64,000 nt of DNA from Halorientalis litorea (GTDB lineage: Archaea; Halobacteriota; Halobacteria; Halobacteriales; Haloarculaceae): positions 2,356,001 to 2,420,000 of the forward strand of contig NZ_CP095482.1 of NCBI RefSeq assembly GCF_023028225.1, written 5' to 3'. Positions 1-64,000 of this stretch are shown here, in pieces. The notes beneath the pieces are model-generated. The model saw only the letters and a list, made by a program, of their open reading frames with translations, had not been told where the DNA came from and did no database searches. Numbering within the stretch: the stretch's first letter is position 1; each line of letters begins with the position of its first letter. The position numbers were made by a program, and so were the translations under genes.

Positions 1-74
1 ACCCCGTACCGAGCCCCATGACCGTCTTCACTAGACTGAACAATCCCATGTCCCGATGTAGTTATCCCGCCCCC

Positions 75-872
75 TTAAATTCGCTCCCGCAGAACACTGT
101 TCATTTTATCAACCGGAGCGGCCTCGTCGGTCCATCGCTCGAAGGCTTCGACCCCCTGATACAGGAGCATCCACGCGCCGTCGACCGTCGTCGCCCCGGC
201 GGCCTCGGCGTCCCGGAGTAGGCGTGTGTTAATCGGGTCATACACCGCATCGAGCACCGCGAGGTCCGCGTGGAGTGCGTCGGCCGGGACCGGTGACCGG
301 TCTTCCTCCATCCCGACGCTCGTCGCGTTGACGAGCACGTCCGCCTCTGCGACCAGTTCGTCGAGGCCGTCGAGACCGTGAGCGGTCGCGCCCGGGACCT
401 CCGCGGCCAACTCCGTCGCGCGTTCGACCGTCCGGTTGGCGATTGCCACGTCCATGCCTTCGTCGGCGAGACCGAACGCGACGGCCCGGCCTGCACCGCC
501 AGCACCGACGACGACTGCCCGTCCGGCGAGGCCGACACCGTGATGAGTAAGCGCGCGTGTGGCACCGACCGCGTCGGTGTTGTAGCCGGTCGGTGGGTCC
601 GTGCTGAAATCGATGGTGTTCACCGCACCGATGCGGGCCGCCATGTCGGCCGGGTCGACCGCATCGAGTACGTCCTGTTTGAACGGGATGGTGACGTTCA
701 ACCCCGCGACACCGAGCGTCTCGGCGGCCGTGACCGCGGCTCCGCCGGCGTCGGCGGGCGGTTCGAAGGTGACGTATCGCGCGTCCAGTCCGACTACCTC
801 GTACGCCGCTTCGTGCATCGGTGGCGAGAGGGAGTGGCCGACCGGGTTCCCGACGAGTCCGTACACGTCCAT
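75..872 (-). CDS. aroE: Shikimate 5-dehydrogenase
   Basis: Reduces 3-dehydroshikimate to shikimate with NADPH in the aromatic amino acid pathway. The 265-residue protein opens with the substrate-binding signature [17 protein letters not shown], followed by NVTIPFKQ (shikimate-binding Lys) and GAVNT. A Rossmann NADP loop [11 protein letters not shown] and NRT follow, then NATSVGM, and the C-terminus has [12 protein letters not shown]. All are family hallmarks and the length is normal. An in-frame upstream start at 929 exists, but the ATG at 872 puts the first beta strand (MDVYGLVG) at the N-terminus as in homologs. It is divergent from the exchanger gene at 958, with about 85 bp between them for two promoters. 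Confidence 0.96.
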
Positions 873-957
873 GTCAGACGCCACCGACGGGACCGACATG
901 AACGCACCGCTCGAAGTTCCGTAAGACACTCGTGCGGGTGTTGTCTCACTCCGTGTA

Positions 958-2343
958 GTGACCCGTCTCCGTCATCCGCTCGTCGCGGTGGCCGGCGCGA
1001 TGCTACTGACACTGCCGTGGGTCGTCGTCGCCGCGACCGGCCTCGCTCTCGGTCTCGGCACGGTCGTAGCCGTCAGCGGACTCTCCATTCTCGGGGCGTC
1101 GTTCCTCCTCGCGTGGGGTGCCGAGACGGCCGAGAAGGACGTGCCCCGAGCCTTCGCCATCGCCGTCCTCGCGGTGCTGGCCGTCGCACCCGAGTACGCG
1201 GTTGACGCCCTGTACGCGTGGAACGCCGGGGCTGGCGGCGCGACGACGGCGGCCTGCGGGCAGTTGACCGCCGCCCAGATAGAAGCACAGGCGACGCCGC
1301 TGGCGGAGGCGTGCCACAAAGCCAACCTCGCCATCGCCAACATGACTGGCGCGAACCGCATCCTCATCGGCATCGGCTGGGCCGGCATCGCCGTCTTTAC
1401 GGTCTGGCGCGCCACCCGGACGAAGGACCCCGCCGTGCAGAAGCGGCCGGGGCGGTTCACCGACGCCGTACAACTCGACACCGACATCGCAACCGAAATC
1501 GCCTTTCTCACGCTCGCCACACTGTGGGCGTTTCTCGTCCCGCTGGGCGGCGGCATCGGCCTGTTCGATACCTTGTTCCTCGTCGGCCTGTACGTCGCCT
1601 ACATCGGTCTGGTCCTGAAATCCGACGTGGAACCCTCCGAACACACCGTCGGCGTCCCCAGGTATCTGCAAGAGTGGTCCGTGCCGTGGCGACCGCTCGC
1701 CGTCCTCGTCCTCTTTGGCTACTCCGGCGCGATGATATTCAGTGCCGTCGAACCGTTCGCGCACGGACTGGAGGAAATCGGTATCCAGAACGGCATCCCC
1801 GAGTTCTTCATGATTCAGTGGGTCGCGCCGCTCGCCAGCGAGTCGCCGGAACTCATCGTCGTCGCCGTCCTCGTCAACAAGGCCCGCTCGACGGCGGGGT
1901 TCAACGCCCTCATCTCCTCGAAGCTGAACCAGTGGACGCTCCTCATCGGGACCATCGCCGTGGTGTACTCCATCGCCCTCGGACAGTACGGCACCCTCCC
2001 GTTCGACCTCCGACAGAGCGCGGAAATCTGGATTACTGCGGCCCAGTCCTTCTTCGCGCTGGCGGTCATCTGTAACTTCGAGATTTCCATCCGCGAGGCA
2101 CTCTTGCTGTTCGCCCTGTTCATCTCGCAGGTCCTCTTGGAGTTCGCCATCATCCGCGACTGGGTGGCACTGCCGGTGTCGAGCCACGACCTGTTGCTCG
2201 CCTACACCGCCCTCTACCTCCTCGTGGGGACGGCCCTGTTCGTGGCCCGGCGGCGGGCCGTCGCCCGACTGTTCGGCATCGCCGGAGATACGGTCAGAAC
2301 TGCGATGGGGCGGGACCCCGTCCACGTCGAGAGGGCCGACTGA
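958..2343 (+). CDS. Sodium/calcium exchanger-like membrane antiporter
   Basis: Polytopic membrane protein of 461 residues with about 11 hydrophobic segments. It resembles the Ca2+:cation antiporter (NCX/CaCA) group: two internally related halves contain acidic motifs, [10 protein letters not shown] in the first and [16 protein letters not shown] in the second, like the alpha repeats that bind cations. A polar loop of about 40 residues lies between the halves. The start is GTG at 958; the next ATG at 1000 would cut into the first membrane helix. The stop overlaps the start of dtdA by one base (TGATG), so the two are probably co-transcribed. The transported ion cannot be decided from sequence. 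Confidence 0.8.
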
Positions 2344-3704
2344 TGCTGGGAATCGTCGTCAGTCACGCCGACAGTGCCTCGACACACATCGGTGACCACC
2401 TGCTCGACCTGCGGGACTGGACCGAAACGTCCGACGAGACCCGTCCCCCTGCCGAGGGCGGCGGCACCGTCTACCGCCTCGACGGCGTCGAACTCCGAAC
2501 GTTCGAGCGACTGCACCTCCGCCTCGACGGCGTGGCCGACGTGTTCGACGACCCGGACTTGCTCGTGTTCGCATCCCGCCACGCCGGCGAGACGGGAAAA
2601 CTCCTGACGGCCCACCACACCGGGAACTTCGGGCCGGCCGAACACGGCGGGGACTCGAACGCCCTCGCACGGGCGTGTCCGAACGCACACAGTCGGGTCC
2701 TCGACGCGCTCCGGGAGCACGCACCAGAGGGCTACGACGTGGGCATGGAGTGTACCCATCACGGCCCATCCGACGTGGGTGTCCCCTCGATGTTCGTGGA
2801 ACTCGGCAGTGCCGAACCGCAGTGGGAGGACCCCGACGCGGCCCGGGCGGTGGCGAACGCCATCCTCGATTTGCGTGACGCGGACCCCGACCGGCCGGTC
2901 GAGGACAGCGGCGACGGTGCTACGCGCCGCCACATCGTCGGGTTCGGCGGCGGCCACTACACCCCGCGGTTCGAGCGAATCGTCCGCGAGACGGAGTGGG
3001 CGGTCGGACACGTCGCCGCCGACTGGGGACTCGATGCGATGGGCGACCCCGAGGCCAACCGGGCGGTGCTCCGGGACGCAATCGAGGCGAGCAGTGCCGA
3101 CTACGCCGTCGTGGACGGCGACCGGCCGACTCTCGAAGCGGTCGTCTCGGACCTCGGGTGCCGCGTCGTCGGGGAGACGTGGGTCCGGGCCGTCGCGGGC
3201 GTGCCCCTCACGCTCGTCGACCGCCTCGAATCGGTACTGCAGCCGGTTTCGGCGGGTCTCCGGTTCGGGACGGCCGCCACCGAAGTCACCCCGGACGTGT
3301 CCGTCGAGACAATCGAGTTCCCCGCCGAGTTGCTCGCAGAGGTGCAGGGCATCGACCGGGAGCGGACGCGCACGCTCGTCGCCGAGACAGCCCTCGCGTT
3401 CGAGACCCGCGAGGGCGGGACCCGCGTCGGCGACCGGGGGGCGTTCCTTTCACGTGGAGATTACGACACACTGCTCGACGGTTTCCTCGACGTACTCCGG
3501 ATGGCGTACGACGACGTGGAACGCCGCGAGGACGAACTCGTCGTCCGGACGACGCGGTTCGACCCGTCGAAGGCAGCGTCCCTCGGCGTGCCGGAAGGAC
3601 CCGCCTACGGCCGCCTCGCGGACGGTGAGGCCGTCGAAGTCGACGGCTCGACCATCCCGCCCGACGTGGTGCGGACCGAGGAAGTCTATCGGTTCCCCGT
3701 CTAG
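2343..3704 (+). CDS. dtdA: D-aminoacyl-tRNA deacylase (archaeal DtdA/GEK1 type)
   Basis: Hydrolyses D-amino acids from mischarged tRNA, a translation quality-control step. The 453-residue protein begins LGIVVSHADSASTHIGDHLL, and carries TAHHTGNFGPAEHGG, MECTHHGPSDVGVPSMFVELG and GFGGGHYTPRF, the His-rich blocks typical of the archaeal and plant DtdA family and absent from the bacterial Dtd fold. In haloarchaea the C-terminal third is an extra conserved domain, which fits the length. It starts at the ATG overlapping the exchanger stop codon. The gap to ftsZ1 (3705-3801) carries AT-rich promoter-like sequence. Confidence 0.92.
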   Translation: MLGIVVSHADSASTHIGDHLLDLRDWTETSDETRPPAEGGGTVYRLDGVELRTFERLHLRLDGVADVFDDPDLLVFASRHAGETGKLLTAHHTGNFGPAEHGGDSNALARACPNAHSRVLDALREHAPEGYDVGMECTHHGPSDVGVPSMFVELGSAEPQWEDPDAARAVANAILDLRDADPDRPVEDSGDGATRRHIVGFGGGHYTPRFERIVRETEWAVGHVAADWGLDAMGDPEANRAVLRDAIEASSADYAVVDGDRPTLEAVVSDLGCRVVGETWVRAVAGVPLTLVDRLESVLQPVSAGLRFGTAATEVTPDVSVETIEFPAELLAEVQGIDRERTRTLVAETALAFETREGGTRVGDRGAFLSRGDYDTLLDGFLDVLRMAYDDVERREDELVVRTTRFDPSKAASLGVPEGPAYGRLADGEAVEVDGSTIPPDVVRTEEVYRFPV

Positions 3705-3765
3705 GGCGTAACTCGTGCTTACAGCTGCGTCGCCGAAACCACAGTGAATTTGACACGATGGGAAA

Positions 3766-3801
3766 GATAATTATGACTGGTACACAATCGGATATTTAAA
3801 T
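3766..3801 (+). promoter_or_regulatory. Probable core promoter of the ftsZ1-secE-nusG cluster
   Basis: The 36 nt before the ftsZ1 start are strongly AT-rich (GATAATTATG at 3766-3775 and ATATTTAAAT at 3792-3801) in a GC-rich setting. The first box is centred about 31 nt before the ATG, as expected for a leaderless haloarchaeal transcript. The second box sits directly before the start codon and would suit a transcript beginning near the second in-frame ATG at 3826. Which box is used cannot be told from sequence. Confidence 0.4.
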
Positions 3802-4965
3802 ATGGATTCGATTATCGACGACGCAATGGAGGACGCCGAAGCGGAGCGCGAGCAGTCGGGGAGAGACGAGGCGACGGACGGGAGCGGAACGGCTGCAGCG
3901 GAGGACGTCTCCACGTCCGGACAGATGACGGACGAGGAACTCGCCAGCGTCGTCAAAGACCTCGAGACGAAAATCACCGTCGTGGGGTGTGGCGGTGCGG
4001 GTGGGAACACGGTCACGCGGATGATGGAGGAGGGCATCCACGGGGCGAAACTCGTCGCCGCCAACACCGACGCCCAGCACCTCGCCGACGAGGTGAAAGC
4101 CGACACCAAGATTCTCATCGGGAAGAAACGCACCGGCGGACGCGGTGCGGGGTCGGTCCCCAAAATCGGCGAAGAGGCCGCACAGGAGAACATCGAGGAC
4201 ATCCAGCAGTCTATCGACGGCTCCGACATGGTGTTCGTCACTGCCGGTCTCGGCGGCGGGACGGGGACGGGTGCGGCCCCCGTCGTCGCACAGGCCGCAC
4301 AGGAGGCCGGGGCACTCACTATCTCTATCGTCACTATCCCGTTCACTGCGGAAGGTGAACGCCGTCGTGCCAACGCCGACGCCGGGCTGGAACGACTGCG
4401 CGCAGTCTCCGACACGGTCATCGTCGTGCCGAACGACCGTCTGCTGGACTACGCCCCTTCGATGCCCCTGCAGGACGCGTTCAAAATCTGTGACCGCGTG
4501 TTGATGCGCTCGGTCAAGGGCATGACGGAACTCATCACCAAGCCCGGACTGGTCAACGTGGACTTCGCCGACGTTCGCACCATCATGGAGAACGGCGGCG
4601 TCGCGATGATAGGGTTGGGCGAGAGCGATTCCGAGAACAAGGCTCAGGACTCGATTCGGTCGGCACTGCGCTCGCCGCTGTTGGACGTGGAGTTCGACGG
4701 CGCGAACTCCGCGCTGGTCAACGTCGTCGGCGGTCCCGACATGGCAATCGAGGAGGCCGAAGGCGTCGTCGAGGAGATTTACGACCGCATCGACCCGGAC
4801 GCCCGCATCATCTGGGGGGCGTCGGTCAACGACGACTTCGAGGGCAAGATGGAGACGATGATCGTCGTCACCGGCGTCGAGAGCCCCCAGATATACGGGC
4901 AGAACGAAACCGAGGCCGAACAGGCCGCCCAGAACCTCGGCGACGACATCGACTACGTGGAGTAA
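3802..4965 (+). CDS. ftsZ1: Cell division protein FtsZ (FtsZ1 type)
   Basis: Tubulin-like GTPase that polymerises at mid-cell. The 387-residue protein has a disordered acidic N-terminus (1-50), the nucleotide-binding start [13 protein letters not shown] (about 59-71), the tubulin signature GGGTGTG at 151-157, and the T7 synergy-loop motif NVDFAD at 252-257 with the two Asp needed for GTP hydrolysis. The C-terminal domain is complete, and a short acidic tail ends in DDIDYVE. The N-terminus MDSI matches FtsZ1 starts known in haloarchaea, so 3802 is preferred over 3826. It is followed by secE and nusG, a conserved haloarchaeal arrangement. Confidence 0.98.
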
Positions 4966-5075
4966 CGCGGCGGCCCCGAGGGGTGCGGTGCCGTGATTTC
5001 TGCCGTGTCGCCGACCGTCGTGAGTCGAGGGTCGGCATCAATAGATAGAAAAAGGGTGAGAGAGTACAACCGCGT

Positions 5076-5243
5076 ATGCAAGTACCGTACGACCTCACGT
5101 CCTACGTCAGGGTGCTGAAACTCGCCAGCACGCCGTCGTGGGAAGAGTTCTCGCAAGTCGCCAAAATCGCGGGCGCGGGTATCGTCCTCGTCGGCTTGCT
5201 GGGGTTCATCATCTTCGTCATCATGAGTTTCATCCCCGCCTGA
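5076..5243 (+). CDS. secE: Protein translocase subunit SecE (Sec61 gamma)
   Basis: A 55-residue protein of the SecYEbeta channel. It starts [20 protein letters not shown], an amphipathic cytoplasmic helix of Sec61-gamma type, followed by [10 protein letters not shown] and one membrane helix (about residues 31-52, [20 protein letters not shown]). Length and layout are those of archaeal SecE. The stop at 5241-5243 is two bases before the nusG ATG, so translation is likely coupled. Position between ftsZ1 and nusG is the conserved haloarchaeal order, which adds confidence for such a short gene. Confidence 0.93.
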
Positions 5244-5245
5244 CC

Positions 5246-5683
5246 ATGGGTATCTACGCAGTCAAGACAACGGCCAGCCAAGAACGCACCGTCGCGGACA
5301 TGATTATGAACCGCGAGGAGCCGTCGATTCACGCGGCCCTCGCGCCCGACAGCCTGACCAGTTACGTGATGGTCGAGGCTGACGACGAGGCGGTGTTCGA
5401 GCGCATTGCCGACGAGATTCCCCACATGCGCGGCGTCGTCCCCGGCGAGAGTTCGCTCGCGGAAGTCGAGCACTTCCTCTCGCCGAAACCAGACGTGGAG
5501 GGCATCGCCGAAGGGGACATCGTGGAACTCGTCGCCGGACCGTTCAAAGGCGAGAAAGCGCAAGTCCAGCGCATCGACGAGGGCAAGGACCAAGTGACAG
5601 TCGAACTGTACGAGGCGACGGTCCCGATTCCCGTCACCGTGCGCGGAGACCAGATTCGGGTGCTGGATAGTGAGGAGCGGTAG
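5246..5683 (+). CDS. nusG: Transcription elongation factor Spt5/NusG
   Basis: Binds RNA polymerase over the DNA channel, with Spt4, to raise processivity. The 145-residue protein has the NGN domain first ([20 protein letters not shown], with the [21 protein letters not shown] core) and a C-terminal KOW domain ([20 protein letters not shown], about residues 90-112). Length is typical of archaeal Spt5. It starts at the ATG two bases after the secE stop; an upstream in-frame extension to 5138 would overlap secE and has no family match. A 7-bp hairpin spans its stop codon. Confidence 0.97.
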
Positions 5684-5928
5684 CTCCTCTGACCTGCGAA
5701 CGGTGTAACCGTGAGCAGACTCCGAGGAACGCTAACACGTTCCTCGTGCTCCCGTTCGCTTTGCTTACCAGAACAGTGTGGAGCGGTACGAGAGCATCCG
5801 CGCGCCGGTGATGCGCGGTTCACGGAACTCGCTTCGCGAGTTCCGCTTTTTCGCCCACGTTTTTCGAGGAGTGGTTCGAAAGACGCCAGCGGCGTCTTTC
5901 GTCATCACGAGAGAGCTACACTCTCTCG
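5672..5928. repeat. Cluster of hairpins after nusG
   Basis: Six inverted repeats follow one another in about 260 bp: GAGGAGC/GCTCCTC (5672-5689, across the nusG stop), GAGGAACG/CGTTCCTC (5724-5745), CCGCGC/GCGCGG (5798-5818), CGGAACTCGC/GCGAGTTCCG (5823-5845, loop of 3), GAAAGACGCC/GGCGTCTTTC (5878-5900, loop of 3) and CGAGAGAG/CTCTCTCG (5908-5928, loop of 5). All stems are perfect. No protein gene is seen here. The set may serve as a bidirectional terminator between convergent nusG and the small zinc protein gene. Confidence 0.85.
5823..5851 (+). terminator. Hairpin plus T-run, probable terminator of nusG
   Basis: A perfect 10-bp stem with a 3-base loop is followed directly by CTTTTTC. Archaeal termination mainly needs the T-run; the strong hairpin may add 3'-end stability. 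It lies about 140 bases after the nusG stop. Confidence 0.55.
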
Positions 5929-5946
5929 AACGACAGAAAAAGGTGG

Positions 5947-6252
5947 TTAGACACCGCTGCCGTTCCCTTCGAGACGGTCGATGACTTCTTTGATGTCTGC
6001 TTCGCTCTCGATGGCTTCTTTGACCTGTTCGCGCTGGCGCACTTCGTCGCTCGCGGCGTCGTAGGCACGGACGTACTCGGCGCGGGTGTGTTCGTCGAAG
6101 GCGTGCCGGATGGCGAAGTAGCCGTCCGGGAGGACGGTCCCACAGACCGCACACTCGACGCGCTCGTGGTCGGTCGCTTGGTGGACGATGAGGTCCTCGA
6201 CGCGCTCGAACTGCTCCCCGTCGCCCGCAATCGCGCACTCCCAGTGTGGCAT
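5947..6252 (-). CDS. Small zinc-finger-like haloarchaeal protein
   Basis: A 101-residue acidic protein of unknown function. It begins MPHWECAIAGDGEQFERVED and contains a likely zinc site, DHERVECAVCGTVLPDGYFA followed by IRHAFDEHTRAEYVRAY: two Cys in a CxxC knuckle plus two His in HAFDEH, a C2H2-like spacing. The C-terminal 30 residues form a charged helix. The ATG at 6252 is chosen because homolog-like sequence starts there; longer in-frame reading to 7008 is antisense to the PHP gene and not credible. It is convergent with nusG, separated by the hairpin cluster. Confidence 0.75.
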   Translation of the reverse strand: MPHWECAIAGDGEQFERVEDLIVHQATDHERVECAVCGTVLPDGYFAIRHAFDEHTRAEYVRAYDAASDEVRQREQVKEAIESEADIKEVIDRLEGNGSGV

Positions 6253-6348
6253 TGCCCGAGGAATCTCGGCGGGTGGGCATAAACGTTGGCCAGTCGGGCG
6301 AGTGTGAACCAGAATCCCTATGTCTCGACCCGCAGAATCGCCGCTCCG

Positions 6349-7122
6349 ATGGCAGAGAGCGTCGGCGAGGGAGACGAGTTCCGTGTCGATATGCACGTGA
6401 AGGTTCTCGACGAGTCGGTGGTCCGCCGGGCGAAACAACGGGGATTGGACGCGCTGGTGTACGCGCCCCACTTCACCCGCCTGCCGGACATTCGCGAGAC
6501 TGCACGGCGGTTCTCCGACGACGAGTTGCTCGTCGTTCCAGCCCGTGAACTGTTCACCGGGACGTGGCGGACGCGCAAACACGTCCTCGCGGTCGGACTC
6601 TCGGACCCGATTCCCGACTTCCTCACGCTGGCCGGGGTGATGGAAGAACTCCGCCGACAGGACGCCGCCGTCCTCGTCCCGCACCCCGAGTTCCTCACGG
6701 TTAGTCTCGACATCGCCGATATCAGACAGTACCGGGAGACGTTGGACGGAGTGGAGGTGTACAACCCGAAACACTGGGCGCGACACAACGACCGGGCGCG
6801 CGAGATAGCCCGCGAGACGGGACTCCCGGCCTTCGGGTCCTCGTACGCGCACCTTCCGCGAACCGTCGGCGAGGTGTGGACTGCGTTCGCCGAGACGCCC
6901 GCGGACGAGGAGGCGTTCGTCGACCTCCTCAGGGACGGCGCGCCACGGCGAGTCTTCCACCGGGACGGCCCGACACACGGGATGCGGTGTGCCGCCGAGT
7001 TCGCCCACCTCGGCTGGGAGAACACGTACAAGAAGTTCGACCGAATCTATCTACAGGGAACCGAGCCGACCCACCCAGAACACATCTTTTACGACGGCCG
7101 GTTCGGCGACGTTCGGGCCTAG
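6349..7122 (+). CDS. PHP-like metal-dependent phosphoesterase
   Basis: 257 residues related to the PHP superfamily (TIM-barrel metal phosphoesterases). The N-terminal motif is FRVDMHVKVLDES, where PHP proteins normally have DxHxH, so the second metal His is replaced by Lys. Later motifs include YAPHFTRLPD, VPARELFTG, VPHPEF, VEVYNPKH and the end motif FGSSYAHL in place of the usual GSDAH. The first three are in the expected PHP order (E of the metal site in ARE, H in HPEF). Start at ATG 6349 gives a PHP motif near the N-terminus; a TTG at 6288 region would add 21 unrelated residues. Its stop overlaps that of the convergent downstream gene within CTAG. Confidence 0.75.
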   Translation: MAESVGEGDEFRVDMHVKVLDESVVRRAKQRGLDALVYAPHFTRLPDIRETARRFSDDELLVVPARELFTGTWRTRKHVLAVGLSDPIPDFLTLAGVMEELRRQDAAVLVPHPEFLTVSLDIADIRQYRETLDGVEVYNPKHWARHNDRAREIARETGLPAFGSSYAHLPRTVGEVWTAFAETPADEEAFVDLLRDGAPRRVFHRDGPTHGMRCAAEFAHLGWENTYKKFDRIYLQGTEPTHPEHIFYDGRFGDVRA

Positions 7123-7613
7123 AATCCCAGTAACGTCAGACTCCCCTCGACGACGTTCTGCGGGAGGTACTGAGGGGCGTAGAAGACGACGACTGCAGCC
7201 ACGGCGAGTTCGAGACCTGTCACGGCGACCGTGACGGCACTCGCGTACTTGCTGCTCGTCGTGACGCCCGCCGGCAGGCCGAACTCCCTGCTCCACGGGT
7301 AAAACAGGGCGATGCCGCGCCGACTGCCGACGATGTCGAGGACGTAGTGCGTGAGGACACCGATCCAGACGTACTGGAGGTTCCCGAAGACGGCCGGGAA
7401 CGACATGAAGAGTGCCAGCACCGGGAGGTTGTGGAGCGTCTTCCGATGTTTCCCGAAGGCGGTGTCCACGTCCGGGAACAGCGCGCCGAGCGTGACGGGA
7501 ATCGACACCTCGATGATGGTCACGAACGTGGCCACGTCGCCCGACGGTTCGAGGATGTAGCCGAGGCCGATGCTCAACAGCACCGCGTTGAGGACGTGTC
7601 CGTCTTTGTTCAT
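7119..7613 (-). CDS. Membrane-bound metal-dependent hydrolase-like protein (YdjM/DUF457 type)
   Basis: 164-residue membrane protein with four predicted helices. It has LGALFPDVDTAFGKHRKTLHN in the first half and LTHYVLDIVGSRRGIALFYPW in the second. The pairs PDVD, HRKTLHN and HYVLD are the conserved acidic and His residues of the LexA-regulated/YdjM membrane hydrolase family; the substrate is unknown for the family. The ATG at 7613 is preferred over a GTG further up because the first helix starts soon after it. Convergent with the PHP gene, sharing the CTAG stop overlap. Confidence 0.75.
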   Translation of the reverse strand: MNKDGHVLNAVLLSIGLGYILEPSGDVATFVTIIEVSIPVTLGALFPDVDTAFGKHRKTLHNLPVLALFMSFPAVFGNLQYVWIGVLTHYVLDIVGSRRGIALFYPWSREFGLPAGVTTSSKYASAVTVAVTGLELAVAAVVVFYAPQYLPQNVVEGSLTLLGF

Positions 7614-7673
7614 GCCAGCGTCACTGCACGGCCGGGACATATGCCTTCCCGTTGCCGGCGACGGCTGGCGGTT

Positions 7674-8201
7674 TCAGCTGTCACCTGTCCGCTCATCGAT
7701 ACGACAGCGTAGCTCCGAGAGTGCGGCACGGGCACCGCGCTCCCGGACTGTCGCTCGGTCCCCGTCGAACACGTACCGCTCGGTGGACACCGTCGACGCG
7801 TTGCGTCCCCACTCACCGGCGTAGGCGACGGCGACGAAGACGGTGCCGACGGGCGTCTCCGCGCTCCCGCCCTCGGGGCCGGCGACGCCCGCTGTCGCAA
7901 CACCCCACGTCGTCTTCGCGGTGTCGCGCACGCCGCGTGCCAACTCCCGGGCCGCCGGGTCGCTGACGACGCCGTGTTCGTCGAGCGTCTCACGGCTGAC
8001 GGCGAACAGTTCCCGGAGGGAGTCGTAGGAGTACGGCACGACAGCCCTGTCGAGGTAGTCGCTCGCACCCGGGGTGGCCGTCAGCAGTGCCGAGAGGACA
8101 CCGCCGGTACACCCCTCGGCGACGGCGACGGTCTGGTCCGCCTCGCGCAGGGCCTGTCCGACTTCGCGTTCGACCGGCGGGTCGGCGGCGAACTCTCGCA
8201 T
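7674..8201 (-). CDS. CinA C-terminal domain protein (NMN amidohydrolase-like)
   Basis: 175 residues forming a free-standing CinA-C domain. Bacterial members (PncC) deamidate nicotinamide mononucleotide to NaMN in pyridine nucleotide salvage. Motifs in order: VAVAEGCTGGVLSALLTATPG (usual form AES-TGG; here EGC replaces ESC), VVPYSYDSL, GVVSDPAARELARGVR, and GVATAGVAGPEGGSAETPVGT, which is the family core. Length matches stand-alone CinA-C proteins. The ATG at 8201 is chosen; TTG at 8207 would add two residues. It is divergent from the secretion cluster starting at 8393. Confidence 0.88.
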   Translation of the reverse strand: MREFAADPPVEREVGQALREADQTVAVAEGCTGGVLSALLTATPGASDYLDRAVVPYSYDSLRELFAVSRETLDEHGVVSDPAARELARGVRDTAKTTWGVATAGVAGPEGGSAETPVGTVFVAVAYAGEWGRNASTVSTERYVFDGDRATVRERGARAALSELRCRIDERTGDS

Positions 8202-8392
8202 AGCCAACCCGAGGGACTGGCCCAGTATGAAATCGGCGATGTTACACCCCGTGACGCGCTGAAAATAATGAAGATAAAATCATGTCTGCTTATATTTCTG
8301 GAACCAATTCCGTGTAGTATTTATCATTTGACTACTCAGTATGCAAACGAAGGGTACGTGGTGCGGATCGAGACACGACCTCGATACTAACT

Positions 8393-9055
8393 ATGCCAGA
8401 AAAAATCAAACTGACACGTCGCCGGGCACTCGCCGCGCTCGGCGTCATTGGTGCGGGTAGTGCAGCGGCAGGTGCAGGAACGTTCGCGGTTTTCAGTGAT
8501 ACGGAATCGAGTACCGGCAACCAACTCAGTGCTGGGACGCTCGACCTCGAGACGGGCAATACACAGACGATAACGTTCTCGGGGACCGACATCAAGCCGA
8601 CCGACACGGGGAACTCGGCAGTCGACTTGGAGAAGAACACCGGGTCGACCATCCCGGGGGACCTCTCGGTGGCAATTCCGAGCGGCGGGATCACCAGTAG
8701 TGAAGGCGACAACGTCCCTGCCGAGACGAACACTGACACCACCGACGGCGGCGAACTAGACGACCAGCTCGAATTCAAGCTTTGGCTCGGCCTCGGTGGC
8801 GCGACGGACAGCACGTTCGATTCGAGTACCGACATCGGCCTCAACAGTGACGGGACGACGACGACGAGCAACGACGGTGGCTTCGAGACGGCAAGCAACT
8901 ACGACGGAACGACGTGGAGTGACGTCATCACGGACTTCGCCGGCCCCGTGACGTTCAACGTCGAGTGGAACTTCCCCGGCTTGGGGAGCACGAACAACGC
9001 AGCGCAGGGCGACACCATCAGCGTGGATTTCGACTTCACGCTCCAGCAACAGTAA
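8393..9055 (+). CDS. SipW-dependent signal protein, TasA/camelysin-like (1)
   Basis: 220-residue secreted protein. The N-terminus is KIKLTRRRALAALGVIGAG followed by a hydrophobic stretch and the processing region FAVFSDTESSTGNQLSAGTL, which is the signature of SipW-type substrates such as TasA and camelysin. The mature part is Asp/Ser/Thr-rich, all beta in appearance, with no cysteine, as in donor-strand fibre subunits. It is followed by a paralog and by a signal peptidase, which supports export and assembly on the cell surface. The 186-bp upstream gap holds AT-rich stretches (TAGTATTTATCATT near 8314-8328) suited to a promoter. Function inferred, not shown. Confidence 0.82.
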   Translation: MPEKIKLTRRRALAALGVIGAGSAAAGAGTFAVFSDTESSTGNQLSAGTLDLETGNTQTITFSGTDIKPTDTGNSAVDLEKNTGSTIPGDLSVAIPSGGITSSEGDNVPAETNTDTTDGGELDDQLEFKLWLGLGGATDSTFDSSTDIGLNSDGTTTTSNDGGFETASNYDGTTWSDVITDFAGPVTFNVEWNFPGLGSTNNAAQGDTISVDFDFTLQQQ

Positions 9056-9108
9056 GTCGTCCACGAGGCTCTGGGACTCAGTGCGGACGCGGAGACGCTC
9101 ACGACACG

Positions 9109-9735
9109 ATGGGTTCGGGTGATATCACGCTGACGCGTCGTCGGCTACTCGGTGGAGTGGCAACTGTGGGTGTCACCGGTGCCGGCGTCGGTGCGGGGAC
9201 GGCAGCGCTGTACTCAGACACCGAAACCAGTGCCAGCAACGGACTGAGTGCCGGAACGCTGAATCTCACGCTCGACGGACAGGACACGACGGTACAGTTC
9301 CTCTCGGAGACGGGTATCGCGCCAGGTGACAGCGGGACGGCGACGATGACGGTGGCCAACGCCGGGTCGGTGACCGGCTACGTCGATGTCGAAGTCGCGT
9401 CCGTGACGAACGCCGAGAACGGCTGTGCCGGAAACGAGAACAGCGTCGATAACTCCTGTGGTGACCCCGGACAAGGACTCGGCGAGTTACAGGACAATCT
9501 TGAAACCGAGGCGTACTTTCAGAACGGTCCCACGTTGTGGGGGCCGACGACGGTGGCCGCGGAACCGAACGCGGGGGACGTGTACGACGTGGACTACGCG
9601 CTGTCCGGCGGCGCGTCGGACCAGTTCGTCCTGGACTGGTCGCTCCCGGCCGGGACGGGCAACGAGGCACAGACCGACAGCGTCAGCATCCAACTCACGT
9701 TCAGACTCGACCAAGAGGTCGACGCAGGACTATGA
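9109..9735 (+). CDS. SipW-dependent signal protein, TasA/camelysin-like (2)
   Basis: 208 residues, paralogous in layout to the preceding gene. N-terminus DITLTRRRLLGGVATVGVTG, then hydrophobic core and AALYSDTETSASNGLSAGTL. The mature domain has ETGIAPGDSGTATMTVANAG, typical of the camelysin/TasA beta-sandwich, and a single pair of Cys (CAGNENSVDNSC) that may form a disulfide. The end reads QTDSVSIQLTFRL, like the closing strand of TasA proteins. Its stop codon overlaps the ATG of the signal peptidase (ATGA), a sign of coupled translation. Start at 9109 rather than the longer in-frame extension, because the signal sequence begins here. Confidence 0.85.
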   Translation: MGSGDITLTRRRLLGGVATVGVTGAGVGAGTAALYSDTETSASNGLSAGTLNLTLDGQDTTVQFLSETGIAPGDSGTATMTVANAGSVTGYVDVEVASVTNAENGCAGNENSVDNSCGDPGQGLGELQDNLETEAYFQNGPTLWGPTTVAAEPNAGDVYDVDYALSGGASDQFVLDWSLPAGTGNEAQTDSVSIQLTFRLDQEVDAGL

Positions 9736-10280
9736 GCGAACTCCAAGGCACTGCCCGGACTGTCGGCGGTGTGGTGGCACTGTTGGCAGTCGTCACCGTC
9801 GCCGTGCTGGCGATGCTGTTCGTCGCGCCGAGCGTGGTCGGTGCGGAAGCCAGTTACACCGTCCTCTCGGACAGCATGTCGCCGAGCATCAACGCGGGGG
9901 ACGTGGTGGTCGTGCGCGGGACCGATCCCGCAGATATCTCCGAGGGCGACGTAATTACATACAGTGCGACGCGTCAGGGTGGGCCTGACCGCGTGACACA
10001 CCGCGTCGTCGGCGTCGAGGAGACGGCCGACGGCAGACAGTTCCGAACGAAAGGCGACGCCAACGAGGACCCGGACCCGAACCCGGTTCCGGCCGCCGAT
10101 GTCATCGGGACGGTGTGGTTCACGGTGCCGATGGTCGGCTACCTGTTCGTGTTCGCGGGGACGGACCTCGGACTGGTCGGGTTGGTAATCGTGCCCGCCG
10201 TGTTGCTCGTCCTCAACGAACTCTACACGCTGGTCAGCGAGACGGAGACGACGGACGAGACGGAGGACGAGCCAGTATGA
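9732..10280 (+). CDS. Signal peptidase I, archaeal/SipW type
   Basis: 182-residue membrane protease that would cut signal peptides of the flanking exported proteins. One helix near the N-terminus (about 11-36) and a second plus third near the C-terminus (about 126-165). Catalytic block SDSMSPSINAGD puts the nucleophile at Ser48; RVTHRVV gives His90, which replaces the Lys general base of most bacterial enzymes, as known for archaeal, ER and SipW peptidases; KGDANED supplies Asp109. Starts inside the stop of the upstream TasA-like gene and its own stop overlaps the PKD gene start, so the three are one operon. Confidence 0.93.
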   Translation: MSELQGTARTVGGVVALLAVVTVAVLAMLFVAPSVVGAEASYTVLSDSMSPSINAGDVVVVRGTDPADISEGDVITYSATRQGGPDRVTHRVVGVEETADGRQFRTKGDANEDPDPNPVPAADVIGTVWFTVPMVGYLFVFAGTDLGLVGLVIVPAVLLVLNELYTLVSETETTDETEDEPV

Positions 10281-10750
10281 TGCGGCCCCGGAACGCCGTC
10301 CGGACTGTCCTCGTGGCGGCGGTACTAGTCGGCCTCGTCGGGACGTTCGCCGCACCGGCGTCGGTCGCTCAATTCAGCGACGCACACGACGGTACTGGAC
10401 AGGTGAGTGCCGCACAGTACGGTTCCGGTGGCGGCGGTGGCGGTGCCGTAACCGCGGACGCTGGTGGCCCGTACAGTGTCGACGAAGGGAACGGCAACTC
10501 GGTGACACTCGACGCGAGCGGCAGTTCCACCAGCAAAGGGAACCTGAACGGGGGACAGGCGGGCTACCAGTGGACGATACTCGGCGGGCCGGGTAGCCTC
10601 CAGCAACCGACGAACCAAGAGACGGTGACGTACAACCCCCCGAACGACGTGGACGGTGACACCACCGTGACAGTCGAAGTGACCGTGACGAACAACAAGG
10701 GCGACACTGACAGCGACACCGCGACTATCACGGTCAACGACCTCGGTTGA
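10277..10750 (+). CDS. Secreted PKD-domain protein with SipW-like processing region
   Basis: 157 residues. Arg-containing N-terminus and hydrophobic helix (RTVLVAAVLVGLVGTFAAP), then VAQFSDAHDGTGQVSAAQY, which echoes the FSDTE...G...SAGTL stretch of the two TasA-like proteins upstream. After a Gly-rich linker comes one PKD-type beta-sandwich (about 62-155): ADAGGPYSVDEGN, VTLDASGSS, YQWTILGGPG and DTDSDTATITVND. PKD domains mediate adhesion or protein contacts outside cells. Overlaps the signal peptidase stop; ATG at 10277 and at 10280 are both possible. Its stop lies directly before a hairpin with T-run. Confidence 0.82.
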   Translation: MMRPRNAVRTVLVAAVLVGLVGTFAAPASVAQFSDAHDGTGQVSAAQYGSGGGGGGAVTADAGGPYSVDEGNGNSVTLDASGSSTSKGNLNGGQAGYQWTILGGPGSLQQPTNQETVTYNPPNDVDGDTTVTVEVTVTNNKGDTDSDTATITVNDLG

Positions 10751-10757
10751 GTGCCCT

Positions 10758-10781
10758 CACGGCTAACGCCGTGGGCTTTTT
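10758..10781 (+). terminator. Hairpin with T-run after the signal peptidase operon
   Basis: CACGGC/GCCGTG stem with loop TAAC, then GGCTTTTT. It starts eight bases after the PKD gene stop and would end the operon. The same segment resembles, on the minus strand, the left end of the IS element at 18354 (see findings), so it may be a co-opted mobile-element end. Confidence 0.6.
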
Positions 10782-10858
10782 CATCGTGTCGCTGCAACTC
10801 GGAACGGCCTCGATTTACCCTCCTCGAGGAGACGACGTTCGCAGCCCAATTACTGAAA

Positions 10859-10882
10859 TCAATATCTATAACAAGATATTGA
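10859..10882. repeat. Perfect 9-bp inverted repeat in AT-rich gap
   Basis: TCAATATCT and AGATATTGA flank ATAACA. The gap from 10782 to 11037 holds no convincing gene; it is AT-richer than its surroundings, with further AT-rich stretches at about 10974-10991 and 11003-11012 that may be the promoter of the gene at 11038. The role of the repeat is unknown. Confidence 0.6.
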
Positions 10883-11037
10883 CTCCTTCCGTGCTGCTGT
10901 GCAGTCGCCTAAAGGCTGGACCTGGGCGTCGAATTGACGTTCTGGCGCGGGATTTGATGGTTGGCCAAAGTGCAAATATTAGTATTGATACTCGAGAAGT
11001 CACGTATATTTGTCCAGAAGGTTCATCTCTACCTGAG

Positions 11038-11397
11038 ATGGGTGTTGAACAAACTCGGTGGCTCACCTTGGATGGGGTGTCGTTCGAGGCGGAGGCGTTC
11101 TCCCGCGTCTGGCTCCTCGCGCTGGCGACGTACGGCGTCGGTGACATAGTGACCACCATCGGCCTCGTGTGGTTCAGTCCCCTCCACGTCGAGGCGAACC
11201 CCGTCATCGCCGGAGCCATCGCACTCTTCGGCGGCGGGGGGTTTCTGGCACTCAAACTGCTCGTGTTCTACCTCGCCCTCGGCATCAGCCTCACCGCACT
11301 CGCCGACGAGGACCGACTGGTGTTCTACGGACCGCCGCTCGTGTTGACCGTCCTCGGCGTCGCCGTGACGGCCCACAACATCGCGCTGGTCGTTTAG
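11038..11397 (+). CDS. Small polytopic membrane protein, unknown function
   Basis: 119 residues with three to four predicted membrane helices (LLALATYGVGDIVTTIGLVW, AGAIALFGGGGFLALKLLVF, ISLTALA, LVLTVLGVAVTAHNIALVV). No catalytic motif recognised. Conserved-looking features are GDIVTT and HVEANPV between helices. A longer in-frame reading from 10747 would run through an intergenic hairpin and AT-rich sequence unlike coding DNA here, so ATG 11038 is chosen. Its stop overlaps the stop of the convergent TasA-like gene by a few bases. It lies within the secretion cluster, but a link is only positional. Confidence 0.65.
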   Translation: MGVEQTRWLTLDGVSFEAEAFSRVWLLALATYGVGDIVTTIGLVWFSPLHVEANPVIAGAIALFGGGGFLALKLLVFYLALGISLTALADEDRLVFYGPPLVLTVLGVAVTAHNIALVV

Positions 11398-12194
11398 TTC
11401 CTCGCCCGCAACTGGAAGCGTACGTCCACGGTCAGCGCGTCGCTCTGTATTTCGTTGCCCGTCGACGCCGGCACCTGCCAGTCGACGACGACCTCCGCCT
11501 CGGTTCCCGGTCCCAACTGTTCACCGTCCGCCGGGTCTGCGTCGGCGATGGCCGCGAGCGGCTTCGCCCCCTGTCCGGTTCCGTAGAGATACTCGGTCGT
11601 TCCGTCGGGGTAACGGACGCTGACGACGACTTCGACGGCCTCCGACAACTCGCCCGCGTTCGGGGAGGTGTCGACGCCCGCCTCGGGGCCGACGATGCCG
11701 TTCTCGAAGTCTTCGACGCGCACGTCCGCCACGACCAACTCGCCCGGCTGGGTCCCGGCGTTTCGGAGGACGAGATGCTCGCGGCCGCTATCGCCGGGAG
11801 CGACGCCATCGTACTGGAAGAGGACGCCGGACCCGACCGCTCGCAGGGCGACCGACCCACCGGACTGTCCGCCGCCACCACCGCCACCAGCCGTCGACAC
11901 CCTGTCCGGTGTCGCCGTCGCCCGCTCGGTCGGTGTCTCCGGCGGTTCCGGCGTCCCCGTCGGCTCCCGGTCGCCAGGCGTTGCCGTGTCGGTCACGACG
12001 ATGTCGCCGTCAGGTCCCGTCGGCGTGAGGTCGACGCGTGTCTGATTCTCGTCGGCCGGACCGATGTCGCCGATGAACGCTGTCAGCCCCGACCCGGCGA
12101 TGACGGCGATGAGGAGCAACAGAAGGAGCAAGAGATACCGTCGCCAGTTCCGCCCGTCCTCCTCGTCCGGGTCCTGTCGGGTACTGGCACTCAT
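11394..12194 (-). CDS. Membrane-anchored TasA/camelysin-like surface protein
   Basis: 266 residues. A charged cytoplasmic N-terminus (MSASTRQDPDEEDGRNWRRY) precedes one Leu-rich membrane helix (about 22-42, no cleavage site of the SipW type). A Thr/Pro-rich stalk (TPTGPDGD...TPEPPETPTERATATPDR, about 58-100) and a Gly run lead to a C-terminal domain with GVAPGDSGREHLVLRNAGTQ, DVRVEDFENG and QSDALTVDVRFQLRARN. This matches GIAPGDSG...ANAG...QTDSVSIQLTFRL in the protein at 9109, so a related beta-sandwich is likely. It could be an anchor or minor subunit of the same surface structure. ATG 12194 chosen; a longer in-frame N-terminus adds unrelated Arg/Pro-rich sequence. Confidence 0.72.
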   Translation of the reverse strand: MSASTRQDPDEEDGRNWRRYLLLLLLLLIAVIAGSGLTAFIGDIGPADENQTRVDLTPTGPDGDIVVTDTATPGDREPTGTPEPPETPTERATATPDRVSTAGGGGGGGQSGGSVALRAVGSGVLFQYDGVAPGDSGREHLVLRNAGTQPGELVVADVRVEDFENGIVGPEAGVDTSPNAGELSEAVEVVVSVRYPDGTTEYLYGTGQGAKPLAAIADADPADGEQLGPGTEAEVVVDWQVPASTGNEIQSDALTVDVRFQLRARN

Positions 12195-12404
12195 CGCTCG
12201 GAGGTCCGACAGTAACGGCGTGCTGGGGCGACACTCGACCGGCAGTCGTGTCCGGGGCACCGGGCTGGGCCGCCCCCTCTACTGCGGTAGCCGCCCCGCT
12301 CGGTCCCGCGGTGCATACGTCCCGCTTGGATGCGCATCGGTTTGTATCTGACCTTGTAGCACCGAGTTGGAAAGACACAGGTTCCGGGCGTCACCACTCC
12401 CCGT

Positions 12405-13505
12405 ATGGACTACGAGACGCCGCAGTTCTTTCGGGTCATGCAGTATGCCGAGCGGGCGGACCGGGATGTCGTCGACATGGTGAGCGGCAACCCCGACTGG
12501 GAGCCACCGGACGCGCTCCGGGATGGCCTCCGCGAGTACGCCGACAGCGACCCCGAGGCGTTCCAGTACCCCGCGAGTGAGGGATGGGCACCACTCCGGG
12601 AGGAGATCGCCACCCGCCGGAACGTCCCCGTCGAGCGAGTCGTCGTCACGAACGGTGCCGGCGAGGCGAACCACCTCGCCATGGTCGAAGCGTTGGACCG
12701 CGACGCCGGGAACGAAGTCCTCCTGACGGACCCGGTGTACCCCTACTACGCCGGCCGGGTGAACCTCCTCGACGGCGACGCGCGGTACGTCCCCGTCGAC
12801 GACGCGGGCCGCGCCGACTCCGCCGCGGTTCGGGACGCCGCGACCGAGGACACCGCCGTCATCGCGGTCAACACGCCGAACAACCCGACCGGCGCGGTGT
12901 ACCCCGAGTCGACCCTGCAGGAACTGGCCGCCGTCGCCGAGGACTACGACGCCCTGCTGGTCTGTGACGAGGTGTACGACCACTTCGATCACACCGGCGA
13001 GTTCACCAGCGCGCTCTCCGTCGACTCTCCCAACCGAATCGTGACGAACTCCTTCTCGAAATCGATGGCGATAACGGGCTTTCGCGTGGGCTACGCCGTC
13101 TTCCCCGAGCGGCTGATCGACCGCGTTCGGACCCGCCACATGCTGACGAACGTGACCGTCAGCCGTCCCGCACAGTACGCCGTATACACTGCACTCCGGG
13201 AGACGCCGCCGGACTACTACGCCGCCAACCGCCGTCTGCTCCAGTCCCGCATCGAGTCGTTCACCGACGCTCTCGACGACGCCGGAGCCGAGTACACGAC
13301 GCCCGAGGGCGGGTTCTACGTGCTGGCTCGGTTCGAGGGCTTCCCGGGGACGCTCGCCAACGTGAAGCGACTGATAGACGAGGCGGGCGTCGCGGGGATG
13401 CCCGGCGAGGCGTTCGGGGAGTCGCGGGCCGACTGGCTCCGGTTCGCGCTGGTCACGCCCCGTGCCGAGGCGGCGGCCGACAGACTCGCCGACTACTTCG
13501 GCTGA
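12405..13505 (+). CDS. PLP-dependent aminotransferase, class I/II
   Basis: 366-residue fold-type I aminotransferase. Substrate-cofactor motifs: SGNPDWEPP near the N-terminus, NGAGEANHL (phosphate-binding region, about 83-91), NTPNNPTGAVY (156-166), CDEVYDHF (187-194) and SFSKSMAITGFRVGY, with the PLP Schiff-base Lys219 and Arg227. The end has GGFYVLARFEG and FALVTP. Amino acid specificity cannot be told; the sequence is of the aspartate/aromatic aminotransferase group. The start is ATG 12405 about 210 bp from the divergent TasA-like gene; the end overlaps the convergent MFS gene by 13 bp. Confidence 0.92.
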   Translation: MDYETPQFFRVMQYAERADRDVVDMVSGNPDWEPPDALRDGLREYADSDPEAFQYPASEGWAPLREEIATRRNVPVERVVVTNGAGEANHLAMVEALDRDAGNEVLLTDPVYPYYAGRVNLLDGDARYVPVDDAGRADSAAVRDAATEDTAVIAVNTPNNPTGAVYPESTLQELAAVAEDYDALLVCDEVYDHFDHTGEFTSALSVDSPNRIVTNSFSKSMAITGFRVGYAVFPERLIDRVRTRHMLTNVTVSRPAQYAVYTALRETPPDYYAANRRLLQSRIESFTDALDDAGAEYTTPEGGFYVLARFEGFPGTLANVKRLIDEAGVAGMPGEAFGESRADWLRFALVTPRAEAAADRLADYFG

Positions 13506-14758
13506 CCCGCACGGTCAGGGAGGACGGCGAAGATGAATACGGCGGGGAGTGTCAGTGCCGCCAGCCCGTACATCGCTACGTCGAACAACCCGGCGTCGGC
13601 GACGAACCCGACGGCGAGTGACCCCGTCGCGCCGATGCCGAAGAAGACGGTCCGAACCACCCCCCACGTCGTCCCCCGGACGTGCGCCGGGATGACGCTG
13701 ACGACGTAGGCGTTGACCACCGGGCTGACGCCGATGCGGACGGCGAGCACCGCGGTCAGTGCCATAATTGCCAGCCGCCCCTCGACGAGCGGAAACGCGA
13801 CCAGTGGCGGGATGCCGAGGAGGGCGAGGGCGACCAGCACCCGCCTGTGGCCGTACCTGTCGGTGGCTCGCCCGCTGAAGAACTGGAATCCCGCGCCGAC
13901 GAGAAAGAGCAGGGCGAACAGACTCGCGGCCGTCGTCTCGGCGAAGGCTTTCGTCTCCACGAGGTACGTCGTGTAGAACGCCGTCAGCCCTTGGAGCGTG
14001 AAGAGCATGAACGTGGCACCGAGCGTCGCCACGACGACCCGTCGCCGGGTCGCTGCTCCGACCACCGCACTAAGTGTTCGCTCGCGGTCCGCCCCGCCGT
14101 CCGTCTCCTCTTCCCGAGCCTCCCCGGTGCTCCGGGCCGTCACCGTCTCGACGGCACTCTTCGGTGGCACCGCCCACCAGACACCCGCCCCGAGGACGAA
14201 AAACAGCGGCGCGAACGCCGCGAGCGCGATTTCCCATCCGGCCGCTTCCGTCACCTGCGTCGCGACGAACGGCAGGACGGCCGACCCGATACTCCCCGCG
14301 GCGAGCGTCAACCCGAACGCCGTCCCGTCGTTGTCTCGGAAGGTCCGCGAGAGGACGAGGCCACGCGCGGGACCGTACAGCCCCGTCCCCAGACCGAACA
14401 GCCCCGCCGCGAGGAGGAAGAGGGCGAACACCGGGAACACCGAGAACAGCAGGAGGCTCCCGCCCGCGAGAAACAGGCTCGCGGTCAGGAGTCGCCGCTC
14501 GCCGAGGCTATCCGAGAGGACGCCAGCCGGCAGTTGCATCCCGGCGTAGGTCACCCAGATGACCGTCACCGCGAAGCCCGCCGCCGCGTTGCCGACGGTG
14601 AACGTGTCCTTGATGTACGGCAGGAGGGCGGGCACGACGAACCGGAGCCCGAGCGTGACGAACCACCCTGCGGCGACGGTCAGGAGGACCCAGCCACGCC
14701 CCCCGCCGCGGAGCGGTTCGGTCCGTGCCGCCAACCGACCGAACGGGTCAATCCCCAT
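13493..14758 (-). CDS. MFS transporter
   Basis: 421 residues with 12 predicted membrane helices in two halves and a longer charged cytoplasmic loop in the middle (about 200-240, TARSTGEAREEETDGGADRE). The MFS motif between helices 2 and 3 reads PAGVLSDSLGERRLL, close to the G-x-x-x-D-R/K-x-G-R-R pattern, and a matching stretch in the second half reads FSGRATDRYGHRRVL. This marks a drug/metabolite-type facilitator; substrate unknown. Convergent with the aminotransferase, and divergent from the helicase gene with about 160 bp between. Confidence 0.9.
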   Translation of the reverse strand: MGIDPFGRLAARTEPLRGGGRGWVLLTVAAGWFVTLGLRFVVPALLPYIKDTFTVGNAAAGFAVTVIWVTYAGMQLPAGVLSDSLGERRLLTASLFLAGGSLLLFSVFPVFALFLLAAGLFGLGTGLYGPARGLVLSRTFRDNDGTAFGLTLAAGSIGSAVLPFVATQVTEAAGWEIALAAFAPLFFVLGAGVWWAVPPKSAVETVTARSTGEAREEETDGGADRERTLSAVVGAATRRRVVVATLGATFMLFTLQGLTAFYTTYLVETKAFAETTAASLFALLFLVGAGFQFFSGRATDRYGHRRVLVALALLGIPPLVAFPLVEGRLAIMALTAVLAVRIGVSPVVNAYVVSVIPAHVRGTTWGVVRTVFFGIGATGSLAVGFVADAGLFDVAMYGLAALTLPAVFIFAVLPDRAGQPK

Positions 14759-14922
14759 AGCTCACCTGCCGGGAGGGTCGGCACGCGCTGTACACGGGCA
14801 CCCATTCATAGGCCAAAAGTTAGGCGTTGTCGGTTCCCGGCAGTCCGTCGGTGACACGAACGTGCCCCGGCGACCGAAACCGGACGTTCATACCCGAGGA
14901 GGCCACCACTACCGACAACGCG

Positions 14923-17385
14923 ATGCGCGACGAGGCAGGGGCGGAACCTTCGGACGCAGACGACGGCCCGGAGTGGCACGACTACTTCGGCTACGAGACT
15001 CCCTACGAGAACCAACCGGACGCCGTCGAGGCGGCAATCGACGCCGGACGACGGAACGGCTACCTCGCGATGGAGGGACCCTGTGGAACGGGAAAGACGA
15101 TGGCCGCGCTCACCGCCGGGGCCACCCTCGTTCGGGAGGGTGACTACGACCGCGTCGTCGTCGTCACACCGGTCAAACAGCAGCTGGAGCAGTTCGTCGC
15201 GGACCTCCGGACGCTCAACGCCGGCATCGACGACCCGCTCGATGGGATTGCCCTCGTGGGCAAGCGAGACCTCTGTCCGTACGGCCGGGAGGACGTGTTC
15301 CCTCCGGACGCGAGCGTCCACGACCGGTGTGAGGACTTGCGTGAGAACACCGCCGCGCTGGTCGAGGCCGAGGGCCGGGGGAGCGACGCCCACCGCGCGG
15401 CGGCCGCAGACGCCGCCGTCGCTGGCGACGACGAGGGTGACGACCAGTGGTGGGACCCACAGCGAGCCAGCGACCTGACGAAGGGTGCCCGCCGGGACCC
15501 GGAGTCGTTCAACACGCTCGCCGACGACACCCTCGCCACCGCCGGGGCCGAGTCGCCGTACCGCGCGGCGCAACCGAGCGCGCCCCCCGAGATGGCCGAC
15601 GGCGAGGACCCACCGCTGTACTGTCCCTTCGAGGCGGACTGGTACGCCCGGAACAAGGGGTCGCCAGTGGACTTCTCCGCGGGCGAGGCGAACGTCCTCA
15701 CCTCGACGGAGTTCCTCCCGGCGAGCGTCGAGCACGGGACCTGCCCCCACCGCGCGATGAGCGTCCTGCTCGGGGAGGCCGATGTCGTCGTCGGCAACTA
15801 CAATCACCTGTTCGACCCCGACTCGCGGCCGCTCCTGTCCGGACTGTTGGACGAGTCCACGTTCGTCGTCGTGGACGAGGCCCACCGTCTGGAGGGGCGC
15901 GTCCGGGACTTGCTCTCGGACCGCCTCGGCAGGCACACGCTCGTCCGCGCGCGAAACGACTGTCAACGGTTGGTGCAGTTGGCCCGACAGAGCGACGACC
16001 ACGAACGCGAGATAGCCGACCGGTTGGCCGCTCACGAGGTGGCAATCGACGCCGTCGAACGGGCCGCCGGCTTCTACGGCGATGTCGTCGCGTGGCTCGA
16101 CGGCCGCGTGACCGACCACCTGAACGAGGAGTTCGGCGATGAGTGGCAGCGCGACCCGACGGTCCTGCCCGAGGAGGACCGCGAGATACCGCTCCGTGAC
16201 CCCGAACACGAGGAGCGCGACGACCTGACCGCGTGGGCCGAGCGGAACGGCCACACCGGCGAGGTGTGGCGGTCACTCGACACCGTGGGGCTCGCCGTTG
16301 AGGAGACGCTCGACGAACTCGGGGAGGGACAACCGGTCACCACGGCCGTCGGGGCCATCGCACGCCGGTGGTACGAGCGTGACCACGCCACGTTCCTCCG
16401 GGAAATCGAACTCGAACACGCGCTGAGCGACGAGCGGGCGGTCGGTGAACCGTGGCAGGAAGCGTACACGGCGGGGTTGTTGCTGTACGACTGCATGCCG
16501 GCGGAGGCACTGCGGACCGTCTTCGACGAGTTGGGTGGCGGCGTCCTGATGAGTGCGACGCTGGAACCGCTCGACGTGTTCACGCGCGTCTCGGGACTGG
16601 ACGCCCTCGAAGCGACGGGGACGGGTGGTCTCGCGGCCGACGACGAGGACCCCGGCAGACCGGTCGAGACGCGGAGTTACGGACTCTCCTTCCCGGAGGA
16701 GAACCGCGCGAGTTGGCTCGTAGACGCGACGGCCTACACCGCGCGCAACCGCGGCGACCCGGTGCCGGACCACGGCAATCGCGTGCGCGACGAGTACGAG
16801 CAGGTCCTGCGGACCGTCGCGCGCAGTCCCGGTAACGTGCTGATAGCGATGCCAAACTACCGGGAGGCGGCGTGGGCGGGCCAGTACCTCCGGGACGTGG
16901 TGGAGAAGCCGGTCCTCGTCGACGAGAGTTCCAGCGCGGAGACCACCGACGACCTGAAAGCCGAGTTCTTCGCCGGCCCCGGCAAAGTGCTCGTGACCAG
17001 CACCCGGGGAACGCTCACGGAGGGAGTCGACTACGACGGCGACAAACTCCACACCTGCGCCGTCGTGGGCGTCCCGCTGGTCAACATCGGGTCACCGCGC
17101 GTCCGCGCGGTTCGGGCCGCCTACGGCCGGGCGTTCGGCGAGGACAACGCCTTCGAGTACGCGCTGACGGTCCCGGCGATGCGGCGCGCCCGGCAGGCCA
17201 TCGGCCGCGTCATCCGCGGCACCGACGAGGTGGGCGTCCGCTTGCTGGTCGGCGAGCGGTACACGCCCGATGCGGTCCACTCGGTCCACGAGTACCTCTC
17301 ACCGGCAGAGCGGCGCGAGTTCGTCCGGATGACGCCCGAGTTCCTGTCTCAGCAGTTCGACTCTTTCTGGGCCGACCACGCCTGA
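14923..17385 (+). CDS. XPD/Rad3-type DNA helicase with Fe-S cluster
   Basis: 820-residue superfamily 2 5'-3' DNA helicase of the XPD/DinG/Rad3 group, acting in DNA repair. Walker A is GPCGTGKT (52-59), the DEAH box is at 318-321 (VVDEAHRLEG), and motif VI is QAIGRVIRG from residue 758. Four Cys between motif I and II (C118, C136, C234, C274) fit the 4Fe-4S domain of XPD. An extra Asp/Glu-rich insert of about 100 residues separates the second and third Cys, longer than in crenarchaeal XPD. The ATG at 14923 is preferred over an upstream TTG; the first 16 residues are acidic and disordered. Confidence 0.93.
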   Translation: MRDEAGAEPSDADDGPEWHDYFGYETPYENQPDAVEAAIDAGRRNGYLAMEGPCGTGKTMAALTAGATLVREGDYDRVVVVTPVKQQLEQFVADLRTLNAGIDDPLDGIALVGKRDLCPYGREDVFPPDASVHDRCEDLRENTAALVEAEGRGSDAHRAAAADAAVAGDDEGDDQWWDPQRASDLTKGARRDPESFNTLADDTLATAGAESPYRAAQPSAPPEMADGEDPPLYCPFEADWYARNKGSPVDFSAGEANVLTSTEFLPASVEHGTCPHRAMSVLLGEADVVVGNYNHLFDPDSRPLLSGLLDESTFVVVDEAHRLEGRVRDLLSDRLGRHTLVRARNDCQRLVQLARQSDDHEREIADRLAAHEVAIDAVERAAGFYGDVVAWLDGRVTDHLNEEFGDEWQRDPTVLPEEDREIPLRDPEHEERDDLTAWAERNGHTGEVWRSLDTVGLAVEETLDELGEGQPVTTAVGAIARRWYERDHATFLREIELEHALSDERAVGEPWQEAYTAGLLLYDCMPAEALRTVFDELGGGVLMSATLEPLDVFTRVSGLDALEATGTGGLAADDEDPGRPVETRSYGLSFPEENRASWLVDATAYTARNRGDPVPDHGNRVRDEYEQVLRTVARSPGNVLIAMPNYREAAWAGQYLRDVVEKPVLVDESSSAETTDDLKAEFFAGPGKVLVTSTRGTLTEGVDYDGDKLHTCAVVGVPLVNIGSPRVRAVRAAYGRAFGEDNAFEYALTVPAMRRARQAIGRVIRGTDEVGVRLLVGERYTPDAVHSVHEYLSPAERREFVRMTPEFLSQQFDSFWADHA

Positions 17386-17447
17386 CCGCCCCGAACGCTG
17401 GCCTGATTCAGAAAGCATATGTCGGGTGCTTCCTCGCTTTCATCCAG

Positions 17448-17603
17448 ATGCCAGAGTGCCAGAACTGTGGTGCATTCGTGACTGAGGCGTACGTCCGGGT
17501 CTTCACACCCGAGGTACACGACGCGCCCCGCGTCTGTCCGAACTGCGAGGACAAGATACGCGACGGTGCCGACATCCGCGAGGCACGCTCCTCGCGGTCG
17601 TAA
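17448..17603 (+). CDS. Small zinc-ribbon protein
   Basis: 51 residues: MPECQNCGAFVTEAYVRVFT, then VCPNCEDKIRDG. Two CxxC knuckles (C4/C7 and C30/C33) make a rubredoxin-like zinc site. Small haloarchaeal proteins of this type are common (DUF7563-like); function unknown. Lies 62 bp after the helicase gene on the same strand and may be expressed with it. Too short to judge by length alone, but the Cys pattern and intact frame support it. Confidence 0.7.
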   Translation: MPECQNCGAFVTEAYVRVFTPEVHDAPRVCPNCEDKIRDGADIREARSSRS

Positions 17604-17609
17604 CTTCTC

Positions 17610-18353
17610 TCACTCTTCGACGCGCAGTCTGAGTTCGATACCGTCGGCGTCGGTCACGGCCACCCCGCCGCCCCGGCGCGTAACTCCGTGCTCTGCCAGC
17701 CGGTCGGCCGCCGCGTCGAGTGCCGCCTCGGTCGGCACGACCACCTCGAACCACGCTAGTCCTCGCCCCTGCGCAGGGTCTGTCCGCCCGTTCCACGTGT
17801 TCAGGCCGACGTGGTGGTGGTAGCCACCCGCGGCGACGAACAGTGCCGACTCGCCCCACTCCTGCCGGACCTCGAATCCGAGCGCGTCCACGTAGAAGGC
17901 GCGCGCGTCCGCCAGCGAACTCGGTTCGAGGTGGACGTGGCCGACATCCGTCCCTCGGGGGAGGGACGCCGCGCCGTCGCTCGCTGCCGAGAGGTCGCCG
18001 AGGTCGAGCGGCATGGTGTCCATCTGGACGGTGCCGTCGTCGGCAACGGGCCACTCCGCGCGCGGTCTATCGCGGTACACTTCCACGCCGTTGCCCGCCA
18101 GGTCCGAGAGGTACAGTGCCTCGCTCACGCGGTGGTCGGACGCCCCGTCGAGCGTCCAACTGTCACGGATGCGGTCGAGCGTGGCCCCGAGTGCGGCCCG
18201 TGACGGGACACGGACCGCGAGGTGGAACAGCCCCGCCTCTGTGGGGCCGCGCGGGTCGGCGTCCGGGTCCTCGTCGAGGACCAGCAGTTCGGTCTCGCCG
18301 TCGCCGAGTCGTGCCGCGGGTCCGTCGTCCGTGTGGACCGAGAGGCCGATTAC
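17610..18353 (-). pseudogene. VOC-family (catechol 2,3-dioxygenase-like) gene, 3' part, interrupted
   Basis: Codes for the C-terminal 247 residues of a two-domain vicinal-oxygen-chelate protein of the CatE type. The coding strand resumes with VIGLSVHTDDGPAARLGDGE right at the border of the tnpB element. Metal-ligand-like residues remain: FHLAVRVPS, GNGVEVYRD, VGHVHLEP, YHHHVGLNTW and GIELRL. The missing first 33 residues lie at 19784-19882. Joined, the two parts give an 843-bp open frame (280 residues). An in-frame ATG in the element would make a hybrid protein with a foreign N-terminus, so function is probably lost. Confidence 0.9.
18350..18353 (+). other. Element target site TTAC (left cleavage site, potential TAM)
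   Basis: The four bases before the left end of the element are TTAC, the target and left cleavage tetranucleotide established for IS608. It belongs to the host VOC gene and is not duplicated at the right end, as expected for Y1-transposase elements. TnpB nucleases of this group use the same tetranucleotide as target-adjacent motif. Confidence 0.75.
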
Positions 18354-18486
18354 AGCGGTAGCGAGGCGAAAGCCCACCCGTTCATGGGTGGTATGAAGCC
18401 GACAACTGGGGAGGAAACCACGGATATCGGCCCGCCTGATATTCCCACGTTTTATTGTCATCCAGACAAACGTTACAACTGTAATC

Positions 18487-19533
<1,047 letters not shown>

Positions 19534-19783
19534 CACTTCGGGTGCCGCGACCCGTGCGGCCTCGTGGACTGAACACTCCACCGGCTGCTTCGCAGCCGCC
19601 CGGCGTGACCGGGGAGGAAGGCCGCGTTGACCCGGCTGTATGCGCTGGAAAGCACGTCCGGGGTCGTAACCGGACGGCGACCGCCGACGCAGGACGCGAA
19701 AGCGTCCCTCACCGCCGAGGAAACGCGCAACCTGAATATCCCCGTCGGGGAATCCCACCCCTTTAGGGGTGGGAGGAGGTCAA
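19534..19783 (+). ncRNA. Predicted omega/reRNA scaffold at the right end of the element
   Basis: The 250 bp after tnpB code for no protein but hold ordered hairpins: CGGCTGC-TTC-GCAGCCG (19582-19598), GTCCGG...CCGGAC (19656-19675), GGACGC-GAAA-GCGTCC with a GNRA loop (19692-19707), CCCC-GTC-GGGG just before 19751, and the end hairpin 19754-19773. In studied TnpB systems an RNA covering this part and ending at the right border guides the nuclease, with the guide read from the host DNA beyond the border, here starting GTCCCGGTAG at 19784. Exact 5' end unknown. Confidence 0.5.
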
Positions 19784-19882
19784 GTCCCGGTAGAACGCGA
19801 CGGCTTCGGAGCGGTCGGGAACGGTCAGCGCGACGCGTCCGATGCGGGTCGCCGCCGGGAGCGAAGATGGGTGGTCAGCCAT
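19784..19882 (-). pseudogene. VOC-family gene, 5' part, interrupted
   Basis: The first 33 codons of the VOC gene: MADHPSSLPAATRIGRVALT through AVAFYRD. The reading frame enters the element and ends there after a few codons (TSSHP then stop). The join to the 3' part at 18353 gives FYRDVIGLSVH, a normal VOC beta-alpha junction. The start codon is at 19882 and is divergent from the ArsA-type gene at 19974, with 91 bp of promoter region left intact. Confidence 0.88.
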
Positions 19883-19973
19883 GGGGTATTGCCTGTCGTT
19901 CGTGCCCCACGGGCAAAGGCGAACGGTCGAGTGAGACCGACGAGTACTCAAGGCCGCCGACGAAGCCCTGCAC

Positions 19974-21059
19974 ATGGACATCGAGGTCGAACCGGTCGAG
20001 GAACTCGACGAGTCGGCGGTTCCCGAGGGCGTCGACGCCGCGGACTACGTGCTGTACGGCGGCAAGGGCGGCGTCGGCAAGACGACGATGGCCGCGGCCA
20101 CCGGTCTCGCCAGCGCGCGCGACGGGACGGCCACCCTCGTCGTCTCGACCGACCCGGCCCACTCGCTGTCGGACACGCTGGAGACGAACGTCCCGGCAGA
20201 CCCGGCCCGCATCCGCGAGGACATCCCGCTGTACGCGGTCGAAATCGACCCCGACGCGGCGGTCGGCGACGGCCCCTTCGACGAGGAGGGTGGCCTCGGC
20301 GGGATGGGCGGCATCGGCCAACTGCTCGGTGGTGGGATGCCCGGTATGGGCGGTGGCGACGCCGCCGGACAGGGTGACGCCGCGGAGATGGACCCGCTCT
20401 CCGGCCCGATGCCGGGAATGGACGAAGCCGCCGCGATGCGGATGCTGTTGGAGTACATGGACGACGAACGGTTCGACCGCGTGGTGGTCGACACCGCGCC
20501 GACGGGGCACACCCTCCGCCTGCTCGAACTCCCCGAGTTGATGGACTCGATGCTGGGTCGCGTGCTGACGCTCCGCCAGCGGCTCTCGGGAATGGTCGAC
20601 AACATCACGGGGCTGTTCGGGGAGAGCGAGACGCCCGACGCGGAGGCCGGCCTCGAAGATTTGGAGGTCCTCCGCGAGCGCATCGAACACCTGCGCGCGG
20701 TGTTGCGTGACCCCGCCAAGACCGACTTCCGCGTCGTGATGGTGCCCGAGGAACTCAGCGTCCTCGAATCACAGCGGCTCTTGGACCAGTTGGAGACGTT
20801 CGGCGTGCCCGTCGGTACCGTCGTCGTCAACCGCGTGATGCAGGACCTCTCGGACGTCACCGACGCGGACCCGGACTGGTTCGTCACCCCCGACTTGGAC
20901 GACTGTGAGTTCTGTCAGCGACGCTGGCAGGTCCAACAGGGCGCGCTCCGTGAGGCCCAAGACCTCTTTCGCGGCCACGAGGTGCGCCGTGTCCCGCTGT
21001 TCGCCGACGAGGTGCGCGGCGAGAAACTGCTGACCGTCGTCGCCGCCTGCCTCGGCTAG
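19974..21059 (+). CDS. ArsA/Get3-type ATPase with Gly/Met-rich insert
   Basis: 361 residues of the SIMIBI ATPase class related to Get3/TRC40 and ArsA. Deviant Walker A GGKGGVGKTT (29-38) with signature Lys; STDPAHSLSDTL is switch I; VVDTAPTGHTLRLLELP is switch II. A CxxC pair (C311, C314 in DDCEFCQRRW) matches the zinc site that joins Get3 dimers. Get3 proteins deliver tail-anchored proteins to membranes; no arsenite genes are near, so this role is more likely than arsenite export. Residues 106-149 are an unusual Gly/Met-rich insert (GGLGGMGGIGQLLGGGMPGM) at the place of the client-binding region. Confidence 0.88.
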   Translation: MDIEVEPVEELDESAVPEGVDAADYVLYGGKGGVGKTTMAAATGLASARDGTATLVVSTDPAHSLSDTLETNVPADPARIREDIPLYAVEIDPDAAVGDGPFDEEGGLGGMGGIGQLLGGGMPGMGGGDAAGQGDAAEMDPLSGPMPGMDEAAAMRMLLEYMDDERFDRVVVDTAPTGHTLRLLELPELMDSMLGRVLTLRQRLSGMVDNITGLFGESETPDAEAGLEDLEVLRERIEHLRAVLRDPAKTDFRVVMVPEELSVLESQRLLDQLETFGVPVGTVVVNRVMQDLSDVTDADPDWFVTPDLDDCEFCQRRWQVQQGALREAQDLFRGHEVRRVPLFADEVRGEKLLTVVAACLG

Positions 21060-21256
21060 CGGCGGCCGATGATGCGGGCGGCGGCGACGCCCACGCCGAT
21101 GATGAGGACGCCGATGATACCGTTGAGGACCAACCCTATCGGTCGGCCGTTCACGAGGTTGTTCAGCCCCAACCAGAAGAAGAGCAACGAGAGGACGACG
21201 TGCAGGACGAGGACGCTCGTCGGGACGTTCGGACCCACGTCGATACCGAGAGCCAT
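21056..21256 (-). CDS. Small membrane protein, unknown function
   Basis: 66 residues with two hydrophobic helices: VLVLHVVLSLLFFWLGLNNL and IGLVLNGIIGVLIIGVGVAA, linked by VNGRP. No functional motif. The ATG at 21256 is chosen because upstream in-frame residues are Arg-rich and unlike a membrane protein start. It overlaps the end of the ArsA-type gene by four bases (convergent), and lies 47 bp beyond the glycerate kinase gene start side, so it could be the last gene of the leftward group that begins with rhomboid. Confidence 0.6.
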   Translation of the reverse strand: MALGIDVGPNVPTSVLVLHVVLSLLFFWLGLNNLVNGRPIGLVLNGIIGVLIIGVGVAAARIIGRR

Positions 21257-21303
21257 ACTCGGCTCTCGGCCCCGCCGGTCAAAAACGGTCCGAAACGGCC
21301 CGC

Positions 21304-22635
21304 TCACTCACTCGGCGTCCCGACCACCATCACGCGCAGGTCGTTGACGTTCGTCCCCGTCGGCCCCGTCTTGACCAGCGCGCCCCGTTGTCGCAGGTAC
21401 GTCGCGGCGTCGCTGTCGTCGAGTGCGGCGTCGGCCGCCCGCCAGTCGGTCACCGTCTCCGCGTCGACCAGTGCCCCGGCCACGCCGCTCTTGCCGTCCT
21501 TGCCGTCGGTGTCGACGCTCGCCACGACGGCCCCGTCCGGGAGCGACCCGGCCGCACTCAACGCGAACTCGCAGTTGGGGCCACCGTCACCGTCACCCCG
21601 AACCGTCACCGTCGTCTCGCCACCCGAGAGGACGACTGCGGGCGGGTCCATGGGGTTCCCGGTCGCGACCATCTCCGCCGCGACGGCGGCGTGCGTCTCG
21701 GCCGCCTCGCGGGCCTCGCCCGTGACCCGCGAGGAGAGGACGAGCGTCCGGTAATCCGCCGCACGCGCCGCCTCCCGGGCCGCACCGAGTGCCGTCCACG
21801 CGTCCGCGAGAACGTGCGTTCGGACCCGGTCGAAGGCCGCGTCGTCGTCGGTCGGTGTCTCTGGCACCTCGCCGGCCACTCCCCGCCGCAGTCGCTCGGC
21901 AACCGCGTCGGGGGCGTCGATTCCGTACCGCTCCAGCACCGCGAGCGCGTCCGCGAACGTGGTCGGGTCGGGAACCGTCGGCCCGCTGGCGATGGTCGCC
22001 GAGTCGTCGCCGACCACGTCCGAGAACAGGAGCGTGACCACCGTGGCGGGTGCGACGACCCGAGCGAGTTGGCCGCCCTTCAGTGCCGAGCAGTGTTTGC
22101 GGACCGCGTTCACGTCCTCGATGGGCGCGCCGCTGTCGAGGAGCGCGTCGGTCACAGCCCGCAGGTCCGACAGCGAGACGCCGTCGGCGGGGGCCGGCAG
22201 GAGCGCGCTCCCGCCGCCCGTGAACGCGGCGAGGACGAGCGTCTCCCCGTCCGCCCGTGTCGCACGCTCCCGGACCGTCGCCGCGCTCTCGACACCGCGC
22301 TCGCTCGGGACCGGATGGTCACCCGGCAGTACCTCGAGGCGAGCCGTCTCGACGGGGTTGTCTGTCACGACGACGCCCCCGTCGAGGGCGTCGCCGAGGA
22401 CCTCTTCGAGCACGCGGGCGACGTGTGCCGCCCCCTTCCCGGCCCCGAGGACGAGCACTGTCTCGAACGCGCCGAGGTCGAGTATTTCGTCGCCGACGCG
22501 CAACTGGTCGCCGTCGAGCGTCACCGACTCGCGGACGACGCGCTCCGGCTGTGCGGCCGCGATGCCGGCCTCGATACAGTCGAGTGCGACTTCCTGCGCG
22601 GGCGAATCGGCCAGCGCGTCGCGGTCGTGAATCAT
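21304..22635 (-). CDS. Glycerate 2-kinase (MOFRL family)
   Basis: 443 residues. Phosphorylates D-glycerate to 2-phosphoglycerate, feeding glycolysis; in archaea it belongs to the non-phosphorylated or branched Entner-Doudoroff routes. Motifs: VLGAGKGAAHVARVLEEVL, VVVTDNPVE, DHPVPSERG, FTGGGSALLPAPADGVSL, RKHCSALKGGQLA, LLFSDVVGDDSATIASGPTV, and the MOFRL-domain signature SGGETTVTVRGDGDGGPNCE and VDTDGKDG near the C-terminus. Its ATG at 22635 directly abuts the stop of the SDR gene, so both are likely one transcript. Confidence 0.93.
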   Translation of the reverse strand: MIHDRDALADSPAQEVALDCIEAGIAAAQPERVVRESVTLDGDQLRVGDEILDLGAFETVLVLGAGKGAAHVARVLEEVLGDALDGGVVVTDNPVETARLEVLPGDHPVPSERGVESAATVRERATRADGETLVLAAFTGGGSALLPAPADGVSLSDLRAVTDALLDSGAPIEDVNAVRKHCSALKGGQLARVVAPATVVTLLFSDVVGDDSATIASGPTVPDPTTFADALAVLERYGIDAPDAVAERLRRGVAGEVPETPTDDDAAFDRVRTHVLADAWTALGAAREAARAADYRTLVLSSRVTGEAREAAETHAAVAAEMVATGNPMDPPAVVLSGGETTVTVRGDGDGGPNCEFALSAAGSLPDGAVVASVDTDGKDGKSGVAGALVDAETVTDWRAADAALDDSDAATYLRQRGALVKTGPTGTNVNDLRVMVVGTPSE

Positions 22636-23463
22636 TCAGGCGAACTTCCGCAACACTCTGTAGAAGGCGTCACGGAGGGTATCGGGAGCGAACCGCGACA
22701 GGAGCGTCAGGCGGGCGAACTGCCCGACCGGGTATCGTGCCTTCGGGTCCGGGGAGACGGCGACCTCCAGCACCGTCTCGGCCACGTCCTCCGGGAGCAC
22801 TGCGACCGTGTTCTTGCCGCCGAGCGTCTGCTGGTCCTCGTGGAAGTCGTAAATCGTGTCGTAGGCACCCGACATCTCGGTTCTGCGGTCGAGTTCCTCG
22901 TTTCGCCGTTCGCCGAAGTTCGTCTCGACCGGGCCGGGTTCGACCAGCACCACGTCGACGCCGTGCGGGTCGACCTCCGGCCGCATCGCGTCGCTGATTC
23001 CTTCGAGGGCGAACTTCGAGCCGTTGTACGCACCCATCCCCGGCGAGGCGACCCGTCCGGCCACCGAGGAGATGTTGACGATAGTCCCCTCTCCTTGCTC
23101 GCGCATGTGCGGAAGCGCGGCGCGGGCCAGACGGTGTGGCCCGTAGACGTTCACGTCGAACTGTGCGTGGAGTTCTTCGACGGGGATGTCCTCCATCGGC
23201 CCGAACTGGCCGTACCCCGCGTTGTTGACCACGCAGTCGATGCGGCCGTCCTCCTCGACGACGCGCTCGACGGCGGCGGCGACGTCCTCGTCCTCGGTTA
23301 CGTCGAGTTCCTGTGTCTTACAGCCAGCCTCGGCCAACGCCTCGATGTCGTCGGTGTCACGCGCCGTCGCGTACACCGTCCAGCCTTCCTCGTTGAACGC
23401 CTCCGCCGTGGCGCGACCGATACCCGACGAACACCCCGTAATCAGCACCGTCTTGTCTTCCAT
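22636..23463 (-). CDS. Short-chain dehydrogenase/reductase (classical SDR)
   Basis: 275 residues. NAD(P)-binding GCSSGIG at 10-16, NNAG at 80-83, catalytic Ser133, Tyr146 and Lys150 (ISSVAG...YNGSK) with the usual 13-residue Ser-Tyr spacing. ATARD after the second strand (Arg35) hints at NADP preference. PGPVETNF and a long C-terminal helix region resemble the SDRs acting on retinol, steroid or acyl-type substrates; substrate unknown. The ATG at 23463 is chosen since the Rossmann fold starts there; an in-frame extension to 23583 is Arg/Gly-rich and overlaps the upstream gene. Confidence 0.9.
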   Translation of the reverse strand: MEDKTVLITGCSSGIGRATAEAFNEEGWTVYATARDTDDIEALAEAGCKTQELDVTEDEDVAAAVERVVEEDGRIDCVVNNAGYGQFGPMEDIPVEELHAQFDVNVYGPHRLARAALPHMREQGEGTIVNISSVAGRVASPGMGAYNGSKFALEGISDAMRPEVDPHGVDVVLVEPGPVETNFGERRNEELDRRTEMSGAYDTIYDFHEDQQTLGGKNTVAVLPEDVAETVLEVAVSPDPKARYPVGQFARLTLLSRFAPDTLRDAFYRVLRKFA

Positions 23464-23498
23464 GGGTGCCCCGTCACGTCCCGGGAAGTAACGTTTTT

Positions 23499-24311
23499 CT
23501 ACCTCTCGACGAGTGCCGTCGCCTCCCCGGCGTACGCGTCCGCCAGTCGCGTCGGCTCCGGCAGTTTGTACCCGTCCGCACACGCCAACGCCACGTCGGC
23601 GGCCGTCTCGGCACTCACGCGGTGGCCGGGACTGACGTAGACAGGGTTGACGTGCCGGTTGGGCGAGTCGAACTGCCGGGTCTGGACGGCGTGGCCGATA
23701 ATCGTCCCCGCCGGTGCGGTCACGTCCCCGTCTGCCTCGATGGGGACGCGTTCGCCGGTTTCGAGACCGTCCGTCGACCTAGCGGGCGTCCCACAGAGAA
23801 GGTTCTTCGCCACGCCGACGCTTGGCAGGTCCAGCGTGACGCCGACGTGGGTGGCCAGTCCCGCTTCCCGGTAGTGGATGCGGCCGCTCCCGTCGAACAC
23901 CGCGAGGTCGGGTTCGACCGACAACTCGGCGAAGCCCGCGAGGATGGCCCCGCCCTCGCGGAAGGAGAGCAGGCCCGGAACGTACGGAATCTCGACGGGC
24001 GCGACGGCGTGGACGCGCTCTATCACCTCGCCACCCCGGAGTGCGACGAGGGCACTGACCGCCCGGTCGTCGCCGAGGAACGCTTGGTCGATGCCGACCA
24101 CGACCGGTGTGTCCGCGTCGCCGGGGCTTGTATCACCGCCGCTATCGCCGAGGCGTCGCTGGTTGGATTCCTGCCCGGCACAGACCGCTCCGGCGTCGAA
24201 CGCGAAGTCGTCGGCGAACGTCGCCCGCTCCGCGAGCGTCCGCTGGAGTGATTCCATCGCCTCGCGGGACGACGACGGGTCCGGGACGAACTCGGGGTGG
24301 ACTGGCTCCAT
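23499..24311 (-). CDS. nfi: Endonuclease V
   Basis: 270 residues. Cuts DNA one base 3' of deoxyinosine to start repair of deaminated adenine. Metal-binding acids line up with the family: Asp75 in GIDQAF, Glu119 in PGLLSFREG, Asp140 in DLAVFDGSGRIHYREAGLA; the last also contains the His and Arg of the base-recognition region. HVGVTLDLPSVGVAKNLL is the conserved Lys-containing helix. An N-terminal extension of about 60 acidic residues is typical of haloarchaeal versions. The start at 24311 is one base after the rhomboid stop, so they are co-transcribed. Confidence 0.93.
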   Translation of the reverse strand: MEPVHPEFVPDPSSSREAMESLQRTLAERATFADDFAFDAGAVCAGQESNQRRLGDSGGDTSPGDADTPVVVGIDQAFLGDDRAVSALVALRGGEVIERVHAVAPVEIPYVPGLLSFREGGAILAGFAELSVEPDLAVFDGSGRIHYREAGLATHVGVTLDLPSVGVAKNLLCGTPARSTDGLETGERVPIEADGDVTAPAGTIIGHAVQTRQFDSPNRHVNPVYVSPGHRVSAETAADVALACADGYKLPEPTRLADAYAGEATALVER

Positions 24312-24312
24312 C

Positions 24313-25281
24313 TCAGAAGGGACCGCGGCCACCGGGGCCGCCCGGACCACCGCGGGGGCCGCCGCCGAACTGTAACTGGGACGGCGCGCGCACGCTCCCC
24401 TTGACGCGCTGGCCGACGGCGAGGCCGATACCGAGTCCGAGGAGGTGAGCGACCTGTGCCACGCCCCCGGACCCGACGCCGCCGCTGAAGATGGAGAAGA
24501 CGGTGACGGCGGTGTAGCCGAGGGTCAACAGCCACAGCGGCACCGGGAGGATGAAGTAGAGGTACACCTTGAGGTTCGGGTTCAGAACCGTCAGCACGCC
24601 CATTATCGCGAGCGCGGCACCGCTGGCACCGAGGACGCCCGACGCGCTCGCGCTCCCCAGCACGCCGGGGTTCTGCAGTATCTGGATACCGATTTGCCCG
24701 AGGCCCGCGAGGGCACCGCTCCCGAGGAACAACAGCGCGAACTTCCGGGACCCGACGTACTGCTCGACCAGTCGGCCGAAGAAGTAAATCACGATGCTGT
24801 TCAGCGCGATGTGGAAGAACCCGCCGTGGGCGAAGATGGAGGTGAACCACGTCCAGACGTACTCGGGGTGTGCCGGTGACAGGACGAAAATAGCGTTCCA
24901 GAGCGGACTCGCACGACTCGCGACGCCGAGACTCGGCGTGCCGACGAGGACGAACGCGGCGAGGTACTCCAACAGGAGGGTGACCCACATCAACCCGAGG
25001 AAGAGGAAAGTCACGTTCCCGCGGAAGTAGCCCAATATGCCGCCCGGTCCGGTGTCGATGTTGACGCGGTCGAACGGGCTTCGGCCGCCCTGTGAGCGGC
25101 CGCGGCTGTTCACCGAGTCGTCGAACCCGCTGTCGAACACGCCGTCGGGGTCGTTCCACTGCTCCAACCCGGGACAGCTGTGGTTCTCGGGGAGACGGTG
25201 GTCGGCACAGAACGTCCCGCCGCAGTGTCGACACTGGTACGGCATGTTCTCCTGCCTGCCGCACTCGTCGCACTTCGCCAT
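24313..25281 (-). CDS. Rhomboid intramembrane serine protease with AN1-type zinc finger
   Basis: 322 residues. Residues 4-36 form an AN1-like zinc finger (C4, C7, C17, C20, C25, H28, H34, C36). After a polar linker six membrane helices follow (about 88-290). Rhomboid catalytic residues are present: Ser220 in GASGA, His279 in AQVAHLLGLGIG, and the HxxxN oxyanion pair His157/Asn161 (FFHIALN). The C-terminal tail is Gly/Pro/Arg-rich (GGPRGGPGGPGGRGPF). AN1 fingers on rhomboids are a haloarchaeal trait. ATG 25281 begins the finger; the in-frame extension upstream is discarded. Confidence 0.93.
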   Translation of the reverse strand: MAKCDECGRQENMPYQCRHCGGTFCADHRLPENHSCPGLEQWNDPDGVFDSGFDDSVNSRGRSQGGRSPFDRVNIDTGPGGILGYFRGNVTFLFLGLMWVTLLLEYLAAFVLVGTPSLGVASRASPLWNAIFVLSPAHPEYVWTWFTSIFAHGGFFHIALNSIVIYFFGRLVEQYVGSRKFALLFLGSGALAGLGQIGIQILQNPGVLGSASASGVLGASGAALAIMGVLTVLNPNLKVYLYFILPVPLWLLTLGYTAVTVFSIFSGGVGSGGVAQVAHLLGLGIGLAVGQRVKGSVRAPSQLQFGGGPRGGPGGPGGRGPF

Positions 25282-25420
25282 TACGACGCGGTAGGGCACC
25301 GCTCCGGAAATGTCTTCCCCACCGCGGCGAGGCCCGCGGACGACCGGTCTGCCGTCCGGCACCCGTATCGGACTGCACCCGTCCGAGAGTGTTTTGCCGG
25401 TGGCACACCGAGAGTGGAGT

Positions 25421-25873
25421 GTGCAAGAGTACGAGCGCAAACAGCTCATCGAGCGCGTCGAGCGGGAGGGCGCGACGGTGGGCGTCGACATCCCCGAGAG
25501 AATCACCGTCCAAGGCGAGACGGTGGACCTCCAGGCGTTCGTCTTCGAGATAAAGCGTCGCGACACGGTTCCCGCGGGCGAGCGCGAACGCGTCGAGCAG
25601 GCAAAGAAGAACCTCCGGCGCGAACGCCTCCAGCGCAAACAACGCATCGAAGAGGACGACATCTCGTTCGCGGAAGGCGAGGAACTCGCCCGGGCGATTA
25701 TCGGCATCGACCGGGCGTTGAACGCTTTGGAGAGTCTGGGGCCGACCGACATCGAACGTGAACGCAAAGCACAGGAGACCGCCGACCGGAAACGCTGGAC
25801 GAAGTTCCTCCGGAAGGCACTCGGTCACGAGGAGGCCGACAGCGGCGTCGGCGTCGACGGACGGGGTCGCTGA
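25421..25873 (+). CDS. DUF5788-like haloarchaeal protein
   Basis: 150 residues, highly charged and mostly helical: QEYERKQLIERVEREGATVG at the start, then DIPERITVQGETVDLQAFVF and a coiled region rich in Arg/Glu (ERERVEQAKKNLRRERLQRK), closing with KRWTKFLRKALGHEEADSG. It matches in general form a haloarchaeal family of unknown function (DUF5788). Start at GTG 25421: GTTTTG about 28 nt upstream may serve as TATA box; an ATG at 25310 would add 37 Pro/Arg-rich residues. Its stop overlaps the polX start (TGATG), suggesting a DNA-related role by context only. Confidence 0.75.
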   Translation: MQEYERKQLIERVEREGATVGVDIPERITVQGETVDLQAFVFEIKRRDTVPAGERERVEQAKKNLRRERLQRKQRIEEDDISFAEGEELARAIIGIDRALNALESLGPTDIERERKAQETADRKRWTKFLRKALGHEEADSGVGVDGRGR

Positions 25874-27609
25874 TGAGCCGAAACGAGGAACTCGCGGGCC
25901 TGCTCGAAGAGTTTGCCGACCGTCTGGAGGCCGACGACGTGGAGTACAAACCCCGCGCGTACCGGCGGGCCGCCGAAAACGTCCGTGCCTCCGACGCGGC
26001 AATCGAGGCGTTGGCCGCCGAGGGCGAGGCCGCCGTGACCGACATCGAAGGCGTCGGCGACGCCATCGCCGCGAAGATAGTCGAGTACGTCGAGACGGGC
26101 GAAATCGAGGAACTCGAAGCACTCCGTGCCGACCTCCCCGCGGACATCGAGGCACTCACCAGCGTCGAAGGGGTCGGTCCGAAGACGGTCGGCACGCTCT
26201 ACCGCGAACTCGGCATCGAGACGGTGGACGACTTGGAAGCCGCGGCCCGCGCCGAGGAGATACGCGACGTGTCCGGGTTCGGCGCGAAGACGGAGCAGAA
26301 CATCCTCGACAACGTGGCCTTCGCCCGGCAGGCGAGCGAGCGGGAACTCGTCGGGAAGGCCCGCCCCTACGGCGACAGAGTGCGCGACTACCTCGGGGAG
26401 CAGGACGCCGTGGAGCGGGTCGAACTCGCCGGGTCGATTCGGCGGTGGCGGCCGACCATCGGCGACGTGGACGTACTGGTCGGGAGCGAGGACGCAGACG
26501 CCGTCGTCGCGGCGTTCACCGACTGGCCGCCGGCCGACGACATCATCGAGGCGGGCACGAGCAAAGCCAGCCTCCGGGCCGACGACTTCCGCGTCGACCT
26601 GCGGGTCGTCGTCCCCGAGGAGTTCGGGAGCGCGCTCCAGTACTTCACCGGAAGCAAGGACCACAACGTCGCCCTCCGGAACCGCGCCATCGAGCGCGAC
26701 CTGAAGGTCAACGAGTACGGCGTCTTCGACGTGAGCGACACCGACAGCGACGACCAGCGGGCGGGCGAGCGAATCGCCGGCGACACCGAGGCGAGTATGT
26801 ACGAGGCCCTCGGCCTGCCGTGGATACCGCCGGAACTCCGCGAGGACCGCGGCGAAATCGCGGCCGCCGCCTCGGGCGAGTTGCCGACCCTCCTCGAAGA
26901 GAGCGACGTACGCGGTGACCTCCACACCCACACTGAGTGGTCCGACGGAAACGACACCGTCGCCGAGATGGTCGAGGGAGCCGCCGAGTTCGGTCACGAC
27001 TACGTCGCCATCACCGACCACGCCACCGGCCCCGGGATGGTCGGCGGCGTCGGCCTCGACGACGACGACCTGCGCGAGCAACTCCCCGAAATCAGGGCCG
27101 CCGCCGACGACGCCGCTATCGACGTGTTCGCGGGCGTCGAAGCCAACATCGGTGCCGACGGGACCGTGTCGGTGGCCGACGACCTACTCGGCGACCTCGA
27201 CGTGGTCGTCGCATCCCCCCACGCCGGACTCGACGGCGACGGCACCGACCGCCTCGTCAGCGCGGTCGAACACCCACACGTCGACATCCTCGGGCACCCG
27301 ACGGGCCGCCTGCTCAACCAACGGAGCGGTCTCGATATCGACGTCGAACGCGTCGCCGCGGCCGCCGCCGACCACGGCGTCGCCCTCGAAATCAACAGCG
27401 ACCCACGCCGGTTGGACCTCTCCGGGGCCGCGGTCAAGACGGCACTCGAGGCGGGCGCGACCATCGCGGTCAACACCGACGCCCACCAGCCCGGCACCCT
27501 CGCGTACGTCCGCTACGGTGTCCACACCGCCCGCCGCGGGTGGGCCGAGGCCGGAGACGTGTTGAACGCGCAGGACGCCGACGGCGTCCGGGAGTCCCTC
27601 GGCCTGTGA
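25873..27609 (+). CDS. polX: DNA polymerase X family protein with PHP domain
   Basis: 578 residues. N-terminal helix-hairpin-helix 8-kDa-like part (residues 1-90, DIEGVGDAIAAKIVEYVETG; VEGVGPKTVGTLYRELGIE). Polymerase palm with the catalytic Asp triad D198, D200 (TIGDVDVLVG) and D242 (FRVDLRVV), preceded by GSIRRW. C-terminal PHP domain from about 345: DLHTHTEWSDG (D349, H351, H353), ITDHA, VEANI, SPHAGL, DILGHPTGR, EINSDPRRLDLSG and NTDAHQ, all metal ligands present, so 3'-5' exonuclease or AP-endonuclease activity is likely. Gap-filling in base excision repair is the family role. Overlaps both neighbours. Confidence 0.96.
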   Translation: MSRNEELAGLLEEFADRLEADDVEYKPRAYRRAAENVRASDAAIEALAAEGEAAVTDIEGVGDAIAAKIVEYVETGEIEELEALRADLPADIEALTSVEGVGPKTVGTLYRELGIETVDDLEAAARAEEIRDVSGFGAKTEQNILDNVAFARQASERELVGKARPYGDRVRDYLGEQDAVERVELAGSIRRWRPTIGDVDVLVGSEDADAVVAAFTDWPPADDIIEAGTSKASLRADDFRVDLRVVVPEEFGSALQYFTGSKDHNVALRNRAIERDLKVNEYGVFDVSDTDSDDQRAGERIAGDTEASMYEALGLPWIPPELREDRGEIAAAASGELPTLLEESDVRGDLHTHTEWSDGNDTVAEMVEGAAEFGHDYVAITDHATGPGMVGGVGLDDDDLREQLPEIRAAADDAAIDVFAGVEANIGADGTVSVADDLLGDLDVVVASPHAGLDGDGTDRLVSAVEHPHVDILGHPTGRLLNQRSGLDIDVERVAAAAADHGVALEINSDPRRLDLSGAAVKTALEAGATIAVNTDAHQPGTLAYVRYGVHTARRGWAEAGDVLNAQDADGVRESLGL

Positions 27610-28091
27610 CCGACGAGTGCCCGACGGGTGGCGACGAACGCGCCCGCGACGCGCTCTTGCTCGACGCGATGCTCGGGAAACTCGCCACCTACCTGCGGAT
27701 GTGTGGGTACGATGCCGCGTACGCGCTGGACCGGGACGCTGAGGACGACGACCGACTGCTCGCCATCGCCCGCGACGAGGACCGGACGGTTCTGACCCGT
27801 GACCGCGACGTGGCCCGCCGGGCCGACGACGCCGTCCTGCTCACCACCCGCGACGTTACCGACCAGTTGCGCGAACTCCGGGAGGCCGGCTATCCGCTCG
27901 CACTCGCCGACCGACCGACCCGGTGTGGCCGGTGTAACGGTCCCGTCGAGCGCGTCGATGCCGACGACGGGACGCCCGAGTACGCGCCCGACCCTGCCGA
28001 GGTGTCGGTCTGGCAGTGTCTCGACTGTGGGCAACACTTCTGGCAGGGGAGCCACTGGGACGAGGTGGCCGAGCGGCTGGCGGGGCTGTAG
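27606..28091 (+). CDS. Mut7-C RNase domain protein with zinc ribbon
   Basis: 161 residues. A PIN-like fold of the Mut7-C type: LLLDAMLGKLATYLRMCGYD at the start (Asp19/20), TVLTRDRDVARRA in the middle with further acids, then a zinc ribbon with C107/C110 and C138/C141 (TRCGRCNGP and QCLDCGQHFWQGSHW). The family is predicted to cleave RNA. It starts at GTG 27606, whose last bases are the stop of polX (GTGA), so the two are translated in a coupled way. Confidence 0.85.
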   Translation: MTDECPTGGDERARDALLLDAMLGKLATYLRMCGYDAAYALDRDAEDDDRLLAIARDEDRTVLTRDRDVARRADDAVLLTTRDVTDQLRELREAGYPLALADRPTRCGRCNGPVERVDADDGTPEYAPDPAEVSVWQCLDCGQHFWQGSHWDEVAERLAGL

Positions 28092-28157
28092 TGTGAGCAT
28101 CCGCGGCACGAAGCGGCGCGGTTCACTCCGTGCGACTGGCGGGTGTGCGGATGGTGT

Positions 28158-28931
28158 TTACTCGAAGTTCGGTTCCCGGTCCTCGACGAAGGCGGTCATC
28201 CCCTCCTTCTGGTCTTCGGTCCCGAACAGGCCGCTCCAGAGGCGTTGCTCGTACTGGAGGCCGGCGTCCAGGTGCATCCGGTGGACCTGATTGAGTGCCT
28301 CCTTTGCGGACTGGAGGGCGAAGGCGGGCTTCTCGGCGAGGTCCGCGGCCATGTCCGCGACGACGGCGTCGAGTTGGTCGTGGGCGACCACGTCCCCGAC
28401 GAGGCCGTACTGGTCGGCGTCCTGTGCGTCCACGCGCTCCCCGAAGAAGACCAGCCGACGGGCCACCTCGTCGTTGACGAGGCGGGCGAGGCGTTGGGTG
28501 CCGCCCCACCCGGGGACGATGCCGAGGTCGATTTCGGTCTGTCCGAGGACGGCACGCTCGCTCGCCACGCGGATGTCCGCCGCCAGCGCGACTTCACAAC
28601 CGCCGCCGAAGGCGTAGCCGTTGACCGCGGCGATGACCGGCGCGCGGAACGATTCGAGCCGGTTGACCACGCGGTGGCCCAGTTCCGCGTACGTTTGGGC
28701 GTCGGCGACGGACATGTCCTTCATGTACGCGATGTCCGCCCCGGCGACGAAGGCGTCGTCGCCCGCGCCGGTGACGACGAGGACGCGCGTGTCCCGCGCC
28801 GCCGCCTCGTCGAGTGCCTCGTCGAAGGCCTCCAGCGTCTCGACGTTGAGGGCGTTCAGCCGGTCGGGACGGTCGACGGTGATGGTCGTGACGTGGTTCT
28901 CGTGGTCGAACGAGACTGTCTCCCAGTCCAT
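28158..28931 (-). CDS. Enoyl-CoA hydratase/isomerase
   Basis: 257-residue crotonase-fold enzyme. Oxyanion-hole stretches VAGADIAYM and VNGYAFGGGCEVALAADIRV; the two catalytic Glu of true hydratases are both present, Glu113 (GGGCE) and Glu133 (LGQTEIDLGIVPGWGGTQRL), 20 residues apart as in the rat enzyme. It should add water to trans-2-enoyl-CoA in fatty acid breakdown. The C-terminal helix pattern (KPAFALQSAKEALNQ) is normal. ATG 28931 is used; an in-frame extension to 29177 overlaps an AT-poor promoter region. Acyl-CoA ligase at 38345 may serve the same pathway. Confidence 0.93.
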   Translation of the reverse strand: MDWETVSFDHENHVTTITVDRPDRLNALNVETLEAFDEALDEAAARDTRVLVVTGAGDDAFVAGADIAYMKDMSVADAQTYAELGHRVVNRLESFRAPVIAAVNGYAFGGGCEVALAADIRVASERAVLGQTEIDLGIVPGWGGTQRLARLVNDEVARRLVFFGERVDAQDADQYGLVGDVVAHDQLDAVVADMAADLAEKPAFALQSAKEALNQVHRMHLDAGLQYEQRLWSGLFGTEDQKEGMTAFVEDREPNFE

Positions 28932-29119
28932 AGCCACCCTGCGGCCAGCGCGGACATAAGCACTGGCCCCGCCAGCACCGGCGTGGGCGCGATTCAGCCT
29001 ACAGTGACCTCGTGGCACCCGCTCCGGGCTGTTCGCGCCGGTACCGGCGTCCGGCGGTCGGTCGACCCGACGGTCGGGATTCAGAAAGCGGATAAAGGTC
29101 CTCGTGTAATCGCCGTCAG

Positions 29120-29602
29120 ATGACTCTCTCGGAGGAGGCCCGGGAGCGACTCGAAGAACTCGTGGCGCTCCAGCCAACGAAGAACGCCGAACTCGAAGAG
29201 CGGTGGGGGCTGGATGGCGGCAGCGAGGTCCACCAGTACCTCGAATCGGAACTGAAGGAGTACTACTACCGCAACGACGACAGCCTCATCTGTGCCACCG
29301 AGGACGCCGCCGAACTCGTCGGGGCCGAAACCGAAACCGAGGACGGCAAGCGAATCGTCCGCGCGCCGCCCCTGCAGGCCGCCGTCCTCGACGTTCTCGC
29401 CGGGCCGGACGAGCGGTCCGAGAGCGTCGTGTCCGTGCTCCACGCCCTCGAAGACGCGGGCCACGAGGCTGACGTGGACGACGTTCGGGCGACCCTCCGC
29501 AGCCTCGTCGACAAGGGCTTGGCCGAGCGAATCCAGCGGACCGTCCCGACCTACCGGCTGGCGACGCCCCGGGACGCCTTCGTCGTCGAAGAACTGGACT
29601 AG
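29120..29602 (+). CDS. DUF5797-like winged-helix protein
   Basis: 160 residues, acidic. Two helix-turn-helix-like units: SEEARERLEELVALQPTKNA with ELEERWGLDGGSEVHQYLES, and a C-terminal winged-helix-like part LQAAVLDVLAGPDERSESVV followed by VRATLRSLVDKGLAERIQRT and VPTYRLATP. This suggests a transcription regulator of the haloarchaeal DUF5797 type; targets unknown. TATA-like GGATAAAGG lies about 27-32 nt before the ATG. Its end overlaps the convergent DUF5787-like gene by four bases. Confidence 0.78.
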   Translation: MTLSEEARERLEELVALQPTKNAELEERWGLDGGSEVHQYLESELKEYYYRNDDSLICATEDAAELVGAETETEDGKRIVRAPPLQAAVLDVLAGPDERSESVVSVLHALEDAGHEADVDDVRATLRSLVDKGLAERIQRTVPTYRLATPRDAFVVEELD

Positions 29603-30678
29603 TCTTCTAACCCGGGCCGCCGTCGCCGTCGCTGTGCGTCGAGGAGTCGCTGTATCGCCTTCCCGGGGCCGCCAGCGACAGGCCACCCGTGCTGGCGCCA
29701 CGCGGGGGGTTCGGGTTCGTACTCGGGACAACGGCCCGAACACTCCGCCGCGCTCTGTTGGCACTCCTTGGTCACACACCACGGCAAGCGGTCGCCGTCG
29801 GCGGTCCGCACCTCGAAGTGGCGGCAGTCCGGCCGCATCGTGTCGACGTAACTCCGCCACCCGCGCTCGTAAGCGCGCTCGGCGATTTCGCGCCGCTTTC
29901 GCTCCTTCCACGCCGGGTCGGCGTACTCGAAGCGGGCCGCCGAGGCGTCGTGGCCGCCGCCGGACGGCCGGTCGGTGATGCAAGTGCCGGGGTCCGCGAC
30001 GGCTAACGTCCGGGGGTGCCACGCCACCGCCGCCCCGTCGCCGAAGTCGGCACTCGTCGGGTCGACGGCGAGGACACCGGCCTCGACGGGGATGTCCTCG
30101 AACAACGCGGGTTCGACCGACCCGTCCGTCGCGGCGGTGGCGACCCACACCTCGTCGGCCAGCGAGAGCGCGACGTCCCGCTCCAGTTGTGGCGCGAGGG
30201 CGCGGGCGGCACTCGCGTCGAGGTCCGGTTTGTTCTCGATGGCGATTACGCGCTGAACCCACTCCGGGTACGTCCAGTTCCGCCGGAGTTCGATGCGGCC
30301 GTTCGTGCCGTCCCGCGTCGCCACGAGGCCACGGTCGCTGGCGCGGTGGACGGCCTCGCGGACGTACCGCCACGGGTAGCCCGGGTCGGGGAGGGCGTCG
30401 CGGTACCACGCCCACTCTTCGGGGGCGTGGCGGACGACGTGCAGGAGGTCCGAGTCGAGTTCCCGCTCGCCGAAGTCGGCACGGGCGTCGAGGGCCGACC
30501 GGTCCGCCTCCACGACGATGGTGTCCCAGCGGCGGTGTTTCGTCCCGAGCTGTCGGGCGACGACGAGGGCGGTGTCCGGGTCACGCTCCCCGCCCGGCGG
30601 CCAGTTGTGTTCGACCCACTGGCAGACCCGCAACTCGAAGACGAACTCCGACCCGACGCCGCCAGCGTCGTCGACCAT
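29599..30678 (-). CDS. DUF5787-like haloarchaeal protein
   Basis: 359 residues of unknown function. N-terminus EFVFELRVCQWVEHNWPPGG, and a middle region VIAIENKPDLDASAARALAP with DEVWVATA, which looks like a restriction-endonuclease-type core (E-x-K with a preceding Asp-containing strand), so a nuclease-like role is possible. The C-terminal third has a Cys cluster: DCRHFEVR, WCVTKECQQ, ECSGRCPEYEP, resembling a metal or Fe-S site. Residues fit a haloarchaeal family known as DUF5787. ATG 30678. A weak hairpin-like GC stretch lies just upstream at 30700-30719. Confidence 0.75.
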   Translation of the reverse strand: MVDDAGGVGSEFVFELRVCQWVEHNWPPGGERDPDTALVVARQLGTKHRRWDTIVVEADRSALDARADFGERELDSDLLHVVRHAPEEWAWYRDALPDPGYPWRYVREAVHRASDRGLVATRDGTNGRIELRRNWTYPEWVQRVIAIENKPDLDASAARALAPQLERDVALSLADEVWVATAATDGSVEPALFEDIPVEAGVLAVDPTSADFGDGAAVAWHPRTLAVADPGTCITDRPSGGGHDASAARFEYADPAWKERKRREIAERAYERGWRSYVDTMRPDCRHFEVRTADGDRLPWCVTKECQQSAAECSGRCPEYEPEPPAWRQHGWPVAGGPGKAIQRLLDAQRRRRRPGLED

Positions 30679-30769
30679 GCAGTGTCCCAGCCTACGACCC
30701 TCCGCCCCTTAGAGGTGGGTTGTATCGGATAGGTAGGTATTTCATGCAGGCAACAGATGCGACCTCTAC

Positions 30770-31552
30770 ATGGGAGAACCGCTCGCGACACTGCGGTCGT
30801 CGGCTCGACTGCAACTCGAACACCCGATTTATCCGGCAGTCGGTTCGGTGTTCGTTTTCGCGGCGCATCTCGCGGCGATGGTCGTGGGTTTCGTCCCGCT
30901 CGTCGGGTGGTACATCGCCACAGTCCTCGTGTTCTCGTTGCTCAACACCGGCCTCATCGGTATGACCGACGCGGCGTCGGATGGCGGCGATACCTCGACT
31001 GACGTATTCTTCGAGACAGTGCGGAACAAGTACACGACAGTCGCGGGGTCGTACGCTATTACCGCCGCGCTCACGGCCGTGGTCGGTTCCGCTTGGTTGC
31101 TGTCTTCGTCGTTCATCACCGAATCCGGTGGCGGTCCGCGTGGCCTCCTGCCGACGGGTCTCGCGTTGGTCGTGGGACTCGGCTTTGTGCTGACCATCGT
31201 GGCACTCCAGTTCGTCGGCGTCGCCGCAGTCGTCGACGACTGTGGGAGCTTCGAGGCTGTCACCGAGAGCGCGACCCTCCTCGTCACCGACCCCGTGAGT
31301 GTCCTCGGGTACTCCGTGGTCCGTGCTGTTCTTCTGTTCGGGCCAGCGGCCCTGTTCGCCGCTTCGTTCTTGTTGGCACTGCAGTCGGTCGCGCTGACTC
31401 CCGGGTCGGTACCGAGTGGGGCCGCGATTCTGTCGCTCGGGGTCGCCGTGCTCGCCGGCTACCTGCTGCTGTGGCTGTGGTATATCCTTCTGCACCCGCT
31501 CCTGCTGTCCTATCACGTCGAGTTCTATCGGCGCGTCACCGACGGTGCGTGA
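30770..31552 (+). CDS. Multi-pass membrane protein, unknown function
   Basis: 260 residues with six predicted helices, in three pairs (AVGSVFVFAAHLAAMVVGFV, WYIATVLVFSLLNTGLIGM; SYAITAALTAVVGSAWLL; LALVVGLGFVLTIVALQFVG; VVRAVLLFGPAALFAASFLL; VAVLAGYLLLWLWYILLHPL). No enzymatic motif. The pattern SLLNTGLIGM...RNKYTTVAGSY resembles haloarchaeal proteins of DUF6159/DUF7847 type. TATA-like AGGTATTTCA at 30735-30744 lies about 30 nt before the ATG, so the transcript is probably leaderless. Confidence 0.7.
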   Translation: MGEPLATLRSSARLQLEHPIYPAVGSVFVFAAHLAAMVVGFVPLVGWYIATVLVFSLLNTGLIGMTDAASDGGDTSTDVFFETVRNKYTTVAGSYAITAALTAVVGSAWLLSSSFITESGGGPRGLLPTGLALVVGLGFVLTIVALQFVGVAAVVDDCGSFEAVTESATLLVTDPVSVLGYSVVRAVLLFGPAALFAASFLLALQSVALTPGSVPSGAAILSLGVAVLAGYLLLWLWYILLHPLLLSYHVEFYRRVTDGA

Positions 31553-31623
31553 CAGTCGCTGCCGGGCACGATGAGCAACGACGCCTCTGTCGAGGACACG
31601 GGACAGATGGCCTCCCGAACCTG

Positions 31624-32049
31624 TCAGAACTCCGTCTCTTCCTCGATGAACTCGTGGGCCTCTTCGAGTATCTCGCGGGGGCCGTCCTGCGTGACGGTGT
31701 TTATCGCCTGCTCGTAGTCGCGCCACTGCATGTCCCGGTGCTCGTTCGACAGTTCGGCACTCGCTTCGCGGGATTTCGCGATGAACAGGTGAACGGTCTT
31801 GTGAATCGTCTGCCCGTTCGCCTCGAACACGTAATCGTAGTCTCGGCGGAAGCCGTCGATGAGCCGGAAATCGCTGATTCCGGCCTCCTCTTTCACCTCT
31901 CGGATGGCCGTCTGCTGGAGTTCCTCGTCGCCCTCGACGCCGCCCTTAGGAAACTCCCAATCGCCGGGGCGGCTCTTGAGCAGGAGGTACTCCCTGCGGC
32001 CACGTGTGTCGCGAAAGAGGATGGCTCCCGCGCTCGTGGCCTCCTTCAT
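31624..32049 (-). CDS. Nudix hydrolase (Ap4A hydrolase-like)
   Basis: 141 residues. The Nudix box is complete: GGVEGDEELQQTAIREVKEE with AGI following (G-x5-E-x7-REUXEEXGU), binding Mg2+ through the REVKEE glutamates. Lead-in SAGAILFRD and WEFPKGG, and the YVFEANGQTIHKTVHLFIAK strand after it, resemble diadenosine tetraphosphate hydrolases of archaea and animals. Likely cleans up dinucleoside polyphosphates or related nucleotides. Divergent from the S10-like gene at 32158; the 108 bp between them holds TTTTTAGCC, a likely TATA box for that gene. Confidence 0.92.
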   Translation of the reverse strand: MKEATSAGAILFRDTRGRREYLLLKSRPGDWEFPKGGVEGDEELQQTAIREVKEEAGISDFRLIDGFRRDYDYVFEANGQTIHKTVHLFIAKSREASAELSNEHRDMQWRDYEQAINTVTQDGPREILEEAHEFIEEETEF

Positions 32050-32157
32050 TGGCGAGATTTACACGACCGGTACTTAAGAGAATGTCGGAGCGACGACCGG
32101 AACGCTCGCCCATCAAGGGGTGGGTTTTTAGCCATCGACCGTCTCCCCACTCTGTAG

Positions 32158-32478
32158 ATGCCGTTCGTCACGAAACTCACGCTCGAAAGCGGCGACCGCC
32201 ACCTCCTCGACGACGTGGTCGCCACTATCAAGGAGGCTGCCGCGCGGAAGGGCGTCGAGTTCAAGGGGCCACACCCGGAGCCGCCGGACGACCTGCGCGT
32301 CCCCCAGTCCAAGACGCTCGTCGGAGACGCGGAGTTCGACTCGTGGGGCTACACCGTCTACACCCGCACCATCGAAATCGTCGGCCACGACGACTTCGCC
32401 CGCGCCATCGCCCACCGGGACTTCCCCGACGGGATTCACGTCGCCGCCGAAATCGAACAGCAACGACAGATGGGCTGA
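32158..32478 (+). CDS. uS10-like ribosomal protein paralog
   Basis: 106 residues. The fold is that of S10: PFVTKLTLESGDRHLLDDVV at the start, then VEFKGPHPEPPDDLRVPQSK, and YTRTIEIVGHDDFARAIAHR. Ribosomal S10 proper has GP.PLPT...VPRSPH at the matching loop; here the loop is GPHPEPPDDLRVPQSK, and the C-terminus differs, so this is a paralog (uS10/mL48 group) rather than the primary ribosomal gene, which in haloarchaea sits beside elongation factor 1-alpha. No ribosomal neighbours here. Its role, in ribosomes or elsewhere, is unknown. Confidence 0.78.
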   Translation: MPFVTKLTLESGDRHLLDDVVATIKEAAARKGVEFKGPHPEPPDDLRVPQSKTLVGDAEFDSWGYTVYTRTIEIVGHDDFARAIAHRDFPDGIHVAAEIEQQRQMG

Positions 32479-32538
32479 GTCGGCTGCTGCCCGCGCCGGC
32501 CGGCGACAGTTTAAGTCCTCCGCGCCGCTTCCGACGGT

Positions 32539-33816
32539 ATGGCACTCGATACAGACAGACTCGTCTCTCTCCGCCGGGAGTTCCACGAACGACCGGAACC
32601 GGCGTGGCGTGAGTTCTGGACGACAGCACGCATCGTCGACGAACTCGACCGAATCGGCGTCGACGACGTGCTCGTCGGCCCGGAGATACTGGACGCACAA
32701 GCCCGGATGGCCGTCCCCGAGGACGACGAACTCGACACGTGGCTCGCCCGCGCCCGCGAGACGGGTGCTGACCCCGACACCCTCGACAGACTCGCGGGCG
32801 GTCACACCGGCGCGATGGCCGTCATCGAGGGGTCGGAGCCGGGGCCGACGCTCGGCCTCAGAGTCGATATCGACGGTCTCCCCCGCGAGGAGGCGACCGG
32901 CGAGGACCACGTCCCGGCCGCGGAGGGCTTTCGCTCCCGCAACGAGGGCGCGATGCACGCCTGCGGCCACGACGCCCACATCACCTTCGGCCTCGGCGTC
33001 GTCGGAGCCTTCGCTGACCGCGAGTTCCCGGGGACGCTGAAAGTCCTCTTCCAACCGGCCGAGGAAGTCGTCGGCGGCGCGGCGGCCGTCGCGGAGAGCG
33101 GCCGCCTCGACGACGTGGACCGCTTCCTCGCGGTACACGTCGGCCTCGGCCACCCGACGGGCGAGGTGGTCGCCGGCGTCACCGACTTCCTCGCGGTCAG
33201 CCAGTTCCGCGCCGAGTTCGCCGGGGCGGCGTCCCACGCCGGCGGCCTCCCGGCCCGTGGCCGCAACGCCGTCCAAGCGATGGCGACGGCCGTCCAGAAC
33301 CTCTACGCCATCCCGCGCCACGAGGGCGGCATCACCCGCGTCAACGCGGGGAACGTGGGCGGCGGCACGGCGAGCAACATCATCCCCGAATCGGCGTACA
33401 TCGGCGGGGAGGTCCGCGGCGGGACGACCGAACTGATGGAGTACATGCGCGACCACGCAGACCGCGTGCTGGAGAACGCGGCCGAGATGCACGACTGCGA
33501 ACTGTCCGTCGAGCGGACCGGCGAGGCCCCGAGCGCGGACAACGACGACAGCGTGGTGGATGTCGTCGAAGCCGCCGCAAGCGACACCGAGGGCATCGAC
33601 TCGGTGGTCCGTCACGCACCGCTGGGTGGGAGTGAGGACGCCACGTACCTGATGCGCCGCGTGCAGGAACAGGGCGGAACGGCCGCCTTCGTCTGTGTCG
33701 GCACCGACCACCCCGGCGGCCACCACACCGCGACGTTCGACGTTGACGAGGCGTCGCTCGAACCGGGCATCGAAACGCTCGCGACTGCACTCCGGCGACT
33801 CGCGGACGGGTTCTGA
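32539..33816 (+). CDS. M20-family amidohydrolase (AbgA-like)
   Basis: 425 residues. Zinc peptidase-like hydrolase of the M20D group, which removes amide-linked side groups from small molecules (p-aminobenzoyl-glutamate, N-acyl amino acids, indole conjugates). Motifs: RREFHERPEPAWREFWTTAR, LRVDIDGLPREEA, MHACGHDAH (139-147), FQPAEEVVGGAAAV, and GGSEDATYLMRRVQ with GTDHPGGHHTATFDVDE near the end. An insert at about 55-85 (MAVPEDDELDTWLARARETG) links it to the AbgA-like subgroup. The dimerisation domain (SQFRAEFAGAASHAGGLPAR) is complete. Native substrate unknown. Confidence 0.9.
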   Translation: MALDTDRLVSLRREFHERPEPAWREFWTTARIVDELDRIGVDDVLVGPEILDAQARMAVPEDDELDTWLARARETGADPDTLDRLAGGHTGAMAVIEGSEPGPTLGLRVDIDGLPREEATGEDHVPAAEGFRSRNEGAMHACGHDAHITFGLGVVGAFADREFPGTLKVLFQPAEEVVGGAAAVAESGRLDDVDRFLAVHVGLGHPTGEVVAGVTDFLAVSQFRAEFAGAASHAGGLPARGRNAVQAMATAVQNLYAIPRHEGGITRVNAGNVGGGTASNIIPESAYIGGEVRGGTTELMEYMRDHADRVLENAAEMHDCELSVERTGEAPSADNDDSVVDVVEAAASDTEGIDSVVRHAPLGGSEDATYLMRRVQEQGGTAAFVCVGTDHPGGHHTATFDVDEASLEPGIETLATALRRLADGF

Positions 33817-33849
33817 GGCGTTAAGAACTCGAAAACGTGCGGCCGCGGC

Positions 33850-35259
33850 TCAGTACTTCGGCTCGGCCCCGGTCGTCTCGTACACTTGGTCCATCAGGTC
33901 GTCGCGTTCGGCCTGCCACTCGGCGAACGCGTCGGGGTGGTCCGGGTAGTCCTCGTAGTGGGCGAGCAACTCGTCGGCGAGGCTCTTGGTCTGATAGAGG
34001 TCGTAGATGGTCCCCCAGTGGCCGAACGCTTTGATTGCCGTCTTGAGTTTGAGGAGGAACCCCACGTCCGCGGACCCGGAGTAGAGTGCCTCGGCGAGTT
34101 GCTCGCCGGGTAGCGCGGCCAGCAACGCCATCAGGTCGTCGAGGTCGTAGGCCGTCGAGAAGACGTTGTACACGTCGAGTGCGGCGTACCGGCCGCCGAA
34201 GTGGTCCATGACCCGACTGTTGTAGTCCCACATTGCCGCCTCGCTCACGTCGCCGTCCTCGATGGCGGCGATGGCTTCCTCGGCGGCGTACTGCCCGGCG
34301 TAGGCCGCACCCGCGATGCCGCCGCCGGTGGTCGGGTTGACGTGGCCCGCGGCGTCACCGACCGCCACGAACCCCGGTGCCACCGCCGAGTCGTAGGGGC
34401 GGCGGGTCGGGAGTGCCGCGCCGAGTTTATCCGTGACTTCCGCGCCTTCGAACTCCGCGCGCTCGCGCACGTCTCTCTTCAGGTCGTCGACCAACTCCAT
34501 CGGTTCCTCGTTCATCTGGAAGCCGAGGCCGACGTTTATCTCCGTGTCCGTGCGCGGGAAGTACCAGAGGTAGCCCGCCGCGCGCTCGGTGGGCTTGAAC
34601 ACGAGGGCGTCGTCCCACGGCACCGGTTCTTCGACTTCCACGATTTCTCGGTAGGCCGATGCGAACTGTGAGTACTGGACGTTCGTGTCGAAGGTCGCTC
34701 CCGAGAGGTCGGCCTTGTCCTGCAGGATGGAGAGCGCGCCCGCGCCGTCGAAGACGATGTCGGCCTCGTAGGTTACCGGTGTCCCCTTCTTGATGGTCTC
34801 GACGCCGGTGACGCGGCCGCTCTCGTCCTGCCGCACGTCCTTGACCACGGTGTCGTAGTGGAACTCCGCGCCCGCGGCGTCGGCCCCCTCGATGATGCGG
34901 CGGCCGTACTCCCAGCGGTCGATGACGGCGAGTTCGCCGGGGACGGGGATTTCGAGAACGGTGTCCTCGGCGGGAATCTCGAACCGACCGTGGTCCACGT
35001 CGGTGTTCGTGAACGCGGGTTCTATCTGCGATTTCGGGATGCTGTCGGGGAACTTGTCGGCCCCCTTGAGTGCGTCGCCACAGGCGATGTGGCCCGCCTC
35101 CTGTTCGTCCTTGCGCTCGACGACGACGACGTCGAGCCCGGCGTTGGCGATTGTGGCCGCAGCGTAACACCCCGAGGTCCCGGCCCCCACGACGACCACG
35201 TCGTACGTCCGGGTTCCCCCACCGGCCGTCGCGCCGGTGGTGGACTCCTGTGTAGCCAT
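33850..35259 (-). CDS. Geranylgeranyl reductase family flavoprotein
   Basis: 469 residues. FAD Rossmann start TYDVVVVGAGTSGCYAAATI and VVVVERKDE, then the second FAD motif FVAVGDAAGHVNPTTGGGIA. YLWYFPRTDTEINVGLGFQM in the middle is the family signature region. Archaeal members saturate the isoprenoid chains of membrane lipids, or of menaquinone; haloarchaea have several paralogs. ATG 35259 is used; a GTG at 35268 would add three residues. Twenty-five bases upstream of the start is GTAAAGAGTTTT (35285-35296 on this strand), the same element at the same distance as before the ferredoxin gene at 37568. Confidence 0.9.
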   Translation of the reverse strand: MATQESTTGATAGGGTRTYDVVVVGAGTSGCYAAATIANAGLDVVVVERKDEQEAGHIACGDALKGADKFPDSIPKSQIEPAFTNTDVDHGRFEIPAEDTVLEIPVPGELAVIDRWEYGRRIIEGADAAGAEFHYDTVVKDVRQDESGRVTGVETIKKGTPVTYEADIVFDGAGALSILQDKADLSGATFDTNVQYSQFASAYREIVEVEEPVPWDDALVFKPTERAAGYLWYFPRTDTEINVGLGFQMNEEPMELVDDLKRDVRERAEFEGAEVTDKLGAALPTRRPYDSAVAPGFVAVGDAAGHVNPTTGGGIAGAAYAGQYAAEEAIAAIEDGDVSEAAMWDYNSRVMDHFGGRYAALDVYNVFSTAYDLDDLMALLAALPGEQLAEALYSGSADVGFLLKLKTAIKAFGHWGTIYDLYQTKSLADELLAHYEDYPDHPDAFAEWQAERDDLMDQVYETTGAEPKY

Positions 35260-35284
35260 GATGTCCACTCCTTACCGAACGGAG

Positions 35285-35296
35285 AAAACTCTTTAC
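35285..35296 (-). promoter_or_regulatory. Promoter element GTAAAGAGTTTT before geranylgeranyl reductase
   Basis: Read leftward the sequence is CCGTTTGTAAAGAGTTTT, ending exactly 25 bases before the ATG at 35259. The AGTTTT part is at the place of a TATA box for a leaderless transcript. Same 12 bases and spacing before the 2Fe-2S ferredoxin gene. Confidence 0.6.
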
Positions 35297-35689
35297 AAAC
35301 GGTGTACCCCACCTGTGCAACCGCCACGCCGCGGTGACGTACGTCCGCCGCCGCGGACTCGCGTGGTCTCCCCCGTCACGGGGGTGGCACGGCTCGCCGA
35401 CACGATGTTTACAATGTGGCGTATTCGGGCCGAAAAGAAGCGATTATAAACACCTGTTCGCCCATCTTCGTGCTGGTGTCTGAACTGGTATAAGGAATAA
35501 TAGTACGTTTGACCAGTATTTTTATTGCAGGTGCTATGTTCAATCGGGGTATGCAGCAGACAGTGGACGCACGTCTTTCGGAACCGCCACGGCAACGGAG
35601 TGGCCGCGCCGCGGCCATCGACAGGCCGGCGACTGGGAGGCCCGAACCGACCGACAGCCCCGCCGTAGCGAGTCCACCCCCGTGAGTCC
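35297..35689. other. Intergenic region, no gene seen
   Basis: About 390 bp between the divergent reductase and GCS2-type ligase genes. It contains a tight hairpin CCCCCGT-C-ACGGGGG near 35373-35387, AT-rich stretches (GATTATAAACACC near 35442-35454 and AGTATTTTTATTGC near 35515-35528) that look like TATA boxes for rightward or leftward promoters, and short GC-rich sequence up to the ATG at 35690. No open frame with family features is seen. The last AT-rich stretch is about 160 nt before the ligase start, which would leave a long leader. Confidence 0.5.
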
Positions 35690-36790
35690 ATGTCTGCACC
35701 GGAGCCGATACGGCGGAGCATCGAAGTCGAATACTGGGTCGTCGACGACTCCGGGCGACTCACCGGCGCGGACGGCCTCACCGAGGCTGGTCCGGGCGTC
35801 GAACGGGAGTTCGTCGAGCCACTGCTCGAAATCAAGACGGACCCCTGTGCGACCACCGATGTCCTGCGCGAGCAGTTACTCGACCGTATCCGCCGCGCCC
35901 TGCGACTGGCCGACGAGCGTGGCGAGCGTCTCGTCCCGCTGGCGACGCCGCTGGACTACGGCGACGTTCGGGACCGACCGAGCGAGCGGACCAACGTTCA
36001 GGACCGCGTCCTCGGTACCGACTTCGAGTACGTGCGCCACTGTGCCGGGACCCACATCCACGTCGAGCAACAGCCCGGGTGCGTGGTCGACCAGTACAAC
36101 ACGTTCGTGGCACTCGACCCCGCGCTGGCGTTGGTCAACTCCGCACCGCACTTCCGGGGCCGCCCCCTCGCAACCGGGGCGCGCTCGCAACTGTACCGGC
36201 GGCTGGCGTACGAGTGCCTGCCGGGGCAGGGGCAACTCTGGCCGTACCTCGACGCGCGCGAGGAATGGAACGCCCGCCTGCAAGACCGCTACGAGTCGTT
36301 CGTCGCGGCCGCCGCCGACGCCGGCGTCGACCGGGCGACCGTCGAGGACAACTTCGACCCCGAGAGTGCCGTCTGGACGCCCGTGCAGTTGCGCGACTCG
36401 TTCGGCACCGTCGAGTGGCGGTCGCCCGACACCGCGCTCCCGGGCGACGTACTCCGCCTCGCGGACCGGCTTGCCAGTGCCGTCGAAACCCTGCGGTCGG
36501 CCGACGTTCGCATCGAGGGCGACCGCGGGTCCTTTTCGGCCGAGGAGGTGGTTCTCCCGACGTTCGACGCGGTCCGCGAGTACGTCGACACCGCGATACA
36601 GGACGGCCTGTCGGCGACCGCGCTGGAGTCGTACCTCGACCGGATGGGCTTCGACGTGGCAGCCTACGAGCCGATTGCCCACCAACTGGAAGTCCAGAAG
36701 TCGGTCACGAGAGACGAGGCGCGCCGCCTCCGACTCGCGTACGCGGACCGACTCGAACACGCCGTCCGACGGACCAGCTATGCCGACTGA
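35690..36790 (+). CDS. Glutamate-cysteine ligase family protein (GCS2)
   Basis: 366 residues. Carboxylate-amine ligase fold: IRRSIEVEYWVVDDSGRLT at the start (E-x-E metal pair), EREFVEPLLEIKTDPC, VRHCAGTHIHVEQQPG, and VWTPVQLRDSFGTVEWRSPD, which together match the GCS2/YbdK-type active site. In haloarchaea, gamma-glutamylcysteine is the main thiol, and GCS-like proteins make it; whether this paralog does so is not certain. It is followed 33 bp later by a glutamine amidotransferase on the same strand, a pairing that suggests a joint pathway of amide or peptide bond making. Confidence 0.83.
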   Translation: MSAPEPIRRSIEVEYWVVDDSGRLTGADGLTEAGPGVEREFVEPLLEIKTDPCATTDVLREQLLDRIRRALRLADERGERLVPLATPLDYGDVRDRPSERTNVQDRVLGTDFEYVRHCAGTHIHVEQQPGCVVDQYNTFVALDPALALVNSAPHFRGRPLATGARSQLYRRLAYECLPGQGQLWPYLDAREEWNARLQDRYESFVAAAADAGVDRATVEDNFDPESAVWTPVQLRDSFGTVEWRSPDTALPGDVLRLADRLASAVETLRSADVRIEGDRGSFSAEEVVLPTFDAVREYVDTAIQDGLSATALESYLDRMGFDVAAYEPIAHQLEVQKSVTRDEARRLRLAYADRLEHAVRRTSYAD

Positions 36791-36823
36791 CCGACGCCGT
36801 CCGCGGCAGTGGGGGCGATAGCG

Positions 36824-37522
36824 ATGGACCGGCCACGCCTCGCCCTGCTGAACGCGGCCCACAAGGCGGCGGACACCCGGCGGAACTTCCGGCGGGAACT
36901 CGACGCCGACCTCGTGGAGTTCAACTGCCCCGAGGGCGAGGTACCCGAGACCTTCCAGTACGACGGTTTCGTCGTCACGGGGTCCAGCGCGTCGGTCTAC
37001 TGGGAACGCGAGTGGATCGGCAACCTCAAGACGTGGGTCGGGGCCGCCGTCGAGGCGGGCATCCCCGGTCTCGGCGTGTGCTACGGGCACCAACTCCTCG
37101 CGGACATCCTCGGCGGCCGCGTCGAGGCGATGGGCGAGTACGAACTCGGCTACCGTACCGTCGAACAGGACGGTCGGAACCGCCTGCTCGACGGCATCGA
37201 CGACGACTTTACCGTGTTCACGACCCACAGCGACCGCGTGGTCGAGGCTCCGCCCGGCGCGACGGTCTTCGCCCGGAACGAGTACGGCATCCACGGGTTC
37301 CGCAAGGGGCGCGTCTTCGCCGTCCAGTTCCACCCCGAGTACGACACGGACACCGCAGAGGCCGTGACACGCGGGAAAGACGAACTCCCGGACGAGCGGA
37401 TTCAGCGCGTCCTCGACGGCATCACGGCCGAGAACTACGCGGCCGCCTGTGAGGTCAAGCAGTTGTTCGACAACTTCCTCGGGTTCGTCCGGACGGTCCA
37501 GGCCGAGCGGGCCACCCCCTGA
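36824..37522 (+). CDS. Class I glutamine amidotransferase-like protein
   Basis: 232 residues. The nucleophile Cys lies in GLGVCYGHQLLADILGG and the His in FAVQFHPEYDTDT, the usual GATase class I arrangement, with YDGFVVTGSSASVYW at the oxyanion side. It is free-standing like the GMP-synthase-like GATases that process gamma-glutamyl compounds or supply ammonia to a partner. ATG 36824 is preferred over GTG 36809. Neighbouring GCS2-type ligase is the most likely partner, though this is only context. Confidence 0.85.
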   Translation: MDRPRLALLNAAHKAADTRRNFRRELDADLVEFNCPEGEVPETFQYDGFVVTGSSASVYWEREWIGNLKTWVGAAVEAGIPGLGVCYGHQLLADILGGRVEAMGEYELGYRTVEQDGRNRLLDGIDDDFTVFTTHSDRVVEAPPGATVFARNEYGIHGFRKGRVFAVQFHPEYDTDTAEAVTRGKDELPDERIQRVLDGITAENYAAACEVKQLFDNFLGFVRTVQAERATP

Positions 37523-37530
37523 TACCCGTT

Positions 37531-37542
37531 GTAAAGAGTTTT
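37531..37542 (+). promoter_or_regulatory. Promoter element GTAAAGAGTTTT before ferredoxin
   Basis: CCGTTGTAAAGAGTTTT ends exactly 25 bases before the ATG at 37568, in a gap of 45 bp after the amidotransferase. Same element and distance as before the geranylgeranyl reductase at 35259. The AGTTTT part fits a TATA box for a leaderless transcript. Confidence 0.6.
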
Positions 37543-37567
37543 GCCGAGGCCCCCGCAACCACCGGCC

Positions 37568-37888
37568 ATGACAGACTACACGGTGGAGTTCGCTGGGACG
37601 GGGGAGACCATCACCGTCTCCGACACCGAGACCATCCTGCGCCGGTGTATCGACGAGGGCATCGCACAGGAGTACTCCTGTCGCGTCGGGATGTGTCTCG
37701 CCTGCTCGGCGGAGATTCTGGAGGGCGACGTAGTACAGCCCGCAGCGCACGGACTGACCGACGCCGAGAAAGAGCAGTACGCGCTCACCTGCATGGCCCG
37801 CCCCCAGTCCGACTTGGTGCTCGATAGGGGGTCGTACCCGCCGAGCATCGAGGACGACGCCCGCGACGCCACGGCCGCCGACGACTGA
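37568..37888 (+). CDS. 2Fe-2S ferredoxin
   Basis: 106 residues, plant-type [2Fe-2S] ferredoxin fold. Cluster ligands C38, C43, C46 (YSCRVGMCLACSAEIL) and C75 (YALTCMARP). It lacks the long N-terminal halophilic insert of the main haloarchaeal ferredoxin, so it is a secondary, smaller ferredoxin. The acidic C-terminus is typical for a halophile. ATG 37568 is chosen because the first beta strand begins there and the shared promoter element sits 25 nt upstream. It could supply electrons to the geranylgeranyl reductase, as ferredoxins do for that family in other archaea. Confidence 0.92.
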   Translation: MTDYTVEFAGTGETITVSDTETILRRCIDEGIAQEYSCRVGMCLACSAEILEGDVVQPAAHGLTDAEKEQYALTCMARPQSDLVLDRGSYPPSIEDDARDATAADD

Positions 37889-37956
37889 CGCGCGTCCCGC
37901 CGCTTCGTGTGCCGGTGACCACCATCGTTATGTCTATCTACGTAGTGGAAACGCGC

Positions 37957-38211
37957 ATGCTCGCGTCACCCGCAGGCGGCCTCCTCTGGGCGGTCCCGAT
38001 ACTCCTCCTCAGTCTCGTCGGCGGTCTCATGGTGGCACGACCGTACAGCGTCGCAAAGTTCAACGAGCAGATGGACGCCATCGGTAGCACGCGCAACCAC
38101 CGCGATGTCGAACCTGCTGACTGGGCCGTGACAGCGTACCGTATCTGTGGCGTACTCGTCCTGTTCGCCGCCCTCGCCGTCGTCCTCGACGTGACCGGCG
38201 TGGTTGGGTGA
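37957..38211 (+). CDS. Small two-helix membrane protein
   Basis: 84 residues from ATG 37957, with helices GGLLWAVPILLLSLVGGLMV and VLVLFAALAVVLDVTGVVG and a polar loop ARPYSVAKFNEQMDAIGSTR between. No functional motif; it is similar in form to small DUF6199-type membrane proteins. ATG 37930 or GTG 37909 in the same frame would give 93 or 100 residues; I prefer 37957, since CGTTATGTCTA about 25-32 nt upstream could be a TATA box. It follows the ferredoxin gene by 68 bp. Confidence 0.6.
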   Translation: MLASPAGGLLWAVPILLLSLVGGLMVARPYSVAKFNEQMDAIGSTRNHRDVEPADWAVTAYRICGVLVLFAALAVVLDVTGVVG

Positions 38212-38309
38212 TTCCCCACGGTCACCGCGTCCCGTCTAGGGTCTCAATCGCGCCCCCGGAAGTACCGGCGGGTTCTGACTGTTTTTAACTCCCGTAAATG
38301 AACGCGGAC

Positions 38310-38317
38310 GGATTTAT
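38310..38317 (+). promoter_or_regulatory. TATA-like box of the acyl-CoA ligase gene
   Basis: GGATTTATC lies about 30 nt before the ATG at 38345 in an AT-rich stretch (38280-38344), fitting a leaderless or very short-leader transcript. Confidence 0.45.
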
Positions 38318-38344
38318 CACGGTAGAAAATGAGGTGAGATATAG

Positions 38345-40030
38345 ATGTCTGACGTATCCGAGATTCCGGACAAACCGTGGTTCCGGGAGTACGACTCGTT
38401 TGGGGTGCCAGAGACACTCGAACCGTATCCAGACCAGCCAGTTCACCAGTTCCTCTACGACGCTGCCGAGTCCTACCCCGACCAGGGGCTCGTGCAACTC
38501 GGCCAGAAGTACGAGTATCCCGAACTGGCCGACCACGTGGACAGTCTCGCGACGGCACTCCGGGAGCGCGGTGTCGAGAAAGGGAGCCGTGTTGCGACTA
38601 TTCTACCGACTTCGGCTCAGTTCATCGTCGCCGAAAACGCGATTTCGCGGGCCGGTGGCGAACACATCCCCAACGACTTCCTCGACGCGGAAGAGGACCT
38701 GAAGTACCGACTCGAAACCGGTGACCCGGAGGTACTCATCGGGCAGAACAAACACCGTGACCTCGTGATGTCGCTCAAGGAGGAACTCGGCCTCTCCGAC
38801 GTTATCCTCACCGACATCGAAGACTACAGCGACGACACGCCCGACCACGACGACGTGGCGGGGGTCGAGTGGCTCCCCGAAGTCATCGAGAACACCGACC
38901 CGGACCCGCCGGATGTCGAGTTCGACGTGGCCGAAGACGTTCACACCGTACTGTTCACGGGCGGGACGACAGGCCTCCCGAAGGGCTGTCAGTTGACCCA
39001 CCGGAACCTCGTGGCGAACGCCCTGCAGGGCAACGCCGTCCAGTCACGGATGGCGGACATGATGCGCGGGAGCGAGACGGCGGTGTTGGCACTGCCGCTG
39101 TACCACGCCTACGGCTACTCCGTCCAGCACTCGCTCATCGAACTCGGTCTCGAAATCCTGCTGGTCCCGGACGCCCGTGACACGGAGATGATGACGAGCC
39201 TCATCGAGGACCACGAACCGCTCGTGATGATGGGCGTCCCGACGCAGTTCATGGAAATCGTCAACGAGGACCTCGAACAGGACGTTATCGGCCTCTCCGG
39301 GTCCGCACCGCTGGCCAGCGAGACCAAAGAGAAGTTCGAGGAGAAGTCTAAGGGCGTCTCGCAGGGCTACGGGCTCTCGGAGATGTCCCCCATCACACAC
39401 TTCAACGTCCGCGGGCTGCAGGACATGCTGCTGGGCAAGGACACTCGCGAACAGGGCTTCGACATGCCCACCATTGGCGTTCCGGCCCCGGACACCGAGG
39501 TAAAACTCGTCGACGTCGAGTCGGGCGAAGAGATTCCCCTACAGGAAGCCATCGAGGAGGAGCGTGAGGGCGAGATGCTGCTCAACGGCCCCCAGCGGAT
39601 GAAGGGCTACCTCGACGACGACAAGGACCCGTTCGACGACGAGGGCTTCGTCGCCACGGGCGACGTGGCCAAAATCGACCCGATGGGGCGGTTCTACATC
39701 GTCGATCGGGTGAAGAACATGATAAACGTCTCGGGGCTGAAGGTCTACTCCGAGGAAGTCGACGAGGTGCTGTTCTCGCATCCGGGCATCCACCGCCCGG
39801 CGACCGTCGGTGCCCCGGACCCGGACCGGCCCGGGAGCGAAATCGTCGTCATCTACGTCGAGGAGGAGGCCGACTACGACGGCGACCTGACCGAGGCCGA
39901 CGTTCGTGACCACCTCGACGGCAAGGTCCCCAAGCAGGCCATGCCGGAGGAAGTCCACATCCTCGACGAGATTCCGCTGACCGACGTTGGCAAGACGGAC
40001 AAGCAAGCACTCAAAGAACGCCACGAGTAG
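38345..40030 (+). CDS. AMP-forming acyl-CoA synthetase (long-chain fatty acid CoA ligase type)
   Basis: 561 residues of the ANL superfamily. P-loop TGGTTGLPKG from about residue 205, LPLYHAYGYSV, GYGLSEMSP (adenine contact), FVATGDVAKIDPMGRFYIVD with the ribose-binding Asp, and hinge KNMINVSGLKVYSEEVDEVL. The catalytic Lys is in TDVGKTDKQALKE near the C-terminus. It activates a carboxylic acid to its CoA ester through an adenylate. The chain length of the acid is not known. With the enoyl-CoA hydratase at 28158 it suggests fatty acid use. Confidence 0.94.
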   Translation: MSDVSEIPDKPWFREYDSFGVPETLEPYPDQPVHQFLYDAAESYPDQGLVQLGQKYEYPELADHVDSLATALRERGVEKGSRVATILPTSAQFIVAENAISRAGGEHIPNDFLDAEEDLKYRLETGDPEVLIGQNKHRDLVMSLKEELGLSDVILTDIEDYSDDTPDHDDVAGVEWLPEVIENTDPDPPDVEFDVAEDVHTVLFTGGTTGLPKGCQLTHRNLVANALQGNAVQSRMADMMRGSETAVLALPLYHAYGYSVQHSLIELGLEILLVPDARDTEMMTSLIEDHEPLVMMGVPTQFMEIVNEDLEQDVIGLSGSAPLASETKEKFEEKSKGVSQGYGLSEMSPITHFNVRGLQDMLLGKDTREQGFDMPTIGVPAPDTEVKLVDVESGEEIPLQEAIEEEREGEMLLNGPQRMKGYLDDDKDPFDDEGFVATGDVAKIDPMGRFYIVDRVKNMINVSGLKVYSEEVDEVLFSHPGIHRPATVGAPDPDRPGSEIVVIYVEEEADYDGDLTEADVRDHLDGKVPKQAMPEEVHILDEIPLTDVGKTDKQALKERHE

Positions 40031-40152
40031 GCCACTCCGGAGAGAAAACCCTTTCAGGGTCGAACGGCCACGGAGTGTATGCGTTACAACCAGTCCTCCA
40101 CGCGGCGACAGTTCGGTAGTACGACACAGGTTCCGGTCCGGGAGGTGTCGGG

Positions 40153-41310
40153 ATGGCGATAGCGGAGGCGTTGGCGGCGAGCAAGGTACAACTGCTGGTC
40201 GCGGGCCTCGTCGTCGTCGGTGGCGGCACCGCGGCGGCCTACGTCGCGACGGACGGGTTCGCCGGCGTCGGCGGTCCGGACGCCGCGGAGTCGGTCCCGG
40301 AGGGTGTCGACGCAGTCGTCTACTTCGACACCGCCGTCGCGACGGACCAGACGACGGCGACGGTCGCGAACGGCCTCATCGACATCTCGAAGGAGAACAA
40401 CGAGTTCTACGACGGGCCGGACGACTACGAGGCGTTACTCAACGAGACCACCGGCGAGACGAACCTCAGTGCCGACGGGTTGAACCAAGTCGTCTTCTAC
40501 GGGCAGTACCCGAACCGGACCGACGACTCCTCGGTGGCCGGCGAACTCTCGGAGTCGGGCTACTTCGGCCTCGTCGTCGACTCGGAGTGGGGCGAAGACG
40601 AGTTCGTCGACGAGTTTTCGGACACGGAGTTCGAGACCAGAGAGTACGAGGGCTACACGGTCTACGTCGAACAGCAGGACGACCAGTCCGACGTGCCGGA
40701 GTACCTCCGTGACGACAGCCCACCGCTGTGGGTCGGCGTCCTCGCTGACGGCCGGTACGTCCTCGGCACGGAAAACGCGACCAGAGACGCAATCGACACC
40801 GACCGCGGCGCGCTGGAGTCGTTCGGCGGCCAACTCCGGAGCGAGTACGACAGTACCCGCGACGACGGCTACCTCCGGTTCGCGGCCACCGTCCCGTCCG
40901 AGCGGATTCCAGACTCCGGGATGGGAGCCGCCGAACAGTTCAGTGCCGTCCGGAACGTCGAGGTGGTCGCCGGGTCCTACTACACCGAGGGCGAGGACAT
41001 CGGCATGGTGGCCCGCATGACCACGGGGAGTGAGAGCGACGCGGACGACCTCCAGTCGATTACCGACGGCGGCATCGCCACGGGCAAGCAGCTGACCCGT
41101 GCCGACGAGACGGCGGCACTGCTGGACAACGTGACCGTCGAACAGGACGGGACGGCCGTCACTATGACCTTCCAGATGGAAGCCAGCACGCTCGTCGACA
41201 CCTTCGAGGCGGCCGCCGAAGCGCGCTCCGGTGCGTTCTCCGGGTCGGCGTCCGCCAGCACGTCAGGGAGCGCGTCCGGAAGCGAGACGGCGACCGAAGC
41301 GGCAGGCTGA
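40153..41310 (+). CDS. Haloarchaeal membrane-anchored or exported protein, unknown function
   Basis: 385 residues. One hydrophobic segment near the N-terminus (about 12-34, QLLVAGLVVVGGGTAAAYVA) as signal or anchor, then a large acidic outer domain with repeated strands (DAVVYFDTAVATDQ, NQVVFYGQYPNRTD, YFGLVVDSEW, PPLWVGVLADGRYVLGTENA, RFAATVPSERIPDSG, VTMTFQMEASTLVDTF). No Cys. The tail is a Ser/Ala/Thr-rich run (SGSASASTSGSASGSETATE). No known function; the next gene is an ABC permease 54 bp downstream, and the three could be one transcript, but this is only positional. Confidence 0.68.
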   Translation: MAIAEALAASKVQLLVAGLVVVGGGTAAAYVATDGFAGVGGPDAAESVPEGVDAVVYFDTAVATDQTTATVANGLIDISKENNEFYDGPDDYEALLNETTGETNLSADGLNQVVFYGQYPNRTDDSSVAGELSESGYFGLVVDSEWGEDEFVDEFSDTEFETREYEGYTVYVEQQDDQSDVPEYLRDDSPPLWVGVLADGRYVLGTENATRDAIDTDRGALESFGGQLRSEYDSTRDDGYLRFAATVPSERIPDSGMGAAEQFSAVRNVEVVAGSYYTEGEDIGMVARMTTGSESDADDLQSITDGGIATGKQLTRADETAALLDNVTVEQDGTAVTMTFQMEASTLVDTFEAAAEARSGAFSGSASASTSGSASGSETATEAAG

Positions 41311-41364
41311 CCGACACGAACGCCAGCCTCAAGTCCCCACCTGCCGACCGTTTTCGTACCCGCG

Positions 41365-42435
41365 ATGAGTCTCCCGTCGCTGTTCAGGAAAGAACTCCTC
41401 TGGAGTCGGCACCGAATCCTCACGCTCGTCCTGCTGTTGCTCCTCCTCCCGGCCTTCTTTGCGTACACGACGGTCATCTTCCAGACCGTCGTTCCCGAGG
41501 ACACGCCCATCGCCATCGTCCCGGAAACCGACGACGTGTCGGCGGACGGCCTCGACATCATCGAGGGTGGTGCCGCCCTCTTCTCGGCCCCCGAGCGATA
41601 CGAGAGCGAGGAGCGCGCGATGCGGGCACTCAGGCGCGAAGAGGTGTACGCCGTGTTGGTCGTCCCGCCCGGCATCTTGGACGAGTCGACGACGGATGCG
41701 ACGTTCACGCTCGCAATCGACGGGGGGATGGTTCCGTTCGGGGACCCCTCCATCGCCATCCGCAACATCATGGAACCGCGTCTGAACCAGAACCTCCCCG
41801 CCGACATCCGGGTGGAGCGGACCGTCGTCGGGGCCGAGCGGACACTCTCGGAGTTTCTCGTCCCGGTGTTCATGATGGGGATGGTCCTCCTGTTCGCGTT
41901 CACCTACTTCCCGTACAACCTCGCCCGGGAGAGCGACGTGTTGGAGCGTGTACTCGTCTCTACCTCGTTGGACGCCGTGATAGCGACCAAGATACTCTAC
42001 CACGCGATGCTGTTGCTGGTCCCCATCGGCGCGTTCGCGGCGGCGGCGAACGCGCTCGGATACTCGGTGGCCGTGTTGTCACCCAGTGCTATCGCCGTCT
42101 TCCTGCTGACGTTCGTCTACCTCGCGGCCATCAGCGCGGCGGTGATGGTTCTCACAGACTTCAGCGCGCTCGGGCGGTTCTGCAACGTCGCCCTCCTGTT
42201 CGGGTCGATCACTTTCTCCAGTCTCGTCTACCCCGTCGGCTTCTTCTCGCCGCTCCGGAAGGAACTCGCGCGGTCGATTCCGCTCCACCACTCGATGGTC
42301 GCGTCCCGGAGTCTGACGCTCAAGCAGGTCGACGCCTCGCTCTTTGCCGACCGGTTCCTCCTCCTCGGCGGGTTCACGCTCGCGTCGCTGCTCGCGCTGA
42401 AACTGGCCATCGAACACTACAAACGGACCGCCTGA
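41365..42435 (+). CDS. ABC-2-type transporter permease
   Basis: 356 residues. An N-terminal cytoplasmic amphipathic stretch (SLFRKELLWSRHRILT), membrane helix 1 (about 18-38), a large outside domain (about 40-165), then five further helices (VPVFMMGMVLLFAFTYFPYN; LLLVPIGAFAAAANALGYSV; AIAVFLLTFVYLAAISAAVM; NVALLFGSITFSSLVYPVGF; FLLLGGFTLASLLALKLAIE). This is the NatB/ABC-2 export permease layout. Two bases separate its stop from the ATPase gene, so they form one exporter; its cargo is unknown. Confidence 0.86.
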   Translation: MSLPSLFRKELLWSRHRILTLVLLLLLLPAFFAYTTVIFQTVVPEDTPIAIVPETDDVSADGLDIIEGGAALFSAPERYESEERAMRALRREEVYAVLVVPPGILDESTTDATFTLAIDGGMVPFGDPSIAIRNIMEPRLNQNLPADIRVERTVVGAERTLSEFLVPVFMMGMVLLFAFTYFPYNLARESDVLERVLVSTSLDAVIATKILYHAMLLLVPIGAFAAAANALGYSVAVLSPSAIAVFLLTFVYLAAISAAVMVLTDFSALGRFCNVALLFGSITFSSLVYPVGFFSPLRKELARSIPLHHSMVASRSLTLKQVDASLFADRFLLLGGFTLASLLALKLAIEHYKRTA

Positions 42436-42437
42436 GT

Positions 42438-43157
42438 ATGACTGCAGAGATGTCCCCGGACCGCGCACCGCTCGAACTTCACAACCTCGAAAAGACCTAC
42501 GGCGGCGTCACGGCACTGTCGGGCGTCGACCTCGCCGTGGAGGCGGGAACGTTCCACTGTCTGGTCGGCCCGAACGGGTCCGGCAAGACAACGCTCTTTC
42601 AGGTCGTCCTCGGGTTGACCAACGCCACGTCGGGTACCGTCTCGCGGCCCGCCGACGGCATCGGCTGTGGATTCCAGCGGGCGAACTTCTACCGACACCT
42701 CACCGTCGCGGAGAACCTCTCCGTGTTCGCCGCACTCTCCGGTGCGGACGACGAGGAGTGGCAGGACCGTCTCGTCGAGACCCTCCGACTGGACCGTGTC
42801 CTCGACCGCCCTGCTGGCGACCTCTCGGGTGGCTTCGCGAAGAAACTCGACCTCGCGCTCGCGTTGCTCGACCGGCCGTCGGTCGTGCTGCTGGACGAAC
42901 CGCTCGGTGACCTCGACGACGTGTCCAAGGAGATACTGCTGGAGTTTCTGGCGGCCTACCGCGACGAGGGCAACGCAATCTTGGTCTCGACACACCACCT
43001 CGACGACTTCGAACCGTATCTCGACCGATTGACGGTCCTCTACGACGGCGACGTGGTACTCGACGCGCCGGCGGACCGCATCGACACCGGCCAGTACGGC
43101 AGCCTCCACGAACTGTACCTCGCCACCGTCCGTGCGCGCGAGTCCGGGACGGCCTGA
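42438..43157 (+). CDS. ABC transporter ATP-binding protein
   Basis: 239 residues. Walker A GPNGSGKTT (44-52), Q-loop FQRANFYRHLT, signature LSGGFAKKL (from 129), Walker B VVLLDEP (to 155) with D-loop GDLDD, and H-loop STHHLDD. Complete motifs show an active ATPase. It pairs with the permease two bases upstream; a similar layout is seen in NatA/CcmA-type export systems. Followed by a 115-bp gap with AT-rich promoter-like sequence before the R2lox-like gene. Confidence 0.95.
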   Translation: MTAEMSPDRAPLELHNLEKTYGGVTALSGVDLAVEAGTFHCLVGPNGSGKTTLFQVVLGLTNATSGTVSRPADGIGCGFQRANFYRHLTVAENLSVFAALSGADDEEWQDRLVETLRLDRVLDRPAGDLSGGFAKKLDLALALLDRPSVVLLDEPLGDLDDVSKEILLEFLAAYRDEGNAILVSTHHLDDFEPYLDRLTVLYDGDVVLDAPADRIDTGQYGSLHELYLATVRARESGTA

Positions 43158-43272
43158 GCGGGGACCCGAGGCGACGGGTCCGAACGACTCGGACAGTAGT
43201 GGTTATAAACAACCGGAAATATTTGGGGGAAGTTGTAACCTGTAACTCTCCGTGTTATTGTAATGGATTACC

Positions 43273-44211
43273 ATGACACAGGTTGAGGACGCGAGCCGCG
43301 ACATGCGGCTCGACCCGGACTCGTTCGCGCAGGGCTATTTCAAAAACGCCGTCTATCGGCACTGGGACCCGTACGACATCGAGGGGTTGGAGCAGGACCG
43401 AGAGCGGATGATAGAGTACGACCCGACCGAGAGCGAGATGGAGGAGACGCGGACGTCCGTCGCGCGGTTCGGTGCGGGGGAGGAAGCGGTGACGGAGGAC
43501 CTGATGCCGCTGGCACTGGTTCTGGAGGACATCAACGACCAGATGTTCATCTCCAGCCAGATTTACGAGGAGGCGAAACACACCCAGTTCTTCGACCGCT
43601 ACTGGCGCGAAGTGTTCAACCCCGTCGCCGAGGAGTGTGGACTCGAAGTGACGGACCCGACGGACCAGCGATACTTCAACGACGACTACATCGCCGTCTT
43701 CGACAAGACGGAAGCGGCGATGGAACGACTGCTGGAGGAGGACACGCCCGAGAACCGCGTTCGCGCGTACTGCCACTACCACCTCGGCGTCGAGAGCGTG
43801 CTGGCACAGACGGGGTACTACGGCATCACGTCCTCGTTCAGCGACCGAGGGGCCGACGATATCGCGCTCGGTGACTGGCCCGACTCCGATGGCTTGGTCA
43901 ACGGTATCAGCAAGATTCGCTCCGACGAGGGCCGCCACGTCGGCTTCGGGATGCAGAAAGTGCGGGGCTACGTCCAGCGCGGCGAAGTCGACGAGTCCGT
44001 GGTCCAAGAGGTACTGCAGGACCTGATGCCCCACATCGCCGGGACGGTGAGCGACTTCGAGGAGAACATCAACCCCGTGCCGCTGGTCAACTACGCCCGG
44101 GACAAACTGACCCGCCGCATCGAAATCATCACCGACGCCGAGGCAGAGATTCCCGGTGTCGACGACCTCGTCAAACTCGACGACAGCGACGAGACGGCCG
44201 CCGCCGACTGA
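43273..44211 (+). CDS. R2-like ligand-binding oxidase (R2lox-like), ribonucleotide reductase small-subunit superfamily
   Basis: 312 residues of the ferritin-like R2 superfamily. Metal ligands: Glu70 (GAGEEAVTED), Glu100 and His103 (YEEAKH), Glu174 (HLGVES), Glu219 and His222 (SDEGRH). The pattern is that of R2lox: Val73 in GEEAVTED and Tyr169 five residues before Glu174 match the Val-Tyr pair that forms an ether cross-link in characterised R2lox. Databases often name such proteins NrdB, but no large subunit gene is near. R2lox assemble a Mn/Fe centre with a bound fatty acid; the physiological reaction is unknown. GTTATAAAC at about 43202-43210 and AATATTTG near 43218 are possible TATA boxes. 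Confidence 0.85.
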   Translation: MTQVEDASRDMRLDPDSFAQGYFKNAVYRHWDPYDIEGLEQDRERMIEYDPTESEMEETRTSVARFGAGEEAVTEDLMPLALVLEDINDQMFISSQIYEEAKHTQFFDRYWREVFNPVAEECGLEVTDPTDQRYFNDDYIAVFDKTEAAMERLLEEDTPENRVRAYCHYHLGVESVLAQTGYYGITSSFSDRGADDIALGDWPDSDGLVNGISKIRSDEGRHVGFGMQKVRGYVQRGEVDESVVQEVLQDLMPHIAGTVSDFEENINPVPLVNYARDKLTRRIEIITDAEAEIPGVDDLVKLDDSDETAAAD

Positions 44212-44268
44212 CGCCACGCGCCCCTTCTTTGGTGCCTGCTCGCGAGCGACGCGTGACTCTCCGTGTGA

Positions 44269-45729
44269 TTACTCGGTCCCGGGGTAGGTGTCGGCCCACG
44301 GACGCTCGGCTTCGAGCGCGCTCGCGACGGCCAGCAGGTCGGCTTCGCCGTACCGCTTCCCAACGAGTTGTAATCCGACCGGGAGGCCGTCGTCGGTCAG
44401 GCCCGCCGGAACGGTCACGACGGGGTGGCCGGTCATGTTGAACGGCCACGCCAGCCCCCAGTCCATCGGGAGGCCGCCCGTCGCCTCGCCGTCTATCTCC
44501 GTCGGATAGGGTTCGTCGTGGGTGAGCGGCGGCGTCGCCGTCGCGGGCATCGCCAGCACGTCGTGGCCCTCCAGCACGGCCTCGACGGCGTCGTACAGCG
44601 TGGTCCGCGTCTCGTTGGCCCGGAGGTAGTCCACGGTGTCGTGGCCCTGCCCCATCTGGACGGTCCGGACGAACGTACTGGAGAGGTCGTCGGCGTCGTC
44701 GCCGGTCACGTCCACGTCGTAGGCCTCGTCCAACCACTCGGCGCGAGCGGCGAACAGGGGCGTCGCCGTCGTCCCGTAGGCGAAGTTCAGGTCTCCTTTC
44801 GGCGGTGCGTCGACGTCGGTGTCCGTGACAGTCGCACCCGCGCCGTCCAGCGCGTCGACGGCCGCTCGGCAGACCGAGCGGACGGACTCGGCCACCGGGA
44901 ACGTGTCGAGGTCCGGCGTGTAGGCCACGCTGTAGTCGGTCGCGTCGCCGTCGGTCGCGGACACGTAGTCGTGGTCGGGCGTCTGGACGCTGAACGGGTC
45001 GGCGTCGTCGTGGCCCGCGACCACCGAGAGCATCAGCGCGGCGTCCTCGACGGTCCGGGCGAGCGGACCGAGGACGCCCACCGGCGTCGCCGAACTGAAC
45101 GCGTCGGGGCGGTTGTCCTTGGGCACCAACCCGAACGTCGGTTTGACCGAGACGACGCCACAGCAGGCCGCCGGAATCCGAAGTGACCCGCCAACGTCGG
45201 ACCCGGTGGCCAGCGCGCAGAGGCCGTCCGCGAGTGCCGCCGCGGACCCGCCCGAGGACCCGCCGGCGTTGCGTTCGCCCTCGGGGTCGAACGGCGTCGC
45301 CGTCGGGCCGACGAGTTCGTTGTACGTCCGCATCGTGTGCCCCATCTCGGGCGTGTTCGTCGTCCCGAGGACGATAGCACCGGCCGCTTCGAGTCGCTCG
45401 ACAATGAGTCCCGTCTCCTCGGCGACGTTGTCCGCCAGCGGCTTCAGCCCCATCGTGTTGGGGACGCCCTCGATTGGCTGATGAAGGTCCTTGATGGCGA
45501 CGGGCACGCCGTGGAGCGGCCCCAACTCGTCGCCGGTCTCGACTGCCCGTTCGGCCTCCCGTGCCTGCTCGCGCGCCCGCTCGCCGAGGACGGTGACGTA
45601 GGCGTTCAGGTTGTCGTCACGCCGTTCGATGCGGTCCAGATACTGCTCGACCAACTCGACGGGTGAGACATCGCCCGCCCGCACGGCGGCCGCGAGGGCT
45701 GTCGCGGACTCGAAGTTCTCTTCGACCAT
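44269..45729 (-). CDS. Amidase signature family protein
   Basis: 486 residues. Ser-cisSer-Lys triad: Lys80 (HGVPVAIKDLHQ), cis-Ser158 or 159 (NAGGSSGGSAAALADGL), nucleophile Ser182 (TGSDVGGSLRIPAACCG). The Gly/Ser-rich signature is complete. It differs from GatA: no gatB/gatC nearby, and the C-terminal half is closer to free-standing amidases hydrolysing aryl or aliphatic amides. ATG 45729 is used; a much longer in-frame reading to 46275 runs antisense through the flavoprotein gene. CTTTTTGTT about 30 nt upstream may be the TATA box. Confidence 0.9.
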   Translation of the reverse strand: MVEENFESATALAAAVRAGDVSPVELVEQYLDRIERRDDNLNAYVTVLGERAREQAREAERAVETGDELGPLHGVPVAIKDLHQPIEGVPNTMGLKPLADNVAEETGLIVERLEAAGAIVLGTTNTPEMGHTMRTYNELVGPTATPFDPEGERNAGGSSGGSAAALADGLCALATGSDVGGSLRIPAACCGVVSVKPTFGLVPKDNRPDAFSSATPVGVLGPLARTVEDAALMLSVVAGHDDADPFSVQTPDHDYVSATDGDATDYSVAYTPDLDTFPVAESVRSVCRAAVDALDGAGATVTDTDVDAPPKGDLNFAYGTTATPLFAARAEWLDEAYDVDVTGDDADDLSSTFVRTVQMGQGHDTVDYLRANETRTTLYDAVEAVLEGHDVLAMPATATPPLTHDEPYPTEIDGEATGGLPMDWGLAWPFNMTGHPVVTVPAGLTDDGLPVGLQLVGKRYGEADLLAVASALEAERPWADTYPGTE

Positions 45730-45776
45730 GTTCTCGGGACAACAGTGGCGGAAACAAAAAGATTGAGCCGTGCCCG

Positions 45777-46811
45777 TCAGTCGTCGGCCGTCGCCTCGCC
45801 GCCGTCCTCGCCGCGGTGGGCCGCCGCGTGCGCCCGGAGTTCGTCCGAGACGGCAGGCGTGTCCGTCGCGTCGATACCATCGCGTGCCTCGATTTCGTCC
45901 ACGGACATCGGGAAAGTCCGGAGGTCGTAGTGGATGTCGATGCCCGCCTTCGCGCCTTGCCCCATCGCGACCGGAATCTGGTTGTGGCCGGGCACGATGT
46001 CGCCGACGGCGTAGACGCCGTCCTCGCTGGTGTTGCCGTGGTCGTCGACGGCGACGGTGCCGTCGTCGTTCACCTCGACGCCCAATTGCTCGGCGAGGTC
46101 GGTGTTGTACTCCGCGCCGTACATGGCGAAGCCGCCGCGGTACTCCCGGCGGGTCCCGTCGGCGAACTCCAGTGCGTTGAGCCATCCGTCCTCCCCGTTC
46201 TCCACGCCGGTAACCTCTTCCTCGACGATATCGACCGGGTGTGCGCGCACGAGTTCGTCGGTTTCGTCGCTCCACGTCGGGTCGTCGCCGTCCAACAGCA
46301 CGTCCACCTCGTCGGTGAAGTTGAGCATTATCATGGCGACGTGTGCGGTGCTGTCGCCGTGGCCCATCACGTACACCGACTCGTCGACGAACATGTAGGC
46401 GTCACAGTGCAGGCAGTAGTGGAGGCCCCGCCCCGTCCGGGGGACCGGCGGGTCGGGGTGGCCGTCGCTGAATCCGGTTGCGAGCACCACCCGGTCGGTG
46501 ACGGCGGTCACGTCCCCGGCTTCGAGTCGGATGCGGCCGTCGTCCAACCGCTCCGCGTCGGTCACGAAGTCGCGGTGGTAGTCCGCGCCGTAGCCCTTCA
46601 CCTGCTCGATGGCCGTCTGGAGCAACTCGTTACCCGACGTGTCTTCGGTAATCCCGATGACGTTGTGCGTGTCCCGCATCATCGCCGCGCGGCCGCCACC
46701 GCGGTTGATAATCGCGGTGTCGTGACCCAACCGCGTCGTGTAGAGGGCGGCCGTCAACCCCGCGGGGCCACCGCCGACGACGACGACTTCGTACTCCTGT
46801 GGCTCGCTCAT
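45777..46811 (-). CDS. Thioredoxin-reductase-like FAD/NAD(P) oxidoreductase
   Basis: 344 residues. FAD motif VVVVGGGPAGLTAALYT (from about 9), redox pair C133/C136 in HYCLHCDAYMF, a second dinucleotide loop VYVMGHGDSTAHVAM (the GxGxxA pattern is altered to GHGDST), and the end motif GVYAVGDIVPGHNQIPVAMG. The CxxC is in the place of the thioredoxin reductase disulfide, so it likely reduces a small disulfide protein. Acidic C-terminal tail of 30 residues. ATG 46811; the nine-residue in-frame extension to 46838 lacks a family match. Confidence 0.88.
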   Translation of the reverse strand: MSEPQEYEVVVVGGGPAGLTAALYTTRLGHDTAIINRGGGRAAMMRDTHNVIGITEDTSGNELLQTAIEQVKGYGADYHRDFVTDAERLDDGRIRLEAGDVTAVTDRVVLATGFSDGHPDPPVPRTGRGLHYCLHCDAYMFVDESVYVMGHGDSTAHVAMIMLNFTDEVDVLLDGDDPTWSDETDELVRAHPVDIVEEEVTGVENGEDGWLNALEFADGTRREYRGGFAMYGAEYNTDLAEQLGVEVNDDGTVAVDDHGNTSEDGVYAVGDIVPGHNQIPVAMGQGAKAGIDIHYDLRTFPMSVDEIEARDGIDATDTPAVSDELRAHAAAHRGEDGGEATADD

Positions 46812-47026
46812 GTGGTCCGGGGTAGGGCCTCGGCCCACTAAAACTGTCCCGTAACCCGGACGTAATCGCCCGCACTCCGCACCGACTCCGGCGGCGACAC
46901 CGGTATGTCTGACGTTACCACGAACTAAACTCTCCCCGAGTCACACGAAGGACAGCCCATATATGCGAGGGGTGCGTATATTAGGGTGAACAGACCGGCG
47001 TCACCGGGCCTCAGTACTCCACAACA

Positions 47027-47617
47027 ATGACCAGCCGTGTATACAGACTTCACTCGACACTCGAATTGCCACTCGAAGACGTGTACGACCACTTCGAGAA
47101 TCCCAATCTCCCGGTGGAGATGCAGGACATCGACATCACCCGCCGGAACAACACCCTCATTATCAGTGCTGTCGCGGCCGACGAGAGCATGAGCAAGTAC
47201 ACCCCGACGGCCCAGCTAAAGGCCTCGATAACCGAGAACCGGGTGTACGAGGAGGAACCGGAAGACGGCCCCGGTGGTCCCGGTGGCGGCCCGGGCGGCC
47301 CGCAGTGGGGCACGCTCGAAGAGGAAGAGGAAGAAATCGAATCGGAACTCGTCGAGTACGCCTGTTTCAAGGGCGACCGCGAGACGGTCCTCCAGAACAC
47401 CGCCCTCCAGTACCCGATGTTCGAGGTACTCTGTGAAATCGCCCGCATCGCCGAGAAGGGGACGCTGACCGCAGTCGTCGCCGTGGACGGCGAACTGCAG
47501 GCGACCCGCATCGTGGACGGTGAGGACCGCCCGGCGTCGGTCAACGTCGTCGAGGAACCCCGCGAAGAGGACGGCGCGAACGGCGTCAACTGGCGCGACA
47601 ACGAGTTCATCTCGTAA
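47027..47617 (+). CDS. Conserved haloarchaeal protein, unknown function
   Basis: 196 residues. N-terminal domain RVYRLHSTLELPLEDVYDHF with NNTLIISAVA, then a Gly/Pro-rich linker (EDGPGGPGGGPGGPQW, about 79-94) and Glu-run EEEEEE, then VEYACFKGDRETVLQNTALQ with YPMFEVLCEIARIAEKGTLT and AVVAVDGELQATRI. Widespread haloarchaeal proteins have this layout (DUF7110-like); no function assigned. TATA-like GCGTATATTAGGG at 46973-46985 lies about 45 nt before the ATG. The region 46812-47026 otherwise holds no gene. Confidence 0.7.
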   Translation: MTSRVYRLHSTLELPLEDVYDHFENPNLPVEMQDIDITRRNNTLIISAVAADESMSKYTPTAQLKASITENRVYEEEPEDGPGGPGGGPGGPQWGTLEEEEEEIESELVEYACFKGDRETVLQNTALQYPMFEVLCEIARIAEKGTLTAVVAVDGELQATRIVDGEDRPASVNVVEEPREEDGANGVNWRDNEFIS

Positions 47618-47747
47618 CTGCTCTGCTGACCTTGCTCCGTGTTGCTCCTAACCCCCAGTCACATCGCCGTCGATACTCTGTGTGAACCGCGGTGCTGTCG
47701 CTATCGACCGTGAATAAAATGAAAAGTGAACCGCGGTGATTACTGGT

Positions 47748-48308
47748 CTACGCGTCGGGACCGGTGAACTCGGTCAAGGTAGCTGTTGACCCGCCGTCAG
47801 CTGGGACGTAGACCACATCGAGGTCGGCGTCGGAGCCGACGGGGAAGCGAATGAAGTCACCGGACGAGACAGCGGGTTCGCCCGAGATATCCGAGCTGTT
47901 CGTTCCCTCGTATCGCGCGTGACTGGCCGTCGAATCAGCGTAGAGTGACTCGGGAGCAGTGTTCGCAGTGGGTGCATAACCGGAAGCGTTGGCGAACGCG
48001 ACCCATGGTGTGTTGTAACTGGTGATTGCGTTCCCACCGTTAGAACCATTTTGCCCCCGGATAATGATTTCATTTGCTCGGACGGTTTCACCACTGTCGT
48101 GGGTGATGGTTAGGTTCCCGTCGTCGCTAGTTGCTTCGGTATAGTCAGTGTTGAAGCTGACAGTCGGTGTGGCACTCTGTGTGTTCCCCAGCCCCAGCAC
48201 GAAGGAGGCGATGACGGCCGCCAGGATGACGGTAATTGCGACCATCAGGATGACCCCGATGACCGGACTGACTGCATCGTCGTCGGTTAACAGTTTTTGA
48301 ATTCGCAT
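47748..48308 (-). CDS. Type IV pilin (1), VSPVIG class
   Basis: 186-residue prepilin. Short charged leader MRIQKLLTDDDA, then VSPVIGVILMVAITVILAAV and IASFVLGLG: the conserved H-domain of haloarchaeal pilins, with prepilin peptidase (PibD) expected to cut at the DA/VS junction. The mature head is Ser/Thr/Asn-rich beta structure with NGSN sequons, ending FTGPDA. Shares a 137-bp identical block with the next pilin gene. AGGTTTATACTC on the coding strand about 15-25 nt before the ATG looks like a TATA box, so it may have its own promoter. Confidence 0.93.
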   Translation of the reverse strand: MRIQKLLTDDDAVSPVIGVILMVAITVILAAVIASFVLGLGNTQSATPTVSFNTDYTEATSDDGNLTITHDSGETVRANEIIIRGQNGSNGGNAITSYNTPWVAFANASGYAPTANTAPESLYADSTASHARYEGTNSSDISGEPAVSSGDFIRFPVGSDADLDVVYVPADGGSTATLTEFTGPDA

Positions 48309-48462
48309 CGTTGATAGAGTATAAACCTACTTTACTTATTGCTTTGCACTAAAACAACCGCTGTAAATAGTTGATTAAGTAGCTATTACTTCGACAACAG
48401 ACGAGGTAGTGCTGTCGCTATCGGGTCTACATTCACTACAAAAAACGGAATTAGCGCGCTGT

Positions 48463-49011
48463 CTACGCGTCGGGACCGTTGAACTCGGTCAACGTCGCAG
48501 TGTTACCGGAGTCCGCCGGGACGTAGACGATGTCGATCTCGGCGTTGGAGCCGACAGGGAACCGGAGGAAGTCACCGGACGAGACAGCGGGTTCGCCCGA
48601 GACATCCGAGCTGTTGGTCGCTTTGTAGCGGAGACCGGGTGTGTCGCCGTAGGTCCCGCTTGGCTCGGTTGCCGGCCGTGAGTTAGTACTGTTAGCAAAC
48701 GCAATCCACGGAGTGTTCCAACTCGTGACGGAATTACCACCGTTGGAGCCGTTCTGCCCCCGGACGTAAACCTCGCTTGCGAGGACGGTTTCACCACTGT
48801 CATGGGTAACGGTTAGATTACCCTCGTCGTCGTTGAATTCCGTATAGTCAGTGTTGAAGCTGACAGTCGGTGTGGCACTCTGTGTGTTCCCCAGCCCCAG
48901 CACGAAGGAGGCGATGACGGCCGCCAGGATGACGGTAATTGCGACCATCAGGATGACCCCGATGACCGGACTGACTGCGTCGTCGTCTGTAAGCAGTTCT
49001 CGCACCTGCAT
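48463..49011 (-). CDS. Type IV pilin (2), VSPVIG class
   Basis: 182-residue prepilin with leader MQVRELLTDDDA and the same H-domain as pilin 1. The head domain differs in the middle (NSTNSRPATEPSGTYGDTPG) but keeps YVRGQNGSNGGN, TNSSDVSGEPAVSSGDFLRF and LTEFNGPDA. Adhesion pili of haloarchaea use several such subunits. TTTATAAG on the coding strand about 27-34 nt before the ATG is a clear TATA-like box. Transcribed leftward, 154 bp from pilin 1. Confidence 0.93.
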   Translation of the reverse strand: MQVRELLTDDDAVSPVIGVILMVAITVILAAVIASFVLGLGNTQSATPTVSFNTDYTEFNDDEGNLTVTHDSGETVLASEVYVRGQNGSNGGNSVTSWNTPWIAFANSTNSRPATEPSGTYGDTPGLRYKATNSSDVSGEPAVSSGDFLRFPVGSNAEIDIVYVPADSGNTATLTEFNGPDA

Positions 49012-49163
49012 GGCTAACCGTTAATATGGAGGTGTACTTATAAATTTGGGTCAGCACGGTCGCTGAAACGACAGTTTGTATGTGGTCATTAACACCCCCA
49101 CCGAATCGCAAGACGGGGCGTGCTAATGGTGCGTTTACGGTCGGAAAAAAGCGTAAAGACTGC

Positions 49164-49685
49164 TTACGCGTCGGGGCCGCTGAACGTCGCTAGCGTGGAC
49201 GTCTGTCCGTCGCCACCGTCGTAGATGATGCGGAGTTCCGCGTCCGAACCGACGGGGAACCGGAGGAAGTCACCGGCACCGATTGCCGTCTCTCCACCGA
49301 TGGACGTGCTGTTCGTCCCTGCCGATTTGAAGTTCCCACTCGGGTACGGACTGCTGGCGTTGGTGAAGTGTGACCACGCCGTGTTGTAGTTCGAGATGTC
49401 GTTCCCGCCGTTCGAGCCGTTCTGCCCGCGGATGAACACCTCGCCAGCCGCGATTGTGGAACCGCCGTCGTGGGTAATCGTCAAATTCCCGCTACTCTGT
49501 CCGCTGAGCTTGCTGAACTCGGTCGTGAAACTCGCCGTCGGCGTCGTCGAACTCACCTGCTCACCGAGGCCGAGTACGAACGTTGCTATGACTGCCGCGA
49601 GGATGACGGTAATCGCGACCATCAGGATGACCCCGATGACCGGGCTCACCGCGTTGTCGTCGTCGAATAGTTGTTTCAGTTGCAT
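49164..49685 (-). CDS. Type IV pilin (3), VSPVIG class
   Basis: 173-residue prepilin, leader MQLKQLFDDDNA and H-domain VSPVIGVILMVAITVILAAV then IATFVLGLGEQ. Amino acids are conserved with pilins 1 and 2 but codons differ, so it is the older paralog. Head: FIRGQNGSNGGNDISNYNTA, GETAIGAGDFLRFPVGSDAE, ending LATFSGPDA. ATG 49685 gives the standard short leader; a GTG at 49742 would add 19 unsuitable residues. The nearest TATA-like box (49806-49814) is about 125 nt upstream and lies inside an inverted repeat. Confidence 0.93.
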   Translation of the reverse strand: MQLKQLFDDDNAVSPVIGVILMVAITVILAAVIATFVLGLGEQVSSTTPTASFTTEFSKLSGQSSGNLTITHDGGSTIAAGEVFIRGQNGSNGGNDISNYNTAWSHFTNASSPYPSGNFKSAGTNSTSIGGETAIGAGDFLRFPVGSDAELRIIYDGGDGQTSTLATFSGPDA

Positions 49686-49786
49686 GGTTGGGGTGGGGTC
49701 ACACGCTCGCCCGCGGGCCGTGCGGGCGACGCCACCGACCACGGAACGCCGCAGTTCTGGTCCGGTCGGTTGTAGGGCGTGCTTAG

Positions 49787-49824
49787 TAGAGCGAGTGCGC
49801 GCCTGAATATAAACCCTCGCTCTA
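49787..49824 (-). promoter_or_regulatory. Inverted repeat flanking a TATA box upstream of pilin 3
   Basis: TAGAGCGAG (49787-49795) and CTCGCTCTA (49816-49824) are perfect 9-bp arms separated by 20 bp. The spacer holds GAATATAAAC (49805-49814), a TATA box readable toward the pilins as GTTTATATTC. A dimeric regulator bound here would cover the promoter. TSS would fall near 49783 and leave a leader of about 98 nt. Confidence 0.55.
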
Positions 49825-50025
49825 TTTTAATCAGTGTTTACTGGTGTATTGGCCCGTTAACCGCAATACGGGAATACGATATGAGATTAATACCGCAACC
49901 AATTTGCAAATCTGATACTGCGAGAAGGACCCCCCTATCTGTCGGTATCTCTCCCGGGGAAACCGTGGTCGACCCCGTACCGAAAGCAAAATGGCCTTGC
50001 TCCGACCCAACAAAGACGAGAGAGT
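49825..50025. other. Intergenic region between pilins and Mrp operon
   Basis: AT-rich at its left (TTTTAATCAGTGTTTACTGG) with small inverted repeats such as CCCGT...ACGGG (about 49853-49872). CGAAAGCAAAATGG at 49981-49994 resembles a BRE plus TATA box and is the best candidate for the promoter of the Mrp operon. A 12-codon frame from 49991 ends in the ATG at 50026. No recognisable larger gene. Confidence 0.4.
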
Positions 50026-50109
50026 ATGACTGCGGCCACAACTCGTCTGCCCGGGACGCCGTTGGAGGCGGTGTCGATTCTGGCTCGGCGGCCGGGTGAG
50101 ACAGGATGA
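50026..50109 (+). CDS. Possible 27-residue leader peptide before mnhE
   Basis: ATG at 50026 opens a 27-codon frame (MTAATTRLPGTPLEAVSILA then RRPGETG) whose TGA overlaps the mnhE ATG (ATGA). It lies where a transcript from the box at 49981-49994 would begin, so it could be a leaderless micro-gene coupled to mnhE. No homology judgment is possible by eye; codon use looks normal for the genome. It may equally be untranslated leader. Confidence 0.3.
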   Translation: MTAATTRLPGTPLEAVSILARRPGETG

Positions 50110-51176
50110 CGACTGGCCGGTTCGTGGTACCGGTGAGCGAATCGGTGACCATCCGAAACACGGTCGCGCACGCCGTCCGCCGGGCACAGGACTCCCCGGA
50201 CGCCGAGCCGGTGGTCCACTTCGTCTATCCGCTCGCCCGCCGACTCAGGTCGGGCGAGGATGCCACCGCGACGGAGTTCCTCGAACGGGTCACCGTCTGG
50301 GCCCGCGAGGACCTCGGCGATGACGAGGGGGCCGTGGACATCGAGACAACGGTCGTCGGTGCCGACCAGTACCTGTTCGGGCCGGGCGATTACGCCGATG
50401 CTATCGAGTCATACGCGCGCGAGCAGGATCTCGATACCGTCCTGCTGGACCCCGAGTTCAACCCGACCGGTGCGACGCCCCTCCTCCCGCCACTGGAGGC
50501 GGAACTCGAACGCGCCGGACTGACGATTTCAGAGGCACCGGTGGAACGACAGACCCGCCGCCCGCGTCTCGTTCGCCCCGGCGGCCTCGGCCAGTACCTG
50601 CTCCTCGCAGGCCTTTCGTTTGCGTTTTACCTCCTCGTCAGCGGGTCACTCGCCGTCTTCGAACTCGTGACGGGTGCCATCAGTGCCGCCGTCGTGGCGA
50701 CGCTCCTCTGGCGCGTGTCGCTGACTGGGCCGACGCGGCCCGCGACGCTGCTGGGCCGCGTCGCCCGAATGGGGCTGTACGTCCCCTACCTCCTGTGGGA
50801 AATCGTCAAGGCGAACGTCGCCATCGCCTACGTGGTGTTGCACCCGAACCTCCCCATCGACCCGAAGATGGTGGAGTTCGACGCGGCCGTCTGGTCGGAA
50901 TTGCCGGTGACGACGCTCGCGAACTCCATCACGCTGACCCCGGGGACGCTCACCGTCGACGTGACGCGCCGGCACTTCACCGTCCACACGCTGACGGACG
51001 GTGCCCGCGAGGACCTGTTCGCCGGTGGGTTAGAGCGTGCCGTCCGGTTCGTCTTCTACGGCCGCGGGCCGGCCGACATCCCGAGTCCCCGTGAGCGCGG
51101 GGAAGGTGTCGAGCAAGGGGCCGCCGACGGGACCGCTGGTACCCCCGCAGAGACCGACGGAGGGACCGCCGAATGA
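50106..51176 (+). CDS. mnhE: Mrp antiporter subunit E with N-terminal UspA-like domain
   Basis: 356 residues, about twice the usual MnhE. Residues 1-145 resemble a universal-stress-type alpha/beta domain (RFVVPVSESVTIRNTVAHAV; EPVVHFVYPLARR; DAIESYAREQDLDTVLLDPE). From about 158 the MnhE domain follows, with two to three helices (YLLLAGLSFAFYLLVSGSLA; VFELVTGAISAAVVATLLWR) and the conserved end YVPYLLWEIVKANVAIAYVV, then TLANSITLTPGTLTVDV. The Mrp complex exchanges Na+ for H+. First gene of an operon running to 58095; its stop overlaps mnhF (ATGA). Confidence 0.92.
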   Translation: MTTGRFVVPVSESVTIRNTVAHAVRRAQDSPDAEPVVHFVYPLARRLRSGEDATATEFLERVTVWAREDLGDDEGAVDIETTVVGADQYLFGPGDYADAIESYAREQDLDTVLLDPEFNPTGATPLLPPLEAELERAGLTISEAPVERQTRRPRLVRPGGLGQYLLLAGLSFAFYLLVSGSLAVFELVTGAISAAVVATLLWRVSLTGPTRPATLLGRVARMGLYVPYLLWEIVKANVAIAYVVLHPNLPIDPKMVEFDAAVWSELPVTTLANSITLTPGTLTVDVTRRHFTVHTLTDGAREDLFAGGLERAVRFVFYGRGPADIPSPRERGEGVEQGAADGTAGTPAETDGGTAE

Positions 51177-51448
51177 CGCTCGTGACCGACGCGCTGTGGG
51201 TCGCCGTCGCGGCGTTCGTCCTCCTCTCGGTGGTCATCGTCTACCGCATCGTCCGCGGGCCGACGATGCAGGACCGGGTCATCGCCGTCAACGTCGTCGG
51301 GACGAACACTGTCGTCATCATCGCGCTGGTCGCCGCGGCGACGGACAACGCCGGTATCCTCGACATCGCGCTGATTTACGCCCTGCTGAACTTCCTGATG
51401 AGCATCGCTATCTCGAAGTTCACCGTCGAGCGCGGAGGTGTGCTGTAA
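51173..51448 (+). CDS. mnhF: Mrp antiporter subunit F
   Basis: 91 residues with three membrane helices. The family core is YRIVRGPTMQDRVIAVNVVG, followed by LVAAATDNAGILDIALIYAL and LNFLMSIAISKFTVERGG. The Asp of MQDRV is conserved in MnhF/MrpF. Overlaps the mnhE stop by four bases and directly abuts mnhG, so all are in one transcript. Confidence 0.93.
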   Translation: MTLVTDALWVAVAAFVLLSVVIVYRIVRGPTMQDRVIAVNVVGTNTVVIIALVAAATDNAGILDIALIYALLNFLMSIAISKFTVERGGVL

Positions 51449-51766
51449 ATGGTGACGCCCCTCGAAATCGCCGTCGTCGCGTTGCTGGCCGGCGGCGTGT
51501 TCTTCGGACTGGTCGCGGCGGTCGGTATCGTCCGCCTGCCGGACCTCTACACCCGGACCCACGCCGCCTCGAAGACCGACACCCTCGGTGCGGGTTTCTC
51601 GCTCGCCGCCGTCGCGCTCGTCCTGAACGCACAACTGCCGACCGTCAAGACCGTTCTCCTACTGGTGTTCCTGTTCATCACGAACCCCACGGCTGCACAC
51701 GCCATCGCTCGCGCCGCCGCGGACCAAGACATCGAACCGTGGACGACCGAGGGGGGTGACGACTGA
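51449..51766 (+). CDS. mnhG: Mrp antiporter subunit G
   Basis: 105 residues, three membrane helices. Core motif GIVRLPDLYTRTHAASKTDT with LGAGFSLAAVALV is the signature of MnhG/PhaG, followed by VKTVLLLVFLFITNPTAAHA and an acidic tail. It begins directly after the mnhF stop; its stop overlaps the next ATG by one base (TGATG). Confidence 0.94.
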   Translation: MVTPLEIAVVALLAGGVFFGLVAAVGIVRLPDLYTRTHAASKTDTLGAGFSLAAVALVLNAQLPTVKTVLLLVFLFITNPTAAHAIARAAADQDIEPWTTEGGDD

Positions 51767-52302
51767 TGGTCGACCCCCTCGCTCTCACGCTCCTCAGTCT
51801 GGTGTTGGCCTGCGCGCTGGCGACGGCGGTCCTCCGGGACGTGCTCGGGGCCATCATCGCCTTCGCCGCTTACAGCCTCGGCATCTCCATCATCTGGGTC
51901 GTCCTCCGTGCCCCCGACGTGGGCCTGACCGAGGCCGCGGTCGGTGCCGGCGTGACGACGGTCCTGTTCCTGCTGACCATCGCGAAGACGGTGCGGCCGT
52001 CGGGCGACCGCCTTCTGGTCTCCCCCGACCCGAAGGGTCTCGCGGTGGCCGCCCTGCTGGTCGGTGTGTTGTTGACGACGCTGGGGGCACTCCCGCCGGT
52101 CGGCAGCGACGCGACACCCGTGGCCACGTCGGAGGTCACGGAGTACTACCTCGAAAACGCCTACAAAGAGGCGGGCGTCAAGAACGCCGTGACCGCTGTG
52201 CTCGCGGCCTACCGTGGGTTCGACACGCTCGGCGAGGCCGTGGTGGTGTTCGCGGCGGGCGTCGGCCTGCTCGTCGTGTTGAACAAGGAGGTGTTCGAAT
52301 GA
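51766..52302 (+). CDS. Mrp subunit with DUF4040/MrpA C-terminal-type domain
   Basis: 178 residues, five predicted helices. The first half (LLSLVLACALATAVLRDVLG; AIIAFAAYSLGISIIWVVLR; APDVGLTEAAVGAGVTTVLF) is the MbhD/DUF4040 domain that in bacteria forms part of MrpA; the acidic APDVGLTEAAVG loop is conserved and thought to be in the ion path. The second half (LAVAALLVGVLLTTLGALPP; FDTLGEAVVVFAAGVGLLVV) corresponds to the MrpA end and MbhE. So the MrpA tail is a separate gene here. Overlaps mnhB by four bases. Confidence 0.88.
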   Translation: MVDPLALTLLSLVLACALATAVLRDVLGAIIAFAAYSLGISIIWVVLRAPDVGLTEAAVGAGVTTVLFLLTIAKTVRPSGDRLLVSPDPKGLAVAALLVGVLLTTLGALPPVGSDATPVATSEVTEYYLENAYKEAGVKNAVTAVLAAYRGFDTLGEAVVVFAAGVGLLVVLNKEVFE

Positions 52303-52787
52303 GTACCGACCCGGAGGACGGCCGGGAGCGTCGCCTCTACGTCGAGAGTCCAATCATCATGGCGACGGTCCGGGTCGTCGCGCCGTTCGTGTTCACGTTC
52401 GGTCTCTACATCATGTTCCACGGGGCCGACTCCGCGGGCGGTGGGTTCCAAGGGGGCGTCATCGTCAGCACCGTCATCCTGATGCTGGGCATCGCCTTCG
52501 GCATCGAACCCGTCCGGGAGTGGCTCGACCCCGCGGCCGTCGTCGCGGTGGTCGGCGTCGGCGTCGGTGCCTTCCTGCTCGTCGGGATGGGCACCGTCGC
52601 CCTCGGCGGCGCGTTCCTCGACTACCCGGTGTTGCCCATCACGAAGGCGAGCAAGTACGGCATCGAGTTCGTCGAACTCGCCATCGGCGTCATCGTCTCG
52701 GGCATCGTCGTCGGCCTGTTCTTCGCCATCGCCGCCGGCGTCACACAGGACGACGACGAGACCGACCGTGAGGGGGGATTGCTGTGA
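52299..52787 (+). CDS. mnhB: Mrp antiporter subunit B
   Basis: 162 residues, four helices. Core: PIIMATVRVVAPFVFTFGLY, IMFHGADSAGGGFQGGVIVS (the HG...GGGFQGG signature of MnhB), and VELAIGVIVSGIVVGLFFAI. An Asp-rich C-terminus follows. Begins at ATG 52299 overlapping the stop of the previous gene and overlaps the GTG start of mnhC. Confidence 0.94.
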   Translation: MSTDPEDGRERRLYVESPIIMATVRVVAPFVFTFGLYIMFHGADSAGGGFQGGVIVSTVILMLGIAFGIEPVREWLDPAAVVAVVGVGVGAFLLVGMGTVALGGAFLDYPVLPITKASKYGIEFVELAIGVIVSGIVVGLFFAIAAGVTQDDDETDREGGLL

Positions 52788-53140
52788 TACCGTTCCTCGA
52801 CAACCACCTCTACTACGTGGCGACGTTCCTCCTGCTCGGTATCGGTGCGTACATGATGATCTCCGACCGCAACCTCGTCAAGAAGATCATCGGCATGAAC
52901 ATCTTCCAGACGGGCATCTTCCTGTTTTTCATCGCCGCGGCGTTCCTCGACGGGGCGACCAACCCCGTCCTCTCGCAACCGGGGCCGTACGTCAGCCCGC
53001 TTCCGCACGTCCTCATCCTGACGGCAATCGTCGTCGGGGTGAGCCTCACCGCCGTCGCGCTGGCGCTCGTCGTCCGCATCTACAGCGAGTACGGCACCCT
53101 CGAAACCGACGTACTGGCGGAGGTGCGTGCCGATGAGTGA
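52784..53140 (+). CDS. mnhC: Mrp antiporter subunit C (NuoK-like)
   Basis: 118 residues, three helices, homologous to NuoK of complex I. HLYYVATFLLLGIGAYMMIS, then RNLVKKIIGMNIFQTGIFLF and LTAIVVGVSLTAVALALVVR. The stretch between helices 2 and 3 (SQPGPYVSPLPHVLILTAIV) is typical of MnhC. Start is GTG 52784 in the mnhB stop region (GTGA); its end overlaps the mnhD-type gene by eight bases. Confidence 0.93.
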   Translation: MIPFLDNHLYYVATFLLLGIGAYMMISDRNLVKKIIGMNIFQTGIFLFFIAAAFLDGATNPVLSQPGPYVSPLPHVLILTAIVVGVSLTAVALALVVRIYSEYGTLETDVLAEVRADE

Positions 53141-54629
53141 CCTCCTGCCGTTCCTCGTCGCCGCGCCCATCGCCTTCTCTGTCGCGGCACTGCTCGTCGG
53201 TATCGCCCGCTCGGGGACCGGGTGGTACGTCGCGCTCGCCGCGATGGGCCTTCAGACCGCCATCGCGGGCGTCCTCGCGGTCAGGGCGTTCACGACCGGC
53301 ACGATTCGGTACGTCGTCGGCGGGTTCGAGGTGCCGTTCGGCATCGAACTGGTCGTCGACGGCCTCTCGGCGTCGATGCTCGTCCTCGTCGCCGTCGTCG
53401 GGTTGGGTGTCCTCGCGTACGCGCGACAGGCCGGACCGCGCTCGAACCCCTTCTACGCCACGTACCTCCTGCTCGTGGCGGGGCTGAGCGGCATGTGCCT
53501 GACCGGAGACGTGTTCAACATGTACGTCTTCCTCGAAATCGTGGGGCTGACCGCCTACGCGCTGGTCGCCAGCGGGGACTCCGGGCGGTCGGCCGTCGCC
53601 GCGCTCAAGTACCTCATCGTGGGCACCGTCGGTGCCTCGCTGTTCCTGCTCGGCGTCGGCTACGCCTACATCGCGACGGGGACGCTCAACATGGCCGACC
53701 TCGCGGTGAAACTCGCCGATGTCGGCTACACCTCGACGCTGGTCCAGACGGCGTTCGCGTTCGTCGTGATTGGCCTGTTCATCAAGGTGGCCGTCTTCCC
53801 CCTGCACACGTGGCAACCGGAGGCCTACGCCGGCGCGCCGGACAGCGTCAGCGGCCTCATCTCCGCGCTAGTCTCGACGGTCAGCGCGTACGCACTCGTC
53901 CGCGTCGTCCTCGACGTGTTCACCCCTTCGTTCCTCGCGGCGAACCCTCTCGCCCGTGACCTGCTGGCCGCGGGCGCGATGGTGAGCATCGTCGCCGGGA
54001 GCGTCCTCGCGGTGGCCCAGTCCGAAATCAAGCGGATGCTCGCGTACTCCTCGGTGTCGCAGTTCGGCCTCGTCCTCGGTGCCCTCGCCGTGACGAACGG
54101 CACGGCACTCGTGGGTGCGGCCGTCCACCTGTTCGGCCACGCCGTAATGAAGGGCGGTCTGTTCCTCACCGCCGGCCTCATCGGCACGGGGTCCGGCGGG
54201 CGAACCCTCGACGGCTACGACGGCCTCGGCGAGCGGATGCCCGTCGCGTCGGCGGCGTTCGCTGTCCTCGCGTTCGCCATGGTCGGCGTCCCGCCGGCCG
54301 TCGGGTTCATGGGCAAGTGGTACATCGCGCTGGGGGCCGTCGAGGGGCAACTGTGGCCGCTCGCGGCGGTCATCCTCCTCTCGACGCTGCTGACGCTCGC
54401 GTACTTCGCGCGTCTCGTCGAGCGGATGTACTTCCGTGACCCGGCCCCGGCGGCGGCGTCCGAGGCTAGCGCGGAGGCCGAGGCCGCCGTCGTCACGGAC
54501 GGGGGGCGCGTCTCGCTGGGGATGTACGCCGCCGTCGTGGCGGCCGCCCTGCTGGCCGTCGTCCTCGGCCTCGCAGTCGCACAGTACGGACAGTTGCTCG
54601 AACCGACGGTTCAGGCACTCCTCTCATGA
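53133..54629 (+). CDS. mnhD: Mrp antiporter-type subunit D (1), NuoN/M-like
   Basis: 498 residues, about 14 helices. Proton-channel features of the complex I antiporter family: Glu in NMYVFLEIVGLTAYALVASG (TM5 Glu), Lys in AVAALKYLIVG and FVVIGLFIKVAVFPLHTWQP (TM7 Lys, H-W-P), EIKRMLAYSSVSQFGLVLGA, HLFGHAVMKGGLF (TM12-type Lys). Ala/Glu-rich loop at about 436-455. ATG 53133 is used rather than an in-frame GTG at 53127. Overlaps the following gene by four bases. Confidence 0.92.
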   Translation: MSDLLPFLVAAPIAFSVAALLVGIARSGTGWYVALAAMGLQTAIAGVLAVRAFTTGTIRYVVGGFEVPFGIELVVDGLSASMLVLVAVVGLGVLAYARQAGPRSNPFYATYLLLVAGLSGMCLTGDVFNMYVFLEIVGLTAYALVASGDSGRSAVAALKYLIVGTVGASLFLLGVGYAYIATGTLNMADLAVKLADVGYTSTLVQTAFAFVVIGLFIKVAVFPLHTWQPEAYAGAPDSVSGLISALVSTVSAYALVRVVLDVFTPSFLAANPLARDLLAAGAMVSIVAGSVLAVAQSEIKRMLAYSSVSQFGLVLGALAVTNGTALVGAAVHLFGHAVMKGGLFLTAGLIGTGSGGRTLDGYDGLGERMPVASAAFAVLAFAMVGVPPAVGFMGKWYIALGAVEGQLWPLAAVILLSTLLTLAYFARLVERMYFRDPAPAAASEASAEAEAAVVTDGGRVSLGMYAAVVAAALLAVVLGLAVAQYGQLLEPTVQALLS

Positions 54630-56380
54630 CCGACATCGTCTCCCTCAGACCGGCACTGGCAGTACTGGTTTCGGTAGTCGCAATCCCGCTCATTCTCGCC
54701 TCTCACGGGCGGCCCAACCTCCGGGAGCTGTGGACGATACTGGCGGCCGTGACGAAACTCGGCATCGTCGCGAGCATGGTGCCCGCCGTGCTGGCCGGGA
54801 ACGCCTACGTCACCGACTTCGGTACCTTCCTCCCCGGTATCCGCTTCGTGCTGCGGGCCGACGCGCTCGGCCTCCTCTTCGGTCTGCTCGCCAGCCTCCT
54901 GTGGCTGGTGACGAGTTTCTACTCCATCGGCTACATGCGGGGCCTCTCGGAACACGCACAGACGCGCTACTTCGCGGCCTTCGCCGCCAGTCTCGCCTCG
55001 GCCGTCGGCGTCGCCTTCGCGGCCAACCTCATCGTCCTGTTCGTGTTCTACGAACTGCTGACCGTCGCGACCTACCCGCTGGTCGCTCACGACGAGACTG
55101 ACGAGGCCCGCGCCGCCGGACGGAAGTACCTCGCGTACACCTTCGGCGGCGGCGTCGCCGTCTTCGCCGGGGCTGTCTTGGTGTTCTGGCTGACGGGGAC
55201 GACGACGTTCGCACCGGGCGGCATCGCGGCCCTCGCGACTGCGGACCCGACGCTCGCCCGCGCGGCGTTCGCCCTCTTGGCGGCCGGGTTCGGGGTCAAG
55301 GCGGGTCTGATGCCCGTTCACTCGTGGCTTCCGGACGCGATGGTCGCTCCGACGCCCGTCTCGGGGCTGCTCCACGCCGTCGCCGTCGTCAAGTCCGGCG
55401 TGTTCGGCATCGCCCGCGTCGTCTTGGAGGTGTTCGGCCCGAACCTCACCGGCGAGCTGGGGATGGGCCTGCCGCTGGCCGCGCTCGCGGCCTTCACCCT
55501 GACCGCCGCCAGCGTCATCGCACTCAGGCAGGACAACCTCAAACGCCGGCTCGCGTTCTCGACGGTGAGTCAACTCTCCTACATCGTCCTCGGCCTCGCC
55601 GTCGGTGCGGTTGCCGCGGGGACCGCCGGCGTCTCCGACCGGGCGGTGGCACTCGCGCTGGTCGGCGGCTTGCTCCACATCCCCGCACACGCGTTCATGA
55701 AACTCACGCTGTTCTTCTGTGCGGGGGCCATCCACGTCGAGACGCACACCGACGACATCAGCAACATGGCCGGTATCGGGAAGCGGATGCCGCTGACGAT
55801 GGGCGCGTTCGCCGTCGCGGCGGCCGGGATGGCCGGCATCCCGCTCGTGGCGGGGTTCGTCAGCAAGTACTTCCTGCTCGTGGGGGCCGTCTCGGCCGGG
55901 GGGACGATATTCGCCGCCGCGTTACTCGTCTCGGGCGTCCTCAACATCGCGTACTTCTGGCCCGTCGTCTACACCGCCTTCTTCGAGTCGCCGGGGACGG
56001 CCGACCGGAAACCGCTCCTCGAAGGACCGCCCGGCGGGTGGTTCGGCCGGGGCAACGCCGCTACGGACGGCGGTACCGCGGCGGGCGGTGACGGTGGCCC
56101 GCGACCCGACGGTGGGGCTCCGGGCGAGGACCCGACCGACGCCCACGTCGAACACGGCTTCGCCGACGACCACGCGGGACAGGACCACCTCGACGAGCAC
56201 GAACACGGTGGCGACTGGGACCCTCGCGGCTGGCGCGGTGACGAGTCCACGTGGTTCATGCTCGCACCCATCTGCTTCGCGGCCGCTGGCTCTGTCGTCC
56301 TCGGCATCGTCCCCGACGCGGCGGTGTTCCTACGCATCGTCCGTCTCGTCGTCTCGCTCGTGACGGGGGTGAGCGTCTGA
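54626..56380 (+). CDS. Mrp antiporter-type subunit D (2) with His/Asp-rich loop
   Basis: 584 residues of the NuoL/M/N family. Conserved sites: LFVFYELLTVATYPLVAHDE (Glu), FGVKAGLMPVHSWLPDAMVA (Lys, H-W-P-D), LLHAVAVVKSGVFG, DNLKRRLAFSTVSQLSYIVL, HAFMKLTLFFCAGAI. A loop of about 70 residues (about 465-535) near the end is unlike other members: Gly-rich (GGTAAGGDGGPRPDGG), then a stretch with many His (VEHGFADDHAGQDHLDEHEH). It is followed by one or two last helices. Overlaps the next gene by one base. Confidence 0.9.
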   Translation: MTDIVSLRPALAVLVSVVAIPLILASHGRPNLRELWTILAAVTKLGIVASMVPAVLAGNAYVTDFGTFLPGIRFVLRADALGLLFGLLASLLWLVTSFYSIGYMRGLSEHAQTRYFAAFAASLASAVGVAFAANLIVLFVFYELLTVATYPLVAHDETDEARAAGRKYLAYTFGGGVAVFAGAVLVFWLTGTTTFAPGGIAALATADPTLARAAFALLAAGFGVKAGLMPVHSWLPDAMVAPTPVSGLLHAVAVVKSGVFGIARVVLEVFGPNLTGELGMGLPLAALAAFTLTAASVIALRQDNLKRRLAFSTVSQLSYIVLGLAVGAVAAGTAGVSDRAVALALVGGLLHIPAHAFMKLTLFFCAGAIHVETHTDDISNMAGIGKRMPLTMGAFAVAAAGMAGIPLVAGFVSKYFLLVGAVSAGGTIFAAALLVSGVLNIAYFWPVVYTAFFESPGTADRKPLLEGPPGGWFGRGNAATDGGTAAGGDGGPRPDGGAPGEDPTDAHVEHGFADDHAGQDHLDEHEHGGDWDPRGWRGDESTWFMLAPICFAAAGSVVLGIVPDAAVFLRIVRLVVSLVTGVSV

Positions 56381-58095
56381 TGGTCGAGGCGACGCTCCCG
56401 GCCGTCGTGCCGCCGTTCGTGCCCGTCGTCGTCGCCGCGCTCCTCCTGCCGTTCGTCGGGCGGCGCGTCGGGCACGCGCTCGGCATCCTCGCTACAGCCG
56501 CCGTCGTCCCCTACGTCCTCCTCGTCCCCGAGGGCGCGCACCTGCCGACGCTGCTCTTTGGCTTCGACGCCGTGCTGTTCAACGTCGACGCGTTCTCGCG
56601 GCTGATGGGCCTCATCTTCGGGTTCATCGGTGCGGTGGCGGTGCTGTACTCGTGGGCCAGCGAGGCCGAGGCCGCTCAGACGGCCTTCGCGCTGGGCTAC
56701 GTCGGTACCAGCCTCGGTGCGGTGTTCGGCGGCGACTGGCTCACACTCGTCTTCTTCTGGGAGCTGATGGCCGTCACCTCGACGCTGCTGGTGTGGCACT
56801 ACGGCGGCCGGGCGGTTCGGGCGGCGTTCCGCTACGCCCTGCTCCACGGCGTCGGCGGGACGCTCCTGCTCGGGGCCGTCGTCTGGCACTACGCCGAAGT
56901 CGGGTCGGTGCTGTTCGCCGACGCCACGGGGATGGCCGGCGTCGTCGCCCCCGTGCTGGCGGCCATCGGTATCGGGGTCAACGTCGGCTTCGTCGGCCTG
57001 CACGCGTGGCTCCCGGACACGTACCCGCGCCCGCACGTGGCCGCCAGCGTCTTCCTCTGCGTGTTCACGACCAAGACGGGCGTCTACGGCATGTACCGTG
57101 TCTTCCCCGAGGGCCAACTCGCCATCGCGTACATGGGGGGGCTGATGGCTCTCTTCGGCGCGGGGATGGCACTCCTCCAGAACGACATGCGCCGCCTGCT
57201 CTCCTATCACATCCAGTCACAGGTGGGCTACATGGTCGCGGGCGTCGGCATTGGTACCGCGCTGGCGACGGCGGGCGCGTTCGGGCACGTGTTCAACCAC
57301 ATCCTCTACAAGAGCCTGCTGTTCATGACCGTCGGCGTCGTCATCTATCGCACCGGCGAGGAGAGCCTGAAGAAGGTCGGCGGCCTCGGCCGGAAGATGC
57401 CGCTGACGGCCGTCACGTTCACCGTCGCCGCGCTCTCCATCGCGGGCTTCCCGGGGTTCAACGGCTTCGTCTCCAAGACGATGGTCATCTCGGCGGCCCA
57501 CAAGGAACACATCGACGTGCTGTGGTACCTCCTGCTCGCGGGGGGCGTTGGCACCTTCCTCTCGTTCATCAAACTGGGCTACTACGCCTTCTACCACGGC
57601 GAGTACGACGGCGAGGTCCGGGACGCCAACCTCGGACAGAGCGTCGCAATGGTCACTGTGGCGGGCCTGTGTGTCGTCTACGGCGTCGCGCCCGGCGCGC
57701 TGTACGCCATCGTCCCGGGGAGTTTCAAATTTACCGCGTTCACCACCGGCCACCTCATCGAGGGCGTCGCGCTGGCGGCCACTGGCGTCGTCGGCTTCGT
57801 CCTGCTGAAGTCGCCGCTCTCCCTCGTCGGGCGCGTCCCCGACATCGATAGCCTCTACAACCCGCTCACGTTCTACGCGACGCGTGCCGTGGTGTTCGTG
57901 ACCACCGAGACGTTCGCCGCGACGGACCGCCTCGTCGTCCGGGCCTCCCGCGGCGTCGTCGCCGCCGTCAGCGACCCGGGGCGGGCCGTCGGTGACCTCG
58001 TGGGAACCGACCGTGTCGACCTCGAAGCCGACATCGGCACCTCGGTGTTGCTGGTGACCGCCGCGCTGGCACTCGCGCTGGTGTTGGTCCTCTAG
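56380..58095 (+). CDS. Mrp antiporter-type subunit D (3)
   Basis: 571 residues, about 15 helices, third antiporter-like subunit in the operon. Features: WLTLVFFWELMAVTSTLLVW (Glu), VNVGFVGLHAWLPDTYPRPH (usual Lys of this helix is replaced by V/F here), VFTTKTGVYGMYRVFPEGQL, NDMRRLLSYHIQSQVGYMVA, HVFNHILYKSLLFMTVGVVI and FNGFVSKTMVISAA. In the C-terminal part a long charged region (EVRDANLGQS and DPGRAVGDLVGTDRVDLEAD) borders final helices. Last gene of the operon; its stop overlaps the stop of the convergent SDR gene. Confidence 0.9.
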   Translation: MVEATLPAVVPPFVPVVVAALLLPFVGRRVGHALGILATAAVVPYVLLVPEGAHLPTLLFGFDAVLFNVDAFSRLMGLIFGFIGAVAVLYSWASEAEAAQTAFALGYVGTSLGAVFGGDWLTLVFFWELMAVTSTLLVWHYGGRAVRAAFRYALLHGVGGTLLLGAVVWHYAEVGSVLFADATGMAGVVAPVLAAIGIGVNVGFVGLHAWLPDTYPRPHVAASVFLCVFTTKTGVYGMYRVFPEGQLAIAYMGGLMALFGAGMALLQNDMRRLLSYHIQSQVGYMVAGVGIGTALATAGAFGHVFNHILYKSLLFMTVGVVIYRTGEESLKKVGGLGRKMPLTAVTFTVAALSIAGFPGFNGFVSKTMVISAAHKEHIDVLWYLLLAGGVGTFLSFIKLGYYAFYHGEYDGEVRDANLGQSVAMVTVAGLCVVYGVAPGALYAIVPGSFKFTAFTTGHLIEGVALAATGVVGFVLLKSPLSLVGRVPDIDSLYNPLTFYATRAVVFVTTETFAATDRLVVRASRGVVAAVSDPGRAVGDLVGTDRVDLEADIGTSVLLVTAALALALVLVL

Positions 58096-58862
58096 TAGGT
58101 GCCGCCGGCGTCGACGGCTATCTCCTGTCCCGTTATCTTGCGGGCGTGTGGCCCGGCGAGGTACGCCACCTGTTCGGCCACGTCTTCTGGCTGGATGAGG
58201 TAGTCCGGGAGCGCGAAGTCGTCGTCTCCGATGCTGGCGGGTTCGGCGTTCTCGACGCTCGCCAACTCCGCCTGTGCCGCGATGGCGTCCTCGATACGGT
58301 CGCCCGCTACGGGTCCGGGTTGGACGACGTTGACCGTCACGTCGTCGCGGCCGAGTTCGTAGGCCAGCGTCCGCGTCAACCCCACGAGTCCCATCTTCGA
58401 GGCGGCGTAGGGTGTCCGGTTCGGGTACGGTCGCTTCCCGCCGATAGAGCCGATGTTGACGACGCTCCCGCGGTCGCTCTCACGGAGGTAGGGGCCGGCG
58501 TGCTTGACACACCGCCACGCGCCGGTGAGGTTCACGTTCAGCACCTGCTCCCAGTCGGCCTCCTCCACCCGGTCGTAGGGGTCCACCGGGCCGGCGATAC
58601 CGGCGTTGTTGACGAGACAGTCGAGGCCGCCGAACGACTCCGCCGTGGCCTCGATGGCTGCGGCGACGCTCTCCTCGTCGGTCACGTCCGTCTCGACGGC
58701 GAGCGTCCGGTCGTCGTCCCCGATGTCCGCGGCCGTCTCGTAGATGCCCTCGCCCCGGGCCGCGAGCGCGACGTTCGCGCCGTAGTCGGCCATCGTGAGT
58801 GCGATTTCCCGCCCGATACCTTGGCTCGCGCCGGTGACGAACGTGGTGACCTCTTCCAGCAT
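58092..58862 (-). CDS. Short-chain dehydrogenase/reductase (FabG-like)
   Basis: 256 residues. GASQGIG at 11-17, NNAG at 85-88, Ser139 (NIGSIGG), Tyr152 and Lys156 (YAASK). AARG after strand 2 (Arg36) suggests NADP use. C-terminal ITGQEIAVDAGGTY is typical of 3-oxoacyl-ACP reductase and related SDRs; the substrate cannot be told. ATG 58862 begins just before the first strand; a longer in-frame start to 58931 lacks fold support. Convergent with the Mrp operon. Confidence 0.92.
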   Translation of the reverse strand: MLEEVTTFVTGASQGIGREIALTMADYGANVALAARGEGIYETAADIGDDDRTLAVETDVTDEESVAAAIEATAESFGGLDCLVNNAGIAGPVDPYDRVEEADWEQVLNVNLTGAWRCVKHAGPYLRESDRGSVVNIGSIGGKRPYPNRTPYAASKMGLVGLTRTLAYELGRDDVTVNVVQPGPVAGDRIEDAIAAQAELASVENAEPASIGDDDFALPDYLIQPEDVAEQVAYLAGPHARKITGQEIAVDAGGTY

Positions 58863-58966
58863 GGCACTGCCCACGGAGGCCACCGGGAAATTCGTTGGGT
58901 CGCCGCCGTCGGAGCAAGTGTGCCCACACACTACGTTTTATGGCGCGTCGTCTTCTAGCTTGATGT

Positions 58967-59212
58967 ATGAGTAGCGAGGGTCCCGAGTCGGAGAGCAAAG
59001 TGTCGGGGAATCAGGCGAACATCCCCGCTCACATCCGCCGCGAACTCGATATCGACGACGGTGACAGACTCCGCTGGCACGTCGAGGGCGACGGGACGCT
59101 CCGCGTCGAAGTCGTCCAGCAGCGTCGCGGGACGTTCAGTGACTTCGGGGGATACGACGGTGACCGCGGGACGACGGTCACGGCCGACCACGACGCGTGG
59201 GGCGTCGAGTAG
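58967..59212 (+). CDS. vapB: AbrB/MazE-type antitoxin (VapB-like)
   Basis: 81 residues. The swapped-hairpin AbrB fold is visible in KVSGNQANIPAHIRRELDID and DGDRLRWHVEGDGTLRVEVV. The acidic C-terminal tail (TVTADHDAWGVE) would wrap the toxin. It ends at 59212 directly before the PIN-domain toxin start, the standard antitoxin-toxin order. TATA-like CGTTTTATGG lies at 58933-58942, about 25-34 nt before the ATG. It likely represses its own promoter. Confidence 0.88.
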   Translation: MSSEGPESESKVSGNQANIPAHIRRELDIDDGDRLRWHVEGDGTLRVEVVQQRRGTFSDFGGYDGDRGTTVTADHDAWGVE

Positions 59213-59647
59213 ATGCCTCGTGCGCTGGTCGATACGACCGTCCTCTTCGCGGCGGCGTACCGTCGTGACGGTGCACACGACGCCGCGCTTCCGATTCTAC
59301 AGGCAATCGACTCCGGTGACCTCCCGGAAGCGGTTGTGCTCGACTACGTGCTCGCGGAGACGCTGAACGGATTGACGACTCGGGCCGGTCACGACGCCGC
59401 AGTGGACTTCCTCGACCGCGTCGAGGAGAACGCGCGGTTCCACGTCGACTCCCTGACTGCGGACGCGTTCGCCACGTCGAAAGCACTCTTCCGCCAGTAC
59501 GAGCGATTCTCGCTGGTCGACGCCTGCATCGTCGCGCACATGCAAGCCGAGGGGCTGGGATACCTCTACGCGTTCGACGACGACTTCGATGCCGTCGCGG
59601 ACGTCTACCGCCTCGATACCGCGACCAATCCATACGACCCCGACTGA
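59213..59647 (+). CDS. vapC: PIN-domain ribonuclease toxin (VapC-like)
   Basis: 144 residues. PIN catalytic acids Asp7 (ALVDTTVLFAAAY), Glu49 (YVLAETLNGL), Asp103 (SLVDACIVAHM), and Asp122-124 (FDDDFDAV) are all present, so the nuclease should be active. VapC toxins cut tRNA or rRNA when freed from the antitoxin. Starts on the base after the antitoxin stop. Isolated pair between metabolic genes, often a sign of horizontal mobility. Confidence 0.9.
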   Translation: MPRALVDTTVLFAAAYRRDGAHDAALPILQAIDSGDLPEAVVLDYVLAETLNGLTTRAGHDAAVDFLDRVEENARFHVDSLTADAFATSKALFRQYERFSLVDACIVAHMQAEGLGYLYAFDDDFDAVADVYRLDTATNPYDPD

Positions 59648-59694
59648 CTGGGACACGTTCTCGACCCGTGAAGATTCGACCGTAGTCTTCGGGC

Positions 59695-60855
59695 CTACGC
59701 ACCCAGCTCCGCCGCCAACTCTTCGGCCACACGCGCGCCAAGTCCCGACTTGCTCCCGGCGTAGTCGTCCGCCGCGTCCTCTCGGACCACGAGTGCCGCC
59801 GTCTCGGCCTCGCCCATCACGTCGGCGCGGTTGGCCACGACGAAGGCCAGTCCCGCCCGCCGGAGCGTCTCGCGGGCGCGCTCGATTAGCTCGCGCTCGC
59901 CGCCCTCCGTCTCCACTTTGAAGCCGACGATGGTGAGGTCGGGGTGGGCCTCGCGCACGGTGTCGATGAGTTTCGGCGTCGGCGTCAACTCGACGGTGAG
60001 GTCGTCCTGTCCCGACCGAATCTTCTTACCGGCGGCATCGACGGTGTAGTCCGAGATGGCCGCCGCCGAGACCAGCGCGTCGGCGTCGTCGGCGTGGGCC
60101 TGTACGCCGGCAAGCATTTCGGCGGCACTCTCGACCCGTTCCACGTCCGCGTAGGGCACGTTGTCCCCATCGTGGACGAGCGTCACGTCCGCGCCGCGAA
60201 TCCAGCAGGCTTTCGCCACCGCACGTCCGGTCTTTCCCGACGCCCGGTTCGAGAGCGTCCGCACGGGGTCGACGGACTCGGTGGTGGCACCGCTCGTGAC
60301 GACGACGTGCTGGTCGGCCAGCGAGTCCGGCGTCGTCGCCCGTGCGACGGCGGTGACGATGGCGTCCTCCGTCGCTATCTTCGCCTTCCCCTCCTCGATG
60401 CGCGGGTCGACGAACTCGACGCCCCACGACTCCACGCGGTCGATGGTGTCCAGCACGCCGGGGTGGTCGTACATCGGTTCGTGCATCGCGGGCGCGACGA
60501 CCACCGGTACGTCCGCACCCAGTGCCGTCGTCGCACACGTCGTCACCGTGGTGTCGTCCACGGCCGCCGCCATCTTCCCCACGGTGTTCGCGGTGGCGGG
60601 GGCGACCAGCAACACGTCGGCCCACCCGTCGCGGCCACAGAGTTCGACGTGCTCGACTCGTCCAGTGATTTCGGTGACGACGGGGTTCTCGGTGGCGAAC
60701 TCGACGGCCCACGGGTGGACGATGCCGCGCGCGCTCTCGGTCATGACGCCCCTGACCGTCGCGCCGCGACGGCGCAGTTCGTGGGCGAGTTCGACCGTCT
60801 TCACCGCGGCGATGGACCCCGAGATACCGAGTGCGACGTTCACTCCATCGAGCAT
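59695..60855 (-). CDS. coaBC: Bifunctional phosphopantothenoylcysteine decarboxylase / phosphopantothenate-cysteine ligase
   Basis: 386 residues; makes 4'-phosphopantetheine on the way to coenzyme A. N-terminal CoaC flavoprotein: [40 protein letters not shown] with [15 protein letters not shown], and [12 protein letters not shown]-terminal Coa[21 protein letters not shown] with [52 protein letters not shown] and VGFKVET. Archaeal form with GISGSIA-type start. ATG 60855 begins at the first strand. Divergent from trpB. Confidence 0.95.
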
Positions 60856-60971
60856 TGCACGGCGGTTGGTGGCTCTCCGTGGTAAATTCCGGGGGCCGCG
60901 AGGTACCGTCGCCGCTCGCCGCCCGTCCCGGACACAAACACATATGCGGGATGGCTCGCAACTACGGCCGT

Positions 60972-62120
60972 ATGCCACCCGCCCATACGTTCCACGAGTT
61001 CGGCGGCAGACACGTCCCCGAACCGCTCGAAGAACCGCTCCAGCAACTCGCCGACGCTTTCGACGAGACGGTCGATACCGAGGAGTTTCAGGAAGACCTG
61101 CAGTACTACCTGAGACACTTCGCCGGCCGACCGACGCCCGTCTTCTACGCCGAGACGCTGAGCGAGATGTACGGCGCGGACATCTACCTCAAACACGAGG
61201 ACCTGCTCCACGGCGGCGCGCACAAACTGAACAACACGCTCGGGCAGGCACTGCTGGCGAAGAAGGCCGGGAAGGAACGGCTCATCGCGGAGACGGGTGC
61301 GGGCCAACACGGCACCGCGACGGCGATGGTCGGCGCGCTCCTCGACATCCCGACGAAGGTATACATGGGCCGGAAGGACATGAACCGACAGGAGATGAAC
61401 GTCTTCCGGATGCGCCTGCTCGGTGCCGAAGTCGAGCCGGTTACCCGCGGCAACGAGGGCCTCGCGGAGGCCGTCGACGCCTCGCTCGAAGACTTCGCCG
61501 AGAACATGGACGACACCCACTATCTCGTCGGCAGCGCGGTCGGTCCGGACCCGTTCCCGCGGATGGTGCGGGAGTTCCAGTCGGTCATCGGGCACGAGGC
61601 CCGCGAACAGATTCAGGAACTCCACGGTGACCTGCCCGACGCCTGCGTCGCCTGCATCGGTGGCGGCTCGAACGCCATCGGGCTGTTCCACGCGTTCAAA
61701 GACGACGACGTGGCCTTCCACGGAGCCGAACCCGGCGGCAAGGGTGAGCACCAGCACTCCGCACCCCTCTCGAAGTCCGAGGAGACCGAGGTGTTCCAAG
61801 GGATGAAGACGAAGGTCATCGACGAGGACACCGAGAACCACTCGGTGAGTGCTGGCCTCGACTACCCTGCGGTCGGTCCCGAACACGCCGCGCTGCAGTC
61901 GCTCGGGCGCGCCGAGTACCACGCAATCAGCGACGACGAGGCACTCGACGCGTTCCGCGAACTCAGTCGGGCCGAGGGCATCATCCCCGCACTGGAGCCG
62001 AGCCACGCCATCGCCCTCGCGAAGCAACTCGCCGACGAACACGACACCCTACTCGTGAACCTCTGCGGTCGCGGTGACAAGGACATGCAGACCGCCGCCG
62101 AACACTTCGACTTGTCGTGA
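60972..62120 (+). CDS. trpB: Tryptophan synthase beta chain
   Basis: 382 residues. Condenses indole and serine to tryptophan with PLP. Start [23 protein letters not shown] Lys85 in [34 protein letters not shown] with catalytic Glu107; [40 protein letters not shown]; phosphate loop GGGSNA (230-235). The ATG at 60972 matches the usual start a few residues before FGG; CACATATGCG at about 60939-60948 is a fitting TATA box for a leaderless mRNA. ATG 60951 is an alternative. No trpA or trpC is next to it. Confidence 0.94.
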
Positions 62121-62230
62121 GAACAACAAGACGGGAACATCCTTAACGCCCGTCTCCTTCCGGCCGTATAAATGCACCATAAAATTATGTACGAAGACTT
62201 AGGAGGCTAGCCTGTGGATTTTGTGACGCC

Positions 62231-62749
62231 ATGACAGACAAGATTTCATTCCCGAGTCAAGAGTGGTTCGACGCGTATAAAGACGCAATCAACAACAACG
62301 ACGAGTACGCGGAATCCTCCGAAGGGTGGGGCGTCGACTTCAACGGCGACTTTATCTTCAAGGTGACGAACATGCCGGTCGACGACCTCGACATCGACGC
62401 CATGCCCGAACACCTGCAGGACGAACTCGACGAGTACATCGAAGAGCAGGAAGGCGAAGGCTACGTCGGGTACTCCTACGTCGGACTGGAGGACGGCGAG
62501 TGTACTGGTGCCGAACTCATCCACGGCCCCGACGAGGTAGACGCCGGATTCGTCCTCGAAGGGACCTACGACAACTGGGTCGAACTGACCAAGGGCAACA
62601 TCGGTGCCGTCGATGGCATGATGTCCGGGAAGTTCGACCTCGACGGCGACATGCAGAAAGTTCTGCAGTACACCGACTCCGCGACGCTCCTCACGGAAGT
62701 CGCGGCCGGTATCGACTCCGAGTTCGCACACGAAGCCTACGGCAAGTAA
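62231..62749 (+). CDS. SCP2 sterol-binding-domain-like protein
   Basis: 172 residues, very acidic (many Asp/Glu). The fold suggested by ESSEGWGVDFNGDFIFKVTN, GECTGAELIHGPDEVDAGFV, LEGTYDNWVELTKGNIGAVD and GMMSGKFDLDGDMQKVLQYT is the SCP2 lipid-carrier domain: the last motif (W-x-x-x...G...A...G...G...GD) is the family signature. It may bind an acyl or isoprenoid lipid. TATA-like GTATAAATG at 62166-62174 suggests a transcript start near 62195; AGGAGG at 62201-62206 is about 24 nt before the ATG, too far for a standard RBS. Confidence 0.78.
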   Translation: MTDKISFPSQEWFDAYKDAINNNDEYAESSEGWGVDFNGDFIFKVTNMPVDDLDIDAMPEHLQDELDEYIEEQEGEGYVGYSYVGLEDGECTGAELIHGPDEVDAGFVLEGTYDNWVELTKGNIGAVDGMMSGKFDLDGDMQKVLQYTDSATLLTEVAAGIDSEFAHEAYGK

Positions 62750-62843
62750 CACCGTCGCCCTCGGCGTCGGGTCGCTCGAACGACGCTTTCTTTCGGACAG
62801 TACCCGGCCAGCGACGCGACTCGCTCCGAACCGCTCTCCGCCC

Positions 62844-63578
62844 TCAGTCCTCGTCTACGAGACTCGGATGTTGCTCCGGGGCGTCAGGGTGTGGGTCGGC
62901 GACGAACTCCCGCAGGACGGCCAGCGACTCCTGTTCGCGTCGCTCGCGTTCGCGCTCGTCTATCTCCTCACAGCCCGGCGGCACCTCACGCCCCCGGTCA
63001 GTGAAGTAGCCCTCCGGGACGACCCAATCGTGGTAGAAGCCGCTGTCGTGTTCTTCGAGGAGCGTGACCGCAACCTCCGCACCGTGGCCCGCACAGACGG
63101 CCGTCTGGTGCGGTTTCTCCGCCAGCCGCCCGGCGGCGTACAGGCCGTCGACGCCGGTCCGTCCCCGCTCGTCCGTGTCCACGAACGTCTTGCTACGTTG
63201 GACGAACCCGACACCCTCGACATCCGCGAGGTAGTCCGTCTCGTTTTTCGTCGCCGCGACGACGTGGTCTGCCCGGAGCGTGTCACCGTCTCCCGTCTCG
63301 ACGCGGAACCCCCCGTCGGCGATGGACACCGCTTGGACTGTCTGCTCACGCCGTTCACACCCCGCCCGGTCAGCCTGCTCGGCGAGTAAGTCGAGAAAGA
63401 GCCGCGAGTTCACGCCCGCCGGGAAGCCGGGGACGTTTTCGAGGTGGGCGTTCCGACGGAGCAGTGACGTGCCCCCGTCGAAGACGGTCGTTTCGAGGCC
63501 GTGCCGTGCGGTGTAGACGGCGGCGGTGAGGCCAGCGACGCCCCCGCCGACCACGCAAACGTCTCGCGTTTCGGTCAT
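62844..63578 (-). CDS. FAD-dependent oxidoreductase, thioredoxin-reductase-like without CxxC
   Basis: 244 residues. FAD motif VCVVGGGVAGLTAAVYTARH near the N-terminus and the end motif GVDGLYAAGRLAEKPHQTAV with AGHGAEVAVTL, as in thioredoxin reductases. The NADPH domain and the redox CxxC are missing: the middle is short (FRVETGDGDTLRADHVVAAT). A helical Glu/Arg-rich tail (EEIDERERERREQESLAVLR) closes the protein. Single-domain flavoproteins of this kind occur in haloarchaea, with unknown role. ATG 63578. Divergent from the SRPBCC gene, 106 bp apart. Confidence 0.83.
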   Translation of the reverse strand: MTETRDVCVVGGGVAGLTAAVYTARHGLETTVFDGGTSLLRRNAHLENVPGFPAGVNSRLFLDLLAEQADRAGCERREQTVQAVSIADGGFRVETGDGDTLRADHVVAATKNETDYLADVEGVGFVQRSKTFVDTDERGRTGVDGLYAAGRLAEKPHQTAVCAGHGAEVAVTLLEEHDSGFYHDWVVPEGYFTDRGREVPPGCEEIDERERERREQESLAVLREFVADPHPDAPEQHPSLVDED

Positions 63579-63684
63579 GACAGGTCGGGGTTCGACCCAC
63601 CCGAAATAGAAGGTGTCGGGTTGGCGTGACTGTCGCCGTGTCGACCTGCGGAATACTTACGGGTCCGACAGCCGACATCTGTGT

Positions 63685-64000
63685 GTGGACGAAGTCGAAG
63701 TCAGCACCGTGGTCTACGTGCCGCCCGAGGAAGTGTACGAGTTCCTCGTGGACTTCCCGGGGTACGCGAACTACTCGAAGTACCTCCAGCGGGTGCGGGC
63801 CACCGGTGACGGCACTCCCGGAACCCGGTACTACATGGAGTTCGCGTGGTGGAAACTGACCTACACTGCCCACTCGGAGGTCACCGATATCGACCCGCCA
63901 CACCAGGTGGACTGGCAGATAATCAAAGACATCGACGCCGAGGGGCACTGGAACGTCGAACCACTCCCCGAGGCGGCACCCGACGGCAAGGACCACGCCT
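63685..64000 (+). CDS. SRPBCC/COQ10-like lipid-binding protein, 3' end outside window
   Basis: Only the first 105 codons are in the window. VDEVEVSTVVYVPPEEVYEF, then LVDFPGYANYSKYLQRVRAT, GTRYYMEFAWWKLTYTAHSE and VTDIDPPHQVDWQIIKDIDA match the START-like polyketide cyclase/dehydrase superfamily, which binds hydrophobic ligands such as quinones. Start taken as GTG 63685; GAATACTTAC at 63651-63660 is about 30 nt upstream and fits a TATA box of a leaderless gene. Confidence 0.8.
   Translation, partial: MDEVEVSTVVYVPPEEVYEFLVDFPGYANYSKYLQRVRATGDGTPGTRYYMEFAWWKLTYTAHSEVTDIDPPHQVDWQIIKDIDAEGHWNVEPLPEAAPDGKDHA

Follow-up and report, generated by a model that had tools for sequence, protein, structure and literature searches.

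A putative TasA-type fibre cassette in a haloarchaeon, with candidate donor-only and acceptor-only partners

Do the TasA-like genes at positions 8393-12194 of the window (the whole 64-kb stretch analysed, from the 3.2-Mb genome of a haloarchaeon in the Haloarculaceae) encode a surface fibre with its own signal peptidase, and what would start such a fibre and hold it at the cell? Read directly, the letters of this interval contain five genes and a small membrane gene, here g1 to g6. On the + strand, g1 (8393-9055, 220 aa) and g2 (9109-9735, start ATG at 9109, 208 aa) each encode a TasA-like subunit and are separated by an intergenic gap of 53 bp. The next gene, g3 (9732-10280, +, 182 aa), overlaps g2 by 4 nt (ATGA) and is itself overlapped by 4 nt (ATGA) by g4 (10277-10750, +, 157 aa). 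On the opposite strand lies g5 (11394-12194, −, 266 aa), which places it outside the operon; g6 (11038-11397, +, 119 aa) sits between g4 and g5 and abuts the latter. The sequence-only reading that drew attention to the locus described one operon with a homolog next door. The same-strand, close or overlapping arrangement of g1 to g4 agrees with this; g5, being inverted, is not a member of the operon. No RNA families were found in 7600-12600, nor any transposon-like terminal repeats flanking the cassette. The longest inverted pair (9623-9678 and 11439-11494) is TasA-domain coding sequence common to g2 and g5, on opposite strands.

Both g1 (1.8e-8, 34.9 bits) and g2 (2.9e-7, 30.9 bits) match PF12389 (TasA/camelysin) above its curated cut-off of 22.5, the matches spanning the N-terminal 70-87 residues only. 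A profile of 36 mature haloarchaeal domains reaches B. subtilis TasA (5of1, 8aur) with E ~1e-14, covering positions 8-179 of 183, in keeping with the TasA-like identity first proposed, and matches AbpX weakly. A PDB search with the single g2 sequence found nothing real, TasA being reached only by the family profile. The AlphaFold (AF2) model of mature g2, a single-chain fold, has a mean pLDDT of 86; its low-confidence parts include the first 10 residues (the expected donor strand). Its best solved match is TasA (5of2, Z 8.2 over 132 residues, 3.5 Å; 8aur, Foldseek E 6.9e-4), followed by the archaeal bundling pilin AbpA (7ueg). On their own, the Z scores against TasA (7 to 9) are moderate, and it is the sequence profile that carries the family claim. 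Profile and predicted fold agree, and by both g1 and g2 are members of the TasA/camelysin family. Structure prediction had been suggested as a check, an unrelated fold to count against the proposal; the g2 model and that of the g5 domain (below) both match TasA best.

The signals of g1 and g2 carry a twin-arginine motif ahead of an uncharged hydrophobic stretch (TRRRALAAL and TRRRLLGGV, respectively). Among 90 TasA-like precursors the RR motif is present in 87, with alanine at P1 in 84 and phenylalanine at P2′ in 81. We assign the g1 and g2 signals to the Tat type from these features, and export would probably follow the Tat route. Cleavage (↓) is predicted at TFA↓VFSD in g1 and TAA↓LYSD in g2; together with ASVA↓QFSD of g4, these sites share a pattern of alanine, an aromatic residue and Ser-Asp. 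TasA, a SipW substrate that E. coli LepB processes poorly, likewise has an aromatic residue at P2′ (PMC10269814). The SipW-cognate signal model TIGR04088 matches g1 (2.1e-6) and g2 (6.2e-4) above its curated cut-off and nothing else in the 3.2-Mb genome. A strict scan for SipW-type signals in six frames of the 64-kb window returned g1, g2, g4 and one unrelated transporter ORF. With matches as sparse as these, chance is excluded as the source of the g1 and g2 signals. Two SipW-signal proteins had been claimed; both are borne out as g1 and g2, and the number was wrong, g4 being a third preprotein.

After the predicted cleavage sites come the donor segments, VFSDTESSTGNQLSAGT in g1 and LYSDTETSASNGLSAGT in g2, and then the TasA domain. 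The TasA donor strand comprises residues 28-38, with F29 and F39 ten residues apart (PMC9674648), and in both pattern and spacing g1 and g2 fit an N-terminal donor strand with F29/F39-like residues. Counted from the aromatic residue, the next bulky one stands at +11 in 69 pilins; in 16 donor-type partners it stands at +10. A second haloarchaeal subtype (loci L047, L048, L054 and L037) has WSD-type sites, mostly no Tat motif, and a divergent peptidase.

The product of g3 has hydrophobic segments at both ends and passes the archaeal model TIGR02228 (3.5e-34), so that the reported His-type signal peptidase overlapping the second secreted protein is indeed present. Its score against the NCBIfam Bacillus SipW equivalog (1.3e-29, 103 bits) lies below the 190-bit cut-off. 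Ser48 and His90 are invariant in the peptidase alignment, a Ser/His pair and not Ser/Lys. As classified from these matches, g3 is a SipW-like Ser/His (ER-type, S26B) peptidase and not the Bacillus SipW equivalog. It looks dedicated, since TIGR04088 matches g1 and g2 only and a second, longer signal peptidase sits elsewhere in the genome. The latter (contig position 447413), the genome's other clear signal peptidase, is a 388-aa open frame with a C-terminal extension bearing more membrane segments.

Among 293 genomes of the order, 72 have PF12389 and 115 have the peptidase. In neighbourhoods picked by their TasA match the peptidase is present in 39 of 40, and TasA-like genes are present in 38 of the 45 picked by a peptidase match; the two sets share several genomes. 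The cassette thus recurs in many haloarchaea, and this linkage upholds the idea that the TasA-like proteins have a signal peptidase of their own.

The mature g4 protein starts after ASVA↓ as QFSDAHDGTGQVSAA. It combines a SipW-type signal with a TasA-like donor segment (10370-10414), in which an aromatic residue is followed by a bulky one at +10, as F29 is by F39 in TasA. Past this segment are a Gly linker and a complete PKD domain (10493-10735; PF22352, 3.7e-9), and no TasA domain. The PKD protein said to overlap the peptidase is therefore real, and PKD as a general partner is not: a g4 homolog of Halorhabdus amylolytica has the domain, while g4-plan proteins beside the peptidase in other haloarchaea show weak repeat-type matches or Ser/Thr-rich tails after the donor segment. 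Under a strict rule, donor-type proteins without a TasA domain make up 34 of 500 ORFs near the peptidase versus 5 of 2509 far from it. The RR motif is found in 12 of these 34, and those 12 may be divergent pilins. In B. subtilis the N-terminus of TapA gives the first donor strand, and TapA's own Ig fold is complete (PMC9674648, PMC10151520). With a donor segment and a complete Ig-type PKD domain, g4 could give a strand and could not accept one. The donor is present and the TasA domain absent; sequence and analogy suggest that g4 is a donor only, like TapA in role. The comparison is one of role, as no TapA match to g4 was found in Pfam and NCBIfam scans.

The remaining TasA-related protein, g5, has a strongly hydrophobic, apparently uncleaved N-terminal membrane segment (~12072-12131), a Thr/Pro/Gly-rich linker and a C-terminal TasA domain (11397-11876), a plan kept in many loci. 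Over its C-terminal 160 residues it can be aligned with the pilins, beginning at the strand that follows the donor. The AF2 model of the domain (mean pLDDT 85) has the TasA fibre 8aur as its best solved match (E 9.6e-6, TMq 0.67; Z 8.8), and the structural alignment begins only at TasA residue 37, so that donor residues 28-38 fall almost entirely outside it. Judged by alignment and model, g5 is a true TasA domain lacking the donor strand, an acceptor only. Anchors of the g5 class form a single clade of 34 (support 99/90) that branches beside g2-type subunits and spans several haloarchaeal families. The simplest account is a single origin of the anchor from a pilin, followed by its retention across these families. 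The membrane-anchored homolog proposed nearby is confirmed in g5, and such anchors recur in many haloarchaea. Neither partner is universal: of 86 loci, strict rules identify an anchor in 36 and a donor-type partner in 33. Beyond the order, no strong match was found in a thin sample of 197 genomes of the phylum.

The small membrane protein g6 (DUF5658-like) has homologs in ~40 of the loci. They lie within ~7 kb of all 19 strong anchors, under 1 kb away in 15 of the 19, and occur also in dozens of genomes that have no anchor; their DUF5658 matches are below cut-off. g6 may be an integration-site marker or a part of the system, and its membership is uncertain.

In congeneric genomes G098, G137 and G212 the distance from the CinA-like gene to the aminotransferase is 608, 602 and 210 bp, respectively, versus 4.2 kb here, and no matches to g1 to g6 were found between the two genes. 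Since these genes are adjacent there with none of g1 to g6 between them, the cassette as a whole was either acquired here or lost from those genomes. In G098 and G137 the ~600-bp gap contains a different small gene that does not match g1 to g6; of this gene G212 has only a remnant.

Taking sequence, models and the analogy with TasA together, we consider it probable that the cassette makes a donor-strand-exchange surface fibre, with a dedicated starter and a membrane anchor; such a fibre may have a part in biofilms. In such a scheme g1 and g2 would be exported via their Tat-type signals and cut by g3 just ahead of the aromatic residue (A↓xFSD). Cleavage would free the N-terminal donor strand (x-F-S-D ... 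L/V-S-A-G-T) to fill the groove of the next subunit, and subunits would join head to tail. The first strand would be given by g4, as a TapA-like first subunit or a tip adhesin. In g5, where signal and donor strand are replaced by the membrane segment and a long Thr/Pro-rich linker, the domain would accept the last strand but could not give one. It would act as a tether, holding one fibre end at the membrane across the cell envelope. In the TasA monomer, residues 48-61 occupy the molecule's own groove, which opens on assembly (PMC9674648). We speculate that a Tat-exported pilin could fold inside the cell much as the TasA monomer does, its signal peptide blocking the donor strand until cleavage. 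The full combination, in which folded subunits are exported by Tat, a donor-only adhesin starts the fibre and a once-arisen acceptor-only protein tethers it with no need of usher or sortase, is tentative, and we hold it to be possible rather than probable.

The same genes could instead specify secreted TasA-domain proteins that remain unpolymerised, either soluble or attached to the S-layer, the SipW site being an export feature only. Many haloarchaeal SipW-signal proteins are multidomain and 400-600 aa long, a build as fitting for surface decoration as for fibres. The donor segment, however, is conserved in both sequence and spacing, and a paralogous clade has lost it but retained the domain and acquired a tether, a pattern best understood if the donor and acceptor functions are important; we think absence of polymerisation unlikely. 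Far less credible is that g1 and g2 are metalloproteases of the camelysin type, as the name of PF12389 (camelysin metallo-endopeptidase) might imply. Neither protein has any histidine, and thus the zinc-binding histidines and HExxH are absent, on which ground the M73 identity was rejected; TasA, the structurally studied member of the family, is moreover a fibre protein (PMC9674648).

For g5 the question is whether it stays at the membrane. An acceptor-only domain would equally cap a growing fibre, so g5 might be a capping or assembly-limiting subunit, or be cleaved and released. Cleavage is possible because its membrane segment looks like the GAGxGT end of SipW-type signals, an end that some anchors keep. 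Against this, the segments of g5-class proteins have a hydropathy of 2.3 to 2.9 versus ~1.3 for the signals of TasA-like proteins; the g5 class lacks the A↓xFSD site and has a linker of 16-279 residues after the segment. A cap or a released protein in place of an anchor appears rather improbable to us, and the tethered fibre remains our preferred reading.

As such a fibre system, the cassette resembles Bacillus subtilis tapA-sipW-tasA in the TasA family and fold, the SipW-like peptidase, the A↓xF-x-D cleavage with donor segment, and an Ig-type partner that bears a donor segment but no TasA domain (g4 here, TapA there). Bacillus cereus sipW-calY1-bc_1280-calY2 likewise has two camelysin genes beside one SipW (layout according to PMC10151520); unlike it, the cassette is archaeal, with Tat-type signals, a PKD partner and a membrane anchor. 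The Sulfolobus threads (Saci_0406, 7pnb) share the donor-strand fold and have a proposed cap or nucleator subunit next door; they differ in a lower structural match and in having a Sec-type signal, which the general signal peptidase removes (PMC9715654). With the archaeal bundling pili (AbpA of Pyrobaculum calidifontis, 7ueg; AbpX, 9sj2 and 9rhp) the cassette has in common an archaeal TasA-related donor-strand fold, the g1/g2 family being much closer in sequence to TasA than AbpX is. In the cassette a dedicated SipW and an anchor paralog are linked, which may set it apart from the Pyrobaculum locus. The paper of Wang et al. (2022) on archaeal bundling pili is said by others who cite it to note TasA homologs in archaea.

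The TasA family is thus not new to archaea, and by sequence and model the cassette appears to be a haloarchaeal variant of TasA fibre systems. In the literature searched, which covered few subscription papers, we found no description of a haloarchaeal TasA, SipW or donor strand, nor of the cassette, its Tat-type signals or the division into donor-only and acceptor-only partners. Amyloid staining is seen in biofilms of Haloferax volcanii, for which the gene assignment is no more than speculative (PMC4180959). The haloarchaeal biofilm matrix has no known structural proteins, and the cassette offers named candidates; carriers among cultivable species include Haloferax gibbonsii, Haloarcula japonica and Halococcus morrhuae. 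The cassette also bears on how TasA-type fibres start and attach to cells, its candidate donor-only and acceptor-only partners amounting to a natural experiment that splits donor-strand exchange. Tat export, if true, would mean that the subunit folds prior to donor-strand release, and the scheme as a whole would supply a full parts list, base included, for a donor-strand fibre that uses neither usher nor sortase. Elsewhere in the window (47748-49742, −), three tandem genes encode N-termini with (S/T)FVLGLG, typical of archaeal type IV pilins; the trio lies in a low-G+C dip (0.56) beside tRNA-Gln (50046-50143).
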